This document shows positions 1-64,000 of a stretch of 64,000 nucleotides of DNA, one piece after another. The DNA is from [Ruminococcus] lactaris ATCC 29176. GTDB taxonomy: Bacteria > Bacillota > Clostridia > Lachnospirales > Lachnospiraceae. The notes below the pieces were generated by a model. That model had not been told where the DNA came from. It searched no databases and saw nothing but the letters and a program-made list of their open reading frames with translations. How positions within the stretch are numbered: the first letter of the stretch is position 1; each line of letters opens with the position of its first letter. A program made the translations under genes and the position numbers. Location: assembly GCF_025152405.1 (NCBI RefSeq), contig NZ_CP102292.1:1612001-1676000 (forward strand), written 5' to 3'.

Positions 1-412
1 GCCGGAACAGCTTTGCCGAAAAGATCACCCACAGCAGGATCACCAGCATATCCACACACGTCAGACATGTCAATGGCAGGACACTTACAAATCTTGCCGA
101 AAGAAGCACTGTCTCCAGATAAATACATACATTGGCCGCCGCTGCTGCCAGTCCATGGGAAAGGCACAGATTACTCATCCGCAGGGACCCCACATTCATT
201 CCTCCCATAAGATACATAAAGATAAAGTAGAAGAAAGCGTAAAATGCTCCCATCAGCCAATATCCTTTATGATAAAATGGAAATACAATTCCCCAGTTAT
301 GATATCTTTTCCAGACAACGATGAACATCCCTGTCAGCACAAGTACAAGAACCATCACAGTCAGGAATCGGATCAGACATTTATACGGATCCAGTTTATT
401 TTGTTGCTTCAT
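1..412 (-). CDS. Priming sugar-phosphate transferase, N-terminal part (cut by window edge)
   Basis: The reading frame is open from ATG at 412 down to base 1, giving about 137 residues of a gene that continues outside the window. It starts MKQQNKLDPYKC and contains about four hydrophobic segments with a central GGMNVGSLRM stretch. This layout is typical of the membrane N-terminus of Lachnospiraceae polyprenyl-phosphate sugar transferases, which load the first sugar phosphate onto undecaprenyl phosphate. The catalytic C-terminal domain lies outside, so the call rests on the N-terminal pattern only. The start is supported by GGAG about 9 bases upstream and an in-frame stop directly before the ATG. 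A consensus promoter lies at 452-480. A second, complete priming transferase is at 31595-33007. Confidence 0.6.
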   Translation of the reverse strand, partial: MKQQNKLDPYKCLIRFLTVMVLVLVLTGMFIVVWKRYHNWGIVFPFYHKGYWLMGAFYAFFYFIFMYLMGGMNVGSLRMSNLCLSHGLAAAAANVCIYLETVLLSARFVSVLPLTCLTCVDMLVILLWVIFSAKLFR

Positions 413-451
413 CTATCTTTGCTCCAATCAATTCATAATCATACAATTTTG

Positions 452-480
452 ATTATAGTATATAATTCCCTTTTTTTCAA
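452..480 (-). promoter_or_regulatory. Sigma-A-type promoter of the left-edge sugar transferase
   Basis: On the minus strand TTGAAA (475-480) and TATAAT (452-457) are separated by 17 bases, 40 bases before the ATG at 412. The match to the vegetative consensus is very good, although the region is AT-rich. Confidence 0.65.
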
Positions 481-537
481 CAATTCAACCCCTGCAAACC
501 TGCTCTGTACAGCAAAATAAGAATTTTTTAAGAAAAT

Positions 538-566
538 TTGACGAATTATGACAAATATATTAAACT
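538..566 (+). promoter_or_regulatory. Possible promoter of the Wzy-like gene
   Basis: TTGACG (538-543), a 17-base gap and TAAACT (561-566) precede the start at 598. The -35 box is good and the -10 box is weak. Confidence 0.4.
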
Positions 567-597
567 GAAAGGCAGATTAATCAAAGGAGATCTCTAT

Positions 598-1818
598 ATG
601 AAACCACAAACCAAAAATAAAATATCATTCCTTCTATATAGTTACTTTTTTCTGATCGCATTATTTTATCCAATGCAGTATGTCAGCTTTGACAGTGCTT
701 ACTATACAGAATTTACCTTTGCAGGTCTTTTTGCCGGCTTGCTGATCCTTTGGACCGTTTTCGCCTATCATCGTCCGGTCCGTCTGACTGATCCGTCTGA
801 CCGACGATTCTGCTGCTGGATCCTGGTGCTTTTAGTCCTGTATAACCTTTTTTCTCTGTATATAAACTTCACACATTCACGGTGGTTATGGGAACAGTTC
901 AACTTTTCACTGGCGGTCTTGTTTTTTATAGTACTTCTGATCCATGGGGCAGCTTTCTTCCGGCAAGAACCTCTGGCTGTTTCGGTACTGCTGGTTTTTC
1001 AGGTTGTAACAACAATTCTTGGTATTATCGTATACTATCTGGGATACACCTCCGTTTCTTTCATAAACGGCATGGTCATACCGGTCGCAAAAGATCCGAA
1101 TTATTACGAGACCCGTTTCAGTTGGATCTATTACCATAAGAGCCAGTACTGCTTTGTTCTTCTCCTCTTTATTGCTTTCAGTGTGATCTGCCGGAAGCAG
1201 TTTAAGAATAAATGGTTTTTCCCGGTTTCCAATCTTGTTTTCCTTTTTGGAATCGTGATTTCCCATACATATACTGCACTTTTTGCTGCCGTGCTGATCT
1301 ATGCAGGACTTGCACTTGATGCTCTCCGGTCAAAACTCCGGACGCTCAATAAGAAGTATTTTCTTCTCCTGATTCCACCGGTCATCCTCCTGGCATTTGT
1401 TATCTGGCGTATGAGCCGTGAACGTAATATCTGGACACTTGGCAGCCGTACTTATATCTGGGCAGAAGGAATCCGACAGATACTGAAAAATCCTCTGGGG
1501 ATTGGAACCGGCTTTGGACCTGCCAAATTCTCTGTTCCGGGAATTTCTTTTCAGGTCTATAACTGCCACAATGTATTTCTGAATGAAATGTGGAGATTTT
1601 CTCTGCCGGTAGGATTATTATTCACACTGATTTTTGTCAGCATCCTGATCTACTCCCTGAAAAAGAAGTTCTTTTTCCTTCATATCGGGATCTGGATTGC
1701 TTTCCTTATCTCTCTCGGAATGGATTATTCTCTTTTAGGGCGGGAATTTACTCTGACTTTCTTTTACTTTTATATGATCTTTTTCCTTCCGAATACAAAG
1801 GAACAGATTTCTGACTGA
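598..1818 (+). CDS. O-antigen ligase/polymerase-like (Wzy) membrane protein
   Basis: A 406-residue polytopic membrane protein with about ten hydrophobic segments. The largest hydrophilic stretch, near residues 285-335, contains GIGTGFGPAKF and YNCHNVFLNEMWR. A loop with conserved Gly/His/Asn between late TM helices is typical of the Wzy/WaaL/RodA-like polymerase family, which joins lipid-linked repeat units on the outer face of the membrane. The start at ATG 598 is chosen because AAAGGAG lies 7 bases upstream; the frame stays open about 20 codons further up but without a ribosome site there. It is the only plus-strand gene in the polysaccharide region and is transcribed towards the VanW gene, with a shared terminator between them. 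Family assignment is reasonable; the substrate is unknown. Confidence 0.72.
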   Translation: MKPQTKNKISFLLYSYFFLIALFYPMQYVSFDSAYYTEFTFAGLFAGLLILWTVFAYHRPVRLTDPSDRRFCCWILVLLVLYNLFSLYINFTHSRWLWEQFNFSLAVLFFIVLLIHGAAFFRQEPLAVSVLLVFQVVTTILGIIVYYLGYTSVSFINGMVIPVAKDPNYYETRFSWIYYHKSQYCFVLLLFIAFSVICRKQFKNKWFFPVSNLVFLFGIVISHTYTALFAAVLIYAGLALDALRSKLRTLNKKYFLLLIPPVILLAFVIWRMSRERNIWTLGSRTYIWAEGIRQILKNPLGIGTGFGPAKFSVPGISFQVYNCHNVFLNEMWRFSLPVGLLFTLIFVSILIYSLKKKFFFLHIGIWIAFLISLGMDYSLLGREFTLTFFYFYMIFFLPNTKEQISD

Positions 1819-1824
1819 ATATCA

Positions 1825-1868
1825 CAAAAAGGCATCGGATTTTTATCTCCAATGCCTTTTTCTTTTTT
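1825..1868. terminator. Bidirectional terminator between wzy-like and VanW genes
   Basis: An imperfect hairpin with arms AAAAAGGCATCGGA and TCCAATGCCTTTTT around a short AT loop, T-rich on both strands. It sits between convergent genes ending at 1818 (+) and 1875 (-). Confidence 0.75.
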
Positions 1869-1874
1869 CTCCGC

Positions 1875-4076
1875 CTATCTTGAATAATAGGAAGAAGGAA
1901 GCTGCTCTGTCTTTACAACCTGCCCGTTTTTAATATACTTACGATATGCCACAGCACTTCTGCTTCCGGTCTTCCATGACACAATGTCTACTGAATCAAA
2001 CCAGTCCGGCTGGATGCCCCATACTTCAGCATAAAGTGTATTTCCGCTCACGTATGTTACAAGTTTCACTGCATAATTGTAATCATTTCTGATCTTCAGA
2101 TCAGACGATCCATAATTCACCATCGCATCCTGTCCGATCGGCACATAGGTAGATGGTACAGAATGATTCCTTCTCTGCACGATCGTAAGCCCTGCTCTCA
2201 ATGCCGCACCGTACAGCGTCGTACTTGCCTGACAGATTCCTCCGCCATAACCGACTCCGCCTACAACGCCTCCCGGAAGAAAGCCTTGAGCCTTTCCACA
2301 TGGACCTGCTATTCCAAAGAAAGAAAGCGTCTGTCCCGGCTGGATCGTAACCTGGTTAAAGTAAAGCAATGCTTTCGTCATATTGTATGTACCATTATAA
2401 TTATTGGTAGATACGGTAGAAAATACAGAAATACGTCTTGGACTGTTCATCAGCCGGCCATACGCATCAAATCTGTATGTCACACCATTGATCGTGATCG
2501 TGCCATTCATTACCAGATGACCATAACTATTATAATAATAACGATAACCGTCCTTATTTCTCCAGCCTGTATGCATCTTTCCGCTGTCGGTGAGATAATA
2601 CCAGTTTCCGCCAATCTTTAATCCTTTATTCCTTGCAAGCGTTCCATCTGCCTGATAATAGTATTTTCCACCATCTTTCGTCCGCCAGTAATCTTTCTTC
2701 ATATTACCCGCAGCATCAAAATAGTACCAGTCATTTCCATCTTTTACACCATCATCAAATGCCTGTCGGCCCAACGGGGTAAAACCGATCACTTTTCCAT
2801 TCTCGGTCTTCAGTCCCCGGTATGCTGCTCCGTTATTCTGGAAAATATAACGATATTTTCCAATCTTCATATCCCGGTTCAGTACCAGATGACCTTCCTC
2901 ATCATAATAATACCAGTCAGCACCTTTCTGACGGAACTGGGATTCATATCGTCTGCCATTTCCATCCAGATAATACCAGTAGCCATCAATCTTCATCCCT
3001 GCATTCAGGATCAGATGTCCCTGAGCATCATAATAATAGTGACTACCATCTTTTTCTCTCCACCCGGAGCTTAACATCTTTCCATCTTTCTGGAAATAGT
3101 ACCAGTAACCACTCAGCTTTTTCCCTGTATCTGTCAGGCAGAATCCCTGCTGGTCATAATAATACAGTCCGTCCTCCCCAACATACCATCCTGTATAAAC
3201 TGCACCGCTTCCTGTAAATTTATAATGCTTTCCATTGATATCCAGTTCACAATTTGTCACCAGATATCCATTTTCATCATAATAATACTGCGTATTGTTC
3301 TTCTGACGGAACTGAGCCGTATATCTTCTTCCGCTTCCATCGACATAATACCAGTGACCGTCCAGCTCAATTCCACGGTTCGTTACTAAATGAGCTGCTT
3401 CATCATAATAGTAATAATTTCCTGCCTTCTCTCTCCAGCCTGAGCTTAACAGCTTTCCATCTTTCTGGAAATAACACCAGTAGCCATTCAGCTGCATTCC
3501 TGCATCTTCTGCCCGGCTGCCGTCTGCCTGATAATAATATGTATCTGTGCCGTCTGTATACAAGCCTGTATAAGCTGCACCACTTTCGGTAAATTTATAG
3601 TGCTTTCCATTGATGTCCAACTCCTCGTTCAGTACAAGATGTCCTTCCCCGTCATAATAGAAGCTCTGTCCGTTCTTTTGCCTGAAACTATTCTGCTTCA
3701 TCACACCATCAGCATCAAAATAGTACCAGTAACCATCCAGACTGTATCCGGCATTTCTTAAATCCTTACCCTCCTGATAATAGTGGATTCCATCGGACTC
3801 TTCCACCCAGCCATTTTTCTCTTCCGTTATTCCGCTATTTTCTGAACTTTCCTCTGGATCTATCACGTCTTCTGTACTTTTCTCTGAATCCGTTACGTCT
3901 GCCTCATGTTCATTTTCCTGCTGTATAGCTGCTGCACTTTCCGTCTCTGCATTCTTCTCTTCCACAAAGCTTTCTGCCACATTCTCTGCTGAATTATCCA
4001 TTGCATAAGAAGTCATCATCCCAGACAGGGAGAGAACAAACGTCAGCCCCAGGGCTGTCAGCCATTTCTTTTTCAT
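1875..4076 (-). CDS. Secreted cell-wall-binding repeat protein with C-terminal VanW-like domain
   Basis: A 733-residue exported protein. Residues 1-26 form a signal peptide (MKKKWLTALGLTFVLSLSG...). Residues 27-90 are an acidic, low-complexity linker rich in Glu and Ser. About residues 90-590 are tandem Trp/Tyr-rich repeats of the type GYWYYFDADGVMK / YYYDxxGHLV, the pattern of choline/cell-wall-binding repeat domains. Residues about 595-720 match the VanW family (PGQTLSFFGIAG, GGICQASTTLYGAAL, RRNHSVPSTYVP). VanW function is not firmly established. The frame is open to 4253, but that extension would run through the terminator at 4221-4248; the start at 4076 has a GGAAGGGAC ribosome site, a promoter upstream and a proper signal peptide. 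The repeats resemble those of the genes at 16175 and 23108 at DNA level. Confidence 0.85.
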   Translation of the reverse strand: MKKKWLTALGLTFVLSLSGMMTSYAMDNSAENVAESFVEEKNAETESAAAIQQENEHEADVTDSEKSTEDVIDPEESSENSGITEEKNGWVEESDGIHYYQEGKDLRNAGYSLDGYWYYFDADGVMKQNSFRQKNGQSFYYDGEGHLVLNEELDINGKHYKFTESGAAYTGLYTDGTDTYYYQADGSRAEDAGMQLNGYWCYFQKDGKLLSSGWREKAGNYYYYDEAAHLVTNRGIELDGHWYYVDGSGRRYTAQFRQKNNTQYYYDENGYLVTNCELDINGKHYKFTGSGAVYTGWYVGEDGLYYYDQQGFCLTDTGKKLSGYWYYFQKDGKMLSSGWREKDGSHYYYDAQGHLILNAGMKIDGYWYYLDGNGRRYESQFRQKGADWYYYDEEGHLVLNRDMKIGKYRYIFQNNGAAYRGLKTENGKVIGFTPLGRQAFDDGVKDGNDWYYFDAAGNMKKDYWRTKDGGKYYYQADGTLARNKGLKIGGNWYYLTDSGKMHTGWRNKDGYRYYYNSYGHLVMNGTITINGVTYRFDAYGRLMNSPRRISVFSTVSTNNYNGTYNMTKALLYFNQVTIQPGQTLSFFGIAGPCGKAQGFLPGGVVGGVGYGGGICQASTTLYGAALRAGLTIVQRRNHSVPSTYVPIGQDAMVNYGSSDLKIRNDYNYAVKLVTYVSGNTLYAEVWGIQPDWFDSVDIVSWKTGSRSAVAYRKYIKNGQVVKTEQLPSSYYSR

Positions 4077-4120
4077 AATGTCCCTTCCATCCTTTCCTTT
4101 TCTGAAAATCTTATAGTAAT

Positions 4121-4149
4121 ATTGTACCAATAAATTCTTTTTCTGACCA
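4121..4149 (-). promoter_or_regulatory. Promoter of the VanW repeat protein gene
   Basis: On the minus strand TGGTCA (4144-4149), a 17-base spacer and TACAAT (4121-4126), 45 bases before the ATG at 4076. It lies after the terminator of the upstream operon, so the VanW gene is probably its own transcript. Confidence 0.5.
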
Positions 4150-4220
4150 GTAAAAAAAGAAAAATTTACTTTCTTTTTCCATATTCTGTATTTTCTACGC
4201 TTTTTTATTTTAAACGCACG

Positions 4221-4248
4221 AAAAGGGAGAAAACTTTCATTTTCTCCC
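4221..4248 (-). terminator. Terminator at the end of the polysaccharide operon
   Basis: A perfect 9-bp stem GGGAGAAAA/TTTTCTCCC (4225-4233 and 4240-4248) with a 6-base loop, followed on the minus strand by TTTT. It lies 13 bases after the stop of the flavoprotein gene at 4261. Confidence 0.75.
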
Positions 4249-4260
4249 CTCACGGTCTGA

Positions 4261-5544
4261 CTAATTATCTTTTAATTTTTCAGCAAGATTTTTGGCAGCG
4301 ATCATAGAGTCTTCCATGGAACAATAAGTCCATGCACCATATCTTCCGATCGTGTAAATATTTTCATCTGCCAGATTTTTCTTCAGCTCTGTGATCTGAG
4401 CGTCTGTCTCTGAATTAATATGCACATAAGCCGGATCCATTAAAATGGTGGAATGTGCTTCTAATTTTGTCTCTTCGTCAATAATTCCCAGCTTCAGAAG
4501 ATTCTCAAGTGTCAGTCTTAACTGCTCATCGATCATCCCCTGCGTTACAACCGCATCTTTACTGTATCCGATCTCAATATACATACTGAGCTTATCCGCA
4601 TCCAGAATATTATCATAAAATCCAATCCGGTAAAAATTGATCTTTTTATCCGGGATATAGAACCAGTGTTCTTTCGTATACTTCGATTTTTTATTAAATC
4701 CAAGATTGAACACCAGTACTTTATTGTAAGAAAGTCTGGACTGAAGCTCATGCATCTTTTCTTCATCAAATAAAGTAAGGAACCGGTTCAGTGGTGACGT
4801 ATTGATCAGATATTCATAAGAAATCTCTGATCCATCATTCAGGATCACTTTTTTATTCGCTCTGTCGATCTTATCAACCACATGATTTAACAGTACTTTC
4901 TCCTTATCCAGTGCATCATACAGGATCTGGATAAAAGATCCTGCTCCTGAACGTGGATACAGAAACGAATTATTGTAAGAAGTACTGTCTTTGTTCGCCT
5001 TCATATTGTCAATGATCGCCGGAATATCCGCATATGGGAAAAATCTTCCCATTGCATCTTTATCCAGAGTGGTCAGATCAACCGCATACAGCTTTTCATT
5101 ATATGGCTTCAGGAATTTCTCAACGATAGATTTTCCAAACTTCCCGTACAGCATATCCAGGAAATTATCATACTCTTCTTTTTCCTCTTTATGGAAAAGA
5201 TCATACAGGCAGTCGATAAACTCACTTTTTTCCAGTTGATGGATATTGGTCTGGAACGGATAATCTACCAGTTCTCCCTTGTAGATGATCTTTGTATTCT
5301 TATCTTTATAGATGATCTCATCCTCATCCACACTGTCGATAAACCGCTTTTTAAACTCATCTGTACTGAAATGGAAAAAGTGTCCGGCATAATCCCATAC
5401 ATAATCTTTTTCTTTGATCGTACGGCAATATCCACCGACTTCATCTTCCTTCTCTACGATCAGATAATCCCCATCTGCATAATTTGCAAACGTAAGTCCT
5501 GATATTCCTGCTCCGATGATCAGATATTTCACATTTCTTTCCAT
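4261..5544 (-). CDS. FAD-dependent oxidoreductase, UDP-galactopyranose mutase / protoporphyrinogen oxidase-like
   Basis: A 427-residue cytoplasmic flavoprotein. The N-terminal YLIIGAGISGLTFA is a Rossmann dinucleotide-binding motif, followed by IVEKEDEVGGYCRT and WDYAGHFFHF, the arrangement found in UDP-galactopyranose mutase and its relatives. The C-terminal NIYTIGRYGAWTYCSMEDS is the second flavin-contacting segment typical of the same group. In a polysaccharide locus the natural role is preparing a nucleotide sugar such as UDP-galactofuranose, but the protein may belong to a broader amino-oxidase-like group, so the exact substrate is not assigned. It is last in its operon, 12 bases after wecB, with AAAGGAG before its ATG and a terminator after its stop. 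Confidence 0.68.
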   Translation of the reverse strand: MERNVKYLIIGAGISGLTFANYADGDYLIVEKEDEVGGYCRTIKEKDYVWDYAGHFFHFSTDEFKKRFIDSVDEDEIIYKDKNTKIIYKGELVDYPFQTNIHQLEKSEFIDCLYDLFHKEEKEEYDNFLDMLYGKFGKSIVEKFLKPYNEKLYAVDLTTLDKDAMGRFFPYADIPAIIDNMKANKDSTSYNNSFLYPRSGAGSFIQILYDALDKEKVLLNHVVDKIDRANKKVILNDGSEISYEYLINTSPLNRFLTLFDEEKMHELQSRLSYNKVLVFNLGFNKKSKYTKEHWFYIPDKKINFYRIGFYDNILDADKLSMYIEIGYSKDAVVTQGMIDEQLRLTLENLLKLGIIDEETKLEAHSTILMDPAYVHINSETDAQITELKKNLADENIYTIGRYGAWTYCSMEDSMIAAKNLAEKLKDN

Positions 5545-5556
5545 AAGGCCGCTCCT

Positions 5557-6672
5557 TTATAATCTGTCTTTAAACTTCTCAATGATCGCATCTGCAATTC
5601 TTTCACTCGCATGACCGTCTCCATACGGATTGCTTGCATGACTCATTGCATTATAAGCCTCTTTATCACTGAGAAGCTTTTTCGTCTCATTATAAATAAC
5701 TTCCTCATCTGTTCCGGTCAGTTTCAGCGTACCTGCCTTGATTCCCTCCGGTCTTTCCGTCGTATCACGCAGGACAAGTACCGGTTTTCCAAGAGATGGA
5801 GCCTCCTCCTGGATTCCGCCGCTGTCTGTCATGATCAGATAACTCTTATTCTGGAAATTATGGAAATCAAATACTTCCAGTGGCTCGATCAGGCGAACTC
5901 TGTCGCAGTCATCAAAAACTTCTTTTGCAATCTGACGTACCTTCGGATTCATATGGATCGGATATACAACTTTCACATCTGCAAATTCATCTACGATCCT
6001 TTTGATCGCTCTGAAAATATGGTACATTGGTTCACCGAGATTTTCTCTTCTATGTGCAGTCAGAAGGATCATCCGGTCATCCCCGATCCAGTCAAAGATC
6101 GGATTTTCATAATTTTCATCAACTGTCGTTGCCATGGCATCGATTGCTGTATTTCCCGTAATATAAATATTTTCTTCCTTTTTCCCTTCATCGCGGAGAT
6201 TCTTGGCACTTACCTCTGTCGGTGCAAAATGCATATCTGCAAGACATCCTACCATCTGACGGTTCATCTCCTCCGGGAATGGTGAATACTTGTTCCATGT
6301 TCTGAGACCTGCTTCGACATGACCGATCGCGATCTGACTGTGATATGCCGCCAGTGCACCGGCAAATGTAGTCGTCGTATCTCCATGTACAAGTACAATA
6401 TCCGGTCTTTCTTTCTCCAGCACTTCCCCGATACTTCCAAGCACTCTCTGTACGACTTCATTCAGGGTCTGTCCCTGCTTCATAATATCCAGATCATATT
6501 CCGGTACAATATGGAAAGTCTCCAGTACCTGATCCAGCATCTGACGGTGCTGTGCCGTAACACAGGTGATCTGTTCGATCTCCGGTCTGGATTTTAATTC
6601 TTTTACAAGTGGAGCCATTTTAATTGCCTCTGGTCTGGTTCCAAAAACCGTCATGACTTTTATCTTGCCCAT
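5557..6672 (-). CDS. wecB: UDP-N-acetylglucosamine 2-epimerase (non-hydrolysing)
   Basis: The 371-residue protein begins KVMTVFGTRPEAIKMAPLV, the hallmark of this family, and contains VHGDTTTTFAGALAAY, GHVEAGLRT, LTAHRREN and MTDSGGIQEEAPSLGKPVL, which form the UDP-sugar site. The enzyme interconverts UDP-GlcNAc and UDP-ManNAc in the cytoplasm. ManNAc is a common residue of wall teichoic acid linkage units and capsules, which fits the surrounding locus. Length and start (GAGAGG upstream of ATG) are normal. Confidence 0.95.
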   Translation of the reverse strand: MGKIKVMTVFGTRPEAIKMAPLVKELKSRPEIEQITCVTAQHRQMLDQVLETFHIVPEYDLDIMKQGQTLNEVVQRVLGSIGEVLEKERPDIVLVHGDTTTTFAGALAAYHSQIAIGHVEAGLRTWNKYSPFPEEMNRQMVGCLADMHFAPTEVSAKNLRDEGKKEENIYITGNTAIDAMATTVDENYENPIFDWIGDDRMILLTAHRRENLGEPMYHIFRAIKRIVDEFADVKVVYPIHMNPKVRQIAKEVFDDCDRVRLIEPLEVFDFHNFQNKSYLIMTDSGGIQEEAPSLGKPVLVLRDTTERPEGIKAGTLKLTGTDEEVIYNETKKLLSDKEAYNAMSHASNPYGDGHASERIADAIIEKFKDRL

Positions 6673-6693
6673 TTTCGTTTCCTCTCTTTTCTT

Positions 6694-7965
6694 TTATCTG
6701 TCCAGTTTCTCTACCATTGCATCAAATTTCTCTGCAACCTCTGTTGCATTAAACTGATTCATGCCATCCTGATCTATTTCTACTGTATAATTTTCATAAG
6801 CGATCAGATACAGATAGTTCTTGATCTCATCTACAGAATAAGAAACTGTCACGCCATTCACGGCACGTACAACATCTGCTCCTGCCCCTTCAAACATCGT
6901 CATTCCAAAGATCGGACGGTTTGCTCCGATATAATCTGCAAGCTTTGCGGCAAAAAAGATATTCTCATCCAGGATTCCATGCAGGTTCGCATCTACATGC
7001 AGCAGCCAGTCACTGTTTCTCATAATAGAAAGACTTGTCTTATAATCTACCGGTTTCTTGATCTTCACTACATCCAGCAATTCATGGTCGATCAGATAGA
7101 CTTTGTCATTTGCTGCCATATGTCCATAGAACAGTACTTCCAGATGCTCTGCAAGGTCCGGATGCTCTTTCTTCAGTGCCGCAATTCCTTTCAGAAACAG
7201 TCTTGGAGTCCTGGTCGCATCCAGATGCCCGATATAAACCATCTGGATCTTATCACTGCTCCTCGGTGCAATCGACGCATCATACAGTTCCGCATCAAAA
7301 CTATGTGGAAGTACGACCGCCTTCTTTGCAATTTCTTTTCCACAGGAACTGAGCATATATTTTTTCTGATAAGGATTATTGAAAATGATCTTATCGCAGT
7401 TGGAAAGAATATTATGTTCCAGTGTTCTCTCCTTTTCCAGTGCCTGAAGCGGAGCTTTCTGTCTGCGCTTCCAGAGCAGATTCTTCATCTCCCGGACCGG
7501 AGAGATCATTTCCCGGATTCCCATCTTTCTTACATACCGCATCTGTAAAGAATATGGGGACATCGTCTGCATTCCTTTCAGCACAAACGGATTATTGGCA
7601 ATCGGATCTCCAAATGATGCGATCCAGGTAATCCCCGGTTTCATTTTCTTGATCTCAAGTCCGATCTCATGCGACTCAGGCGGCATGGAACGGGTCATAA
7701 CAATATCATATTCGTTCTGATGCTTTCTGAAATATTCAACCGCAGCACTCTTCCATGTGTCCAGTGACTCTCCCTGAAGACAGATCTTCTTTACATTCCC
7801 ACACTCAGGGAGCTGCTCGTTCTTTCCATAAGACCAGGAATCATTGCTGTCCTGCATACATACATCATACTGATACTTTGAATTTTTCAATAACTTATAT
7901 GTTACAAGTCCCTCTGAAGAATTGATCGGTGGAAAATACCAACTAATTACTAATATTCTTTTCAT
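6694..7965 (-). CDS. Glycosyltransferase, GT4-like
   Basis: A 423-residue cytoplasmic glycosyltransferase. It opens KRILVISWYFPPINSSEG, a GT-B start with a glycine-containing donor/acceptor loop, and has a C-terminal domain with QMVYIGHLDATRTPRLFLKG and the conserved region near RPIFGMTMFEGAGADV. The ATG at 7965 overlaps the stop of the upstream gene as ATGA, and AGGAAG lies about 9 bases before it; a longer frame up to 8016 lacks both features. It probably adds one sugar of the repeat unit together with the GT2 enzyme just upstream. Specificity cannot be read from the sequence. Confidence 0.82.
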   Translation of the reverse strand: MKRILVISWYFPPINSSEGLVTYKLLKNSKYQYDVCMQDSNDSWSYGKNEQLPECGNVKKICLQGESLDTWKSAAVEYFRKHQNEYDIVMTRSMPPESHEIGLEIKKMKPGITWIASFGDPIANNPFVLKGMQTMSPYSLQMRYVRKMGIREMISPVREMKNLLWKRRQKAPLQALEKERTLEHNILSNCDKIIFNNPYQKKYMLSSCGKEIAKKAVVLPHSFDAELYDASIAPRSSDKIQMVYIGHLDATRTPRLFLKGIAALKKEHPDLAEHLEVLFYGHMAANDKVYLIDHELLDVVKIKKPVDYKTSLSIMRNSDWLLHVDANLHGILDENIFFAAKLADYIGANRPIFGMTMFEGAGADVVRAVNGVTVSYSVDEIKNYLYLIAYENYTVEIDQDGMNQFNATEVAEKFDAMVEKLDR

Positions 7966-8996
7966 CGTGCGAATCTTCCTTTCACTTTTCTTGCTAATAC
8001 CATCACCTTGTGCCATTTTGATCCATCTACTTTTACAAATTTAAACTGCGTCTCACGGTTATATCTCACATAAGCCATACAGTTCAGACGGTCATAGAGC
8101 CTTTGATTCGTCTTTTTCAGGTAAGCATCAAACTCTCGGATTTCATTATATGCCCGCTTATGATCCTTATCGTATTCGCAATAAATTGAATAATGTGTAT
8201 TCAATGTATAAGTCAGAATCATCTCAATGTACTCCCTCTTATTCGGAGTCAGATCCTTTTCAATTCCGGTATAATACTCGATCAGCCATTTGATCATCCG
8301 CTTGTGGTGTTCCTGATTTCTCACGAAATTGTCCATATTCATACTCTGATCTTTACGACCGATAAAATAGCGGTAAATATCCAGATGATAATAAGCAAAT
8401 GTATCCACCTTTGTGATCGGCACAATATTATACTGCATATCTACATAAAAAGTCTTTTCGAGCATTTTAAGTCCGGATGCACGCAGAACTTCCGTACGGT
8501 AGGTCGTCGTTGCCATCATGAAATATTCTCCGTGAAGTATATTCAGATCGATCTCATTGAGATTATATTTTTTTCCGTCTTCCAGATCCTTATATTCAAA
8601 ATATTCGGACTTTCCATTATAGACATGCTCTTTTCTGTAGTCACAGATCACGGCATCTGCCGTCTCTTCTTTTAAACGCTTTACAAATTCAATAAAATCT
8701 CCGATATTGACCCAGTCATCACTGTCCAGCACTTTGAAATAAGTTCCCTGTGCTTTCTCGATTCCGACATTGATCGTAGAACCATGTCCGCCATTTTCTT
8801 TATCTACAAAGACAACTGTCTGCGGATATTTTTTCTCATACGCTCTTGCAATGTCAGCCGAGCCATCTTTACTTCCGTCATTCACAACCAGTACTTCTAT
8901 CTCTTCCAAAACTTCCGGTAACAATAACGAATCAAGACATCTTCTGAGATATTTTTCAACGTTATATGTCGGAACTAATACTGTTAATACCTTCAT
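7962..8996 (-). CDS. Glycosyltransferase family 2
   Basis: The 344-residue protein has a GT-A domain in its first 230 residues: LTVLVPTYNVEKYLRRCLDSLL, VVNDGSKDGSADIA, and the metal-binding VLDSDDWVN. The C-terminal part is helical and basic with no obvious membrane segment. It uses a nucleotide sugar to extend a lipid-linked glycan on the cytoplasmic face. It is translationally coupled to the next gene by an ATGA overlap and preceded by AAGGAGGAG. Confidence 0.9.
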   Translation of the reverse strand: MKVLTVLVPTYNVEKYLRRCLDSLLLPEVLEEIEVLVVNDGSKDGSADIARAYEKKYPQTVVFVDKENGGHGSTINVGIEKAQGTYFKVLDSDDWVNIGDFIEFVKRLKEETADAVICDYRKEHVYNGKSEYFEYKDLEDGKKYNLNEIDLNILHGEYFMMATTTYRTEVLRASGLKMLEKTFYVDMQYNIVPITKVDTFAYYHLDIYRYFIGRKDQSMNMDNFVRNQEHHKRMIKWLIEYYTGIEKDLTPNKREYIEMILTYTLNTHYSIYCEYDKDHKRAYNEIREFDAYLKKTNQRLYDRLNCMAYVRYNRETQFKFVKVDGSKWHKVMVLARKVKGRFAR

Positions 8997-9004
8997 ATTA
9001 ATTA

Positions 9005-11707
9005 TTACTCCTCCTTACGTCTGCTTGAAATCAATGTTACTATCCCGTGCGGCATCACCGACTTAATACCTTTTTTCACGTAATACGTGCTTTTCTTCTT
9101 TTCAGTATTTTTCTTTTCGGGATTTTTATTTTCGGGATTTTTATTTTCAGACTTCCTGCCGTCCCTTTTTCTGGCAGAAGCCTTACTTTTTTCTTCCTGA
9201 ACCGGTATTTCCTGTTCAGCCTCCCCCTCATTTTCTTCAACCGGCTTCTCAGGAATCACATACTTCCCATCCGGTTTCTTTCTGAGATACTGCATCACAT
9301 AACTGTATGCCTCAGGATACAGACTGAGACTTTCAAAAAAGTCCCACGCCTCCTGCCTCATCTGCCGGTCACAGTACCAGTTCAACTGCCTGTATACCAG
9401 TGGAGCGATCAGGAAACGGAATACATATTCCTTTTTCCCTGCAGTGTATCCGTCATTAATGATAGTTCTTAAAATGGAATGGATCTCATGTCCAAGTGAA
9501 AGTTTTTCCTCCTGGATTTTTTTCCGTTCCCCTTTCAGATACCGATAAACGTTCAGATCATAATATCGGATCGTATCAATTTCCCTGATACTGAGAGCCT
9601 GCCACTGCCGGTCAACGCTCTCCTTACCCGATGCACAGAATTTCGAGATGCTCTCAAGTTTCTCTGTTCTGTATACTGCTGTGGATAACAGAGGACCGGA
9701 ATCTTTAAATCCATATCCCGGATACAAAAGATCTTCAAACCGGTACTGACTTCCATCCATCAGCATATCATAATCAGCTATTTCTTCCAGAAGACTTTTT
9801 TCATAATCTGCATAAGAGCCTCTGCAAAGAACAACATCCGCTTCTTCCTTTTGCAGTCTTTCGATCAGTTCTGCAAACTGCTCAGTGTCTACCCAGTCAT
9901 TTCCATGGATCAAAGCCGTATACTTTCCTGCTGCACTTCGGATTCCCTCTTTTATCATACACCCCACATCTGTCTCTGCCGGATGCACGAATCGCAGAAC
10001 CTCTCCTCCCAGTCGCATAAATTCGTCTTTTTCTTCTGCCTCCAGCTCCGTTCCCGTATCAGAGAGCAGAATCTCGATCTTTCCATTATACTTCTGATTC
10101 AGCAAAGATAAAAGACATTTTTTCGTCTTTTTATGTTCTGCCGGGTTCAATACAAGTACCGAAAGCACCGGCGGGCGTTCCACTTTTTTAGGAAACGATT
10201 CCCTTGGAGTTCTGCTCAGGACCTGTCTCTGCCGGATCAGTTCAATCTCTTTCTCTACAGTTTTCTCCACGCAGAAATTTTCTCTCGTAAACTCTGAAAG
10301 TTCTCTGCTGATCTTCAGATACTCTTCCGGATTATAATACAATCTTTCAATGATCTGTGCAAGTTCCAGCGGATCTTCCGGATCTGCCAGTGTATGAAAC
10401 CGTTCCTCCTGCATAAAATATCCATTGGACGTTACCCTGGATCCGATCACGACCAGTCCCGACGAAGCACACTCTCCCATGGATACCGGATGTGCATCAT
10501 GCCTTGACGGGAGCAGGGCGATTCCCTGCTCTTTATAAATCTCAGAAAGCTTATCGTTCGGAATAAATGTTCTGTGAAAATGGACATTTTCAAACTGCCT
10601 GAGCGGTTCTGTCAGCACTTCGTAAAAATCCCCATCTCCATATATTTCAAAACTCAGTTCTTTGAAAAATTCTTTTCTCGATAATTCAAGGATTGCCCGC
10701 ACACTCAGATCCAGGGAATGTACCATGCAGTTGTCAAATTTTCTGATAATAATGATCTTTTTCCTGTCCTCTGCATTCTTTGCATGATATGGAAATCGCT
10801 GTTCATTGATCACATTATTGATCACACTGCTGTTCTTAAATTTCAGGCGATGCTGCTCTTCCGCAAACTCTTTCAGCCACTTTGATACAAAGACCCATTC
10901 CGCATTATCCATCTGTGAGTATTTTTTAATGAACGCATCCCGCCTGTCAAAAACTTCCGCTGAATTTGTCCTTATAAGCGGTCTTGTGAAATACGGTCTT
11001 ACCAGATTTTCAACATACCTGTAAATGGACTCTGCCCCATGGCAGATAAAAATAAGCTGATCCGGCGGATAAACATATCCATCATAGATCGACATCAGAT
11101 TTTCATCCACAAAATGAGTCACGATCACATGATACTGCCTTGAATCTAAAAGCTGCTTCAACGTTCCGTAATTTCCCTGCAGCACCGGGATTCCCTCCAG
11201 CTCATAAGACATCTCGTACCAGTTGGATGCCAGAATGGATGCAACCTGGATATGGATTCCCTTTTTCTGATATTCTTTATTTCTTGAATGTGCAAATGCA
11301 CATAAATACAGATTCGCAAATGATGGATAATTCGGAACTACCACCAGTACATCTTTGGCCCCGGAGCACTCCGATGCAAGATAATAAGGCTGACTCAGTT
11401 CCTCAATTTCAATCTCATCAAACTTCAATGTCGATTCCGCAGAAATCACAAGTTCCACTTCCAGCCGAACCGGTGTCGTCAGCTCCATAACAGCCGTAGA
11501 ACCGGCTAAGACCGGGTAATACTTATTAATATTGATGTATCCCCCGGCATTTTCTCCGCTTCCTCTGAAAGTAATCTTACAATATTTAGTTTCAGGATCT
11601 GTAAATTCTATGGCTTCTCCCGCTTCAAGTACCAGTCTTTCTGAAGAGTCATTCTTTATCACAGACTCTGTCAGTCCAAAAGTCCCGGCGGTCATCTTCT
11701 TAATCAT
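9005..11707 (-). CDS. Dual-domain glycosyltransferase (GT4-like plus GT2) with basic tail
   Basis: A 900-residue protein. Residues about 1-115 form a beta-rich N-terminal region without a recognised motif. Residues about 115-520 look like a GT-B glycosyltransferase (VVPNYPSFANLYLCAFAHSRN; GIALLPSRHDAHPVSMGECASSGLVVIGS near 400-430). Residues about 540-780 form a GT2 domain (LSVLVLNPAEHKKTKKCLLSLL, LIHGNDWVD, where a typical DxD is replaced by GNDW). The last 70 residues are a highly charged Lys/Glu/Asn linker ending in a short hydrophobic-basic segment. Such fused enzymes add two sugars or build polymer backbones in wall polymer loci, next to ABC exporters as here. The polymer is unknown. Confidence 0.78.
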   Translation of the reverse strand: MIKKMTAGTFGLTESVIKNDSSERLVLEAGEAIEFTDPETKYCKITFRGSGENAGGYININKYYPVLAGSTAVMELTTPVRLEVELVISAESTLKFDEIEIEELSQPYYLASECSGAKDVLVVVPNYPSFANLYLCAFAHSRNKEYQKKGIHIQVASILASNWYEMSYELEGIPVLQGNYGTLKQLLDSRQYHVIVTHFVDENLMSIYDGYVYPPDQLIFICHGAESIYRYVENLVRPYFTRPLIRTNSAEVFDRRDAFIKKYSQMDNAEWVFVSKWLKEFAEEQHRLKFKNSSVINNVINEQRFPYHAKNAEDRKKIIIIRKFDNCMVHSLDLSVRAILELSRKEFFKELSFEIYGDGDFYEVLTEPLRQFENVHFHRTFIPNDKLSEIYKEQGIALLPSRHDAHPVSMGECASSGLVVIGSRVTSNGYFMQEERFHTLADPEDPLELAQIIERLYYNPEEYLKISRELSEFTRENFCVEKTVEKEIELIRQRQVLSRTPRESFPKKVERPPVLSVLVLNPAEHKKTKKCLLSLLNQKYNGKIEILLSDTGTELEAEEKDEFMRLGGEVLRFVHPAETDVGCMIKEGIRSAAGKYTALIHGNDWVDTEQFAELIERLQKEEADVVLCRGSYADYEKSLLEEIADYDMLMDGSQYRFEDLLYPGYGFKDSGPLLSTAVYRTEKLESISKFCASGKESVDRQWQALSIREIDTIRYYDLNVYRYLKGERKKIQEEKLSLGHEIHSILRTIINDGYTAGKKEYVFRFLIAPLVYRQLNWYCDRQMRQEAWDFFESLSLYPEAYSYVMQYLRKKPDGKYVIPEKPVEENEGEAEQEIPVQEEKSKASARKRDGRKSENKNPENKNPEKKNTEKKKSTYYVKKGIKSVMPHGIVTLISSRRKEE

Positions 11708-11739
11708 CAGTTTCTCCTTTGATCCGCACCATACTATGA

Positions 11740-12495
11740 TTATTTTGAAACCTGACTGTCATAATAAGCCTGACAAACCTTTTCTGTATTCCCGCTCATC
11801 ACAACTTTTCCATGATCCAGCCACACTACCTTGTCACAAAGACTTCTGATCGAATCAATGGAATGTGATACATATAATACCGTCGTACCACCAGTAATCA
11901 TACTTCTCATCTTGGCCTCACTCTTCTGCTGGAAATTCAGATCTCCTACCGACAGGATCTCATCCACGATCAGAATTTCAGGATCTACCTGTGTTGCAAT
12001 CGAGAATGCAAGTCTTGCAACCATACCACTTGAAAAATTCCGCACCGGAACTTCCAAAAAGTCCTGCAATTCTGAAAATGAAACGATCTCATCAAACTTC
12101 TGATCGATAAATTCTCTGGAATATCCCAGAATAGAGCCGTTCAGATAAATATTCTCACGTGCCGTAAGATCCATATCAAATCCTGCTCCCAGCTCGATCA
12201 TAGGACAGATATTTCCCGCTACAGTGATCTTTCCTTCTGTCGGCTTCATAACTCCGGAAACCACTTTCAGAAGCGTACTTTTTCCTGCACCGTTCCCACC
12301 GACGAATCCGACAACCTCGCCCCGTTCCACTTCAAAATTCACATGCTTTAATGCCCAGAAATCTTTATTTCCCTTTTTCTCATCTTTCTTTTTCGGCTTA
12401 AACATATTGATGAAAAATAACTTCAGCGAAAAATTTTTCTCTATGCCAAGATTAAATTTCATCGAGACATCTTCAACTTTTATCATGCTGTCCAT
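11740..12495 (-). CDS. ABC transporter ATP-binding protein for polysaccharide/teichoic acid export
   Basis: The 251-residue ATPase has Walker A GGNGAGKST, Q-loop region PMIELGAGFD, signature FSSGMVARLAFSIA, Walker B ILIVDEILSVGD and the H-switch YVSHS. The sequence IELGAGFDMDLTARENIYLNGSILG is characteristic of Wzt/TagH/KpsT exporters. It ends soon after the nucleotide-binding domain, so it lacks the C-terminal glycan-binding domain of long Wzt proteins. It works with the permease encoded just upstream to move lipid-linked polymer across the membrane. Start at 12495 has AAGAGGTG; an internal ATG at 12486 is also possible. Confidence 0.93.
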   Translation of the reverse strand: MDSMIKVEDVSMKFNLGIEKNFSLKLFFINMFKPKKKDEKKGNKDFWALKHVNFEVERGEVVGFVGGNGAGKSTLLKVVSGVMKPTEGKITVAGNICPMIELGAGFDMDLTARENIYLNGSILGYSREFIDQKFDEIVSFSELQDFLEVPVRNFSSGMVARLAFSIATQVDPEILIVDEILSVGDLNFQQKSEAKMRSMITGGTTVLYVSHSIDSIRSLCDKVVWLDHGKVVMSGNTEKVCQAYYDSQVSK

Positions 12496-12506
12496 ACTGC
12501 ACCTCT

Positions 12507-13298
12507 TTATACATAATAAATAAACTTGTCCTGATTCTTTCTAAATACGACTGCTCCGATGATCAGACTTGCGATCGAAGAAATAATACATGCCGCAAAA
12601 TCCATGGACGTCGGAATCTGATGATACAAAATGATCGTTCTTGCAAAAGTAATAATATGATATAACGGATTCAGCTTCAGAACCATCTGCAATCTCGGAT
12701 CTAACATATTAATATCATACATGATTGGGGTCATATAAGATAAAATCTGTATAATAATTCCATAAATATAGAACATATCCCTCAGAAATACTGAAACTGT
12801 CGCAAGGAACAGACTGACTCCCAGTGTAAATACAAATAAGAAAATAAAGGAAAGCGGAAGCAGAAAATGATAAATATTCAGCCCCGTTCCTGTCAGGATG
12901 ATCACCGCATACAAAGGAATCAGTGTCAACAGGAAATTAATCCCCACAAATAAACACTTTGATAACGGGAAAATATATTTTGGAATATAGATCTTATTAA
13001 TCAGTGAAAAGTTTGCAACGACCGAACTCATCGAAAGGTTGCTTGCCTCATTAAAATAATTAAAAAATACAAGACCCGTCAGCAAATACGTCAGGTAATT
13101 TACTCCCGGTGTCGAGAACTTGAATACATTGGTAAATACGATTGCCATAACGCACATCATCAGAATCGGATTCAGTAAGCTCCACAGCACTCCCAGCACA
13201 GATCTTTTATATTTAACTTTAAAATCTCTGGAGATCAACTGTTCCAGCAAAAAAGAATACCGCTTCAGACTCAGACAAATATTTTTAACAGTTTTCAT
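12507..13298 (-). CDS. ABC-2 type polysaccharide/teichoic acid export permease
   Basis: A 263-residue membrane protein with six hydrophobic segments. The motifs LEQLISRDFKVKYKRSVLGVLWSLLNPILMM near the N-terminus and LSYMTPIMYD and KLNPLYHIITFARTI in the second half identify the TagG/Wzm/KpsM group. The chosen start at 13298 has AAGGAAG 6 bases upstream; an upstream ATG at 13325 lies almost at the predicted transcription start and lacks a ribosome site. It is the first gene behind the promoter at 13333-13361, with the ATPase gene 11 bases downstream. Confidence 0.92.
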   Translation of the reverse strand: MKTVKNICLSLKRYSFLLEQLISRDFKVKYKRSVLGVLWSLLNPILMMCVMAIVFTNVFKFSTPGVNYLTYLLTGLVFFNYFNEASNLSMSSVVANFSLINKIYIPKYIFPLSKCLFVGINFLLTLIPLYAVIILTGTGLNIYHFLLPLSFIFLFVFTLGVSLFLATVSVFLRDMFYIYGIIIQILSYMTPIMYDINMLDPRLQMVLKLNPLYHIITFARTIILYHQIPTSMDFAACIISSIASLIIGAVVFRKNQDKFIYYV

Positions 13299-13332
13299 CT
13301 TATCTTCCTTTCTCTTGGTATACATCTTTGTT

Positions 13333-13361
13333 ATGATAAACTAAATTGCCTGTAGTGTCAA
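13333..13361 (-). promoter_or_regulatory. Internal promoter of the ABC exporter sub-operon
   Basis: On the minus strand TTGACA (13356-13361), a 17-base spacer and TATCAT (13333-13338). The -35 box is perfect. It lies 35 bases before the permease start and splits the long minus-strand gene run into two transcription units. Confidence 0.72.
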
Positions 13362-13422
13362 TATTCTGGCTATTCAGCTTTTATTAAAAAATCCTTAACA
13401 GCAGGTTTTCATGAGTCGATCT

Positions 13423-13848
13423 TTATTCACTTTTCTCTTCTCTGAATACCACAAACCGCTGGCCTAAATAGTTCATTCCCACGAAAATACACATTCCCGC
13501 CAGCATGGCTATATTTTCCTGAGTCTTCACACTAAATCCGGAAAAGATCCATGCTGCCACCGGTTTTGCCAGTCCATATGCCACCAGATAACATCCCGCA
13601 ATGTTCACAACAAATTTCAGCACAGTCTTTGCACTTTTCTGATGATTTTTAAAAGTAAAATACTTGTTCAGAAAATAGCTCACAATACTGCCTACTATAT
13701 AATTTCCGGCACTCGACACCCAATAACTGCAGCCAAGACAATTATATAATCCAAACATTGTTCCTGTTCCAACCAGTGTATTGATCACTCCGACCAGTAA
13801 AAATTTCACTGTTGTTATATCAATCAACTTCTGTTTCTTCTCTTTCAT
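13423..13848 (-). CDS. GtrA-like flippase family membrane protein
   Basis: A 141-residue protein with four hydrophobic segments. LLVGVINTLVGTGTMFGLYN near the N-terminus and GNYIVGSIVSYFLNKYFTFKN in the middle are the GtrA signature. GtrA-like proteins are thought to flip undecaprenyl-phosphate-linked sugars so that they can be attached to a polymer outside the cell. The gene follows the DUF6056-like membrane protein with no spacer, and the matching GtrB-type glycosyltransferase is at 15199. Confidence 0.85.
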   Translation of the reverse strand: MKEKKQKLIDITTVKFLLVGVINTLVGTGTMFGLYNCLGCSYWVSSAGNYIVGSIVSYFLNKYFTFKNHQKSAKTVLKFVVNIAGCYLVAYGLAKPVAAWIFSGFSVKTQENIAMLAGMCIFVGMNYLGQRFVVFREEKSE

Positions 13849-15171
13849 TTACTCTGCCACTCCGATTATCGATTCAACTTGATAGTACGCAGCCATTGCT
13901 GCATTATTCCATACATACTGATTGGCCACATCCAAATCTGCAAGCCCCTTCAATGCTGCATATTCCGTCTCCGGTATGACTACCGGAAGCGTCAGATTCT
14001 TCTCACCTGCCGCAATCTGCTCTTTTGCAAGCCTGTCTCTCGCCATGCATTTTGCATAGGTATTATAAATATCCCAGCTTCCGTGGAAAAACTGAACAGT
14101 AAAAAATACAAGAAGAATCCAGCAGGAGCAGGTAACTGCTATTCCGATTTTTCTGTGCCAGAACTCCTCAACCATGATCAAGATCCCGACGATCAGGAAA
14201 AGGGCTGATGAAAGCATATTCCGCTCCGGGTAATAAGAGGCAACTGTATGCATAAAATTTGTAATCAGGCTTGCAGCTAAAAAGAAAAGTGCAATCCATG
14301 TTTTTTTATACCATTCCAAAATCACCGAACATACGATCAGTACAATCAGGATCAGCAATAAAATAAGCAGATGTTCTACATAAAGATCCATCGCATTGAT
14401 AAAATTGTCCACATAGCCGTGCAGACCGGATGTGGCAACTTTATTTTTCAATGTACCCGGTGCCGTCATCATAAAAAGAAATCCTGCCAGCATCGTCAAG
14501 ACACTTCCCATTCCCCATACCGGAATTTTTTCTTTCTTCATCCACCTGTGATATGCCAGTAATAAGACCGCAAGCACGATTGTCCCGAAGGAGGCTGTCT
14601 CCAGATAATCTCCCATGGCAAATCCGGCAACAAGAAACAGAATTTTCTGAATCTTACCTTCCATTACTTTTTCATTCTTTGCCAGCTTCATAAAAGGATA
14701 TAAATAGTAAAGTGAAAAAGTACAGCCCCACAGATAATTACACGATCCGTCCAGCCAGAGCATCGTCTGTCCAAATGCCGGTGCAAAATACCAGACCAGA
14801 CCAAAAATGCTTACCAGTGCCAGTGCATTTCTTTTTTTATTCCAGAATAAATACCGATATAGAATCAGGATCAGCATGGTAAAAATCACTGCATTCACCA
14901 CATCAAAAATCCCGGACGGCAACAGCAAAAAAAGCTGAACAAAAAAATGTGCCACCAGTCTTCCGTTCATTCCTTTCGCATGTGCATACATGGATGGAAA
15001 AATATCCCACACCGTCTGTATCTTCTTATGTGTAGCAAAGCTGTTCATATAAGAATAGTCATCTGCTGCATAAAAGGTATAATGGTTCAGAAGGAACATG
15101 ATGCCAAAAATTCCTGCCACAAGCAGGTAAAATAAATACTTGTTCCCATTCATTTTTCTGAGCGTCTTCAT
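13849..15171 (-). CDS. Polytopic membrane protein, GtrC/DUF6056-like putative glycosyltransferase
   Basis: A 440-residue membrane protein with about eleven hydrophobic segments and a first extracytoplasmic loop containing YAADDYSYMNSF and GRLVAHFF. An acidic pair after TM1 is typical of GT-C enzymes that use lipid-phosphate sugars. I recall similar Lachnospiraceae proteins as DUF6056, which I cannot verify here. Sitting between GtrB- and GtrA-like genes (stop adjacent to the gtrA start, 27 bases after gtrB), it is the best candidate for the transferase that moves the flipped sugar onto the polymer. Confidence 0.62.
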   Translation of the reverse strand: MKTLRKMNGNKYLFYLLVAGIFGIMFLLNHYTFYAADDYSYMNSFATHKKIQTVWDIFPSMYAHAKGMNGRLVAHFFVQLFLLLPSGIFDVVNAVIFTMLILILYRYLFWNKKRNALALVSIFGLVWYFAPAFGQTMLWLDGSCNYLWGCTFSLYYLYPFMKLAKNEKVMEGKIQKILFLVAGFAMGDYLETASFGTIVLAVLLLAYHRWMKKEKIPVWGMGSVLTMLAGFLFMMTAPGTLKNKVATSGLHGYVDNFINAMDLYVEHLLILLLILIVLIVCSVILEWYKKTWIALFFLAASLITNFMHTVASYYPERNMLSSALFLIVGILIMVEEFWHRKIGIAVTCSCWILLVFFTVQFFHGSWDIYNTYAKCMARDRLAKEQIAAGEKNLTLPVVIPETEYAALKGLADLDVANQYVWNNAAMAAYYQVESIIGVAE

Positions 15172-15198
15172 TTTCTTTTTCCCGTCTTTCTTTTTCTA

Positions 15199-16143
15199 TT
15201 ATTCTGACTCACTTTCTTCTTTTATATTGGTCTCCTGGATCAGATAAACCGGTCTTTTCTTTACTTCAAAATAAATTCTTCCAATATACTCTCCAATGAC
15301 ACCAATAGAAAAAAGCTGGATTCCTCCCAACGTCGTGATTAGAAGGATCGTCGTAAAATATCCCGGTGCATCGATCCCATGAAGCAGGATCTCTATCAGC
15401 AGATACAGCAGATAAAGGATACTGATCCCCATAAAAATCCCTCCAAGATAAATGCAGATCCGCAATGGCTGGTTATTAAATGATAAAATCCCATCTACTC
15501 CATATGACAGAAGCGATTTAAAGGACCACTTGCTGTTTCCTCCTGCACGCTCCTGATTCTCGTATTCGATGTAGATCTGATTAAAGCCGACCCACGAAAA
15601 TAATCCCTTTGAAAACCGGTTATTCTCCTTCAGTTCCAACAACGCATGAATCGTGCGTCTGGATAAAAGCCTGAAATCACCTGCTCCATCGACCATTTCT
15701 ACATTCACCAGTTTGTTCGCCAGCTTATAATACAATTTTGCAAAAACAATTGATAATCTCGAATCGCCTTTTCTGTTCCTTTTCGCAATGACCTGGTCAT
15801 ATCCCTCCTGATATTTCTCGTACATCTGCACGATCAGCTCCGGCGGATGCTGCAGATCCGCATCCATGATCACTGCACAACTTCCCTTGCAATGTTCCAG
15901 CCCGGAAAGCATTGCTGCCTCTTTTCCAAAGTTCCTGCTAAAAGAAATGTATTTTATTTTTTCTGACCTTCCGGCAAGTTTTTTCAGGAAAGCTAACGTA
16001 TCATCCTTACTTCCATCATTTACAAAAATAATTTCAAAATCAAATGCCCTGCCCGTACACGTATCCACGATTGCCTTTGCAGTCCGCTCAATCACTGCTC
16101 CTTCATTATAGCATGGAACAATCACTGACAATAATTCTCTCAT
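15199..16143 (-). CDS. GtrB-type undecaprenyl-phosphate glycosyltransferase (GT2 with two TM helices)
   Basis: The 314-residue protein has a GT-A domain (LSVIVPCYNEGAVIERT, FVNDGSKDDTL, AVIMDADLQHPPELI with the metal-binding DAD, and SRNFGKEAAMLSGLEH). Two hydrophobic segments follow at about residues 228-290, then IGVIGEYIGRIYFEVKKRPVYLI, all standard for GtrB/Dpm1-like enzymes. It transfers a sugar from UDP-sugar to undecaprenyl phosphate on the cytoplasmic side. With the two following genes it forms a complete three-part side-chain glycosylation module. Confidence 0.92.
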   Translation of the reverse strand: MRELLSVIVPCYNEGAVIERTAKAIVDTCTGRAFDFEIIFVNDGSKDDTLAFLKKLAGRSEKIKYISFSRNFGKEAAMLSGLEHCKGSCAVIMDADLQHPPELIVQMYEKYQEGYDQVIAKRNRKGDSRLSIVFAKLYYKLANKLVNVEMVDGAGDFRLLSRRTIHALLELKENNRFSKGLFSWVGFNQIYIEYENQERAGGNSKWSFKSLLSYGVDGILSFNNQPLRICIYLGGIFMGISILYLLYLLIEILLHGIDAPGYFTTILLITTLGGIQLFSIGVIGEYIGRIYFEVKKRPVYLIQETNIKEESESE

Positions 16144-16174
16144 CGCCTGATTCCTTCCTTTTTGCAGATCTTCT

Positions 16175-18061
16175 TTACAGATATCTCTTGACAGCTACTC
16201 TCCAGGTTCCTCTGTCCCATTTTTCATAATAATCCACGTCATGAATAATAGTTCCGTATTTTGGACTTAATGCATGGATGATCTGGTTATTCCCTATATA
16301 TAATGCCATATGAGAGACTCCACTTCCTTCTGTATAGCATACCAGATCTCCCGGCTTCCACTGACTTATATCCCATGGATCGATCCAGGTTCCTCCCTGT
16401 GCCTGCTCATGAGCGAGTCTCGGAACTGACACACCAAGCTGAGCCATAGCCCACTGCGTAAATCCACTACAGTCCCATCCACCGGTTGTTGCTCCGCCCC
16501 AGCGGTATGGAACCCATGTATAAGTACAAATTTCCGCTATTTTAGCCGGAACATCATTAAGCAGTCTTCCAGAAGTATCAAATCGGCAATTCACTCCATC
16601 AATTATCACTGTATCATTTGTAATCAAATATCCATAACTGTTATAATAGTAGCGATTACCATCCTTCTCTCTCCAGCCTGTATACATTTTTCCACTATCT
16701 GCAAAATAATACCAGATACCATCAATCTCCAGACCCTTATTTCTTGCAAGTTTTCCATCCGCCTGATAATAGTATTTTTCACCCGCTTTTGTACGCCAGT
16801 AATCTTTCTTCATATCACCTGAAGCATCAAAATAATACCAGTCAGTTCCATCTTGCACACTATCATCAAATGCCTGTCGACCCATCGGCGTAAAGCCGAT
16901 CACTTTTTCATTCTCTGTCTTCAATCCACGATATGCTGCTCCGTTGCTCTGGAAAATATACCGGTATCCTCCAATCTTCAAATCCCGATCCATCACCAAA
17001 TGACCTTCCTCATCATAATAGTACCAGTCTGCACCTTTCTGACGGAACTGAGATTCATAACGTCTTCCACTTCCATCCAGATAATACCAGTAACCATTAA
17101 ATTGTATCCCTGCATTCAGGATCAGATGCCCCTGATCATCATAATAATAATATCCAGTATCTTTCTCTCTCCAGTCAGAATACAGCATTTTTCCATCTTT
17201 CTGGAAATAATACCAGTAACCATCTATCTGGCTTCCCATGTCGGTCAGGCAGGATCCCTGCTGATCATAATAATATGCTCCGTCTTCACCGACAGACCAG
17301 CCTGTATAAACTGCACCACTTCCTGTAAACTTATAGTGCTTTCCATTGATATCCAGCTCTCTGTTCAGCACAAGATATCCATTTTCATCATAATAGTACC
17401 ACGTATCGTCTTTCTGGCGGAACTGAGACACATACTTTTTCCCGTTTTCATCCACATAATACCAGTGTCCGTTTATCCCTATTCCACGATTCATCACCAA
17501 ATGGGCTGCTTCATCATAATAATAGTAATTTCCTGCTTTTTCTCTCCAGCCAGAACTTAGTATCTTTCCATCCTTCTGGAAATAATACCAGTAACCATCT
17601 ATCTGCTTTCCGGTATCTTCTAAACGGCTTCCATTTGTCTCATAATAGTAAGTATCTGTTCCATCTGTATACCATCCTCTATAAATTGCACCATTTTCTG
17701 TAAATTTATAATGTCTTCCATTAATATCCATCTCCTGGTTCATTACCAGATGCCCATTCGCATCATAATAATACCATTCCCCATTTTTTTCTCTCCAGTA
17801 ATTTTTCTGCATTGCACCTGTTGCATCAAAATAGTACCAGTAACCGTCAATTTCACATCCGGCATCATAAAGCTTTATTCCGTCAATATAAAAAAATGTG
17901 TCATTGTCACCTGTTACCCAGCCATTCGCATACTCAGAAACTCCTTGTCCATTTTCTGCAAGATCCTTGTTCTCCGAAATCTCTGTATCTGCATGGGCTG
18001 GCACTGCACTCCCCATCGCAAGTACCATCGACATCATAAAAATTACTGCCTTATTTTTCAT
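16175..18061 (-). CDS. Secreted NlpC/P60 peptidase with cell-wall-binding repeats
   Basis: A 628-residue exported protein. Residues 1-25 are a signal peptide ending near VPAHA. Residues about 45-500 are Trp/Tyr-rich wall-binding repeats (GYWYYFDATGAMQKNYWREKNG pattern). Residues about 506-628 are an NlpC/P60 domain: VPYRWGGATTGGWDCSGF holds the nucleophile Cys531, VSHMALYIG holds His584 and IIHALSP holds His596, a complete triad. Such enzymes cut the gamma-D-Glu to diamino acid bond in peptidoglycan stems. The gene starts 6 bases after the flippase stop, with AAAAAGGAG upstream, so it is co-transcribed with polymer genes. Repeat sequence is closest to the VanW protein gene at 1875. Confidence 0.9.
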   Translation of the reverse strand: MKNKAVIFMMSMVLAMGSAVPAHADTEISENKDLAENGQGVSEYANGWVTGDNDTFFYIDGIKLYDAGCEIDGYWYYFDATGAMQKNYWREKNGEWYYYDANGHLVMNQEMDINGRHYKFTENGAIYRGWYTDGTDTYYYETNGSRLEDTGKQIDGYWYYFQKDGKILSSGWREKAGNYYYYDEAAHLVMNRGIGINGHWYYVDENGKKYVSQFRQKDDTWYYYDENGYLVLNRELDINGKHYKFTGSGAVYTGWSVGEDGAYYYDQQGSCLTDMGSQIDGYWYYFQKDGKMLYSDWREKDTGYYYYDDQGHLILNAGIQFNGYWYYLDGSGRRYESQFRQKGADWYYYDEEGHLVMDRDLKIGGYRYIFQSNGAAYRGLKTENEKVIGFTPMGRQAFDDSVQDGTDWYYFDASGDMKKDYWRTKAGEKYYYQADGKLARNKGLEIDGIWYYFADSGKMYTGWREKDGNRYYYNSYGYLITNDTVIIDGVNCRFDTSGRLLNDVPAKIAEICTYTWVPYRWGGATTGGWDCSGFTQWAMAQLGVSVPRLAHEQAQGGTWIDPWDISQWKPGDLVCYTEGSGVSHMALYIGNNQIIHALSPKYGTIIHDVDYYEKWDRGTWRVAVKRYL

Positions 18062-18067
18062 TTTGAT

Positions 18068-19618
18068 TTATCTCCTTTTTATTTTCCTCACAATCATCCC
18101 TGATAAATTTATTCCTATATTCTTTAAGTAGACAAATTCCGCACTTCTTCCATAAATTAAAAGAAAAATTCCATTAAAAACTATCACATTAAAAATTCCG
18201 TTTACAATAAGATCGATCCAACTGTTCCGGATCATCAGCATATTTCTGAATTCAATACATATCAGGCAGCTTACTGCTGTACTTGCAGTATATATCGTAA
18301 TCTGCCTCAGATAATGCGAAAATGAATGTTTAAATACATATTTATAGATCAGATACGGATCATACCATATCTGAGTCAGCAGTCTGGATATTACAGTTCC
18401 CAAAATCACTCCTGTAATTCCAATTTTTTTCACAAGAAACACCGACACTACAATATTGATGATCGACATGATCAATGGACGATACTGTCCCTGTACGAAC
18501 AGACCATTGGACGTTCTGAAATGGCTGACTGTACTCATCATCCCGGTTAGATAAAAATCAATAATAAGAACCAGTACTGTAGCTGTTCCAAATAAATTTT
18601 CTTTTCCTGCCCAGATTTTCATAAATGTATTTACATTTACATATAATACTGTAGTGCATAACCCAAAAATCCAGAAGCACATCAACTGCATGGCGTTAAA
18701 GACTTTAAACTGCTTCTTTCCATCCTCTGTTGCTGCAAGATTTCCGATACTGGCAGAAGTAGAAGTAAATACCTGAAGCACAAGATTATATATATTCTTT
18801 ACGATCATATTATAATTGGCTAATATACCGACCATTCCGGTTCCAAGAAATGAAGACACGATCACACTGTCTGTTCCATTCAGAACTACATTTGAAACTT
18901 TATACAGAAAAAGTGCCTTGATATCCTTAAAAAGCTTTTTGATCTCAGCTTTGCTTAGTCTCCCACTACTCTTCTGAAAAGCATTTGGATATAATTTTTC
19001 TGCCTTTCTCGAAATCCAGATATTCTGACTGACAGAAAATAAAATTTCCAGCAGCAGATAGAAAATAAAATTCTTAAAAACTACCAGTAAAATACTTTCA
19101 ATCGTACACTTGATCATCGAAATGCAGATTGAAATTTTTGATATTTCATATTGCTTCTGGCTCGCAGATAAAATTGTAGAACGATAGATCAGTAAATACG
19201 AACAGACCGTATTAGATAAATAAAGAATATAAATAATCGTAATACTTTCTTTAATATCCGGCACATTGGTAACAATTTTCGATAAAAATGGAACAACAAG
19301 CAGACCGCAGATCAGAATCACCAGTGCAACGATCCGGTATGCCCATTTGTAAAAATGCATCAATTTGCCGAGCTTCTCTTCATCATTCTCTGCCAGTGGT
19401 TTATATAACGCATAAGTGATCGCACTGCCTATCCCCAGCTCAACGAAAGACAAAACTGATAAAATATCCGTAAACAGGCCCGACACTCCTACATATTGCA
19501 TTCCGAGTGTATAAATAAATACTGTACGTAATACAAATTTTATTCCAAAATCAAATAATTTTACTGAAAAATTAAATATCGTATTAACTGCTGAATTTAC
19601 TACCCTAGACTTAGACAT
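18068..19618 (-). CDS. Wzx-type polysaccharide flippase
   Basis: A 516-residue membrane protein with 12-14 hydrophobic segments in the order expected for the MOP (MATE/Wzx) superfamily. The N-terminal KLFDFGIKFVLRTVFIYTLGMQYVG with VELGIGSAITYALYKPLAE is typical of Firmicutes capsule flippases. It moves undecaprenyl-linked repeat units outward for a Wzy-type polymerase such as the one at 598-1818. The locus therefore encodes both a Wzx/Wzy path and an ABC export path. Start ATG has GGATAGAGG directly upstream. Confidence 0.88.
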   Translation of the reverse strand: MSKSRVVNSAVNTIFNFSVKLFDFGIKFVLRTVFIYTLGMQYVGVSGLFTDILSVLSFVELGIGSAITYALYKPLAENDEEKLGKLMHFYKWAYRIVALVILICGLLVVPFLSKIVTNVPDIKESITIIYILYLSNTVCSYLLIYRSTILSASQKQYEISKISICISMIKCTIESILLVVFKNFIFYLLLEILFSVSQNIWISRKAEKLYPNAFQKSSGRLSKAEIKKLFKDIKALFLYKVSNVVLNGTDSVIVSSFLGTGMVGILANYNMIVKNIYNLVLQVFTSTSASIGNLAATEDGKKQFKVFNAMQLMCFWIFGLCTTVLYVNVNTFMKIWAGKENLFGTATVLVLIIDFYLTGMMSTVSHFRTSNGLFVQGQYRPLIMSIINIVVSVFLVKKIGITGVILGTVISRLLTQIWYDPYLIYKYVFKHSFSHYLRQITIYTASTAVSCLICIEFRNMLMIRNSWIDLIVNGIFNVIVFNGIFLLIYGRSAEFVYLKNIGINLSGMIVRKIKRR

Positions 19619-19621
19619 CCT

Positions 19622-20899
19622 CTATCCTTTCCAGTCTCCTCTGATTGCATGAATCACCTTTCTTACAGGTAATGTATAATGATAGGCTTTTGCTATCATT
19701 GGAATTTTCATTTTTTCCCTTTTTATATATTCATAAATATCCTTTGCGAAAAAATCCTGATCTTTTTTATCTAAAATCCAGACATATTTTTTCCATCCTT
19801 TTTTCTCATAGGCGGATGTATCCTTGAAGCTTTCCTTAAATTCAGGCTGCTTTCCAATCAGTTCCAAAATAAGCAGCGTCCTGAAACATTTCCCACATTT
19901 ACCACAGTTCTCTGTCTCATCGCAGCAGACATGCAATCTTTTTCTTCCTGTCTCATGCTGCGATATATGCTGTATTTTTTCAATTCTTGTCACATTTTCA
20001 CGTGCCAGATAGAATTGGAGACTTTCCGTCGAAAAGAACTGCACATTATCCGATGCATCTTCTTCAACTCCCCATCTGGCTTTCTCAGGTTCACCTGCAG
20101 ATGAATAATAATAATGGGAAAACAACTTCTGAACTGCAAGTACAGCCGAGCTATTTGAATAGCCGTGTAACTCCAGAAAAACTCCCTGATAAAGACTGTT
20201 AATATTGGAATTTACTGCAATAAAATCTGTTCCAAGTTCCTTTGCTATCTGCCTGCCCTTCTCAACATCATGGGAGAAAAAATTTTCTGCTTTTTCGTTA
20301 TATTCATCAAGCGTCATCATCCCGGTTTTTCTCGCCCGCAGATCTGGCATATTATTGTAGGATCCCACATTAAAGACAGTAAGGCAGTTTAATCTGTGCT
20401 CTGCATCCATGTTCTCAGCAAGATAGGTGAAAATCGTATCAAATGAATCAACCCCGCGACTTACACCTGTACCATTTTTATCAAGACTTTCTATTTTCCT
20501 GCTTTCTGTTCTCCCGATGATCCGAATCGGTTTCAACCCACTTCTTTCATTGCAATGCATCGGGATCAGATTCGTATTCAGATTATGATATAACTCATTC
20601 GATAAAACACCTTCATATTCAATGTCCTCACCTGTTACCATCGCAAAATACAACACTGCAACTACAAATGCATCTGTTCGTTCCTGGCAGAGGATCTGCT
20701 CTGACCGGTCTTCTACTTCATACCATAATTGAAATTTATCTTTCCCGTAACTGTACGCTTTTTCATATCCCGCATATTCTCTGCGGCTTCCAATCTGCTT
20801 TTTCCACTTTTCATAAATCTCCGGAGCAATTGCAATCTCTGCACACAAACGACTTTTTCCATTTTCATTTTCAATATAGGGTCGCTTTATACTGATCAT
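19622..20899 (-). CDS. PP-loop ATPase-like protein of unknown function in the polysaccharide locus
   Basis: I do not recognise a named family for this 425-residue soluble protein. Around residue 145 it has the sequence GTGVSRGVDSFDTIFTYL, which resembles the SGGxDS PP-loop of ATP-pyrophosphatases (asparagine synthetase, QueC and tRNA thiolases). In the C-terminal third CCDETENCGKCGKCFRTL presents four closely spaced cysteines in two CxxC-like pairs, a likely metal site. A PP-loop enzyme would activate a carboxylate or carbonyl with ATP and could amidate or thiolate a sugar. It sits 4 bases after wzx in reading order and directly upstream of nothing else than the FrhB gene in the operon, i.e. 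between the FrhB-like protein (stop adjacent to its start) and the flippase. Function remains a guess. Confidence 0.55.
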   Translation of the reverse strand: MISIKRPYIENENGKSRLCAEIAIAPEIYEKWKKQIGSRREYAGYEKAYSYGKDKFQLWYEVEDRSEQILCQERTDAFVVAVLYFAMVTGEDIEYEGVLSNELYHNLNTNLIPMHCNERSGLKPIRIIGRTESRKIESLDKNGTGVSRGVDSFDTIFTYLAENMDAEHRLNCLTVFNVGSYNNMPDLRARKTGMMTLDEYNEKAENFFSHDVEKGRQIAKELGTDFIAVNSNINSLYQGVFLELHGYSNSSAVLAVQKLFSHYYYSSAGEPEKARWGVEEDASDNVQFFSTESLQFYLARENVTRIEKIQHISQHETGRKRLHVCCDETENCGKCGKCFRTLLILELIGKQPEFKESFKDTSAYEKKGWKKYVWILDKKDQDFFAKDIYEYIKREKMKIPMIAKAYHYTLPVRKVIHAIRGDWKG

Positions 20900-22051
20900 T
20901 TATCTGAATCTCCTTTTTATTTTTCCCAAAATCCGGTAAAATAAATTATCTTTGACTTTTGCCTCTTCTATCGCCTTTTGTACACCTGGCGTCTTTACAG
21001 CAGACATAAAGCCTTTTTCCTTGTAAACTTCAATGAATTTCATCCGATCCTTCGGAAGTGCGGCCGGTCTTTGAAGTGGGACATTCCCTTTGACAGCCTC
21101 TTCAAGCGAACGCTCTTCGTAAATAAATTCATCTTTTACAAGATCCCAAAACTTTCTGCCCTTTTCACTGTTCACCAGCACGACTGAAATTTTCCCCTTA
21201 TATGGAACTTTTAAAGATTTTCTGTCAATCCCCCAAAAATCACCAATTGTCAGATCCGAAATTCTCCTTTTGTCTGCATATTCACATTTATAACAATTTT
21301 CTCTGTGGATAATTCCCTGCAAATATGCCGTATAATACAAATCCTTACGGAAACGTTGCGAATACACTACTCGATCCTGACTATAAAAAACCATATGGTA
21401 ATCTTTTTCGCCACGAAATGAGACACGATCCACTTTTTCTGCTCCTGCTATCTCCTTAATATACTCTTCCAGATAACTCATCGGAGGAGTCCCGTGACAG
21501 ATCAGATCTATCGTCACCAGTGCGTCTGAAGCTTTGCCCAGATAAGCTTTTAATCCGGCAATCTGGCAGGGTGTTCCGATAAAAAGTACTTTTTTCCCTT
21601 TTTTCAGTTCTTTTCCTATCTCAGAATAACTGAATCCATTGTAACTCTGTACATATTTTGAACCTCTGAATTTTCTTGCCTCTTCCAGGGTCTCTGCTTT
21701 CTGCTGGGTTAGGATCCCTTTTTCATTAAAGGCAGCACCATACACAATCCCTGCATTCTGTATCCATCTTTTATAAAAACCGAATGCAATTCCTCCTGAT
21801 GCACTGTACTTTCTTTCTTTCCTGTCTTTTTGCCATGTAGCGTAACATTGCCTTGGCTCATGCTTTTCTTTCACATGATTCTCCGGGCATCCCTGGACAC
21901 AACGATGGCACTCTATGCATTTTTCAGGATCAATCTGCGGAATTACATTTCCATCTTCTCTTTCCTGACAGGTTATTGCCCCACACGGGCAAAGATTCAT
22001 ACACGCAAGGCACCCTGTGCATTTTGATTCTTCACATATCTGAGCTATCAT
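20900..22051 (-). CDS. Iron-sulfur protein, coenzyme F420 hydrogenase beta subunit (FrhB)-like, cassette 1
   Basis: A 383-residue protein. Residues 1-60 hold two 4Fe-4S ferredoxin motifs (CTGCLACMNLC, then CIECHRCVQGCP). The rest matches the FrhB_N/FrhB_C arrangement: YSASGGIAFGF, GSKYVQSYNGFSYSEIGKELKKGKKVLFIGTPCQIAGL, DLICHGTPP, and a second Cys cluster near CYKCEYADKRRISDLTIGDFWG. In F420-lacking gut Firmicutes such proteins occur in surface polysaccharide loci beside pyruvyltransferases; the flavin/iron-sulfur centres suggest a redox step on a sugar, but no reaction is proven. The start at 22051 has GGAG just upstream and overlaps the pyruvyltransferase gene end by 20 bases, pointing to coupled translation. 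Confidence 0.82.
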   Translation of the reverse strand: MIAQICEESKCTGCLACMNLCPCGAITCQEREDGNVIPQIDPEKCIECHRCVQGCPENHVKEKHEPRQCYATWQKDRKERKYSASGGIAFGFYKRWIQNAGIVYGAAFNEKGILTQQKAETLEEARKFRGSKYVQSYNGFSYSEIGKELKKGKKVLFIGTPCQIAGLKAYLGKASDALVTIDLICHGTPPMSYLEEYIKEIAGAEKVDRVSFRGEKDYHMVFYSQDRVVYSQRFRKDLYYTAYLQGIIHRENCYKCEYADKRRISDLTIGDFWGIDRKSLKVPYKGKISVVLVNSEKGRKFWDLVKDEFIYEERSLEEAVKGNVPLQRPAALPKDRMKFIEVYKEKGFMSAVKTPGVQKAIEEAKVKDNLFYRILGKIKRRFR

Positions 22052-23105
22052 AATTCTCCAATGCATTTTTTAAAAATTCCAGAGATGACTGTCGCATCTT
22101 CTGAATTTTTTTTCCTATTTTTTCATAATCCATATTCTGATGTTCCAGGATTGCTTCCATAGTTTCCCCTGACAGATCATCTAACTCCAGGATTCTGTCC
22201 TGCAATCCAAAATTACAGATCAAATCTCTCACCTTTTCAGATAAAGGAATTGTGATAAACCTTTTTCTGTTCTGTATTGCAAATACATTTCCATGAAATG
22301 TCCCTGTGATCACATACTCCGCTCTTCTTACTATATCATTATATTGTGTCGGTCTGCACGTTACATGATAATCACACCAGTCATTATACAATGCAGCTGA
22401 GACTACTTTCAGTCCTTTCGCATGAGCATACTCACGAATCTTTTTCTTTATTTCCACAGAAATGGAACCATTATAAAAGTAGACCAGTATATAACGGTTC
22501 TCTTTCAGATAAATGTCCTCATAAGGCTCTGTATATGCCTCTGTGTCCAGTAAAAATGTAGGATCACATACTTTTTCCGGGTATTTTCCGGTTATTCTTT
22601 TCACTGCTTCACAGCTTTTTTCATCCCTCACTGACAGAAATTCTATTTTTCTGATGCACTCTGTCACCTCATGAAAAGGAAGAAAATCCTTTCCTTCTGA
22701 GTCTCCGACACTGACCGCATAGGAAATGACCGGAGAAAGATCTTTTCCATAATAAATCGGATTCTGAAAAATTTTTCTTTGAACATTCCAGATTTCGTCA
22801 CTGCCCAAAATAAAAAGATCTAATTTTTCTTTTTTATCCCAGGTCTTTAATTTTTTATGATCCTGAGCAAAGAGCTTATATTTTTTTAATCCGTCCAGAT
22901 TTCTTTTGATGAATTTGACTGGATATTTCAAATTTCCTCTCTTAGGTATAAACCAGCAATATTCTCTTTTAAAAAAGCTTTCCTGCCCTGCTGATACGAA
23001 ATACACCTCATGCCCCCATGCTTCCAGTACCTTTTGCAGGGCATACGCCTGCAGAAAAGACCCTACATTCGCTGATTTTTCTACTGTCACAATTCCTATT
23101 TTCAT
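22032..23105 (-). CDS. Polysaccharide pyruvyl transferase family protein, cassette 1
   Basis: The 357-residue protein starts MKIGIVTVEKSANVGSFLQAYALQKVLEAWGHEV, the usual beginning of the polysaccharide pyruvyl transferase (CsaB/WcaK) family, and has LFILGSDEIWN, SVRDEKSCEAVKRI and VITGTFHGNVFAIQNRKRFITIP in family order. Members attach pyruvate ketals to sugars of secondary wall polymers, where SLH-domain or other wall proteins may bind. Paired in reading order with the FrhB-like gene downstream; the same pair recurs at 28325-30608. Confidence 0.85.
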   Translation of the reverse strand: MKIGIVTVEKSANVGSFLQAYALQKVLEAWGHEVYFVSAGQESFFKREYCWFIPKRGNLKYPVKFIKRNLDGLKKYKLFAQDHKKLKTWDKKEKLDLFILGSDEIWNVQRKIFQNPIYYGKDLSPVISYAVSVGDSEGKDFLPFHEVTECIRKIEFLSVRDEKSCEAVKRITGKYPEKVCDPTFLLDTEAYTEPYEDIYLKENRYILVYFYNGSISVEIKKKIREYAHAKGLKVVSAALYNDWCDYHVTCRPTQYNDIVRRAEYVITGTFHGNVFAIQNRKRFITIPLSEKVRDLICNFGLQDRILELDDLSGETMEAILEHQNMDYEKIGKKIQKMRQSSLEFLKNALENYDSSDM

Positions 23106-23107
23106 AG

Positions 23108-25054
23108 TCAGATTACCTTTCCGCTACTGGAAAATCTATAAGTAACACCATTGATCACCATCGTCCTGTTCGTTACCAGATGACCATTAGCATCATAATA
23201 GTATCTGTCTCCATCTTTCTTTCTCCAGAAATTTGCCTTCATTATGCCATCGTTGTCAAAATAATACCAGTAACCGCCAATCTCAACGCCCTGATTCTGA
23301 TACATATGTCCATCTGCATCATAATAATACCGCTGTCCATTTTTCTGACGCCAGTAATTTATCTTCATAACTCCATTCTGATCAAAATAATGCCAGTAAC
23401 CATGGAGCAGCAATCCTATATTCATGCTTAAGTGACCGTCTGCATCATAATAGTACTGTAAGCCATCCTTCTCTCTCCAGAAATTTCTTTTCATGACTCC
23501 ATTGGCATCAAAATAGTACCAATAGCCATCGATCTGTGCTCCGGCATTTTGATACATATGTCCGTCTGCATCATAATAATACAACTGACCATCTTTCTCT
23601 CTCCAATAATTCTGCTTCATTACTCCACTGGCATCAAAATAATGCCAGTAGCCATGGAGCAGCAATCCTATATTCATGCTTAAGTGACCGTCTGCATCAT
23701 AATAGTACTGTAAGCCATCCTTCTCTCTCCAGGAATTTCTTTTCATGACTCCATTGGCATCAAAATAATACCAATAGCCATCGATCTGTGCTCCGGCATT
23801 CTGATACATATGTCCGTCTGCATCATAATAATACAACTGACCATCCTTCTGTCTCCAATAATTCTGCTTCATTACTCCACTGGCATCAAAATAATACCAG
23901 TAGCCATCGATCTTTATCCCCAGATTGCAGACTTTGAAACCATTCTGATAATAATACCTTTTTCCTCCTTCCATCTGCCAGCCATTCAGTTTACTGTCGC
24001 TGCTATTATTTCCGCTATTATTTCCGCTGTTATTTCCGCTGTTATTTCCGCTATTGTTCCAGGAACTTTTCATCAGGAAATTGATATCCACATTTGTGCC
24101 AATCCCATTCACTCTTCCATTATCCGCACACTGCCACATCATATATTCTTTTGCATAAGTACACTTACTGTTGTACTGGGCTACCCATTTTGGCAGGGTA
24201 TCATAATAAGAATCTGTCAGCTTTGATGTAAACCAGTACTTGTTCGCATACACCCCCACATTATATCCGGCATTTTGAATTGCCGTGCAGAACGTCCTGG
24301 TCATATTCAGTATTTCCTGATTCGTATGCCTTCCGGTTGTCGGTTCATCTTCCAGATCATAAAAAACCGGATAACTTAATTTATGTCCTCTGATCAGACG
24401 CAGTACATGGTCTGCCTCACTTTGTGCCTGTGCAACATTCTCGGCATAGGAATAAATATAGACACCGTACGGAATGCCTCTGCTCTCACATGCCTGTACA
24501 TTCTCCAGCCACTTCTTATCATCCTGACTGGTATAATTATCCCCATATCCACAACGGATGATCACAAAATCTACATCCGAATTTTTTACTTTATCCCAAT
24601 TGATCGTTCCATTGTGATAACTGATGTCAATTCCTTTTGCAATCGCATTCGGAATGATTTCACCTGAAGAACTGATAAAATTGCCGTTCACTTTTGACCA
24701 CGCATTCGCAGCTGCTCTTTCATTACTGTAAGCTGACACGGAATTACTGATCAGCTCACCATTCTGATACCGCCAGCTGTTCTCTCTCAGATTCTCCTGC
24801 GATCCTGCTGTCTCTTCCAGAATTTCTTCCTGATCTGCAGGTTCTTCTATCTCTTGTGTCCCCGCTTTCGGGGAACTCTCCTCTGTATCTGTTGAAGCTT
24901 CTTCTGGCTTCTCATTCACGCCATCATAGCTTATAGTATCCGTTAATTCACCTTGGATTGCAGTATCATTTTCCATTGCAATGACCGGAAAACCATTCAA
25001 TGTTGCCGCCAGACATACCATTACTAATAAGCAGGTAATCTTTTTGTATTTCAT
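23108..25054 (-). CDS. Secreted GH25 muramidase with cell-wall-binding repeats
   Basis: A 648-residue exported protein. Residues 1-26 are a signal peptide; 27-95 an acidic linker. Residues 141-328 are a GH25 lysozyme domain: GIDISYHNG with Asp143, then YPVFYDLEDE with the catalytic pair Asp233/Glu235, and MMWQCAD near the end. It hydrolyses the MurNAc-GlcNAc bond. Residues about 333-352 are an NNSG repeat linker, and about 358-648 are Trp/Tyr-rich wall-binding repeats including a nearly exact 84-residue duplication. Ribosome site GAGGC precedes ATG 25054. The stop lies 2 bases before the next gene start, so it is the first gene of the group down to 13423. Confidence 0.93.
   Translation of the reverse strand: MKYKKITCLLVMVCLAATLNGFPVIAMENDTAIQGELTDTISYDGVNEKPEEASTDTEESSPKAGTQEIEEPADQEEILEETAGSQENLRENSWRYQNGELISNSVSAYSNERAAANAWSKVNGNFISSSGEIIPNAIAKGIDISYHNGTINWDKVKNSDVDFVIIRCGYGDNYTSQDDKKWLENVQACESRGIPYGVYIYSYAENVAQAQSEADHVLRLIRGHKLSYPVFYDLEDEPTTGRHTNQEILNMTRTFCTAIQNAGYNVGVYANKYWFTSKLTDSYYDTLPKWVAQYNSKCTYAKEYMMWQCADNGRVNGIGTNVDINFLMKSSWNNSGNNSGNNSGNNSGNNSSDSKLNGWQMEGGKRYYYQNGFKVCNLGIKIDGYWYYFDASGVMKQNYWRQKDGQLYYYDADGHMYQNAGAQIDGYWYYFDANGVMKRNSWREKDGLQYYYDADGHLSMNIGLLLHGYWHYFDASGVMKQNYWREKDGQLYYYDADGHMYQNAGAQIDGYWYYFDANGVMKRNFWREKDGLQYYYDADGHLSMNIGLLLHGYWHYFDQNGVMKINYWRQKNGQRYYYDADGHMYQNQGVEIGGYWYYFDNDGIMKANFWRKKDGDRYYYDANGHLVTNRTMVINGVTYRFSSSGKVI
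23401..23904. repeat. 252-bp tandem duplication within the GH25 gene
   Basis: Bases 23401-23652 and 23653-23904 are two head-to-tail copies that differ at only about six positions by eye. Each copy encodes 84 residues, that is, two pairs of wall-binding repeats, so the frame is kept. The near identity indicates a recent duplication or active homogenisation. Confidence 0.85.
24003..24058. repeat. 12-bp tandem repeats encoding an NNSG linker
   Basis: About five copies of a 12-base unit (TTATTTCCGCTG on the plus strand, with slight variation) encode (NNSG)n between the GH25 domain and the wall-binding repeats. Copy number changes would alter linker length without a frameshift. Confidence 0.85.
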
Positions 25055-25191
25055 TCTTTATGCCTCATTTTTCCTATAATCATACATTGTAACAAAACTT
25101 CATTAATCTTTATAATACCATATATCCTCTTTTAATGCAATCTGGCCTGATCCTTAATAATACCTGGAAGTTTTTTCCAGTTTTCCCATGA

Positions 25192-26139
25192 TCAGACACA
25201 TATTTTGAAATGATAGTACATCCACAGGCGGAATTTCCGTTTAGGTTTCTTTATTTTCCATATATATTTTCTATAATCTTTTCGGAATTTTTTATCATAA
25301 TATCTTCCCAGCCTGATTTCTTCTTCATCTCCGCTTTTCACCGCATCTGAAGCATAGCGGCGGACCATGCTGAGATACCGGTACATCATCATCTGAAGAA
25401 GATCTTTCTCTCCTTTTTCAGAAAAGAAACGTTCCATTTCCTCATATGCTTCCAGTACAGCCGGACTGATCTTTCGCTGTTCCTTTCCCATAATTCCATC
25501 CTCACGCTGGAAATAAAAATAATAGGCCCGGTTTATATATACGACAGACTCACTCTGATACAGAAGTTTATAAGAAGTAAATTCATCTTCATGAAGCTTT
25601 CCTTTGGGAAACCGTATCTCTTCAAATAATTCTTTTTTATACAGTTTATTCCATGCAACCACACTTTTCAGATACATTTGTGCATCATACAGATTTGCCG
25701 TTGCCTCTCTTCCGCTGTAAACTGTTCTCTGAATTGGCTGCTGTTCTTTCTCTTCGATCTTTTCTGTCTTACAGACTTTCTTCACATCGCATCCTGCAAT
25801 ATCCGCTCCTTCTTCTTTCAGAGCCTGAAGCAGCAATTCATAAAATCGTGGATGCACATAGTCATCTGAATCAACAAATCCGAGAAATTTTCCTTTTGCA
25901 GCATCAATTCCCGCATTTCTGGCATCCGAAAGTCCTCCATTTTCTTTATGAATCACCCGGACTCTCCTGTCCTCTCTGGCATATTCATCACAGATTGCCG
26001 GACATCCATCCGGTGAACCATCATCTACCAGGATCACTTCCAGACAGGGATAGGTCTGTGCAAGGATCGAATCCACACAACGCTTTAAGTATTTTTCTAC
26101 TTTATATACCGGGACAATAACACTGATCAAATCCTGCAT
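25192..26139 (-). CDS. Glycosyltransferase family 2
   Basis: The 315-residue protein has a clear GT-A start, LISVIVPVYKVEKYLKRCVDSILAQTYP, then LVDDGSPDGCPAICDEYA, GGLSDARNAGID and the metal-binding FVDSDDYVHP. The C-terminal third is basic and probably membrane associated (KFRLWMYYHF). It is the last gene of the group transcribed from 33 kb before a 137-base gap with no strong terminator. Donor and acceptor are unknown. Confidence 0.92.
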   Translation of the reverse strand: MQDLISVIVPVYKVEKYLKRCVDSILAQTYPCLEVILVDDGSPDGCPAICDEYAREDRRVRVIHKENGGLSDARNAGIDAAKGKFLGFVDSDDYVHPRFYELLLQALKEEGADIAGCDVKKVCKTEKIEEKEQQPIQRTVYSGREATANLYDAQMYLKSVVAWNKLYKKELFEEIRFPKGKLHEDEFTSYKLLYQSESVVYINRAYYFYFQREDGIMGKEQRKISPAVLEAYEEMERFFSEKGEKDLLQMMMYRYLSMVRRYASDAVKSGDEEEIRLGRYYDKKFRKDYRKYIWKIKKPKRKFRLWMYYHFKICV

Positions 26140-26155
26140 TTTCTACCTGCTCCTT

Positions 26156-27184
26156 TTAATTTTTCTTTTGTTCTTTCATTTTCTGCAGCAGATACAATCC
26201 CTGATACAATCTGAATTTCATACAGAAAAGAACTGCCTGCTGTTTTTTTTTGAATATACTTCTGTCAAATTTCTGCGTAATTCCTGCTCTTACCCAGGGA
26301 TTATCTGCAAATCTTCTGATCTGTAAAATCCGTTCTCGGTACCCTGCCGGATTTTCCCGATGGACAAACTTTTTTTCCAAAGCACGTGCCATACAGTCAT
26401 ACACAAGTCCGGTATAACAGGTGTCTTTCCCGGAAAGGGACGTATCCTGCTCAAGGAACTCATAAGTGTGCTTCAGCAGATTTTCAAATGTCTCTTCTAT
26501 ATCCGGGCGGAATCTTCGGTCTGCCGAAGAACTCACTTTCCGGTAATTATACAGATATTCATTCAGAAATGCGGCTTTTTCTGCTCTCTGATATGCCATT
26601 GCACAGAAAAGAGCATCTTCACCAATTTTAACATCTTCACAGAATCTCAATCCCTTTATCACAAAAGTACGGAACATCCGCGTCCACAACGTCCTCATTG
26701 AACCGTGCTTTCTTTCCCGCTTCTCTGCATACCCATAAAATAAAATTTCACGGATCAACGCTTCATCCACAGTTTCAACAAATCGCTCCGGTCTGATTGC
26801 TGATGCTTTCGTACTGCATCCTTCCTCTTTCAGATAATAATTCCAACTGACAATATCCACACTTTCCAGTTCCCGGTACTCCATAATGGTCTTAAAACAC
26901 TCCGGATCCAGCCAGTCATCCGCATCCATGAAATAGATCCATTCTCCTGCCGTTTCCTGCAGCCCCCGGTTTCTCGCTGAGGATACTCCTCCATTTTCTT
27001 TTCTGATATAGCGGATTTTTTCTTCTTTCTCAGCATATGCTTTACAGATCTTTGAACTTTCGTCCGTTGATCCGTCATCAATCAGCAGCAGTTCCCATTC
27101 TCCGTAACTTTGCTGCCTCACGCTTTCGATTGCCTCTGCGACATAATCTTCCACATTATAAACCGGCATGATCACACTTATCAT
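26156..27184 (-). CDS. Glycosyltransferase family 2
   Basis: A 342-residue enzyme with ISVIMPVYNVEDYVAEAIESV, LIDDGSTDESSKIC, GGVSSARNRGLQ and FMDADDWLDPE as the nucleotide and metal sites in residues 1-110. The C-terminal part is helical with a basic end. It is 16 bases upstream of the next GT2 gene and preceded by AAAGGG, so the two are likely co-translated and act on neighbouring residues of the repeat unit. Confidence 0.92.
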   Translation of the reverse strand: MISVIMPVYNVEDYVAEAIESVRQQSYGEWELLLIDDGSTDESSKICKAYAEKEEKIRYIRKENGGVSSARNRGLQETAGEWIYFMDADDWLDPECFKTIMEYRELESVDIVSWNYYLKEEGCSTKASAIRPERFVETVDEALIREILFYGYAEKRERKHGSMRTLWTRMFRTFVIKGLRFCEDVKIGEDALFCAMAYQRAEKAAFLNEYLYNYRKVSSSADRRFRPDIEETFENLLKHTYEFLEQDTSLSGKDTCYTGLVYDCMARALEKKFVHRENPAGYRERILQIRRFADNPWVRAGITQKFDRSIFKKKQQAVLFCMKFRLYQGLYLLQKMKEQKKN

Positions 27185-27224
27185 AGATTCAGATCCCTTT
27201 CTCTCAGCTTTTTTCAGTTCCCGA

Positions 27225-28325
27225 TTATTCTCTCAACTTTTTATTCAGCTCCTGATACCATTCTCTCAGCTTTTCTGCATCTTCCCAGATATCAAATCCT
27301 GCTGACTTAAGCTTCTGCTGCCACAAAGTGCAATTACGCTCATCACTTTTCTGACGGATCTCTTTTAACTTTTCAACCCACACTTTTCTGTCAGCTTTCA
27401 AAGATACTCTGCACACCAGTTCTGTTACATCACACTCATCCGTGATCGTATCGGACACAATACACGGCAGTCCTGCTGCCTGCCATTCCAGCACAACCAG
27501 CGGCATTCCCTCATACATGCTTGGAAAGATCATTGCATCCATAGCTGAGAGCATTTCAGGAATATTCTTCACACTTCCTGTAAACGTCACATTCTCCGCT
27601 ACTCCCAGTCTGACTGCCCGTGCTTTCACTTCTTCCAGTAAAGCACCGTCTCCCATAAATACAAGATGACTTTCCGGTTCTTCCTTCAGCAGCTCTGCAA
27701 AAACTTCCAGGGCAAATTTCTGATTCTTCGGTCCATTGAATCTTCCCACATGACCAATCGTAAATGTCTCTCCCAACTGATAAGTCTCTCTTATCTTTCT
27801 TCTTATATCTTTCCTGAACCTATATGCCTCCAGTTCTCTTCCATTTGGAAGAATCCGGAATTTTCTTCCAGCATACAACCATTCTCCCACCTTTTTCCCA
27901 CAGGCAGCCGCCTGCGTATACGAATGATAAAAGAAGGGTCTCAGAAGTCTGTCCAGTTTCTGATTTCCACAACTGGTACTATGTCCATGTGCGATCCTGA
28001 TCCTGCAGCCCCCCAGCTTTGCACCTGCCATATCAAAAAACATTGTTGCACTGTTCCCATGGGCATGCACAAGATCAAACTTTTCCCTTCTGACCAGTTT
28101 CGCCAGTCTGAACATATATCTGAGCGGATGCTCTTTTCTTATTTCTATCCGTTCCAGCCTGCATCCAAGCTCCTGAAATAATTTTTCAAAATCAGGATGT
28201 ACTGTTACCGTGGAAAGGATCGTAGCTTCCATTCCTTCACGATTCATATGCTTTAAATACTGAACAATACAATCTGTTACACCGTTATAATCGATTGCCA
28301 TTGTATGAATGATCAGGATCTTCAT
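27225..28325 (-). CDS. Glycosyltransferase family 4
   Basis: A 366-residue GT-B enzyme. The N-terminal half has DYNGVTDCIVQYLKHMNREG and DLVHAHGNSATMFFDMAGAKLG. The C-terminal half has FTIGHVGRFNGPKNQKFALEVF, LVFMGDGALLEEV, ENVTFTGSVKNIPEMLSAMDAMIFPSMYEGMPLVVLEWQAAGLP, with the EX7E-type donor motif. Its ATG shares one base with the stop of the FrhB-like gene (TAATG), indicating translational coupling. Confidence 0.93.
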   Translation of the reverse strand: MKILIIHTMAIDYNGVTDCIVQYLKHMNREGMEATILSTVTVHPDFEKLFQELGCRLERIEIRKEHPLRYMFRLAKLVRREKFDLVHAHGNSATMFFDMAGAKLGGCRIRIAHGHSTSCGNQKLDRLLRPFFYHSYTQAAACGKKVGEWLYAGRKFRILPNGRELEAYRFRKDIRRKIRETYQLGETFTIGHVGRFNGPKNQKFALEVFAELLKEEPESHLVFMGDGALLEEVKARAVRLGVAENVTFTGSVKNIPEMLSAMDAMIFPSMYEGMPLVVLEWQAAGLPCIVSDTITDECDVTELVCRVSLKADRKVWVEKLKEIRQKSDERNCTLWQQKLKSAGFDIWEDAEKLREWYQELNKKLRE

Positions 28326-29503
28326 TATTTTAATTTCCCTTTCAAAAATATCGTCACTTTTTGGGGCAGCAGAGCCTTAATCCTTTCTGATAACTGCAGC
28401 CCTGTCTTTAATTTTTCTATATACCCATTTTCATTGATTCCCTGATAAAAGGTATCCCGCAGCTTTGGTCTTCTGGTCGGATGAACCAGATTTCCCTGAA
28501 ATGGAAGGATCTCTTCCGGCTTCACTTCCAGTATGATCGCCTGCTCTTTTATTTTTTCAAAAAAGGCTTTTCCTTTTTCACTGTTGACCAAAACCACTGA
28601 GACTCCTTTGGTATCCATAAACTGCGTCCTCACTTTCTCCACTCCCCAGAAATCCCCGCAGGTAAGATCTCCTACGCGGTTCGTATCGGCATACCGGCAC
28701 TGATAGCAGCTTTCCCTGTAGCAGTCCCCATTCAGGAAATGGATTCCATACCGGTCTAAACTCAGCGGCCGGACAGAATCTTTCCTTTCTGTCCGGATCC
28801 GTAGATTCGTTCCCCAGCCTTTTTTCCCTTTATAACGGAAGTTACACTCGGTCACCCTGCCTCCCATTTTCTGCTCCCGATAATCAAGATATTTTTTCCA
28901 CAGCAACGGAGACGGTACTCCATGGCAGATCAGATCGATGGTAATCAGATTTGCATTCTCCTTTTCTGCACCAAGAAAGGCATAAAGACCTGCGATCTGA
29001 CAGGGAGTTCCTGTAAACAGCACCTTTTTCCCCTCTTTCAGCCTTGCTTTTGCAGTCTCATAGCATCGTCCGATATCAGACTGTACATATTTGGAAGACT
29101 GGATCTTCCACAGATCTTTCTCCGCTTTAATCTCTCTATGTTCTGCTTTCCATTCATCTGTATAAGCACAGCCAAAGACACTGCCTTCTGCCGCGATCAT
29201 TTCACGTGCAGCCATATCTGCCACCCCCGCAGACGCCGAACGGCTGCAATGCTCTGCATTTTTATTCCGCACGCCATACATTTCAGGCTGCCTCTCTTCT
29301 TCTCTTCTGAAAAGAACCGGGCAATGCCTGAGACATTTTCCACAACGGATGCACTGTTCTTCTTCCACTTTCGGATACAAAAATCCTTCCTCATCCGGCT
29401 TAAATACAATGCACCCGGTCGGGCAGACCTGCTCACAGCTTCTGCATCCCACACATTCCCCGCCTGTTATCATGATATTTTCGCGATTACTCTTCTGCAC
29501 CAT
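28325..29503 (-). CDS. Iron-sulfur protein, FrhB-like, cassette 2
   Basis: A 392-residue paralogue of the protein at 20900-22051. Two 4Fe-4S motifs lie at residues about 17-60 (CVGCRSCEQVCPTGC and CIRCGKCLRHCP). The FrhB body contains SRSASAGVADMAARE, SSKYVQSDIGRCYETAKARLKEGKKVLFTGTPCQIAGLYAFLG, DLICHGVPSP and the Cys-rich CYRESCYQCRYADTNRVGDLTCGDFWGVEKV. It overlaps the upstream pyruvyltransferase gene by 17 bases. As with cassette 1, a redox role in sugar modification is an inference from context. Confidence 0.83.
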   Translation of the reverse strand: MVQKSNRENIMITGGECVGCRSCEQVCPTGCIVFKPDEEGFLYPKVEEEQCIRCGKCLRHCPVLFRREEERQPEMYGVRNKNAEHCSRSASAGVADMAAREMIAAEGSVFGCAYTDEWKAEHREIKAEKDLWKIQSSKYVQSDIGRCYETAKARLKEGKKVLFTGTPCQIAGLYAFLGAEKENANLITIDLICHGVPSPLLWKKYLDYREQKMGGRVTECNFRYKGKKGWGTNLRIRTERKDSVRPLSLDRYGIHFLNGDCYRESCYQCRYADTNRVGDLTCGDFWGVEKVRTQFMDTKGVSVVLVNSEKGKAFFEKIKEQAIILEVKPEEILPFQGNLVHPTRRPKLRDTFYQGINENGYIEKLKTGLQLSERIKALLPQKVTIFLKGKLK

Positions 29504-30608
29504 GTCCTGTCATTTCCTTTAAATATGAATATGTCCGCTGCCTTTCCCTTTTTATCTTTTCCATAACCGGCTCATATGCGACCGTCAGATTCAGGATTTT
29601 TCCAAGCTTCTTTGTATCCGTCACGATCTGCCGCTCCAGCCCCAGTCTTTTTAAAAGATCCGTCAGCTTTTCAGAATTTCCATACCCGTTCTTTCTCACA
29701 AAAGTTGCAAATTTTTTCTGCGTGACTACGGAAAAAATCGTCCCGTGAAATGTATCCGTCACAACCGATTCCGCATGCTTAAAATATTCAAAGATCTCAA
29801 AAGGAGAACAATCAATAAATTTATCCCCACAACGCTGGATTCCTCCGATGCACAAGATCTTCAACCCTTTTCTTTTTGCATATTTACGGATCTCTCCTGC
29901 CTCTTCTTTATTAAACCTGCCTGAATACCCATAAAGGATCATATAAGGATCATGAGGAATCTTTGCTTTTGTCTCCGGCAGCTTTGCCGGATAATCATAA
30001 GCCAGCACAGGATCTAAATGACAGACCGGATCTTTTCCGATCAGTTCCTGTACGATCTTTCTGGAATTTTCATCTCTCACCGATAGTGCATCAAATGCCC
30101 GCAGCCATTGTGCTACCTGATCCGCCACCTGATACTTTTTCAGACTTTCCAGTGTTGTATTTCCAAAAGAAGCTGCATAGCTGATCAACCGGTTAGCCTG
30201 ATGCCCTGCTCCGAAAAGTTCCGGTGCAAATCCGACATTGGAATTATCCTGGATGCAGTTAAAAACCTCATCACTTCCGATCACCAGCAGATCCAGCTTC
30301 GGAGCATAATTATATGTCTCTTTCAGTCCCAATACAGGATAATTCTTTCTGGCATAATTCTTTTTATATTTCACAAACTGGATCTTATCTCTCAATCTGC
30401 CTTTCATCCGAAGAATTTCCAGACCTTTTTGTATTTTCCTTTTCATTCCGGTGGTTTCTTTTGACGGAAGGATACATTCTCCAGGATGATAGTCAACAAA
30501 TTCTACTTCTGCACCACACTCTTCCATCATCTTTTTCAATGCATATGCCTGCAGGAACGAACCATAATTATAGATTCTCTGCATGGAAAGGATTCCTGCT
30601 TTTTTCAT
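29487..30608 (-). CDS. Polysaccharide pyruvyl transferase family protein, cassette 2
   Basis: A 373-residue protein starting KKAGILSMQRIYNYGSFLQAYALKKMMEECGAEV, with LLVIGSDEVFNCIQ, SVRDENSRKIVQEL and SVVTDTFHGTIFSVVTQKKFATFV, all in the order of the pyruvyl transferase family. It is divergent from the cassette 1 enzyme, so the pairs are not a recent duplication. The start overlaps the Alg13-like gene end by four bases (ATGA type). Confidence 0.85.
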   Translation of the reverse strand: MKKAGILSMQRIYNYGSFLQAYALKKMMEECGAEVEFVDYHPGECILPSKETTGMKRKIQKGLEILRMKGRLRDKIQFVKYKKNYARKNYPVLGLKETYNYAPKLDLLVIGSDEVFNCIQDNSNVGFAPELFGAGHQANRLISYAASFGNTTLESLKKYQVADQVAQWLRAFDALSVRDENSRKIVQELIGKDPVCHLDPVLAYDYPAKLPETKAKIPHDPYMILYGYSGRFNKEEAGEIRKYAKRKGLKILCIGGIQRCGDKFIDCSPFEIFEYFKHAESVVTDTFHGTIFSVVTQKKFATFVRKNGYGNSEKLTDLLKRLGLERQIVTDTKKLGKILNLTVAYEPVMEKIKRERQRTYSYLKEMTGHGAEE

Positions 30609-31114
30609 CTTCTTTTTCCCTCAAATAGTTTATCTACGATTGCTTCAAATTTCTCGTTAAACCGCTGATTATTACTGCTCTGCTTCTGACCGAGGGCAGC
30701 AGCCGTCTTTTCATAAGAAGTAATCACTTTTTCCAATGTATCAATTTCTTCTACAACAATAATATTTTTCTGCTTTTCCTCGATAAATCTGGAAAATTCC
30801 ACCTGATGGTCATTGACATGCTCTTCATACTGCTTCTGTCTCGGAACAACAATCGGAATCTTTCCCCGCTGAAGAGCCATCATGATACTGCTTGGTCCGC
30901 CATGCGTGATCACGATCCTTGCCTGATCCATATATTCATTCATTTCCTGATAAGAACATAACTTACTCCACCTGCATGCCTTTGGTTCATAGGAGGAAAA
31001 ACCGGTCTGTATCATGACCTCTTCCGTGATCTTTCCCTCCGCTTTCAGTCTGTCCACACACCTGACCAGCCGGTCAAACTGCTGTTCATGAGTTCCTACT
31101 GTAACAAATATCAT
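30605..31114 (-). CDS. Alg13/PssE-like glycosyltransferase subunit (GT28 C-terminal type)
   Basis: A 169-residue protein: MIFVTVGTHEQQFDRLVRCVD at the start and ARIVITHGGPSSIMMALQRGKIPIVVPRQKQYEEHVNDHQ, the donor-binding half of a GT28-type enzyme. With the Alg14-like protein encoded directly upstream it forms a split glycosyltransferase, as in streptococcal capsule loci (Cps14F/G, EpsE/F), adding the second sugar to the lipid-linked primer. Start at 31114 is chosen for AGGAAG 6 bases upstream and because the longer frame adds 12 residues without family similarity. Confidence 0.9.
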   Translation of the reverse strand: MIFVTVGTHEQQFDRLVRCVDRLKAEGKITEEVMIQTGFSSYEPKACRWSKLCSYQEMNEYMDQARIVITHGGPSSIMMALQRGKIPIVVPRQKQYEEHVNDHQVEFSRFIEEKQKNIIVVEEIDTLEKVITSYEKTAAALGQKQSSNNQRFNEKFEAIVDKLFEGKRR

Positions 31115-31133
31115 ATTCTGCTTCCTTCCGACC

Positions 31134-31595
31134 TTAAAAGATACTTCCAAGATTTACTGCCTTTTTATATACCTGCTTCTGCTCTTCCCACTGCACAATA
31201 AAACAGTCTACAATCGGATAAACCAGTCTTCCCGTCAGAGTCGGCTTATCAATCCGGTCATAAACTTCCACATAGATCAGCTTCTTTCCCATCAGCTTTG
31301 CCAGATAAAAGAAAGGAACTGCAACCGCCGCTCCTGAAGAGATCAGCAGATCCGGCTTCTCCTTTCTGAGTACCTTCCATGCAACCACTGTATTTTTCAG
31401 AAGATTTTTAAGATTCCGGTTGGTCGGATAATAGCAAGGGTACACTCTTTCTCCCTCCAGAAGACTTCTTGCATCTTCTTTATCAAACGTAACCCAGAAA
31501 CGGTCTTTTTTCTGCCAGAATGGTTTCAGCATATATAAGTGGGTCAGATGTCCTCCACTTGAGCCTACGAGTCCGATTTTTTTACATTCCATCAC
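31134..31595 (-). CDS. Alg14/PssD-like glycosyltransferase subunit
   Basis: A 153-residue protein with KKIGLVGSSGGHLTHLYMLKPFW, the glycine-rich Alg14 start, DLLISSGAAVAVPFFYLAKLMGKKLIYVEVYDRIDKPTLTGRLVYPIVDCFIVQWEEQ. Alg14-like subunits anchor the catalytic Alg13-like partner at the membrane. It may begin with GTG at 31595, which shares a base with the upstream TAG, or with ATG at 31592. Confidence 0.9.
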   Translation of the reverse strand: MMECKKIGLVGSSGGHLTHLYMLKPFWQKKDRFWVTFDKEDARSLLEGERVYPCYYPTNRNLKNLLKNTVVAWKVLRKEKPDLLISSGAAVAVPFFYLAKLMGKKLIYVEVYDRIDKPTLTGRLVYPIVDCFIVQWEEQKQVYKKAVNLGSIF

Positions 31596-33007
31596 TAACT
31601 TGCACCCTTTCCTTTCAGCACGACCCCGACCGTCTTGAATAAGATTTTGATATCTTCCTTCAGTGACCAGTTATCGATATATTCTACATCCATTGCGACA
31701 ATCTCTTCAAAATTCTTTGTATCACTTCTGCCGCTCACCTGCCATAATCCGGTCAGTCCCGGTGTCATGTTCAGTCTTCTCCGGTGATATCCTTCATATT
31801 GCAGAAATTCATCTTCCGTAGGCGGTCTTGTTCCCACCAGGCTCATCTCTCCTTTCAGGATATTCCAGAACTGCGGGAGTTCATCAATGCTTGTCTTCCG
31901 GATGAATTTTCCAACTTTTGTCACCCGCGGATCATTCTCCATTTTAAACATCAGACCCTCCATCTCATTCTGAGACATCAGCTCTTTCTTCCGCTCTTCC
32001 GCATCCATATACATGGAACGGAATTTGTATATTTTAAATCTTCTTCCATTCTTTCCAACACGCACCTGTGAGAAGAATAATGGTCCGGGTGATTCAATCA
32101 GCAGTGCCGGTGCAAGAAACACCGTTACGATCCCCGTGATCAGGAGTCCCACGATCGCTCCGACAATATCCATCACCCGCTTAAAAAAGATCTGCTTAAA
32201 CGAATGGATCTTCGGACTGAACGAAACGGTATAATAATTTCCGATCCGCTCGATCTCTCTTTGAACCGGGATTTCCATTTCAAACACATTGATGTTCAGA
32301 TCCACGGTAACTCCCATTACTTCCAGTTCTTTGATAATCTTATTGATCGGAAGATTCGTCTGAGAGGACAGGTGTACAAATACTTCATCCACCATATTCC
32401 GGCGGATATATTCCATCATATTGCTGTATTCACATACGACCGGAATACCTGCAATTTCCTTCTTTTCCTGCTCATCTGCCAACACGATCCCGACGATCTT
32501 GATATTCCACGAATTATTTACCTGAATATTCTGACAGATTCCTTCCGCCCGGTCTGCTGATGTGAGGATCAGAACCTTTCTTCCACCAATCCCCTTACTG
32601 TAAATATCATTCATATATTTTTTATACAATAAATGACTTACATACATCACAACAAAATCGATCCCACAAAAATATCCGTATACCAATCTGGAATACTTCT
32701 GTGCATCCTGCATCAAAAAGGCTGCCATACTGATCGCAGCACCCATGATCAGTATATTTCTGAATACAGCGATCAGCTCCTGCTTCTTCGTTCTGCTGAA
32801 AAAGTTACGGTTTGGATTAAAAATGAAATAAACCAGAGTAATGGACATCAGCAGAATGCCCATACGCAACAGTACGATTCCTTTCGTATATCCACCCCAG
32901 AGATTTCCAAATCTCAGGTAACTTGCCAGTATGTAACTAAGGACGATACAGATACAGTCCATCAAAAAAATGAAGAAATTCTGTAGTTGCATCTGCTTTG
33001 CTTCCAT
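31595..33007 (-). CDS. Priming undecaprenyl-phosphate sugar phosphotransferase (WcaJ/CpsE-like)
   Basis: A 470-residue membrane enzyme. Residues 1-140 contain four to five TM helices; 140-270 a CoA-binding-like domain (GGRKVLILTSADRAEGI); a further hydrophobic segment near 275-300 precedes the bacterial sugar transferase domain with FKRVMDIVGAIVGLLI, GPLFFSQVRVGKNGRRFKIYKFRSM, RVTKVGKFIRKTSIDELPQFWNILKGEMSLVGTRPP and LTGLWQVSGRS. It transfers sugar-1-phosphate to undecaprenyl phosphate and starts each repeat unit. It is the first gene after the promoter at 33083-33111, with AGGAAG before ATG. Confidence 0.95.
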   Translation of the reverse strand: MEAKQMQLQNFFIFLMDCICIVLSYILASYLRFGNLWGGYTKGIVLLRMGILLMSITLVYFIFNPNRNFFSRTKKQELIAVFRNILIMGAAISMAAFLMQDAQKYSRLVYGYFCGIDFVVMYVSHLLYKKYMNDIYSKGIGGRKVLILTSADRAEGICQNIQVNNSWNIKIVGIVLADEQEKKEIAGIPVVCEYSNMMEYIRRNMVDEVFVHLSSQTNLPINKIIKELEVMGVTVDLNINVFEMEIPVQREIERIGNYYTVSFSPKIHSFKQIFFKRVMDIVGAIVGLLITGIVTVFLAPALLIESPGPLFFSQVRVGKNGRRFKIYKFRSMYMDAEERKKELMSQNEMEGLMFKMENDPRVTKVGKFIRKTSIDELPQFWNILKGEMSLVGTRPPTEDEFLQYEGYHRRRLNMTPGLTGLWQVSGRSDTKNFEEIVAMDVEYIDNWSLKEDIKILFKTVGVVLKGKGAS

Positions 33008-33082
33008 AACTTTTCTTCCTGCCTTTCACGCTTTTCTTCTTTACTGATACTTTTCAAAAGCAATTTTTACTGTAACTTTTTT

Positions 33083-33111
33083 ATTATATACTAACTTGCT
33101 TTATTTGTCTA
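33083..33111 (-). promoter_or_regulatory. Main promoter of the polysaccharide operon
   Basis: On the minus strand TAGACA (33106-33111), exactly 17 bases, and TATAAT (33083-33088), about 75 bases before the priming transferase start. The 270-base gap 33008-33281 holds this promoter and the ltaS-side terminator; no gene is seen in it. Confidence 0.75.
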
Positions 33112-33235
33112 ACCGGTGCTTCTTATTCCATCACACTCTGATTTCGGTAATCCCCCATCCATTTTCTGACTTTTTCAAAAAAAGTACCGCCTCTGACTGC
33201 TGCCCGTTCATCCGTCTTTTTTCTTACTATAACAT

Positions 33236-33262
33236 AAAAGAGAGCATAACACGCTCTCTTTT
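33236..33262 (-). terminator. Terminator of the LTA-synthase-like gene
   Basis: A perfect 10-bp stem AAAAGAGAGC/GCTCTCTTTT with a 7-base loop, 20 bases beyond the stop at 33282, T-rich on the minus strand. Confidence 0.8.
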
Positions 33263-33281
33263 AGAAAAATTTTATGAAAGA

Positions 33282-35183
33282 TCAGGGAACATTGATCTCC
33301 ATACAATTAATATCATATTCTCGCTTGGACTGTTCTACTGCCCGCACATTTACATAATAAGTTCCTGGCTTATAATTAAACCGGCTCAGATCTATAACGC
33401 CTGCATAATTTCCTTCTTCATCCGGATTCAGTTCATACCATGTCACATCTGCCTGTCCGTCTTCCGTCCATACGGTCAGAACCAGTCCCTGCAGGTTATT
33501 AACGATGGAATCAGACACATTTGTGACCGCTACCGGAATATATCCCTCTGCAACATGCGTCATATCAATATCCGCATCCGCTCCATTCATTTTTCCTTCA
33601 CGGATCAGAAGTGCATCATTCGTCTTATCCATAGCGGATAATTTTTCAATAAACTCAGACTTTTTCTTCAACTCGGCATTCACTTTACTATTGCCAAATT
33701 CTTCCAGTAACGTCTTCGTTCCCGAGAAAAGATTCGTTCCAAGTCCCAGCCGGTCTCCATCAATCTGTACGCCCAGTGCTGCCAGCGTTGTCGGGAAATT
33801 GTCGAAGGTTGAATAGGTTCTTTCCTGCTGATCCTGTGCATAGGCTGCTGCATTGATATAAGCCGTAAAAACCCTTCTGTCATAATTTCCTTCCTGATCG
33901 ATCTCCGCACAATAATCACTGTCCATCGTCGGATGATCTCCGCTGATCACAATGGTTGTATTTTCATAAAAATCCTGCTGCTGAATCCATTTCAGAAATT
34001 CTCCTACCTGACGGCTGGAACATGCCATAACATTAGAATACTGCGTATCATATTCTGTCGGACACTGCTCACATACATATCCATCTTCAAAATGAGTATC
34101 GACTGTCAGCATAGTCAGATTGAATGGCTCATCGCCCTGGGAAAGCTGCAAAAGCTTTTCTTTTGCGAACTCAAATAATTTCTGGTCTTCATATCCCCAC
34201 CACACTTTATAATCTGACGGGATCAGACCATTTTCTATTGCATAGCTGTAATCTTCCATCTCATAATTTCCATGTTCCTGGAAATACAGCTTTCTGCCAC
34301 CAAACTGTGCTTCAGACCCGATCAGCAGCGTCTGTGTATATCCTGCATCTGAAAGAATATCTCCCAGTGTCGTGACTCCCGGGAAAAAGCTATCCTGCGT
34401 GTCCATATCATTTGCAGAAATAGAAATATTCAGCGGCAGTCCTGATGTCTGTGCGAACATCGCTCCCATTGTCCATGTAGTTCCTGCCAGAGAATATCCT
34501 CCGTTCAGTTTTGGATCTGCTCCTGAGAAGTCCTCATTGGTCTGTGCGATTTCTGTAAGCTCAGGAATCACATTCTCATCAAATGCTCCTCCATCATCAA
34601 CATCAGAATATGTCGTTTCCATTGATTCCAGGAAAATATAGATCAGATTTCTTTTCTGTTCCGGGAAAACCACTTCAACATCCGTAGGATCTACATACTC
34701 ATCCTCAATAAACTTTGATTCTGTATTCTGATCTTTCAGATAATCTCCGACTCCCAGTTCTGTCCAGGTATATCCCAACATCACAATAATCCCGACCAGT
34801 GCGACCAGGTTGATGATTCCTCTGAACAGATGTACTTTTTCTTTTTTTCTCCATGCTATCAGGATCAAAATAAGGAAGAAAATCACCAGAATTGTCGGGA
34901 CAGCACAGACACGGACATAATCCCATATCATATCCGTATTTGTACCGTCTAAAGGTGCTGTCAGATGATACACCAGTTCATCCATCGACAAATTCGTCCA
35001 TGTTGCAAACATCCATCTTACACTTAATGCCAGGAGTACACTAAGTCCGGCTATAAAAACAGTCAGTATTTCACCCACCCAGTATAAAATCTTCAATAGA
35101 ATCTCTTTCCATTTTGACGGCTGCTTTTCTCCCATTTTTCTTTTCCGCCTTTTTTCCCTTCTTTTTGAACTATTATTTTGCAT
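33282..35183 (-). CDS. LTA synthase / phosphoglycerol transferase family membrane protein
   Basis: A 633-residue protein: a basic N-terminus, about four TM helices in residues 27-165, then an extracellular sulfatase-fold domain at about 190-510. Metal-site motifs are YIFLESMETTYSD, DTHFEDG and ISGDHPTMD. The likely catalytic threonine lies in SLAGTTWTMGAMFAQTSGLPL, which resembles the OpgB/MdoB phosphoglycerol transferases as much as LtaS. The C-terminal 110 residues form an extra beta-rich domain. The enzyme would add glycerol phosphate to a lipid or glycan outside the cell. It has its own promoter and terminator between the LCP gene and the glycan operon. Confidence 0.88.
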   Translation of the reverse strand: MQNNSSKRREKRRKRKMGEKQPSKWKEILLKILYWVGEILTVFIAGLSVLLALSVRWMFATWTNLSMDELVYHLTAPLDGTNTDMIWDYVRVCAVPTILVIFFLILILIAWRKKEKVHLFRGIINLVALVGIIVMLGYTWTELGVGDYLKDQNTESKFIEDEYVDPTDVEVVFPEQKRNLIYIFLESMETTYSDVDDGGAFDENVIPELTEIAQTNEDFSGADPKLNGGYSLAGTTWTMGAMFAQTSGLPLNISISANDMDTQDSFFPGVTTLGDILSDAGYTQTLLIGSEAQFGGRKLYFQEHGNYEMEDYSYAIENGLIPSDYKVWWGYEDQKLFEFAKEKLLQLSQGDEPFNLTMLTVDTHFEDGYVCEQCPTEYDTQYSNVMACSSRQVGEFLKWIQQQDFYENTTIVISGDHPTMDSDYCAEIDQEGNYDRRVFTAYINAAAYAQDQQERTYSTFDNFPTTLAALGVQIDGDRLGLGTNLFSGTKTLLEEFGNSKVNAELKKKSEFIEKLSAMDKTNDALLIREGKMNGADADIDMTHVAEGYIPVAVTNVSDSIVNNLQGLVLTVWTEDGQADVTWYELNPDEEGNYAGVIDLSRFNYKPGTYYVNVRAVEQSKREYDINCMEINVP

Positions 35184-35243
35184 TCCCGTTCTCTTTTCTT
35201 TAGTTTTTCTTAATTTTTACTTAATTTTCACACACTATCCGCC

Positions 35244-35271
35244 ATTATAACATATTTTTGAACATTTGCAC
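35244..35271 (-). promoter_or_regulatory. Extended -10 promoter of the LTA-synthase-like gene
   Basis: On the minus strand TGTTATAATGG is a perfect -10 box (35244-35249) with an extended TG; GTGCAA (35266-35271) at 16 bases is a weak -35. It is 60 bases before ATG 35183. A short direct repeat TTTTTGGAAAGTT lies just upstream at 35276-35303. Confidence 0.6.
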
Positions 35272-35319
35272 TATTTTTTTGGAAAGTTTGTTTTTGGAAA
35301 GTTCACAGATATAACAAGA

Positions 35320-35365
35320 AGAGCGCCATGAAAAAATGAGAAAAGTTTCATTTTTTCACAGCTCT
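35320..35365 (-). terminator. Terminator of the LCP gene
   Basis: An 11-bp stem TGAAAAAATGA/TCATTTTTTCA (35329-35339 and 35348-35358) inside an outer AGAGC/GCTCT pair, 24 bases after the stop at 35389. Confidence 0.6.
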
Positions 35366-35388
35366 CTCTGATTTTTTATTCAATCCTG

Positions 35389-36927
35389 CTAATTCAAGGA
35401 TTCTCCGTCTTTCAATGTGCCACCCTCTTCAACAACATTTGCCAGATCTATAATCTCCTGAACAACATCTTCATCCGGATCCATGATAAATAACGGTATA
35501 TCTCCACTGGAATAACAATATCCTTTATCATTTGTTCCCGTAGCGGCAACTGACTGGATCGTCCATGTCGCATTCTTATTCAGTTGATACTTGATCAGTG
35601 AATTAATCTGTGCTTGGGATAAATTAGTCTCCACTTCACTGCTTACCTGATTCATGATCGTACCGGCTTTCAGAAGCATGGTCGGGGAAAGACACTTTCT
35701 GAGCATCGCGGTCAGAACTGCCTGCTGGTTCTTTCCTCTCTGATTATCTCCATCTGCAAGTGCATGACGTTCTCTTGAGAATGCCAGTGCCTGTTCGCCA
35801 TTCAGATGATTCCACCCCTCCTGAACATCCACAATACAACCGGACTCTGTTCCCGTCTGGAATGCAAGTTCTGAATATACATCAACTCCACCCAACGTAT
35901 CTACAATATCAATCAGGGACGTGAAGTTCAGTCTTGCATAATAGTTAATATCTGTCTCATATAACTCACCCAAGGTACGCATAGAGGCATCTATACCGTA
36001 AATTCCGGCATGTGTCAATTTATCTTTCTGTCCACCGGAAACTCCAGGAATCGGAACATAATAATCTCTCGGAGTCGTTACAAGCAGAATCTGATAGGTC
36101 TTTGGATTTACAACTGCGATCAGATTCACATCACTCCGGCTCGTCTCACTCACTTCACCATAGGTATCAATTCCACTGATATAAATGGTAAATGGTTCCT
36201 TGGTAATACTGTCATCTGTAGCACCCGAATTTCCAAAATCAAGCTGTACACGGATATCAAATGTATACAGGATCTTTATCTTCTTACTGAAATCCGTCAC
36301 ATTTTCTTCCATCAGGCTGGTGTATGCTCCATTATAAATAATAGCATCCACTTCCTCATCCAGAAGCTGCTGTGCCTGAGTCTGTACTGAATCACACTCT
36401 GTTGTCTGTATCTCCGAACCAATCTGCTTCTGAATATCAGATACTGCTGCCTGCATATTGTCAGATCCCTTGCTAAACTGAACACCAAACGTATAATCAG
36501 CCGCATCTTCCAGTGTCTCTGCCGGATCATCTGCCCTTACAGCAACGATCATCTTATCAACTTTATAATTTCCGCCGGTGATCCTGCTGATCATATCATT
36601 GGCTTCTGCCACATAATAAGATCCTATAAATAAGCAGAACGTTAATAATAAACTAAAAACTTTCCCAAACGTACCTTTCTTTCTTCTCGCAACCTGGGAA
36701 TTTAAAGTAATACACCAGAAGAAAAAAAGTAATACCGCTACAAGAATGAGATATTTTAACGGAATCATTCCCAAAAGATTCAGTACAATCATCAAAGCAA
36801 TACTTGCAATCGTCTGAATCACAATACATACCGTTCCAAACCGGTTTCTCTTTGATCTTTTTGACTCTTTCACTCTGCCTCTTCTGTTATGCGATGTATT
36901 TTTCGCTGTCTTTCGTTGTCTCTCCAT
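35389..36927 (-). CDS. LytR-CpsA-Psr (LCP) family glycopolymer ligase
   Basis: A 512-residue protein with a basic N-terminus, two to three TM segments in residues 27-110, an accessory domain at about 115-235, and the LCP domain at about 240-470. Motifs are RSDVNLIAVVNPKTYQILLVTTPRDYYV, DKLTHAGIYG, YYARLNFTSLIDIVDTLGGVDV and the arginine-containing ALAFSRERHALADGDNQRGKNQQAV. LCP enzymes move polymer from undecaprenyl pyrophosphate to peptidoglycan MurNAc. It would attach the product of this locus to the wall. Confidence 0.93.
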   Translation of the reverse strand: MERQRKTAKNTSHNRRGRVKESKRSKRNRFGTVCIVIQTIASIALMIVLNLLGMIPLKYLILVAVLLFFFWCITLNSQVARRKKGTFGKVFSLLLTFCLFIGSYYVAEANDMISRITGGNYKVDKMIVAVRADDPAETLEDAADYTFGVQFSKGSDNMQAAVSDIQKQIGSEIQTTECDSVQTQAQQLLDEEVDAIIYNGAYTSLMEENVTDFSKKIKILYTFDIRVQLDFGNSGATDDSITKEPFTIYISGIDTYGEVSETSRSDVNLIAVVNPKTYQILLVTTPRDYYVPIPGVSGGQKDKLTHAGIYGIDASMRTLGELYETDINYYARLNFTSLIDIVDTLGGVDVYSELAFQTGTESGCIVDVQEGWNHLNGEQALAFSRERHALADGDNQRGKNQQAVLTAMLRKCLSPTMLLKAGTIMNQVSSEVETNLSQAQINSLIKYQLNKNATWTIQSVAATGTNDKGYCYSSGDIPLFIMDPDEDVVQEIIDLANVVEEGGTLKDGESLN

Positions 36928-36949
36928 CTTAGAATTCCTTCACCTATTC

Positions 36950-37870
36950 CTATTTAAACAACCGGGATGGATAAATTCCCCTGGAAATCAATCTCTGAAT
37001 TGCTTCTGTTACCGTTGCTTTATCTTCCTGATAAGTCACACCAAACCACTGGTCATGAGACTTTAATACCCTGACTTCCAGTTGATGTTCACTCAGCAGC
37101 TCACCGATCAGGGTTGGCAACAGATACTCTGCTTTCAGATCCTCCGCTTCAGTCTTATTGAGGAAACTGTCAAACCTGCTCTTCAGAACTTCAAAGAACT
37201 CCGAAGTCATCCCCCACATATTCATGGAAACAGTTGCATCTGCATCAAGTTCTTTCACAATTCTTCCATCCGTCAGCACACCTGCTCCCTGTTCGGTTCT
37301 GGCGATATCATGCGTCTCTCTGATATCTGTAAGCATTCCGTTTTCACTGACCCTGCATATTCCTCTTGTCACTGTCCCGTTGTCACTCAATGTATTCTTC
37401 AAAACAAAACTAACCATACAAATCTGCATTATATCAGTCGGGCTTTTCTTTGTCAAATATTCAAAAGCTTCTCTGTATGCCTCTTTTCCATAATAATCAT
37501 CTGCATTGATCACCAGAAACGGAGAATCAACCACCTCTTTGCAGCAAAGAATTGCCTGTCCTGTTCCCCATGGTTTCTTTCTCTCAGCAAACTTGTCCTG
37601 ATATTGTTCAGGAATATCTTTTAATTCCTGATATGCATATGTCACTTCCACCTGCTTCTCGATCCGGTTGCCGATCACTTTTTTAAATTCTTCCTCAAGA
37701 TCTTTACGGATGACAAATACCACTTTATCAAATCCGGCTTCCATCGCATCGTAAATCGAATAATCCATAATGATCTCACCATTAGGGCCTACCGGTGCAA
37801 GCTGCTTGATACCTCCGCCAAACCTGCTTCCCATTCCCGCAGCCATGATTACCAGAGTTGCCTGACTCAT
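36950..37870 (-). CDS. Sugar-phosphate nucleotidyltransferase-like protein
   Basis: A 306-residue protein starting TLVIMAAGMGSRFGGGIKQLAPVGPNGE, the nucleotide-binding loop of the nucleotidyltransferase family, with FLVINADDYYGKEAY as the metal site. It probably makes an NDP-sugar or an NDP-alcohol for the surface polymer; the substrate cannot be told. ATG 37870 is chosen because the family motif begins there and GAGAGG is upstream; the longer frame to 37912 overlaps the HPr gene. It lies 22 bases upstream of the LCP gene. Confidence 0.83.
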   Translation of the reverse strand: MSQATLVIMAAGMGSRFGGGIKQLAPVGPNGEIIMDYSIYDAMEAGFDKVVFVIRKDLEEEFKKVIGNRIEKQVEVTYAYQELKDIPEQYQDKFAERKKPWGTGQAILCCKEVVDSPFLVINADDYYGKEAYREAFEYLTKKSPTDIMQICMVSFVLKNTLSDNGTVTRGICRVSENGMLTDIRETHDIARTEQGAGVLTDGRIVKELDADATVSMNMWGMTSEFFEVLKSRFDSFLNKTEAEDLKAEYLLPTLIGELLSEHQLEVRVLKSHDQWFGVTYQEDKATVTEAIQRLISRGIYPSRLFK

Positions 37871-37895
37871 CTCCTTGTATCCTCTCTTTCTTTTC

Positions 37896-38171
37896 TCACT
37901 CTCCCAAACCATCCATAACCAGTTGAAGCATTGCTTTCAGTGCCTCTGCCTCATCTTCACCTTCGCAGATGATCTCGATCTCATCTCCGCTTTTAACGCA
38001 TGCACCAAGCACGCTTAATACGCTTTTTGCATTTGCGGTGATCTCCTCATGGCGGAGTTCTTTGTGAACCGTTATCTTACTCTTGTACTGCATTGCTGTC
38101 TTGCAGAAAAGTCCCGCCGGTCTTAAATGCAGACCCGTCGGATTTTTAATTACAACTTTGCCGCTTACCAT
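37896..38171 (-). CDS. HPr family phosphocarrier protein
   Basis: A 91-residue protein with KNPTGLHLRPAGLFCKTA, placing the phosphorylatable histidine at residue 15, and ANAKSVLSVLGACVKSGDEIEI, placing the regulatory serine near residue 50. It has a good ribosome site (AGGAGAATCAGG). HPr carries phosphate from enzyme I to sugar permeases and in Firmicutes also controls carbon catabolite repression. No other PTS gene is in the window; whether it is the main HPr or a Crh-like paralogue cannot be decided. Confidence 0.88.
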   Translation of the reverse strand: MVSGKVVIKNPTGLHLRPAGLFCKTAMQYKSKITVHKELRHEEITANAKSVLSVLGACVKSGDEIEIICEGEDEAEALKAMLQLVMDGLGE

Positions 38172-38222
38172 CCTGATTCTCCTATTCTATCTGACTTTTC
38201 TTATGACTTTTTTAACTTTCCC

Positions 38223-39515
38223 TTATTGTTCCTTAAATAAATCCTGACTTTCTGAACTGTCCTGTTCTTCCTTCTCTGTCAGCGTCAGTTTCACTACTGC
38301 TTTCTCGCTCAGGCTCACTCCTGTCGGCAGATCTACATCAACCGGAACATCATACGTTCCCGGCTTTGTAAAATTCTGCAGATTAACTGAAACCGCATTG
38401 CTCACATCCAATGCCTCCAGCAGTTTCGGACTTCCTCTGAACGTGAGGATCACTTCTGCATCCGGCTCATAAGAAACCTGAAGGGAATCTGACAGATTCC
38501 GGATTTTGATCGAAGCTACCATAAAATCAACTGTCCGGGTTCCATCTTCCTCGATGGTTGCCGTTGCCGTCACATTCTTAGCTGCATCGTCTACCAGTGA
38601 AACTCCTTCCGGAAGATACTTGCTGATATCAATCGTCTTCTCCACTTTCTCAGTAGCTCCCTGTATGTTCATTTCCGAACCCGGAACTGTGATCTCCGTT
38701 ACATTCGCAAGAGCCGTACTTTTTCCACAGATCTGGACACTGGCAGGTTCACTGGTGCATCCCGTATAACGATATCCCTCTGCCGGCTCTCCTGACACAC
38801 TGAACTGTACCGGAACGCTCTTTTTCTGAAGAACTTCCACATCCACGGTAATTCCCTCACTTCCAAGGTTATTACTCAACTGGCTCTGACTGATGACGTT
38901 CTCTGCCGCATCATAAAGCACCAGTTCTGCCTCTACTTCCGTATCTTTTGAAAGTCCGTCCACATTGATCTTTGCTTCTGCCTTTTTAATCTGACTGATC
39001 TTGGATTCTGCACCGGTAATCGTAATCTTTTCCGGATTCACCTTCATTTCACCGGTCATATATCCATCTCTCGGAACTCCTGTCGCACTGACTGATAGCG
39101 TAAATACGGCTTTTCCGGTCTTTTCTGTCTTGATCTGGATATTTCTCGGAGACGCTTCTGCTGACTGATATTCCCCACTGTGTGATGGAATCGTGATCTT
39201 GATCGGAATCAGTCCTGTATGGGCATCCATTTCTTTAATATCCGCTGTTGCCACAATCTCATCTGATGAAATCTGCTGAATAACAGAACGTTTCGCATAA
39301 ACTACTACATTGACATTCTGCTCATCCAATACCGAATAAACTTCTCCGCCCTGCGTGATCACATCCTCATTCACAATCGTTACCGGAATATTTGCATACG
39401 TATTGGGTACAACCGGATTATCCACATTCGCCACAATCAGCCAGAGAAATGCAGCAAATACAAATGCAACTATTTTTAATGAAAGGTTTGTTGTCAGTTT
39501 ATACTTCTTGATCAT
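38223..39515 (-). CDS. cdaR: YbbR-domain regulator of diadenylate cyclase
   Basis: A 430-residue protein with one N-terminal TM helix (LSLKIVAFVFAAFLWLIVANVDNP) followed by several YbbR repeats of about 80 residues, e.g. YANIPVTIVNED and PVQFSVSGEPAEGYRYTGC. CdaR binds CdaA and tunes c-di-AMP synthesis from outside the membrane. The start at 39515 overlaps the cdaA stop as ATGA, with AAGGATGG upstream; an ATG 9 bases earlier is possible. Confidence 0.92.
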   Translation of the reverse strand: MIKKYKLTTNLSLKIVAFVFAAFLWLIVANVDNPVVPNTYANIPVTIVNEDVITQGGEVYSVLDEQNVNVVVYAKRSVIQQISSDEIVATADIKEMDAHTGLIPIKITIPSHSGEYQSAEASPRNIQIKTEKTGKAVFTLSVSATGVPRDGYMTGEMKVNPEKITITGAESKISQIKKAEAKINVDGLSKDTEVEAELVLYDAAENVISQSQLSNNLGSEGITVDVEVLQKKSVPVQFSVSGEPAEGYRYTGCTSEPASVQICGKSTALANVTEITVPGSEMNIQGATEKVEKTIDISKYLPEGVSLVDDAAKNVTATATIEEDGTRTVDFMVASIKIRNLSDSLQVSYEPDAEVILTFRGSPKLLEALDVSNAVSVNLQNFTKPGTYDVPVDVDLPTGVSLSEKAVVKLTLTEKEEQDSSESQDLFKEQ

Positions 39516-40378
39516 CTGTGCCATCCTTTCCTTATAGTGAATTTCTTCTTTTTAGGATCGGAATTTCTATATTGAATCTGGCTCAGTTCTTTTCTGAGTT
39601 CCTCTGCATTGATTCCCCTGGATAATCTGCCGCCGCTTGCAACTGAAACCAGTCCCGTCTCTTCCGATACTACGATCACCAGTGCATCACATACCTCACT
39701 CATACCCAGAGCTGCACGATGTCTCGTTCCAAGATCCTTACTGATTGTCATATTATCAGACAACGGCAGATAACAGGTTGCCGAAGTAATACGGTTTCCT
39801 CTGATGATCACGGCTCCGTCATGCAGTGGCGTATTATGTTCAAATATATTGATCAGCACCTGGGAAGACACTTTACAGTCAAGCTCAATTCCCGTCATTT
39901 CATATTCCGTCAACTGGATTGCCTGCTCTACGACGATCAAAGCACCCGTACAGACACTTCCCATCTCATAACACGCACGTACGATTCCTTCCATCGTCTC
40001 ATCTGAGAACCGTTCATTTTCCCTGTTCTTATCAAAGGGATTAATATTACTGAACAGATTCTTTTCGCCAAGTTTCTCCAAAGCCCTTCTCAGTTCCGGC
40101 TGAAATACAACAACCGCCGCAACTGCCAGAACATTGATCGATGCCTTTGCCAGGTACAGGATCGTATTCATCTGAAAGATCCACGCTACAAGAATAAACG
40201 CACCAAGCATAAGGATGCCGCGTAACAGCATCCATGCTTTTGTATTCTTGATCCACAGCATGATCTCATACACGATCACTGTAATGATCAGAATTTCAAT
40301 GATATCAATAATCTGTATATGTGGAAAATACATTCCATTTGTATAATTACTTATAAACGTTCTAATTCCAGCTAACAT
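39512..40378 (-). CDS. cdaA: Diadenylate cyclase CdaA
   Basis: A 288-residue protein: three TM helices in residues 25-95, then the DAC domain at about 100-265. HDGAVIIRGNRI holds the DGA motif (187-189) and LGTRHRAALGMSE the RHR motif (219-221), both needed to condense two ATP into c-di-AMP. The pairing with cdaR is standard in Firmicutes, where c-di-AMP controls potassium and wall homeostasis; glmM, often third in the operon, is not here. Confidence 0.95.
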   Translation of the reverse strand: MLAGIRTFISNYTNGMYFPHIQIIDIIEILIITVIVYEIMLWIKNTKAWMLLRGILMLGAFILVAWIFQMNTILYLAKASINVLAVAAVVVFQPELRRALEKLGEKNLFSNINPFDKNRENERFSDETMEGIVRACYEMGSVCTGALIVVEQAIQLTEYEMTGIELDCKVSSQVLINIFEHNTPLHDGAVIIRGNRITSATCYLPLSDNMTISKDLGTRHRAALGMSEVCDALVIVVSEETGLVSVASGGRLSRGINAEELRKELSQIQYRNSDPKKKKFTIRKGWHR

Positions 40379-40419
40379 AAAAGTTACACCGCCTTACTTT
40401 TCTCCCGGTTACCGGTTCA

Positions 40420-41490
40420 TTACGGCTGTCTCTTATTTGGATCGTTATCCAGTCCTAATTCCCGGCTCAGGCTCTGCGTAAGCAGGAGATCATCGGTTCT
40501 TCGTTTCACTTCTTCCCACTCCGTTTCCTGTTCCTCCTGCTCTCCCACATCTTTATCTTCTTTTTCCTGCGTATGCTCAGTAATATGCTTTACTGTCTTC
40601 TCCGGGGTTGCAACAACAACCTTTGGAACAGCCTTTACATAATAATAGTATTCGTCATCCTCAAACTGTACTCTCTCGGTTCTTGAATAATCCACCGAAA
40701 AGAAAACCAGTTCCAATACAAATCCAAGAAGGATTCCGATAATCGAACTCAGAATGATCGTTCCATAAGAAATATGAAGTTCTAATACCATATTTCCCGC
40801 TGTCGCAATGATTATGCATACCGCTCCCCCTGCAAAAGATGCAATCTTCCACGCATGATCCACCGCACGGCTGCGGATCAGATTCACAACCAGTACTCCG
40901 ATTGCTACAGCCAGTACCATCAGCCACATCTCTTTTCCAGCAATCACCTGCTTTGCAAAATTCATCAGACCATTTGTCAGCCCATCTGTCTCTTTTAATG
41001 CCGTAGCTGATCCCTTAACAAAATGAAGCATATAATAAGATATCACTCCACAGGATGCAGGTACAACCCACACCGGAGTTCCAAGAAGTCCAAACAGAAC
41101 CGGTATGATAAATGGAATCTTCAACGCACATGCCAATGCACTCACCAGGATCAGCCACGCTTTTTCCGGTGTAAATCTGAAATAAAAAATATACATCAGA
41201 AGGAAAATAACGGCTGATACGATTGCAATCGGCAATGACAATGTATAAAAATGTACCAGGATCAATGCCGTAGCCGCAAGTACCATAATAATCACAGGGA
41301 AAAAAGTGCAGACAACTGCAAGCCCTAATGTGCAGAAAATGGATGCGGCGTTCTTCATAAATCCAACATTGGAATTGATCTGCCAGAACACAAACAGTCC
41401 CAGCAGAAACTGTGCCGCCTTCTGGATATAAATAGAATAGGAAGCATAAATCTGCTTCAACCGTTCTCTTAATACAAGTATACTACTCAT
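40420..41490 (-). CDS. Conserved multi-pass membrane protein of unknown function
   Basis: I do not recognise a named family. The 356-residue protein has about eight hydrophobic segments in residues 18-270, and a cytoplasmic-looking acidic tail (about 275-356) with YYYYVKAVP, a run rich in Glu, and SRELGLDNDPNKRQP. It is 41 bases upstream of cdaA in the same direction and overlaps the next upstream gene by 8 bases, so it may belong to the c-di-AMP operon. Ribosome site AAAGGAG. A link to wall or ion homeostasis is only suggested by position. Confidence 0.72.
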   Translation of the reverse strand: MSSILVLRERLKQIYASYSIYIQKAAQFLLGLFVFWQINSNVGFMKNAASIFCTLGLAVVCTFFPVIIMVLAATALILVHFYTLSLPIAIVSAVIFLLMYIFYFRFTPEKAWLILVSALACALKIPFIIPVLFGLLGTPVWVVPASCGVISYYMLHFVKGSATALKETDGLTNGLMNFAKQVIAGKEMWLMVLAVAIGVLVVNLIRSRAVDHAWKIASFAGGAVCIIIATAGNMVLELHISYGTIILSSIIGILLGFVLELVFFSVDYSRTERVQFEDDEYYYYVKAVPKVVVATPEKTVKHITEHTQEKEDKDVGEQEEQETEWEEVKRRTDDLLLTQSLSRELGLDNDPNKRQP

Positions 41491-41899
41491 GCTCTGCTTT
41501 TCTCCTTTTGCTCACCTTTTCCAGTTTTACCAAACCTCTATAATAACTTCTTACATTCTCTTTTGCTTTCTGATGCTTCTTTTTATAAAAAGATCCAGCC
41601 CCGATTCCATACAAAATCAGTAACGCAAGATAGACTCCTACCACGATCACACCCAGCAATACCAGCTTTATAAACGTAAGATCCTCTAATAACGTATCTG
41701 ATGCACATACTGCAAATAATGCTGCTGCCAGTCCATATCCGATTGTGATCCCGATCAGCGTAATCCATTTTTTCAGGCTCGCATAATCCTTTTTATAATA
41801 TCCACTGATCTGTATATCCTTTTCTATCCCCTTTTTTTCGCAAATCGCAAGTTTCGTCATCAGACGTATCCTGTTCTCATCCAACATATCCGCGTCCAT
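41483..41899 (-). CDS. Small membrane protein of unknown function
   Basis: A 138-residue protein with a charged N-terminal part (ENRIRLMTKLAICEKKGIEKDI), two hydrophobic segments at about 50-95, and a basic coiled C-terminus (YYRGLVKLEKVSKRRK). No family recognised. It overlaps the next gene by 8 bases and lies just downstream of the 194-bp element at 41941. The start could also be at the ATG four codons in. Confidence 0.68.
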   Translation of the reverse strand: MDADMLDENRIRLMTKLAICEKKGIEKDIQISGYYKKDYASLKKWITLIGITIGYGLAAALFAVCASDTLLEDLTFIKLVLLGVIVVGVYLALLILYGIGAGSFYKKKHQKAKENVRSYYRGLVKLEKVSKRRKAEHE

Positions 41900-41940
41900 G
41901 CCCTCTCTTAAATAATTCCGTTCTTTTCTTAATTATATTT

Positions 41941-42134
41941 GATGCCAGGGTCAAAAGGTCTGACACCACGTGTGCTCGCACACTAGTGGTAGAATGACCT
42001 TGTGACCCGCCCCAATATGAGCATAAAAGTGGGGCGTAAGCACCACGATATGCGAATGTTGGGTAGGATTGTGGGAGCACGTAGTGCGTAACAATCCGTA
42101 GGTATCATAGTCAGGGGCTTTTGACCCTGGCATC
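41941..42134. repeat. 194-bp structured interspersed element, copy A (possible structured RNA or MITE)
   Basis: The ends are a perfect 17-bp inverted repeat, GATGCCAGGGTCAAAAG and CTTTTGACCCTGGCATC. Inside are a hairpin at 41957-41999, a long stem 42011-42018/42056-42063 carrying GCATA/TATGC and an inner hairpin (42029-42046, GTAA loop), and a hairpin at 42066-42097 with GCAC/GTGC tip. The element is flanked by the 8-bp direct repeat TTATATTT (41933-41940 and 42135-42142). Ungapped alignment with copy B gives about 35 differences in 194, many compensatory. Located between the comF-like gene and a small membrane protein gene. Confidence 0.85.
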
Positions 42135-42157
42135 TTATATTTTAGTATATCATATAC

Positions 42158-42844
42158 CTATCTTTCTTGTCCAATGCTTACCGTTAAAAAGTAGACATTT
42201 TGAACACCTGCTCTTTTTAATATTCCTGCAGCATGTTCCATCGTACTTCCTGATGTATAAATATCGTCAATCAGCAGGATATTTTCAGGAAAATCGCTGC
42301 TGCTCCTCACTGCAAATGCTCCCTGCAGTACTTCCATCCGCTCTTTTCTGTCAAACAGCTTCAGTGGGCGGGTATTCCTGATCCTCAGCAACCGATCCGT
42401 ACACACCGCAATCCCGGTTCTCTTTCCCAGTTCACGTGCCAGGATTTCCGCCTGATTATAGCCTCTTTTTCTTTTCCTTTTCCAGTGAAGCGGAATCGGC
42501 AGGATCAGCCCAATCTTCCACTCTTTCAGTTTCTTTTCATATTTTTCCGCCAGTTTTTCCGAAAAGACTGATCCATAACATCGTTTATTATGATACTTAA
42601 ATCGGTATAATGCATCCGATACCGGTTTCTGATGCAGCCAGAGGCTCCTTCCCTGTGTGATATAAGATTTCCTTTTTGCACAGTCCTCACAATATTCTGC
42701 CACTTCATCTTTCAGCATTTTCCCGCAACGCATGCAACGTGGTTCTCTGATCCATATCATTTTCTTTTCACAACGGCAGCAGATACTCTCTCCGACTTTT
42801 CCGCAAAAAATACATCGTCCGGGATAGAGCAGATTCAGAATCAC
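42158..42844 (-). CDS. comFC: ComF family phosphoribosyltransferase-like protein
   Basis: A 228-residue protein with an N-terminal zinc finger (CIFCGKVGESICCRC, CMRCGKMLKDEVAEYCEDC) and a phosphoribosyltransferase domain with GYNQAEILARELG and the PRPP loop ENILLIDDIYTSGSTM. ComFC homologues support DNA uptake during transformation, though in this group they occur also outside competence operons. Located 26 bases after the recD2-type gene in reading order. Confidence 0.92.
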   Translation of the reverse strand: MILNLLYPGRCIFCGKVGESICCRCEKKMIWIREPRCMRCGKMLKDEVAEYCEDCAKRKSYITQGRSLWLHQKPVSDALYRFKYHNKRCYGSVFSEKLAEKYEKKLKEWKIGLILPIPLHWKRKRKRGYNQAEILARELGKRTGIAVCTDRLLRIRNTRPLKLFDRKERMEVLQGAFAVRSSSDFPENILLIDDIYTSGSTMEHAAGILKRAGVQNVYFLTVSIGQER

Positions 42845-42870
42845 TGCCTTTACTTTTTTCCCGCTCTTTT

Positions 42871-45078
42871 TCAGAACTCTCCGATACGTTCTGCAAGACT
42901 GGTATATCTTTCCTGTTCGCTTTTGTTCCTGATCATTTCTTGAAATGTTGTATCACTCCCTATAATTGTAAGACATTTCTTGGCTCTCGTAACAGCAGTA
43001 TACAGAAGATTTCTGTTATATAATAATTTAGGCCCCGGCAAAAGAGGAAGAATCACTGCCGGATATTCACTTCCCTGGGATTTATGTACTGTGATCGCAT
43101 ATGCCAGTTCCAGCTCATCCACCATGTCAAATCCATATTTCACTTTTCTTCCTTCATCATACTCTACTTCTACCGTTTCTTTGTACTCATTGATTTCTGA
43201 GATCACACCCATGTCACCGTTGAAAACACCCATTCCTTTATCTACCGTCAGACCAAACCTGGTACAGATTTCCCATTCCAGTTGATAATTATTCTTTATC
43301 TGCATCACTTTGTCTCCTTCACGGAACAGCCTTCCGTTAATCTCCCGTTCCGTCTTTTTTTCGTCTGCCGGGTTCAGGTATTTCTGAAGGATCACATTCA
43401 TTCGTTCTACTCCCAGAAGACCTTTTCTTGTCGGTGTCATCACCTGGATCTCATTGGGATGTGCCTGCACATATTGCGGCAGTTTTCTCTGGATTAATGC
43501 AATGATTCCCCCTATGATCGTATCTGCCTCATCACATTTGACAAAGAAAAAATCTCTGCTCTTTTTATTTAATTCTACCGGTTCTCCTGCATTGATCTTA
43601 TGTGCATTCATGATAATATCACTCTCTCCTGCCTGCCGGAAAATCTTTGTCAGCGTCACAACATGAAATCGTTCTGAAGAAATAATATCTTTCAGAACAC
43701 TTCCCGGTCCGACGGATGGGAGCTGATCCACATCTCCTACCAGGATCAGTCTTGTTCCCTGTACTACTGCAGACAATAATGCATGCATCAGATTCAGATC
43801 CACCATAGACATTTCATCTATAATGATCACATCTGCCTCCAGTGGATTCTCCCGATTTCTCAAAAATCCGCCTGTACTCTCCTCCTCTGGATTTCCATTC
43901 ACTTCCAGCAGTCTGTGGATCGTCTGTGCCTCATATCCGGTTGCCTCAGTCATACGCTTTGCCGCACGTCCCGTCGGAGCCGCCAGAAGAATGCTCAATC
44001 CCTCGCTCTCGAAAAACTGGATCATTGTATTGATCGTCGTAGTCTTTCCTGTTCCCGGACCTCCGGTCAGGATCAGAAGTCCATGCTTGATCGACTCGAT
44101 CACCGCTTTATGCTGCAGCGGATCAAGTTCTATCTTTTCCTTTTCTTCCACAGCTCTCAGTCTTTTTTCCATCATATCTTCTGGCATCTGGCAATCAATA
44201 TCAAGATCGTTGAGCATTTTTGCCGTATTCAGTTCCATATAATAATAATGTGCAGGATAGACAATCACTTTTCCGTCTTTCTCTTTCATCACGGTCTTCC
44301 GCTCCATGCACAGATCCATAATATACTTTTCAATATCTTCTATTTCAATTCCAAGCAGAACCTTTGCCCTGCGTAAAAGTAATTCTTCAGGCAGATAGAT
44401 ATGCCCCTCTGCAACTGCCTGCTGCAAAATGTAAAACAATCCACTCCGGATCCTGTAATCTGAATCCGTATGAATCCCGATTCTTGCCGCGATCTCATCT
44501 GCGGTTCTGAATCCGACTCCCTCGATATCATCTGCAAGCCGATACGGATTTTCCTCCAGAATTTGATGCACCTTCATTCCATACCGTTGATAGATCTTTG
44601 CTGCAAGCTTGGTCGAAATTCCATATTTTTGCAGATAGATCATGGATTTTCTCATATCCTTTTTTTCTTCCATCTGCGAAGCGATCTCCATCGCCTTCCG
44701 TTCACTGATTCCCTTGATCTCTGCGAGCCGTTCCGGTTCTTCTTCTATAATACGGAATGTATCCTCCCTGAACTTTTTTACGATCCTTGAAGCCATGGTC
44801 TGACCGATTCCCTTAATCGCACCAGATCCAAGATAACGTTCGATGGAAACCAGATCTTCCGGTTCTTTCACGCGATATGCCGAAACTTTTAACTGATTGC
44901 CATATACGCTGTGATTCACGTATTCTCCTTCTAATTCCAACATTTCTCCTTCTGTGATGAAATTCAGATTCCCCACACACGTTACTTCTCCGTCTTCATT
45001 TTCCAAATGAAATACCGTATATCCATTTTCCTCATTCCGAAACACGATGTGCTCTACATATCCTGTTACTTTTTCCAC
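42871..45078 (-). CDS. recD2: RecD2-type superfamily 1 DNA helicase
   Basis: About 735 residues from GTG 45078 (EKVTGYVEHIVFRNEENGYTVF, the usual OB-fold start; AAGGAAC upstream). The longer frame to 45150 would cross the mreB terminator. Residues about 80-300 include helix-hairpin-helix repeats (GSGAIKGIGQTMASRIVKKF, LAEIKGISERKAMEIA, DDIEGVGFRTADEIA). Helicase motifs: Walker A LTGGPGTGKTTTINTM, DEXX IIIDEMSMVDL, motif III VGDVDQLPSVGPG, and the C-terminal YAITVHKSQGSEYPAVILP and LLYTAVTRAKKCL. A 5'-3' DNA helicase in repair, not part of RecBCD. Confidence 0.95.
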   Translation of the reverse strand: MEKVTGYVEHIVFRNEENGYTVFHLENEDGEVTCVGNLNFITEGEMLELEGEYVNHSVYGNQLKVSAYRVKEPEDLVSIERYLGSGAIKGIGQTMASRIVKKFREDTFRIIEEEPERLAEIKGISERKAMEIASQMEEKKDMRKSMIYLQKYGISTKLAAKIYQRYGMKVHQILEENPYRLADDIEGVGFRTADEIAARIGIHTDSDYRIRSGLFYILQQAVAEGHIYLPEELLLRRAKVLLGIEIEDIEKYIMDLCMERKTVMKEKDGKVIVYPAHYYYMELNTAKMLNDLDIDCQMPEDMMEKRLRAVEEKEKIELDPLQHKAVIESIKHGLLILTGGPGTGKTTTINTMIQFFESEGLSILLAAPTGRAAKRMTEATGYEAQTIHRLLEVNGNPEEESTGGFLRNRENPLEADVIIIDEMSMVDLNLMHALLSAVVQGTRLILVGDVDQLPSVGPGSVLKDIISSERFHVVTLTKIFRQAGESDIIMNAHKINAGEPVELNKKSRDFFFVKCDEADTIIGGIIALIQRKLPQYVQAHPNEIQVMTPTRKGLLGVERMNVILQKYLNPADEKKTEREINGRLFREGDKVMQIKNNYQLEWEICTRFGLTVDKGMGVFNGDMGVISEINEYKETVEVEYDEGRKVKYGFDMVDELELAYAITVHKSQGSEYPAVILPLLPGPKLLYNRNLLYTAVTRAKKCLTIIGSDTTFQEMIRNKSEQERYTSLAERIGEF

Positions 45079-45111
45079 GTCCGTTCCTTTTCTCCTTTTC
45101 CATTCAATAAC

Positions 45112-45142
45112 AAAAAAGGAGTGCAGTATCTGTCCACACCCC
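45112..45142 (-). terminator. Terminator after mreB/mbl
   Basis: On the minus strand GGGGTG...CACTCC forms a stem with one G-U pair and an inner CAG/CTG, followed by six T residues, 22 bases after the stop at 45165. Confidence 0.72.
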
Positions 45143-45164
45143 TCACTCAAAGCAGCTTTTCTAC

Positions 45165-46154
45165 TTAATAGTCTTTTCTGCCGCTCATAAATTCAACAAA
45201 TTCTCCTGTTCCGATCGCCACTACCTTCATCGGATCTTCTGCTGTCATCGTATTGATCCCGGTCTTCTCTTCGATCAGTTCTTCCAGTCCACGAAGAAGT
45301 GATCCGCCTCCGGTCAGCACGATTCCACGATCAAGAATATCGGCAGAAAGTTCCGGAGGTGTCTGCTCCAATACTGATACGACTGCCTCTACAATCTGAC
45401 CCGTACACTCTCTTAATGCCTCTTCCGTCTCAGATGAAGTTACCGTTACCGTCTTCGGAAGTCCGGTTACCAGATTTCTTCCGCGTACTTCCATTTTTTC
45501 TTCCTCGGCAAGCGGATACGTTGTACCGATCTTAATCTTAATATCCTCGGCTGTTCTCTCTCCGATCAGAAGATTATGCTTCTTCCTCATATAACGGACA
45601 ATGGCTTCATCAAAATCATCTCCTGCCACTTTGATTGATGTATTGACGACTGTTCCTCCCAAAGAGATCACGGCAATATCTGCCGTTCCACCTCCGATAT
45701 CTACGATCATATTACCGCATGGCTTGGAAATATCAATCCCCGCACCGATTGCTGCTGCTACCGGTTCTTCAATCAGATGTACTTCTCTTGCTCCCGCAGC
45801 AAAAGTTGCTTCTTCTACTGCTTTCTTCTCCACCTCTGTCACCCCGCTCGGCACACAGATACTGATCCTCGGCTTTTTGAACAGACGCTTTCCCAATGCT
45901 TTCTGCACAAAATATTTGATCATCTTCTCTGTCACTGTATAATCAGAGATAACTCCCTGACGAAGTGGTCTCACTGCAACAATATTCCCCGGTGTGCGTC
46001 CAAGCATCAGCCTTGCATCTTCTCCGATGGCTTTGATCACATTTGAATCCCGGTCAAATGCAACTACCGATGGTTCTTTCAGCACAACCCCTTTTCCTTT
46101 TACATAAACCAGTACACTGGCCGTTCCTAAATCTATACCAAGATCTACTGACAT
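45165..46154 (-). CDS. mreB: Rod shape-determining actin homologue MreB/Mbl
   Basis: A 329-residue protein with actin-fold motifs: VDLGIDLGTASVLVYVKGKG, EPSVVAFDRD, VEEATFAAGAREVHLIEEPVAAAIGAG, MIVDIGGGTADIAVISLGG and ILTGGGSLLRGLEELI. It forms filaments that guide lateral wall synthesis. It stands alone, without mreC or mreD, which suggests an Mbl-like paralogue; the symbol is therefore a family name. AGAAGGGAG precedes the ATG. Confidence 0.93.
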   Translation of the reverse strand: MSVDLGIDLGTASVLVYVKGKGVVLKEPSVVAFDRDSNVIKAIGEDARLMLGRTPGNIVAVRPLRQGVISDYTVTEKMIKYFVQKALGKRLFKKPRISICVPSGVTEVEKKAVEEATFAAGAREVHLIEEPVAAAIGAGIDISKPCGNMIVDIGGGTADIAVISLGGTVVNTSIKVAGDDFDEAIVRYMRKKHNLLIGERTAEDIKIKIGTTYPLAEEEKMEVRGRNLVTGLPKTVTVTSSETEEALRECTGQIVEAVVSVLEQTPPELSADILDRGIVLTGGGSLLRGLEELIEEKTGINTMTAEDPMKVVAIGTGEFVEFMSGRKDY

Positions 46155-46254
46155 AATTTAATCTCCCTTCTAAAACGCTTTTTACTTTTTATCATTCAAG
46201 TGTCCTTTTCCCCTGAAGGGTCTTATTCCGTACCACCTAGTATAATAAACTTTT

Positions 46255-49161
46255 TCAAAAATTGGTAGTCATTTTTTGCATATATTTTGGACTTTTTTTT
46301 CTTTTAATTTCGTCTTTATTTTTCTTTAGAATTGCATCAAGGTATTTTCCAGTGTAGGATCTGCTATTTTTTGCCACCTCTTCCGGTGTTCCGTATGCTA
46401 CAACGGTTCCACCACGGTCTCCGCCCTCCGGTCCGATATCTATAATATAGTCCGCAGTCTTTATCACATCCAGATTATGTTCAATTACGATCACTGTATT
46501 TCCTTCCTCTGTCAGTCTGCGTAATATCTCTGTCAGTTTATGAACATCCGCAAAATGTAACCCTGTTGTCGGCTCGTCTAAAATATAAACCGTTCTTCCG
46601 GTACTGCGTTTACTCAGCTCGGATGCAAGTTTGATCCTCTGTGCCTCTCCTCCCGATAACTCCGTGGATGGCTGACCCAGACGGATATACGAAAGTCCCA
46701 CATCATTCAGCGTTTCCATCTTTCTCCGGATCGACGGTACATGTGCAAAAAATTCTACCGCTTCTTCCACCGTCATATTTAGGACATCATAAATACTCTT
46801 TCCTTTATATTTTACCTCCAGCGTTTCCCGGTTGTACCGCTTACCCCCGCACACCTCACAAGGCACATAGACATCCGGCAGGAAATGCATTTCAATCTTC
46901 AGGATTCCATCCCCTGCACAGGCTTCACATCGTCCGCCTTTTACATTGAAACTGAATCTTCCTTTTTTATATCCTCTTGCCTTCGCATCCGGTGTAGACG
47001 CAAAAAGATCACGGATCAGGTCAAATACACCGGTGTAAGTTGCCGGATTGGAACGTGGCGTGCGTCCGATCGGTGACTGATCTATATTGATCACCTTGTC
47101 AAACTGCTCCAGTCCTTCTATCTTTTTATGCTTACCCGGAATCGTTCTGGCACGATTCAGTTCTCTTGCCAGCTTTTTATAAAGGATCTCATTCACCAGC
47201 GAACTTTTTCCTGAACCTGATACTCCCGTCACACAGGTCAGTACACCGACCGGAAAACTGACATTGATCTTCTTCAGATTATTTTCCTCTGCACCAATCA
47301 CCTTTAACCATCCTTTTGGCTCTTTTCTTTCCGTCGGAACCGGAATCTTAATCTTACCGCTGAGATAAGCTCCTGTTATAGAAGCCGGATTTTTCATGAT
47401 TTCCTGTGCATTTCCTGTGGCAACAACCTGTCCGCCATGTTCTCCGGCTCCCGGTCCAATATCTACAATATAGTCTGCTGCCAGCATAGTATCCTCGTCA
47501 TGTTCTACCACGATCAGAGAATTTCCCAGATCCCGCAAATGCTTCAATGTCGCAAGAAGCTTATCATTATCTCTCTGATGCAGTCCAATGCTTGGTTCAT
47601 CAAGGATATAAGCAACTCCAACCAGTCCTGAACCGATCTGGGTCGCCAGACGGATACGTTGTGCTTCACCCCCCGACAAAGTTCCTGTTGCCCTCGCCAG
47701 CGTCAGATAATCCAGTCCTACATCCATCAAAAACTGAATCCTTGCACGGATCTCTTTCAGGATCTGACCACCGATCATCTGCTGCGTCTCCGTCAAATGC
47801 AGTTCCTGAAGAAATTTCTGAAGCTTCTCTATAGAAAGGGCTGTGACCTCTGAAATATTTTTTTCACCTATGGTTACTGCCAATGCACTTGCCTTTAACC
47901 GCTGACCACCACATGCCGAACATGGGGTGATATTCATGAAAGTCTCATATTCTGCTTTCATTGTCTCCGAACCGGTCTCACGATACCTGCGTTCCACATT
48001 CTTGATCAGTCCGTCAAATGCGACATCATAAACGCCTTCTCCCCGCTGCCCTTTATAATACACTTTCACTTCTTTTCCATTGGTTCCATAGATCAGAACA
48101 TCATGTACTTTTTTCGGGTAGTCCTGAAAAGGTGTATCCAGATCAAAATCATATTCCCTGCAAAGAGCCTGCAGGATTGCATTGGTAAAGCTGGTCTTAT
48201 CCGCACAGGACTGCCAGCCAGGAACCGTGATTGCACCTTCATTGATACTCAGCGACGGATCCGGTATCATAAGTTCCTCCGAAAATTCCATCTTATATCC
48301 AAGTCCAAAACATTCAGGGCACGCTCCAAACGGATTATTAAATGAAAAACTTCTCGGCTCTATCTCTTCTATACTGATCCCACAATCAGGACAGGAAAAA
48401 CTCTGGCTGAAATTCATAGACTCTTCGCCGATTACATCTACGATCAGCAATCCTTCTGCCAGATGCAGCACATTTTCCACAGAATCTGTCAGCCTCTTCT
48501 CAATCCCCGGTTTAACTACAAGCCGATCCACAATGATCTCAATATTATGCTTGATATTCTTGTCCAGTGTGATCTCCTCTGACAGTTCATACAGATTTCC
48601 ATCTACACGGACACGCACATAACCACTCTTCTTCGCTCTGTCAAATAATTTAGCGTGCGTTCCCTTTCTTCCCCTTACGACCGGAGCCAGAAGCTGGATC
48701 TTCGTCCGCTCCGGAAGTGCCATGATCTGATCCACCATCTGATCCACCGTCTGCTTTGCAATCTCACGTCCACATTTCGGGCAGTGAGGGATTCCTACCC
48801 TCGCATACAATAAACGGAAATAATCATAAATCTCCGTCACAGTTCCAACGGTAGAACGCGGGTTATGGTTCGTCGATTTCTGATCAATGGAAATTGCAGG
48901 TGAAAGACCTTCAATGCTCTCTACATCCGGTTTCTCCATCTGTCCTAAGAACTGTCTTGCATAAGAAGACAGTGACTCCATATATCTTCTCTGCCCCTCT
49001 GCATAAATCGTATCAAATGCAAGAGACGATTTTCCCGAACCACTCAGACCCGTCAAAACAACCAGTTCATTCCTTGGAATATCCACATCGATATTCTTCA
49101 GATTATTTTCATTTGCTCCCCTGATCCTGATATACTGGCGGGCATCCATTTTCTTTGCCAT
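46255..49161 (-). CDS. uvrA: Excinuclease ABC subunit A
   Basis: A 968-residue protein with two ABC modules: Walker [37 protein letters not shown] and [17 protein letters not shown], signatures [15 protein letters not shown] and [16 protein letters not shown], and zinc fingers ([30 protein letters not shown]). It recognises bulky DNA lesions and loads UvrB. The C-terminus has a short Lys-rich extension. It is the second gene after uvrB; the 194-bp element copy B occupies the space between them. Confidence 0.98.
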
Positions 49162-49203
49162 TCTCTTTTCTCCTTATTTTCATGTCCATAGTTCAATAAT
49201 ATA

Positions 49204-49397
49204 GATGCCAGGGTCAAAAGGTCTAAGCCCACATGAGCTTGCTCATAGGTGGGTGAAAGACCTTAGGAACCGCCCCGATATGAGCATAAAAGTGGGATGA
49301 TAATCCCACGATATGCGAATATTGGGTAGGATTGTGGGAGTGCGTAGCACGGAGCAATCCGTAGGCATCAAAGTCGGGGGCTTTTAACCCTGGCATC
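49204..49397. repeat. 194-bp structured interspersed element, copy B
   Basis: Same length and layout as copy A at 41941, in the same orientation. Terminal repeats GATGCCAGGGTCAAAAG and CTTTTAACCCTGGCATC pair at 16 of 17 positions. Stems corresponding to copy A are kept by paired changes: ATGAGC/GCTCAT in the first hairpin, GTGGGAT/ATCCCAC (49292-49309) in the middle, and GTGC/GCAC (49340-49350) in the last. No matching direct repeat flanks this copy. It lies between uvrB and uvrA, ending 6 bases from the uvrB stop, so it would be inside a uvrBA transcript. Confidence 0.85.
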
Positions 49398-49403
49398 ATT
49401 AAA

Positions 49404-51467
49404 TTATTTATCCATATCATTCAACATCTTTTTCAGATCAATCAGCTTATCACGCAGCTCTGCTGCCACCTCGAAGTTCAGCTCTGCTGCCGCCTTCTTC
49501 ATCTGTTTTTCCAAATCCCTGACCAGCTTCTCCAGTTCCTTGCGGCTCATAGATTCCGGATCTTTCTCCATCTTCAGTTCTTGTGCTGCCACCTTTTTGG
49601 AAATGCTGATCAGATCACGTACTGATTTCTGAATGGTCTTTGGCGTAATTCCATGCTCCTTATTATATTGCATCTGAATCTCACGACGTCTCTGTGTCTC
49701 ATCAATCGCAAGCTGCATGGATTCGGTCATTGTATCTGCATACATGATAACATGCCCTTCCGAATTTCGTGCCGCACGTCCAATAGTCTGGATCAGAGAC
49801 GTTTCCGAACGAAGGAAACCTTCTTTGTCGGCATCAAGGATCGCTACCAGTGTAATCTCCGGAATGTCTAGTCCTTCCCTTAACAGATTAATTCCTACAA
49901 GGACATCAAATACATCCAGTCTCATATCACGGATGATCTCGGTACGCTCAAGGGTATCAATATCAGAATGAAGATATTTCACACGGATACCAACCTCTCT
50001 CATATAATCCGTCAGATCTTCCGCCATCTTCTTTGTCAGAGTAGTGACCAAAACCTTATTTTTCTTTTCAATTTCTTTATTAATTTCACCTAAAAGATCA
50101 TCAATCTGTCCTTCCACCGGACGGACTTCAACCTCAGGATCAAGAAGACCTGTCGGTCGGATTACCTGCTCTGCTCTGAGAAGTTCGTGATCCATCTCAT
50201 ACTGCCCAGGCGTTGCCGACACAAATAAGACCTGATTAATCTTACTTTCAAACTCTTCAAAATTCAGCGGACGGTTGTCCTTTGCCGACGGAAGACGAAA
50301 TCCATAATCTACCAGCGTCTGCTTTCTTGACTGATCTCCATGATACATTCCTCCGATCTGCGGAACCGTCTTGTGTGACTCATCGATCATCATAATGAAA
50401 TCGTCCGGGAAATAGTCAATCAGTGTATAAGGTGCCTGTCCCGGCTTTAATCCTGACAAATGCCGGGAATAATTCTCGATTCCGGAACAAAACCCTGTCT
50501 CTTTGAGCATCTCAATATCAAAATTCGTCCGCTCTGCGATACGCTGTGCCTCCAGCAGTTTATCATTCCGCTTAAACTCTTTCACCCGTTCTTCCAACTC
50601 TTCCTCAATATCTGCCACAGCACGCTTAATGTTCTCGCGGTCAACAACATAGTGAGAAGCCGGAAAGATTGCAATATGCTTCAGTTCATCCTTAACTTCG
50701 CCAGTCAGAATATCAATCTCTGAAATCCGGTCAATCTCATCCCCGAAAAATTCCACACGGATCGCCGTATCGCTCTCGTAAGCCGGAATGATCTCCAGCA
50801 CATCTCCGCGCACCCGGAATGTACCACGGTGAAAATCCATATCATTGCGGTCATACTGGATCTCAATCAGTTTTGCCATCACCTCATCCCGGTCTTTGAT
50901 CATTCCGGGACGAAGGGAGATCACCATGTTCTGATAATCCACCGGGTTACCCAATCCATAAATGCAGGAAACACTGGCAACGATGATCACATCTCTCCTC
51001 TCCATCAGTGCCATTGTAGCGGAAAGACGGAGCTTGTCAATTTCATCATTGATGGCTGAATCCTTGGCAATGTAAGTATCTGAAGATGGAACGTAGGCCT
51101 CCGGTTGGTAATAATCGTAGTAGGAGACAAAATACTCCACCGCGTTGTCAGGGAACATCTCCTTGAATTCTCCATACAACTGAGCTGCTAACGTCTTATT
51201 ATGAGCGATGACAAGCGTCGGCTTCTGTAATTGCTGAATCACATTTGCCATCGTAAAAGTCTTTCCCGAACCCGTAACCCCTAGTAAAGTCTGGCATTGA
51301 TTGCCTTCCTTGAACCCTTTCACAAGCTCTGCAATCGCCTGTGGCTGGTCTCCGGTTGGCTTATATGGGGCTTTTAATTTAAAAGCATGTCCGCCCTGCG
51401 AGCTGCTTTTATGAGCAAGTAGCTGACTATTGTCAGCGGATTGCGAATGTCCTTTTTCTGCATTCAT
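49404..51467 (-). CDS. uvrB: Excinuclease ABC subunit B
   Basis: A 687-residue protein. Walker [18 protein letters not shown], the beta-hairpin region [22 protein letters not shown]-type [65 protein letters not shown] and a C-terminal UVR domain. It verifies damage and recruits UvrC. An N-terminal extension of about 30 residues ([21 protein letters not shown]) precedes the usual start [20 protein letters not shown] 51467 is chosen because GGAGGG lies 7 bases upstream; an ATG at 51482 has none. No canonical LexA (DinR) box was found upstream. Confidence 0.97.
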
Positions 51468-51487
51468 GGTAAATCCCTCCATTCACG

Positions 51488-51661
51488 CTTATTGAACTGC
51501 TAATGTTCAATAAGATGTGACTTTCAATCGCATAAATGCGATTGAAAAAGTTCTGTGAACTTTTTTATTACGATCATTATCATCCAAAAATTCGTATCCA
51601 GATTCGTAACGAAAATCTCATTTTTATAGTGAATAGATGTGTTTCTCACCTCGTTACGAAT
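51488..51661. other. Cluster of inverted repeats upstream of uvrB
   Basis: The 393-base gap 51483-51875 has no convincing gene. It holds a perfect 10-bp stem CTTATTGAAC/GTTCAATAAG (51488-51514), a 10-bp stem TTTCAATCGC/GCGATTGAAA (51522-51547), an 8-bp terminator-like stem AAAAGTTC/GAACTTTT followed by TT (51546-51566), and an 11-bp inverted repeat ATTCGTAACGA/TCGTTACGAAT (51602-51612 and 51651-51661). The first three would lie in the uvrB leader. Confidence 0.7.
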
Positions 51662-51814
51662 AAAAGTCACAAAATTCATATTTGCGGATAAAACAGCACT
51701 CGGAAATACCTGATGATACTAGGCTCCGGTTCTGTCATATTTTTACTGTTTTTTCTTGTAACAGTCCCTATTATATCAGACATTTTTTTGAAAGTATATA
51801 GATGAAGGCAAGAA

Positions 51815-51849
51815 AAAAGTACAAATGTTCGATTCTTATTTGTACTTTT
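51815..51849. terminator. Terminator-like hairpin
   Basis: A perfect 12-bp stem AAAAGTACAAAT/ATTTGTACTTTT with an 11-base loop, A-rich on the left and T-rich on the right, just downstream of the recombinase remnant ending at 51876. It can act in both directions. Confidence 0.72.
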
Positions 51850-51875
51850 CTCTCTTACTACTATTCTATTTTTTA

Positions 51876-52133
51876 TCATGCTGCGTTGAAATATTCCTCC
51901 AGGATTAAGTCTATTTCAATCACTTCTGAATAATCATATTGCTGATCTTTCCGCTCTTTTGGAATAACTTCTTCAATAAATGGTTCCAATACATCCAGAC
52001 AGTCTTCTATGATTTCCTGCGTATCTCCATAGACATCTACTGATATGATTTCCTTGGCATGTCCCAATAAATGCGAAACACCTTTTGAATTAAAGCGATA
52101 TAAACTTGCTGACAAGCGGGAAACTAAACTCAT
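51876..52133 (-). pseudogene. Tyrosine recombinase (integrase) C-terminal fragment
   Basis: The 85-residue frame contains GVSHLLGHAKEIISVDVYGDTQEIIEDC: the late catalytic H-x-L-G-H box and a tyrosine 12 residues on, as in site-specific tyrosine recombinases of mobile elements. The catalytic arginines and the rest of the roughly 400-residue enzyme are missing. Its first about 10 residues are simply the reverse strand of the TnpV fragment, so the true homology stops near 52105. It is a remnant of an integrated element next to uvrB. Confidence 0.72.
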
Positions 52134-52279
52134 ACCTTGCAGATATTGACAAGCAGGCTGAGAAAATGTTTTCTCGGCTGGTAAATGAAATGGCGGAAAA
52201 GCAAGGTGTTACCGAACAGTTAAAGGCAACCAAGCCGATGTTGTGGGTTGGAAAAATGAACGCCGTTCGTAGCACCGCT
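52094..52279 (+). pseudogene. TnpV transposon protein fragment
   Basis: Codons from about 52100 read NLLTSGKLNSYLADIDKQAE and GVTEQLKA...MLWVGKMNAVRS, closely like the C-terminal half of TnpV proteins found in Clostridia transposons (from memory). An in-frame TAA at 52091 precedes it; the expected about 60 N-terminal residues are absent and the sequence leaves the family pattern after about 52279. The joint with the recombinase fragment at about 52105 marks a rearrangement. Confidence 0.65.
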
Positions 52280-52348
52280 ATATTAAAAGACCAGAGGCTA
52301 CTGTTTAACACATTTATTCAAAAACAATATGTTGAAACTTTATGCTTT

Positions 52349-53296
52349 TCAAAAGTACCTTTCACAGTATTCAAGAGACAGTTCTAAAAACTGCTTCAGC
52401 ATATCGAGGTCACGGTACATACCGTGATTGCAGTTGGGAAATTCAAAATAATCATACTCTACACCGTTATCTTCTAATGCAGAAACCAATTTGTACTTTA
52501 ACTCTCTCGGTACAAGATGATCTTTCAGTCCATATCCCAGTAATGTGGGAACAGAGTTTTCATTTACCAGCCTTGCGGGAGAAATCATATCGACATACTT
52601 CTCATATTCGCCGCTTTTAATAATTTCCTCTGTAATATTTACGCCTGTCATCATAGAAAGAAATTCAGCATCGGTATCGAGCTTGTTGACCTTTTTTAGT
52701 ATATCCCAATCGCTCGGTTCAAAGTCAGCAGGTGCAGCAAGTTGAAACACAAATTTCACAGGAACGACGGAGGTTTCGGCACAGGTGTAGGCATAATTCA
52801 TTGCAAGCGTTCCGCCTGCGGAAACACCGCAGGTTGCCATACCATCAAGGGTATAACCGAGTTCTTTGCACTTTTCGTTGATTGCGTTCACACACTCTTT
52901 TATTTCCGTGTTCATTCTCACAAGGCTTGCGTCCTCTTGAACAGTTTGAAGAGAGTAGTCAAGTGAAGCTGCAATATACCCCTTTGAAGCGTAATATTTG
53001 CACCAAACTTCTCCGTCCTCTTTTGCACCGGAATTAAAACTGCCACCGTGGATAAAAAGAATAAGCTGCTGTGCGTTTCCTATATCAAGGTTTGCAGGAA
53101 CATACAAATCGTATTTATGTCCGTAATCATTTTCATAGTTTAAGTCGTTGTAAATCGTCCCTACGGTATCGTCCCATTTGACCTGCATCAGCCTCATAGG
53201 TGCCGAACCGAGCAAATTTACTCTGATTAAAGCACTGACGGTAAACACGATAACGAATAGTATACTCCAAAGTGTTATTTTTGTTCTTTTCTTCAT
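52349..53296 (-). CDS. Membrane-anchored alpha/beta hydrolase (esterase-like), copy 1
   Basis: A 315-residue protein with one N-terminal TM helix (residues about 8-27) and an esterase/lipase domain outside the membrane. Oxyanion motif FIHGGSF (83-85), nucleophile elbow CGVSAGG with Ser159, acid Asp259 in GLKDHLVP, and His291 in CNHGMYRD give a full triad. It is a paralogue of the protein at 53447 (shared WxDxVGTxY and KGYIAA). GGTGGTGG precedes its ATG, 12 bases after the stop of the 38-residue micropeptide. Substrate unknown; acetyl esters on glycans or lipids are possible. Confidence 0.85.
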   Translation of the reverse strand: MKKRTKITLWSILFVIVFTVSALIRVNLLGSAPMRLMQVKWDDTVGTIYNDLNYENDYGHKYDLYVPANLDIGNAQQLILFIHGGSFNSGAKEDGEVWCKYYASKGYIAASLDYSLQTVQEDASLVRMNTEIKECVNAINEKCKELGYTLDGMATCGVSAGGTLAMNYAYTCAETSVVPVKFVFQLAAPADFEPSDWDILKKVNKLDTDAEFLSMMTGVNITEEIIKSGEYEKYVDMISPARLVNENSVPTLLGYGLKDHLVPRELKYKLVSALEDNGVEYDYFEFPNCNHGMYRDLDMLKQFLELSLEYCERYF

Positions 53297-53308
53297 ACCG
53301 CCACCACC

Positions 53309-53425
53309 TTATATCAAATTGTCGAGCAATAATTCCCCGACAACGATGCCAAGTATGGCGGCAAAGATTATTACGGCAATGGTTATGCCAATATTGATGA
53401 ATACTTTCTTTCTTTTCTTGTCCAT
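53309..53425 (-). CDS. 38-residue single-TM micropeptide
   Basis: An ATG at 53425 opens a 38-codon frame: a basic start MDKKRKKVF, a hydrophobic stretch of about 20 residues (ITIAVIIFAAILGIVVG), and a short tail ending LLLDNLI. It lies between the two esterase genes (21 bases after one stop, 12 before the next start), and resembles the micropeptide at 54445 in layout. The ribosome site is weak (GAAAGCG). Being paired with each esterase copy is the main support. Confidence 0.6.
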   Translation of the reverse strand: MDKKRKKVFINIGITIAVIIFAAILGIVVGELLLDNLI

Positions 53426-53446
53426 ACAATGTTCACGCTTTCATTA

Positions 53447-54445
53447 TTATTTCACAGGCATATATTTATCAAGATATTCTTCCATTTTTTGATTATGCAG
53501 AAGAAATTCCTTGTTATCATTCTGCAAGCCGTGTCCGGAGTGCTCGCAAGCGATATATTCGTGCGGCACGTTGTGTTCCGTCAAAGCCTTATCAAGACGA
53601 ACAGACGCTTCAAAGGATTGCACCTTGTCAAACTTGCCATACGCTAAAACAGACGGAACTGTGTTTTCGTCAATCCACAAAAGAGCGGAAATGTCCTTGA
53701 TTGCTTCATCATATTCCGGTGTTCCAAACATATCGGGAGAAATCTCTTTGCCAGCCATCACGCTAAACAGTCCTGCGGCGGCAGCTCTGCTTTCTTCTGT
53801 TTCCTTGTCAAAGCCATAGCATTTCCAATCCTCCGGGTAGAAACTGGAAGGGCCGACAGCACCGAACACCATTTTCACAGGAACGGGAGAAGTTTCTTCA
53901 TCACGATAGGCATAGAGCATTGCAAGACAATGACCTGCCGAACCGCCACCGATGGACATCTCATCGATATGATAGCCGAGTTTCTCCGCTTCTGCAATAA
54001 CTGCGGGCATACTCTCTTTAATTTCCATTGACTGGGAATAAACGCTGGCTTCCGGGTGTGCTTCGTCACGCAAGGTGTAGTTAATTCCTGCCGCTATATA
54101 GCCTTTTGAACACAGCCATTTGAGAATTTGTTCGTCTCCGGATTTATCACCAGCAGTAAATCCGCCTGCGTGGAGATAAACCACCAATCCGTAGTTTTCT
54201 TTCGTATTATCTGCCGGGACATAGAGGTCGAATTTGTTAGCGTCCTTCTCTCCGTATGTAATATCCTTATAAACTGTGCCGACAGAATCGCTCCACTCCG
54301 CCGTAAAATCTTTTGTCCAGGACGGTTGGACAAACTTGCTTACCACGCCAATTATCAATGCAGCAATAAAAACACCGCTATAAATAAATGCCCACATAAT
54401 CATTCGACCTTTCTTTGTCTTTTCATCTATCTTCTTTTCTTTCAT
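53447..54445 (-). CDS. Membrane-anchored alpha/beta hydrolase (esterase-like), copy 2
   Basis: A 332-residue protein: charged N-terminus MKEKKIDEKTKKGR, one TM helix at about 15-35, then an alpha/beta hydrolase domain. YLHAGGF (92-95), IGGGSAGH with Ser169, Asp273 in YGKFDKVQ, and His305 in HSGHGLQ form the catalytic set. The start at 54445 shares one base with the micropeptide stop (TGATG); longer frames up to 54742 would cross the promoter region. Paralogous to copy 1 and in the same operon, presumably repressed by the TetR regulator. Confidence 0.85.
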   Translation of the reverse strand: MKEKKIDEKTKKGRMIMWAFIYSGVFIAALIIGVVSKFVQPSWTKDFTAEWSDSVGTVYKDITYGEKDANKFDLYVPADNTKENYGLVVYLHAGGFTAGDKSGDEQILKWLCSKGYIAAGINYTLRDEAHPEASVYSQSMEIKESMPAVIAEAEKLGYHIDEMSIGGGSAGHCLAMLYAYRDEETSPVPVKMVFGAVGPSSFYPEDWKCYGFDKETEESRAAAAGLFSVMAGKEISPDMFGTPEYDEAIKDISALLWIDENTVPSVLAYGKFDKVQSFEASVRLDKALTEHNVPHEYIACEHSGHGLQNDNKEFLLHNQKMEEYLDKYMPVK

Positions 54446-54579
54446 CACAATATGTTGCCTCCAAACAAAGTGCCGCCCAATAAAAGGTTCATAAATCCTC
54501 GTACTGCCAATCTGCCAAGTACGATACCGGCAATGATGAGAACAAATATAATAATCAGCCTTTTGGGTATAAGTGTCAT
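54445..54579 (-). CDS. 44-residue single-TM micropeptide coupled to esterase copy 2
   Basis: ATG 54579 with a strong AAAGGAAAGG site opens 44 codons: basic MTLIPKR, hydrophobic LIIIFVLIIAGIVLG, then LAVRGFMNLLLGGTLFGGNIL. The stop overlaps the esterase ATG by one base, typical of translational coupling. It is the first gene behind the promoter at 54662-54690. No family recognised. It may be a membrane partner of the esterase or a leader peptide. Confidence 0.7.
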   Translation of the reverse strand: MTLIPKRLIIIFVLIIAGIVLGRLAVRGFMNLLLGGTLFGGNIL

Positions 54580-54638
54580 TTTTTCTTTCCTTTCCTTTGT
54601 TTATTGACTTTGCACAATTTTTGTGATATCTTTTCGAT

Positions 54639-54652
54639 GATACATTTGTATC
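54639..54652. promoter_or_regulatory. Likely TetR operator in the divergent promoter region
   Basis: GATACA-TT-TGTATC is a perfect 14-bp palindrome, 10 bases downstream of the minus-strand -10 box, thus at or just after the esterase operon start site. Binding there would block that operon and could also affect tetR on the plus strand, where TTGACT (54604-54609) is a possible -35. Confidence 0.65.
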
Positions 54653-54661
54653 GCTGTTACA

Positions 54662-54690
54662 ATTATATCTGCAAATTTTAATGCAGTCAA
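54662..54690 (-). promoter_or_regulatory. Promoter of the micropeptide-esterase operon
   Basis: On the minus strand TTGACT (54685-54690), 17 bases, TATAAT (54662-54667). Near-perfect vegetative promoter, 83 bases before the first ATG at 54579. Confidence 0.75.
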
Positions 54691-54704
54691 TAGGAGGAGC
54701 AAAA

Positions 54705-55247
54705 ATGATACAAAAGTCAAAAAGTGTATCACCGATGAGCAATGAAGGTAGAAATGCCTATGTGATTGAACATATAAATGAAGCACTTTTGGGTCTGCTT
54801 AAAGAAAAATCCCTTAATGAAATTTCCATAAGTGAGATATGCGAAACTGCCGGTGTCGGAAGAATGTCTTTTTACCGCAATTACGAAAGCAAAGAAGATG
54901 TAATAAAAAAACAACTCCTGCAACTGATACAGGAGTGGGAAAAGGATTATGAGGGTAAAAATGACCCAACCTATTTTTCCGAAAGCCTATTGCGACATTA
55001 CTATAAGCACAAGGACTTTTATCTGCTTCTTTACAATCAGGGCTTATCCAATATGATTCTCGAAGCACTCCGAGTTTCAGTCAAGCTCGAGGAAGCGAAT
55101 AACAATTTGGAAAGATATGCAAAGTCAATGATAGCCGGAATGATTTGGGGATGGGTTGACGAATGGATGCGTCAGGGTATGCCCGAAACGCCGGAGGAAA
55201 TCGTTTTGCTTACCGCCCAACTTAATAAAGAGCAACCAAAACAATAA
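54705..55247 (+). CDS. TetR/AcrR family transcriptional regulator
   Basis: A 180-residue regulator. Residues about 15-60 hold the TetR N-terminal domain, with the HTH ISISEICETAGVGRMSFYRNYESKEDVI. The remainder is a helical ligand domain ending in GMIWGWVDEWMRQGMPETPEEIV. Start ATG 54705 has AGGAGG 7 bases upstream. Divergent from the esterase operon and 23 bases before the patatin gene, so it likely controls both. The inducer is unknown. Confidence 0.92.
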   Translation: MIQKSKSVSPMSNEGRNAYVIEHINEALLGLLKEKSLNEISISEICETAGVGRMSFYRNYESKEDVIKKQLLQLIQEWEKDYEGKNDPTYFSESLLRHYYKHKDFYLLLYNQGLSNMILEALRVSVKLEEANNNLERYAKSMIAGMIWGWVDEWMRQGMPETPEEIVLLTAQLNKEQPKQ

Positions 55248-55270
55248 TCAAAATATGTGAGGAAACCATT

Positions 55271-56110
55271 ATGAAAATCGGATTGGTATTAGAAGGCGGT
55301 GCTATGCGTGGAATGTTCACCGCCGGTGTCTTAGACACATTTCTTGATAATGACATCAAGATGGATTCCGTGGTCGGTGTTTCCGCCGGAGCATTGTTCG
55401 GTGTAAACTATCTGTCAGGACAAAAAGGCAGAGTAATCCGCTATAACAAGAGGTTTAACAAAGACAAAAACTATATGGGATTTCACCCCTTGCTTCGTGA
55501 GGGTAATATTGTCAGCACAAAATATGCCTACGAAGATGTTCCGAAAACCCTTGACCCCTTTGATGATGAAGCGTACAAAAAGTCCAATGTTCCTTTTTAT
55601 GCTGTGGTTACAAATGTTGCTACCGGAAACCCGGAATACATACAAATACACAGCGTATTTGAACAGATGGACACTTTAAGAGCGTCCGGCTCTATGCCCT
55701 TTGTTTCAAAGCCTGTGGCAATCGGTGACAAGAAATACCTTGACGGAGGAATTGCTGACAGTATTCCTTTTGAATGGCTTGCCGGTCAAGATTGTGACAA
55801 GCTGATTGTAATTCTTACTCGTGATATGGAATACCGAAAGAAACCAATGTCTCCGGTCTTAGTTAAGTTGTACGGACGAAAATACCCCAAAATTGCGGAG
55901 AGATTATTACAGCGTCACAATAACTATAATCGTGCCGTGGAAGAATTGAGAAAATGGGAAGCCGGTGGAAAAGCTATGGTGATTCGTCCGTCAAGCCCTA
56001 TTGAAATCGGGAGAATTGAGAAAAATCCCGACAAACTGCAAGCGGTGTATGAGCTTGGAGCAAAAGACGGCAATGCCAATCTGCAAAAAATTAAAGACTT
56101 TATAAAATAA
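55271..56110 (+). CDS. Patatin-like phospholipase
   Basis: A 279-residue protein with GLVLEGGAMRGMFTAGVLD (oxyanion region), GVSAGALFG with nucleophile Ser38, and KYLDGGIADSIPF with Asp158, the Ser-Asp dyad of bacterial patatins (RssA-like). It hydrolyses acyl chains from lipids in the cytoplasm or at the inner membrane face. GTGAGGAAACC precedes ATG. With two membrane esterases and TetR it makes a four-enzyme/regulator lipid- or ester-hydrolase cluster. Confidence 0.92.
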   Translation: MKIGLVLEGGAMRGMFTAGVLDTFLDNDIKMDSVVGVSAGALFGVNYLSGQKGRVIRYNKRFNKDKNYMGFHPLLREGNIVSTKYAYEDVPKTLDPFDDEAYKKSNVPFYAVVTNVATGNPEYIQIHSVFEQMDTLRASGSMPFVSKPVAIGDKKYLDGGIADSIPFEWLAGQDCDKLIVILTRDMEYRKKPMSPVLVKLYGRKYPKIAERLLQRHNNYNRAVEELRKWEAGGKAMVIRPSSPIEIGRIEKNPDKLQAVYELGAKDGNANLQKIKDFIK

Positions 56111-56367
56111 AATCGGAGGTTCCTTATTTCTCTCTTTGAGGAACAAGCTGATAGCACAAGCAAAATACACGGAAGCTGTTGATGAACTTATGATAAAGAT
56201 AAGAAAATAGCACCGTAATGGCACAATATGCAAAACCGAGGGGTAAGGTACAAACACCCTGCCCCTCAAAGTATAGGCTCTAAAAATAGCTTTTTCTTCC
56301 TCATTTTCATCAAATGTTACAACAACTACCCCTCCCATTTTTATAAAAACCTTTCATATTCCAAATC
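56111..56367. other. Gap after the patatin gene; no clear gene
   Basis: A GGAGG at 56115-56120 is followed by a short open frame reading LRNKLIAQAKYTEAVDELM and ending at about 56210; it lacks a good start and I do not recognise it, so it may be the end of a deleted gene. A GAGGGG/CCCCTC stem lies at 56238-56267 without a clear T run on the plus strand. Confidence 0.35.
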
Positions 56368-56478
56368 TTACAAGCGTAATTTTTATCTATTATTACGTCT
56401 GTAAGATTTAAAGTCAAGTTTTTATTTCGTTGACAGACTAACCTTTTAAGATATATAATATTTTTATTACATTTGTAA
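56368..56478 (+). promoter_or_regulatory. blaI promoter with three BlaI/MecI-type operators
   Basis: TTGACA (56430-56435), 18 bases and TATAAT (56454-56459) form the promoter. Three dyads of the form TTAC-N4-GTAA lie at 56368-56379, 56393-56404 and 56467-56478; the last covers the start site. They match the TTACANNTGTAA core of staphylococcal bla/mec operators and recur before the penicillin-binding protein gene, pointing to autoregulation by BlaI. Confidence 0.8.
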
Positions 56479-56495
56479 GATTTGGAGGATATCAC

Positions 56496-56864
56496 ATGAG
56501 CAATCTGCCTCAAATTTCAGAAGCTGAATTTGAAGTTATGAAAATCGTTTGGAAATACGCACCAATCAGCACCAATGAAATTACTGAAAAATTAACACAA
56601 ATTTCCCGTTGGAGTCCTAAAACAATTCAGACATTGATTAAACGTCTCGTTTCTAAAAAAGCACTAACCTACGAAAAACAAGGCCGGGTTTTTGTCTATA
56701 CCCCATTGGTCAAGGAAGACGAATATATTCGGCAGGAAAGTAATTCTTTTTTAAAACGATATTATAATGGTAATATCACTTCTATGCTTGCCTCTTACAT
56801 TGAGGATGATAAATTGTCTGAAGAAGACATTGCCAGCTTACGGAATCTTCTTTCCAATCATTAA
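56496..56864 (+). CDS. blaI: BlaI/MecI family repressor
   Basis: A 122-residue winged-helix repressor: LPQISEAEFEVMKIVWKYAPISTNEITEKL, SPKTIQTLIKRLVSKKALTYEKQGRVFVYTPLV, then a C-terminal dimer domain (FLKRYYNGNITSMLASYIEDDKLSEEDIASLRNLL). It should bind the TTAC-N4-GTAA sites and be cleaved or released after BlaR1 signalling. Ribosome site TTGGAGGATATCAC; 21 bases before blaR1. Confidence 0.95.
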   Translation: MSNLPQISEAEFEVMKIVWKYAPISTNEITEKLTQISRWSPKTIQTLIKRLVSKKALTYEKQGRVFVYTPLVKEDEYIRQESNSFLKRYYNGNITSMLASYIEDDKLSEEDIASLRNLLSNH

Positions 56865-56885
56865 CCATGGGAGGAGGAGCATATT

Positions 56886-58685
56886 TTGATATATTTTAGT
56901 TTTCGATTTTTACTGTGTAATGCCATCATTTGTATTTTTTTAGGTAGTTTACTGGGATTAAAAAATTTATTGCAAAGGCAATTATCCGCACGTATGCAAT
57001 ATAATCTTTCGATTATATTTCTTGCCGTTCTAATTGTTCCCTTTTTACCAATAAGCTCTGCCCCATCTTCTATATCGTGGAGCCATTTGCTGACAGCCAG
57101 TTCAAGTACCAATGGTGACATTCAAACCACTTTTCTTTCTGGTAATGGTTATAATTTGGATAAAATAAATGATTTTGCTGTCTCTGTCAGCACCCAAATA
57201 CCAACTTTTATTCACACATTACTTGTATTTTTCTGGAGTATCGGTATATTCATAATGTTTTTTCTTCTCTACCACTCAGTAAGACAAGTAAAAGCCTTAC
57301 ATAGTTCTGCTTTACCTCTTCAAAATGAAGAACTAAACGCTCTTTATATAGAATGTTTAAACGAAGTGAACAGCAAGCATACCATTCCGATTTATAGTAC
57401 AGCATTTTTGAAATCTCCTGTTTTGGCTGGTTTCCTGCATCCTCGCATTTATCTTCCAATTCACTTGATTTCAGATTTTAACGCTGGAACTATAAGCTCA
57501 ACTGATATTCGATATATGCTTCTTCATGAACTGCAGCACTACAAGCATAAAGATATTCTAATTGGATATTTGATAAATACAGTACATGTTTTCTACTGGT
57601 TCAATCCCCTAATCTGGTATTTTCTAAAAAGAATACGGCAGGAACGCGAACTTGCCTGCGACAGTGCTGTATTACAATTATTGAAAGAAACAGAATACAA
57701 GTCATATGGAAATACACTGATTAACTTTGCCGAAACAATAGCTCTGTCTCCATTCCCTCTTACTATGGGAATCAGTGGAAATATAAAACAGTTAAAAGGA
57801 CGCATTTTAAATATTGCATCATTCCACCAACCTACTTTTAAACAAAAAATTCGTGGATATCTTATATGCATATTCGTCTCTACTATCATCATTGGATGCA
57901 TTCCCATACTTTCTGTTTATGCTTCTGATCAGACTGGCTATCATTTTGACACAACCGAAAAGAATATTACTCAGCTAAATCTTTCTTCCAATTTTGGGGA
58001 CTACACCGGAAGTTTTGTTTTATATAATCAGTCTGCTGATAAATGGAATATTTATAATATGGATCATGCTTCCACACGTGTATCACCGAATTCGACTTAT
58101 AAAATATATGATGCATTACTTGGCTTGGAATCTGGAATTATTACACCAGAACATTCCACTTTCACATGGAATGGAGAACCATATCCTTTTAATTCATGGG
58201 AAGCCGATCAAGATTTAACCTCGGCTATACATAATTCTGTAAACTGGTATTTTCAGGCAATTGATTCACAGGCAGGTTTTGAAGCCGTAAGAACATTTTT
58301 ACAGACAATAAACTATGGGAATCAAAATACTGGAACAAATCTAAATCTCTATTGGACAGATTTCTCTCTGAAGATATCACCCATAGAACAGGTGGAATTG
58401 TTACAGGATTTCTATCAAAATAATTTTCATTTTGACAGTAAAAATATCCAGGCAGTAAAAAAAGCCCTGCTGCTTTCCACTACTTCTTCCGGTTCTCTTT
58501 ACGGGAAAACAGGAACCGGGCGTGTCAATGGTAAAGATGTCAATGGCTGGTTTATCGGATACATTGAAACAGCGAATAATACTTACTACTTCGCAACAAA
58601 TATTCAATCCTCTTCTGGTGCAACTGGAAGTCAGGCTACCGAAATAACAGAATCTGTACTTTCTAATCTTGGTATTTGGAAATAA
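56886..58685 (+). CDS. blaR1: BlaR1/MecR1-type beta-lactam sensor-transducer
   Basis: A 599-residue membrane protein starting with TTG (GGAGGAG 8 bases upstream). Residues 1-130 have three TM helices; the M56 zinc protease site HELQH is at 214-218 with the glutamate-rich RQERELACDS further on; a fourth TM lies near 325-345. The extracellular C-terminal sensor is class-D beta-lactamase-like with all motifs: STYK (403-406), SVN (451-453) and KTG (541-543). Beta-lactam acylation of Ser403 would activate the protease and lift BlaI repression. The protein looks intact. Confidence 0.95.
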   Translation: MIYFSFRFLLCNAIICIFLGSLLGLKNLLQRQLSARMQYNLSIIFLAVLIVPFLPISSAPSSISWSHLLTASSSTNGDIQTTFLSGNGYNLDKINDFAVSVSTQIPTFIHTLLVFFWSIGIFIMFFLLYHSVRQVKALHSSALPLQNEELNALYIECLNEVNSKHTIPIYSTAFLKSPVLAGFLHPRIYLPIHLISDFNAGTISSTDIRYMLLHELQHYKHKDILIGYLINTVHVFYWFNPLIWYFLKRIRQERELACDSAVLQLLKETEYKSYGNTLINFAETIALSPFPLTMGISGNIKQLKGRILNIASFHQPTFKQKIRGYLICIFVSTIIIGCIPILSVYASDQTGYHFDTTEKNITQLNLSSNFGDYTGSFVLYNQSADKWNIYNMDHASTRVSPNSTYKIYDALLGLESGIITPEHSTFTWNGEPYPFNSWEADQDLTSAIHNSVNWYFQAIDSQAGFEAVRTFLQTINYGNQNTGTNLNLYWTDFSLKISPIEQVELLQDFYQNNFHFDSKNIQAVKKALLLSTTSSGSLYGKTGTGRVNGKDVNGWFIGYIETANNTYYFATNIQSSSGATGSQATEITESVLSNLGIWK

Positions 58686-58734
58686 ATAAAGAGAACTGAT
58701 AGCATAATTTCCTGTTATCAGTTCTCTTTATTTC
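58685..58734. terminator. Bidirectional terminator between blaR1 and the lipoprotein operon
   Basis: A perfect 18-bp stem (685-702 and 717-734 in this kilobase) around a 14-base loop, with T-rich ends on both strands, between convergent genes ending at 58685 (+) and 58750 (-). Confidence 0.9.
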
Positions 58735-58749
58735 ATTCTTCTCTACTGA

Positions 58750-59982
58750 TCAATTCTGCAAATTACCTAACCGGTACTGATACCTCGGTATATTATCAAT
58801 ACCATTATCTAAAATCCTGTTTCCAACATACTGAATCGTTCCATCATCCTGAATTTTCATCGTAAGTTCGTGTGTAATAACAGCATCATTACATACAACA
58901 GAATCACATACTGCATGAATTGTCAAAACAATGGTTCCATCTTCATTATGCCTGACTTCTGTTACTTCCGGTAAAGACAAGCCAAAATGTGTTGGTGAAT
59001 AATTACCACATCCCAATCGTTCCCAGATAAACATATTACTTTGTTCATCGTAGACCGCCCATTCTTTCAATTCTTCTTTTGTAACAGGAAGATATGTCAT
59101 AATTACATTTTCGAACTCTTCTGCTGGAATTCCCACAACCTCTTTTTCTGCCGTAAATTTTTCTCCATATTTCATTTGATAAAAATATTCATAAAGTCCA
59201 TTATAATCCAACCCCTGCATATCCTCCGCATTCCAGTTTGAACATAACAGATTGTTTCCCTGATAGCCGAACGTACTCACATATTTTTTTGAATATTCCC
59301 GACACTCCTCACTCAAAGGCTTTACCCGGATAATACAACTTCCATCTACAATCTCTGTCACTTCCGGTGGTTCAGGTACGCATAATTCATAACAGAAATT
59401 CCCATTTTCAGTATATGCCCATTCTTTTATTTTTGATAGCGATATGTATGTAAGTACAGGCTCTGTATCCTCACTCCAGATCATTTTTGCGGACATCACA
59501 CTCATTTCTTTTCCATCATAACTATATTCTTTTCTGGTAATTCCACCATCTGTATCTGCTTCATATAAAATTACACTTCCTTTTTCTTCTTGTTCTGCAG
59601 ATTTTAAAAATTGTTCCATCTTCTGATAATTATCCATAACAGAATAATGATCGGAACCAATGACCGGATTCCCATTTTGTTTGATAATTTCTTTCATCCG
59701 ATTCATCATTTGCTCAGCAGTGTTCTGATCTGCTTCTTGTATTCCATTATATTCAGAATAAATATCTCGGATAATGCCCATAATTTCTTCACAATCGTTC
59801 ACAGCTTCCTTTTTCTTGTCTTCATCGATTGGTAGATTATATCCCTTATCCGGATTTTCCATGGTAGTGTTTTTCTGATTCTTCTCATTTTTTACATCTG
59901 TGCTGTTTAACGATATCTTACTTTCACAGGAAGTCAGAATCATTCCTATACAAAGTACTAACAAAATACTTTTTCTTTTCAT
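58750..59982 (-). CDS. Lipoprotein of unknown function, BlaI-island copy 1
   Basis: A 410-residue predicted lipoprotein: MKRKSILLVLCIGMILTSC, with the lipobox cysteine at residue 19. The body is mostly beta and acidic, with VRVKPLSEECREYSKKYVSTFGYQGNNLL, EFENVIMTYLPVTKEELKEWAVYD and LTMKIQDDGTIQYVGNRIL. It is clearly related over its C-terminal 230 residues to the protein encoded at 59991. I recall similar proteins as DUF6070 from Lachnospiraceae, not verifiable here. It is the last gene of the PBP operon; a role in antibiotic response is by context only. Confidence 0.75.
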   Translation of the reverse strand: MKRKSILLVLCIGMILTSCESKISLNSTDVKNEKNQKNTTMENPDKGYNLPIDEDKKKEAVNDCEEIMGIIRDIYSEYNGIQEADQNTAEQMMNRMKEIIKQNGNPVIGSDHYSVMDNYQKMEQFLKSAEQEEKGSVILYEADTDGGITRKEYSYDGKEMSVMSAKMIWSEDTEPVLTYISLSKIKEWAYTENGNFCYELCVPEPPEVTEIVDGSCIIRVKPLSEECREYSKKYVSTFGYQGNNLLCSNWNAEDMQGLDYNGLYEYFYQMKYGEKFTAEKEVVGIPAEEFENVIMTYLPVTKEELKEWAVYDEQSNMFIWERLGCGNYSPTHFGLSLPEVTEVRHNEDGTIVLTIHAVCDSVVCNDAVITHELTMKIQDDGTIQYVGNRILDNGIDNIPRYQYRLGNLQN

Positions 59983-59990
59983 ATTGCCCC

Positions 59991-61168
59991 CTAATTATTA
60001 CTGTAATTCTCTTCCCACTCTTCTTCTGTTAACCTTGGCATATACCACCCTGCATTTGCATTTTGATCTGACTTGATTACCTTATTTGATAAATACTGGA
60101 AACTTCCGTCTTCCATAGGTTTTATCATCAATTCACTGGTGATTGCCTGATCTAACATTCTGATTTCCCATACTGCTTCTATCGTAAGTTTTAATGTTCC
60201 ATCTTGTAATTTTTCATATGAGATAACTTCCGGATATGGCTCATATGGGAATTCACAATCATATAACCCTCGCGGTCTGTATCTAAAAGTTCTATTATCA
60301 GAGTTATAAAAAGTTCCTTTTTCAATCTCGCTATTACTAAATGGTAAATAGGTCTTTATAACCTCTTCAAACTCATCTTTTGGAACTTCATATTCTGCTC
60401 CACCATAATTTGCTTCATATGGAACTTGCTTTCCATATTTCATATAATACATTTTTTCATAAAGATCATAAAAATCAAGTTCCGTATAATTCTGGTTATC
60501 CCAATTTGTAATCAACAGATTATTAAGTGCATACCCCAACGGCATAACATATTTTCGATTCAATTCTCGGCATGTTTTATCTAATGGCTGCACTCTGAAT
60601 CCAGTTTCACCCGGTGCTCCATCAAATCCCGGTGGGTGATATTCCTCCAGAAACAAGTATCCTTTTTCTGTATATTTCCACTCATATGCTTCATATTCAT
60701 CATAATAATTAGCCTGTGGGCTATTATCCTTCCATTTAACCTGACATAATCGAACATTTATCTTTCCATTCATTGACTCTAAATGATATTGTATAATTTC
60801 CCCTTCATCAAATACAACAACAATATCTACTGCTGCCTGTTCTTCTTTCTCCGCTGCTTTGCAAAATTCTTCTACTTTTTCACGATTGACCATATCAATC
60901 TGATTATCACAATCTACTGCCGCATATCCTTTTTCTTCCAGACAATTGATAATTTTTCTTTTCACCTTTAATGTATTTAACTCCGACTTCTCCTTCATAT
61001 AAACAGACCGAAAAGTTTGCGCTGTTTTTTTACTTCTGCATTCATTTCAGATTCTACGGTTTCTTTCTTTTCTTCTTTTTCCGTAATTCGATTTTGTCCG
61101 CACCCTGTAAAAACAATAAGAACTATCAATATCATCGCAAATATCTTACATATGTAATAATTTCCCAT
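59991..61168 (-). pseudogene. Lipoprotein of unknown function, BlaI-island copy 2, with apparent frameshift
   Basis: Two frames together make one lipoprotein like copy 1. From about 61168 (or 61198) one frame reads MGNYYICKIFAMILIVLIVFTGCG, a signal peptide with lipobox, and ends at 60995. The other runs 60998-59991 (335 residues) with LKVKRKIINCLEEKGYAAVDCDNQIDMVN, QPLDKTCRELNRKYVMPLGYALNNLL and EEFEEVIKTYLPFSNSEIEKG, but has no signal and no ribosome site at its ATG. A run of seven A residues (61025-61031, T on the plus strand) lies between; one extra A would join the frames. It may be a real mutation, a slippage switch or an assembly error. Confidence 0.65.
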
Positions 61169-61178
61169 AAAAATTTTT

Positions 61179-63290
61179 TTATTCTTCAAAATACTCATCC
61201 AATACGGTTGCATCTTTTTTAACAACATAACCACTTCCACCGATTCCTTTCACATTCTCAACCATACTGATAAGAAGAATTGGTTTGTCCACGCTTTTAT
61301 CTGCCGTAAACACCGAAAACCACCCGATTTCTTTGCCAGAAGTATCTTCTTTCGTTGCCTTCAACTCGGCTGTCCCTGTTTTTCCAGCCAGCAAAATATC
61401 GTCACGATGTGCAGCATATCCGGTTCCTTCCGGATCATTTACAACACCTTCCACCCCTTGCATAATTTCTTCTACATTTTCTTTGCTAAACGCATTTTCT
61501 ATCCATGTTTCACCGGATGCTTCTTCTTTGTATTTCAAATACGGTTTTATCATATTCCCTTCATTTAAAAATGAAGTATAAATACTTGCCAGATGTAATG
61601 GATTTACAAGAATCTGCCCTTGCCCATAACCACTATCTGCCAATTGTATTTCTGTTTCTATTTTATCTGTATTGGAATATGTTGATTCCTGCATCGCAAT
61701 CTCAAACGGCATATCCTGATTAAATCCTATTTCATTTAAAGTATTCATAAAATTCTCACTACCAATTTTAAGAGCTGCCTTTGCAAAATAAATATTATCA
61801 GAATAGATAATTGCATTTTTCATAATAACCGGTTCATATTCATGAAGTGTTGTCACTTGATAAGATCCCCAAGACGAATCTTTCTGCCATGCCAAACCTT
61901 CATTTCCAAAATCTTCTTTTGGATCTATGCTTTCCGTTTTCAACCCAATTCCTGCCACAACTGGTTTAAATGTTGAGCCAGGACACCATACTTGACGAAA
62001 ACGATTATATAATGGCTTCTTTTCGTCTTCGTTTAATGATGTCCATTTCTCTGATGATAAGCCCCGTATAAATTCATTATTATCATAAGATGGGGTACTT
62101 ACCAAAGCCAATACTTCTCCCGTATAAGGATTCATTGCGACAGAACACCCCGGATCTTCTTTAAACTGCTCGTATAATGATTTTTGCAAATCGGAATCTA
62201 TCGTTAATCTTATATCCATACCATCTTCTTTAAAAATACTTGCAAGAACCTCTTTTACTTCCCCATCACTATCCAAAATCTTTATATCACAACCATCTTT
62301 TCCTTTTAATTGCTTTTCGTATAACTTTTCCACCCCAGATCTTCCGATTACACTTTCAGCTGAATATCCTTCCCCTGGATGATTTTCCAAATCTTCTGCT
62401 GTTACAGACTGTACATAACCAATTAAATGAGCTGCTGCTTCCCCTAACTCATAGGTTCTAACTTCCACATCTGATAGCATAACCCCTGGAATTTCCAAAA
62501 GTTTATTCTGACAATCCTGCTCCTCAAGTGTCTTTTCTTCTGGCTGTATTTTCATTAAATCTATTTCTTCTACTTTCGGAATAGTTTCAATTGGTACAAA
62601 AGAATCTTCTTTTACCCACTTTGCTGTGAGTTTGTTATTTATTGTTTCTACATCTATCTCTAATAACTCCGCTATTTTTTCAATAGATACATTCCTGTCT
62701 TCCAGCTTTCCCGGTATAATGCCAACTGATGTTGCTACTCCTTTTCCTGCAAGCATTTTACCATCTCGGTCTAATATTTCTCCTCTCTCCGCTTTTGATG
62801 TAGTAACACTTATTTTATCATCACTCTCTAAATCTGGAAAAATCAGGCTATCCTGCCATACTAATTTATATCCCTGTTTCGTCTTCTTCAGTTCCGCCAT
62901 ATTGTCAAATTGTATTGTTCCGGCAATTGTATTACATGATGTTTCATACGAAAGCGTAACTGTATCTGCTTTTTTCTCTTTCACAGTTACATGACTGATT
63001 TTGATGTCACTGACCTCTATTCCTTCGTATATCTTAGAATTTCGTTGTATGTACTCTTCTTTTGTCAGATAAACTTTTTCATCTGAATCTATCATAGTGT
63101 ACATTACTTCATATTCCTTTTTTTCAATATGGTTCATATATTCCATAAGTGTATTTTCTGGTGATTCCGTTATAGTCCTTTTTAATAAAATACCTCCTGA
63201 AACAGCAATTACTGTTATAGCCACTATCAGCCCAAAAATCTTACAAGTGTAAGATTTTTGGGTGCTTTGCTTTTTCCGTTTTCTTTTCAT
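61179..63290 (-). CDS. MecA-like class B penicillin-binding protein
   Basis: A 703-residue protein. TM anchor at 17-37; residues about 42-150 form an NTF2-like MecA_N domain (TLMEYMNHIEKKEYEVMYTMI); 155-350 the dimerisation domain with ERGEILDRDGKMLA; transpeptidase from about 355 with STFK (439-442), SDN (497-499) and KTGT (637-640). This three-part layout is that of PBP2a/PBP5fm low-affinity enzymes that cross-link peptidoglycan in the presence of beta-lactams. AAGGGG precedes the ATG. The BlaI-type operator at its promoter suggests induction by beta-lactams. Actual affinity is not readable from sequence. Confidence 0.92.
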   Translation of the reverse strand: MKRKRKKQSTQKSYTCKIFGLIVAITVIAVSGGILLKRTITESPENTLMEYMNHIEKKEYEVMYTMIDSDEKVYLTKEEYIQRNSKIYEGIEVSDIKISHVTVKEKKADTVTLSYETSCNTIAGTIQFDNMAELKKTKQGYKLVWQDSLIFPDLESDDKISVTTSKAERGEILDRDGKMLAGKGVATSVGIIPGKLEDRNVSIEKIAELLEIDVETINNKLTAKWVKEDSFVPIETIPKVEEIDLMKIQPEEKTLEEQDCQNKLLEIPGVMLSDVEVRTYELGEAAAHLIGYVQSVTAEDLENHPGEGYSAESVIGRSGVEKLYEKQLKGKDGCDIKILDSDGEVKEVLASIFKEDGMDIRLTIDSDLQKSLYEQFKEDPGCSVAMNPYTGEVLALVSTPSYDNNEFIRGLSSEKWTSLNEDEKKPLYNRFRQVWCPGSTFKPVVAGIGLKTESIDPKEDFGNEGLAWQKDSSWGSYQVTTLHEYEPVIMKNAIIYSDNIYFAKAALKIGSENFMNTLNEIGFNQDMPFEIAMQESTYSNTDKIETEIQLADSGYGQGQILVNPLHLASIYTSFLNEGNMIKPYLKYKEEASGETWIENAFSKENVEEIMQGVEGVVNDPEGTGYAAHRDDILLAGKTGTAELKATKEDTSGKEIGWFSVFTADKSVDKPILLISMVENVKGIGGSGYVVKKDATVLDEYFEE
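63231..63262. promoter_or_regulatory. 32-bp perfect palindrome containing a BlaI-type operator inside the PBP gene
   Basis: CCCAAAAATCTTACA-AG-TGTAAGATTTTTGGG has 15 perfectly matched bases on each side and a TTAC-N4-GTAA core (63241-63252). It lies within codons 10-20 of the PBP gene, 65-95 bases after the promoter. It could be a second operator acting as a roadblock or an RNA hairpin near the start codon. Confidence 0.75.
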
Positions 63291-63326
63291 AGATACCCCT
63301 TTCTTCTAATTATTTTATTTTTCTAA

Positions 63327-63355
63327 ATCTTACACCTGTAATATTTAGAAGTCAA
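63327..63355 (-). promoter_or_regulatory. PBP operon promoter with overlapping BlaI-type operator
   Basis: On the minus strand TTGACT (63350-63355), 17 bases and TAAGAT (63327-63332). The operator TTAC-ACCT-GTAA at 63330-63341 is centred in a 30-bp near-perfect palindrome (63321-63350) and covers the -10 box. Bound BlaI would block RNA polymerase. Confidence 0.8.
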
Positions 63356-63420
63356 GTCTATTTTTAGGAATTGTATACAACGGATTCAATATTAGACTAT
63401 CATATTCTTTCTCCTGCCTT

Positions 63421-64000
63421 TTAATATGCCGGAACACCGTATCCATAGATGTTACTGCTTCCAATACTATAACTCCGTCTTGCCACCTTATCTCCACTGT
63501 TTCCTTCAATGGTATTCACTGTTCCACCGCTGACACTCTCCACAATTCCAACGTGGTCAATCGTTCCATTGTTTCCCCAATCAAAGAAAATAATATCTCC
63601 TGCCGCCGGGGTATAACTTCCGTCACGGAACCTACCTTTGCTTTCAAACCACTTCACACCGTCCGAACAAAGAGAAAATTTCGGAATGACTCCACTCTGA
63701 ATATAACCGCTCTGGTCTGCACACCAGGACACAAAGCAGGCACACCACTCTACCCTGCCTCCAAATCCATACCATCTCCAATAAGTCGTTCCGCCTTTTC
63801 CTTCCTGCGATGCTGCCACCTGAACGATTGCCTGATTGCCGATACCTGTCGGGATTCTTCCAAATGCATAATACTGAAGCACATGTGGTACATACTGCTT
63901 GTCCCCATAACTGCTCCACCCCATTCTCTGTGCCATCATATCAGAAAATTCTGCTGCATTGGCAAGGGTATATCCACCTCTAGCTTTCGCCCATTCCAGA
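63421..64000 (-). CDS. CHAP-domain peptidoglycan hydrolase, C-terminal part (cut by window edge)
   Basis: The frame is open from the right edge (LEWAKARGGYTLANAAEFSDMMAQRMGW) to the stop at 63421, giving about 193 residues of a longer protein. The CHAP domain has VEWCACFVSWCADQ with the likely nucleophile cysteine, AAGDIIFFDWGNNGTIDHVGIVE with the histidine, and VNTIEGNSGDKVARRSY. Similar proteins serve as wall-degrading enzymes of integrative conjugative elements in Clostridia, which opens the channel for mating. No other conjugation gene is visible, so this is an inference from family memory. Confidence 0.8.
   Translation of the reverse strand, partial: LEWAKARGGYTLANAAEFSDMMAQRMGWSSYGDKQYVPHVLQYYAFGRIPTGIGNQAIVQVAASQEGKGGTTYWRWYGFGGRVEWCACFVSWCADQSGYIQSGVIPKFSLCSDGVKWFESKGRFRDGSYTPAAGDIIFFDWGNNGTIDHVGIVESVSGGTVNTIEGNSGDKVARRSYSIGSSNIYGYGVPAY

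Follow-up and report, generated by a model that had tools for sequence, protein, structure and literature searches.

In the Bacillus cereus group, the repeats bcr1-bcr3 are short, MITE-like, present in up to 130 copies per genome and often located in untranslated regions, and bcr10 and bcr18 of the bcr series have a conserved RNA structure (PMC3446304, PMC6542083). The mobility of the bcr repeats is tied to TTTAT motifs and they are confined to one species group, unlike the element described here, which makes 7-8 bp duplications, ends in terminal inverted repeats (TIRs), is spread over a bacterial family and has an insertion sequence (IS) with the same ends. In Coxiella burnetii, the MITEs QMITE1 and QMITE2 give rise to sRNAs, and QMITE2 is 150-190 bp long with 7-11 nt direct repeats; the parts of that report drawn on here describe them in one species, at sites mostly common to strains, and report no cross-genus covariation (PMC5896051). 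Clostridiales-1 RNA (RF01699) is filed in Rfam as an sRNA. The main text of Weinberg et al. 2010 names it in one table, as not cis-regulatory, and leaves mobility unmentioned (PMC2864571). Our search of openly licensed text, with the main text of the 2010 paper, found no paper treating RF01699 as mobile, and literature searches for Lachnospiraceae MITEs and for structured RNA associated with non-autonomous transposons returned nothing. What is new here is that the element is a known RNA family, has a probable IS partner and carries an RNA that is conserved though unneeded in cis for movement.

The window, a 64,000-nt stretch of the [Ruminococcus] lactaris ATCC 29176 genome, contains copies A and B of the element (Table 1), which match RF01699 with 144.1 and 150 bits (gathering 48). 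The core of every copy belongs to the Clostridiales-1 RNA family, and the Rfam model ends 27 nt before the element end, with most of the 3' hairpin and the 3' TIR outside it. Copy A is short (194 bp), non-coding and bounded by GATGCCAGGGTCAAAAG and CTTTTGACCCTGGCATC, the perfect 17-bp inverted repeat reported in the preliminary description, and the 8-bp direct repeat TTATATTT noted there is indeed present on both sides. Copy B has one mismatch in its 3' end and was correctly described as lacking a matching flank (ATAATATA versus ATTAAATT). The first bases of the element serve both as TIR and as the 5' strand of helix P1, whose 3' strand ends ~27 nt before the element end. The last stretch forms a separate hairpin with its 3' arm in the 3' TIR, and other copies build it from the alternative stems GTCGGGG/CCCCGAC and GTTGGGG/CCCCAAC through compensated changes. 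The hairpin resembles a terminator, but with ATC and then the target following it, it has only a weak T tail. No promoter-like site was found upstream on the plus strand of copy A.

Table 1 Features of copies A and B, in window coordinates.
Feature	Position	Strand	Basis
Left target duplication, 8 bp TTATATTT	41933..41940	.	Sequence; single TTATGTTT at relatives' empty sites
Copy A, complete 194-bp miniature transposon (probable)	41941..42134	+ (by RF01699 strand)	Ends, flanks of all copies, empty sites
5' terminal inverted repeat GATGCCAGGGTCAAAAG	41941..41957	+	Its GATGCC is also the 5' strand of RNA helix P1
RF01699 Clostridiales-1 RNA core	41940..42107	+	144.1 bits (gathering 48); covariation
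3' terminal hairpin GTCAGGG-loop-CCCTGGC	42110..42131	+	Beyond Rfam model; 3' arm within 3' TIR; terminator-like, weak T tail
3' terminal inverted repeat (reverse complement of GATGCCAGGGTCAAAAG)	42118..42134	-	Sequence of ends
Right target duplication, 8 bp TTATATTT	42135..42142	.	Sequence; empty sites
Promoter-like TGGACA-18-TATACT upstream of gene 41483-41899 (-)	42144..42173	-	Consensus match; relatives conserve the -10 region
Copy B, complete 194-bp element between uvrA and uvrB	49204..49397	+	No matching flank

The genome, a single contig of 2.73 Mb, contains 109 RF01699 matches. Flanks were examined for all of them, and the 84 copies with both ends were used for duplication counts. Directly against GATG...CATC, an exact 7-bp direct repeat is found in 47 of the 84 and an exact 8-bp repeat in 13. 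A control that combined the left flank of one copy with the right flank of another (right flanks shuffled), and so kept the AT-rich target preference, gave means of 1.3 (7 bp) and 0.25 (8 bp); exact 7-8 bp duplications thus number 60 against ~1.6 expected. The other 24 two-ended copies, among them copy B, have no exact duplication, and 14 of these are one mismatch off. The targets are AT-rich, ATTTTAT, TTTACAT and ATCTTAT being typical. Of 39 two-ended copies sampled from other species and other genera, 27 are flanked by a repeat of 7-10 bp, which measures 7 bp in 20, so the proposed check on the flanks of other copies found duplications both here and elsewhere. Since 7 bp is the usual length, the 8-bp duplication at copy A is real, yet a minority form: the preliminary description was right about copy A, while the duplications in the genome are mainly of 7 bp (47 versus 13).

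Empty sites in relatives point the same way. At the comF site, the element is absent from 13 of 13 congeneric loci, and 11 of them have the target in one unbroken piece (TTATGTTTTAGTATATCATAT or near it), whereas the source genome reads TTATATTT-element-TTATATTTTAGTATATCATAT, with two target copies. Because 11 relatives keep a single uninterrupted target, the 8-bp repeat at copy A is a genuine duplication; together with the shuffled-flank control, these single-copy sites counter the earlier caution that it might be chance in AT-rich DNA. Copy A sits in a formerly continuous site upstream of a gene, with 8 bp of target duplicated. The comparison had also been suggested for the uvrBA intergenic region, where the element is missing at the loci of 29 relatives; their genes lie 8-127 bp apart, against 242 bp here, and the spacers are too divergent in sequence to reveal the exact target. 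A second, independent type of empty site exists within the source genome itself: a 110-bp palindromic repeat is uninterrupted in over a dozen places and elsewhere split by the element, with query positions 36-42 on both sides of it, a 7-bp duplication. In all, the genome carries insertions of the element at some 80 to 100 sites; we infer transposition itself from sequence comparison.

We then looked at which transposase could act on such ends. A congeneric relative carries a 978-bp element with ends GATGTCGGGGTCAAAAC/...AAG and a duplication of 7 bp (ATGCCAT). It encodes a 205-aa transposase remnant, in which a Pfam scan of this remnant identified a PF13751 DDE domain (E 3.5e-10, 40.7 bits versus a cut-off of 25.1). 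Scanning genome contigs with the remnant gave 24 loci, nearly all in Lachnospiraceae. Several are intact ISs ~1.85 kb long. They end in GATGCTGGGGTCAAAAG and GATGCTGGGGTCAAAAC (AAC end), contain a reading frame of 536-546 aa and are flanked by duplications of 7 bp (ATGTCAT, ATGACAT, ATATCAT); thus the element has nearly the same ends as an autonomous transposon, at the IS loci L246-L258 with GATGCTGGGGTCAAAAG ends. The best NCBIfam model for the IS transposases is IS1182 (NF033551), at 110-126 bits; as the cut-off of 270 is not reached, we term the partner IS1182-like. The best model and the PF13751 domain in the remnant link it to the IS1182 family, from which it departs in scoring under the model cut-off and in leaving 7-bp duplications. 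IS1272, of the IS1182 family, replaces palindromes and makes no target duplication (PMC5678879). The IS gene is flanked by little over 100 bp per side, too little to hold the RNA; a simple internal deletion of the IS therefore does not account for the element, and the two are alike only over ~17-24 bp at their ends. An IS1182 copy in another genome (L238) was rejected as partner, its ends (ATGAGTTGCCCGAC) being unlike those of the element. As side observations, the IS1182-like IS at L252, L254 and L246 occupies palindromic targets CAATGWCATTG, and at L246 and L254 the two IS flanks differ at the central base only (ATGTCAT/ATGACAT).

In the source genome, neither a relative of the IS transposase nor a PF13751 protein was found, and most genomes that bear the element lack the IS, as do most element-rich ones. 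Across 200 genomes the IS is so rare that its co-occurrence with the element speaks neither for nor against the partnership. As the source genome is without the transposase, we infer the partner solely from the ends and the duplication length. These absences, and IS targets like ATGNCAT where the element has targets like ATTTTAT, speak for a MITE moved by some transposase other than the IS1182-like one. We regard this as rather unlikely, because the 17-bp ends nearly agree, IS and element both make 7-bp duplications, and at L246 the left IS end continues to agree with the 3' end of the element further inward (GATACTGGGGTCAAAAGCCCCCAA). An IS1182-like DDE transposase is thus the likely mobiliser, and the element would have been moved in trans by an IS since lost from this genome.

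Together, these results make it highly probable that copy A is a non-autonomous DNA transposon (MITE) with a Clostridiales-1 RNA body, likely moved in trans by an IS1182-like DDE transposase. The MITE reading already offered in the preliminary description is upheld by the inverted ends, the duplicated target, the empty sites, the many copies and an IS with matching ends, and neither of the two checks proposed there refuted it. We propose that the transposase, acting in trans and now gone from the genome, would have bound the GATGYYRGGGTCAAAAG ends, cut out or copied the element, and inserted it into AT-rich targets after staggered cuts 7-8 nt apart. In the weakest step of this model, the RNA core would be kept since its transcript matters, either by rendering insertions beside genes harmless or by acting in trans.

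The copies show a strong orientation bias. With fork direction set by dnaA at position 1 and a GC skew switch near 1.1-1.2 Mb, 63 of the 84 two-ended copies have their RF01699 strand directed against the replication fork (one-sided p ~2e-6). This bias mostly tracks gene direction: the element is antisense to both neighbours in 36 cases and sense to both in 13. As a post hoc reading, selection against a terminator within operons would explain it. Copy A ends 9 nt beyond the conserved -10 box of a minus-strand promoter-like site upstream of gene 41483-41899 (-). If the site works as a promoter, the leader of this gene would open with ~194 nt of the element's minus strand, and not with the Rfam strand. 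Inward-facing promoter-like sites seemed enriched beside insertions relative to plain shuffles, but the excess is weak against a control with swapped upstream parts (12 versus 8.8; 11 versus 6.6), and we make no claim of promoter targeting.

Deletion derivatives without half of the RNA core have nevertheless moved. Six 113-nt copies have one common deletion junction that removes 81 nt of core, and they lie at different sites with exact or near-exact duplications. Two of them are inside the 110-bp host repeat and could have travelled with it; the remaining ones cannot. Four 75-nt copies have lost more of the core, and two of the four have exact 7-9 bp repeats. Because such derivatives are found repeatedly, at separate sites and flanked by duplications of their own, movement does not require an intact core in cis. 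The same derivatives bear on a SINE-like, RNA-mediated route, in which a transcript running from the 5' end to the 3' hairpin would be reverse-transcribed and then inserted: helix P1 starts at the element's first bases, a terminator-like hairpin closes it and the orientation is biased, but internal deletions recur with both ends kept and the RNA fold lost, and both ends are inverted repeats matching DDE-type IS ends with equal duplication length, which leaves this route very improbable.

For the RNA itself, covariation was analysed in 43 sequences, mostly one per genus (~40 genera). The 61 Rfam pairs are formed to 90%, with 463 double-change cells (156 on average in shuffles). When the analysis is restricted to the 29 well-aligned pairs, pairing reaches 98.3% of cells versus 86.5% in shuffles, and compensated changes occur in 24 of the 29 versus a shuffle mean of 9.5, the shuffles themselves ignoring relatedness; G-U outnumbers A-C by 13 to 3, and sliding the partner by 1-3 columns lowers pairing to 21-41%. 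Selection has kept the inner RNA fold throughout a bacterial family. RNA folding in a mobile element had been called unusual beforehand, which is partly right; bcr and QMITE are partial precedents, and it is the strong cross-genus covariation that is uncommon among them, as far as the cited papers show. A rival view, in which an RNA gene or regulatory leader became dispersed through duplication or vertical inheritance and the repeat at copy A arose by chance in AT-rich DNA, would suit this covariation, the listing of RF01699 as an sRNA gene, the unrepeated flanks of copy B and those copies in other genera that lie just upstream of a gene and lack a recognisable 3' end. It is refuted for most copies by duplications far in excess of the composition-keeping control, by the single-copy empty sites in relatives and by the paralogous ones in the genome, which leaves it very improbable.

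If the element is a transposon, why is its RNA conserved by compensatory changes when derivatives without it still move? Because the deletion derivatives moved, core conservation stems from something besides a cis need for movement. Our best guess is that a transcript of the core is what selection sees, through an effect on host fitness or an action in trans. More speculatively, and in our view doubtfully, Clostridiales-1 RNA might be a selfish or mutualist RNA whose transcript, acting in trans on, for example, transposase expression or the host, lets full-length elements outcompete mobile, RNA-less derivatives. If that were true, a bacterial transposon family would be maintained by RNA-level selection.

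An Rfam sRNA family spread over much of the Lachnospiraceae, a gut family, can thus be placed among the transposons, with a probable partner IS, an identity that accounts for its copy number and irregular gene neighbours. Copies are dispersed and polymorphic: the element is present in 112 of 200 sampled genera of Lachnospiraceae, and within one genus the number of matches ranges from 0 to 109. In the source genome, orphan ends were considered as autonomous elements, but the 15 that were inspected all resemble relics left by truncation or rearrangement. The 110-bp palindromic repeat (e.g. 261965-262074; 62 matches; ends GGATGGCTATCAACTAAGATA) sits inside longer inverted repeats and has received the element at two positions. 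In other genera, four copies (L296, L299, L301, L306) have no recognisable 3' inverted repeat, and a ribosome-binding site with a start codon follows shortly after their end; they are possibly domesticated or truncated. Tandem or overlapping Clostridiales-1 RNA copies occur in other species and genera (L297, L289, L312, G052:C74:12536-12836).
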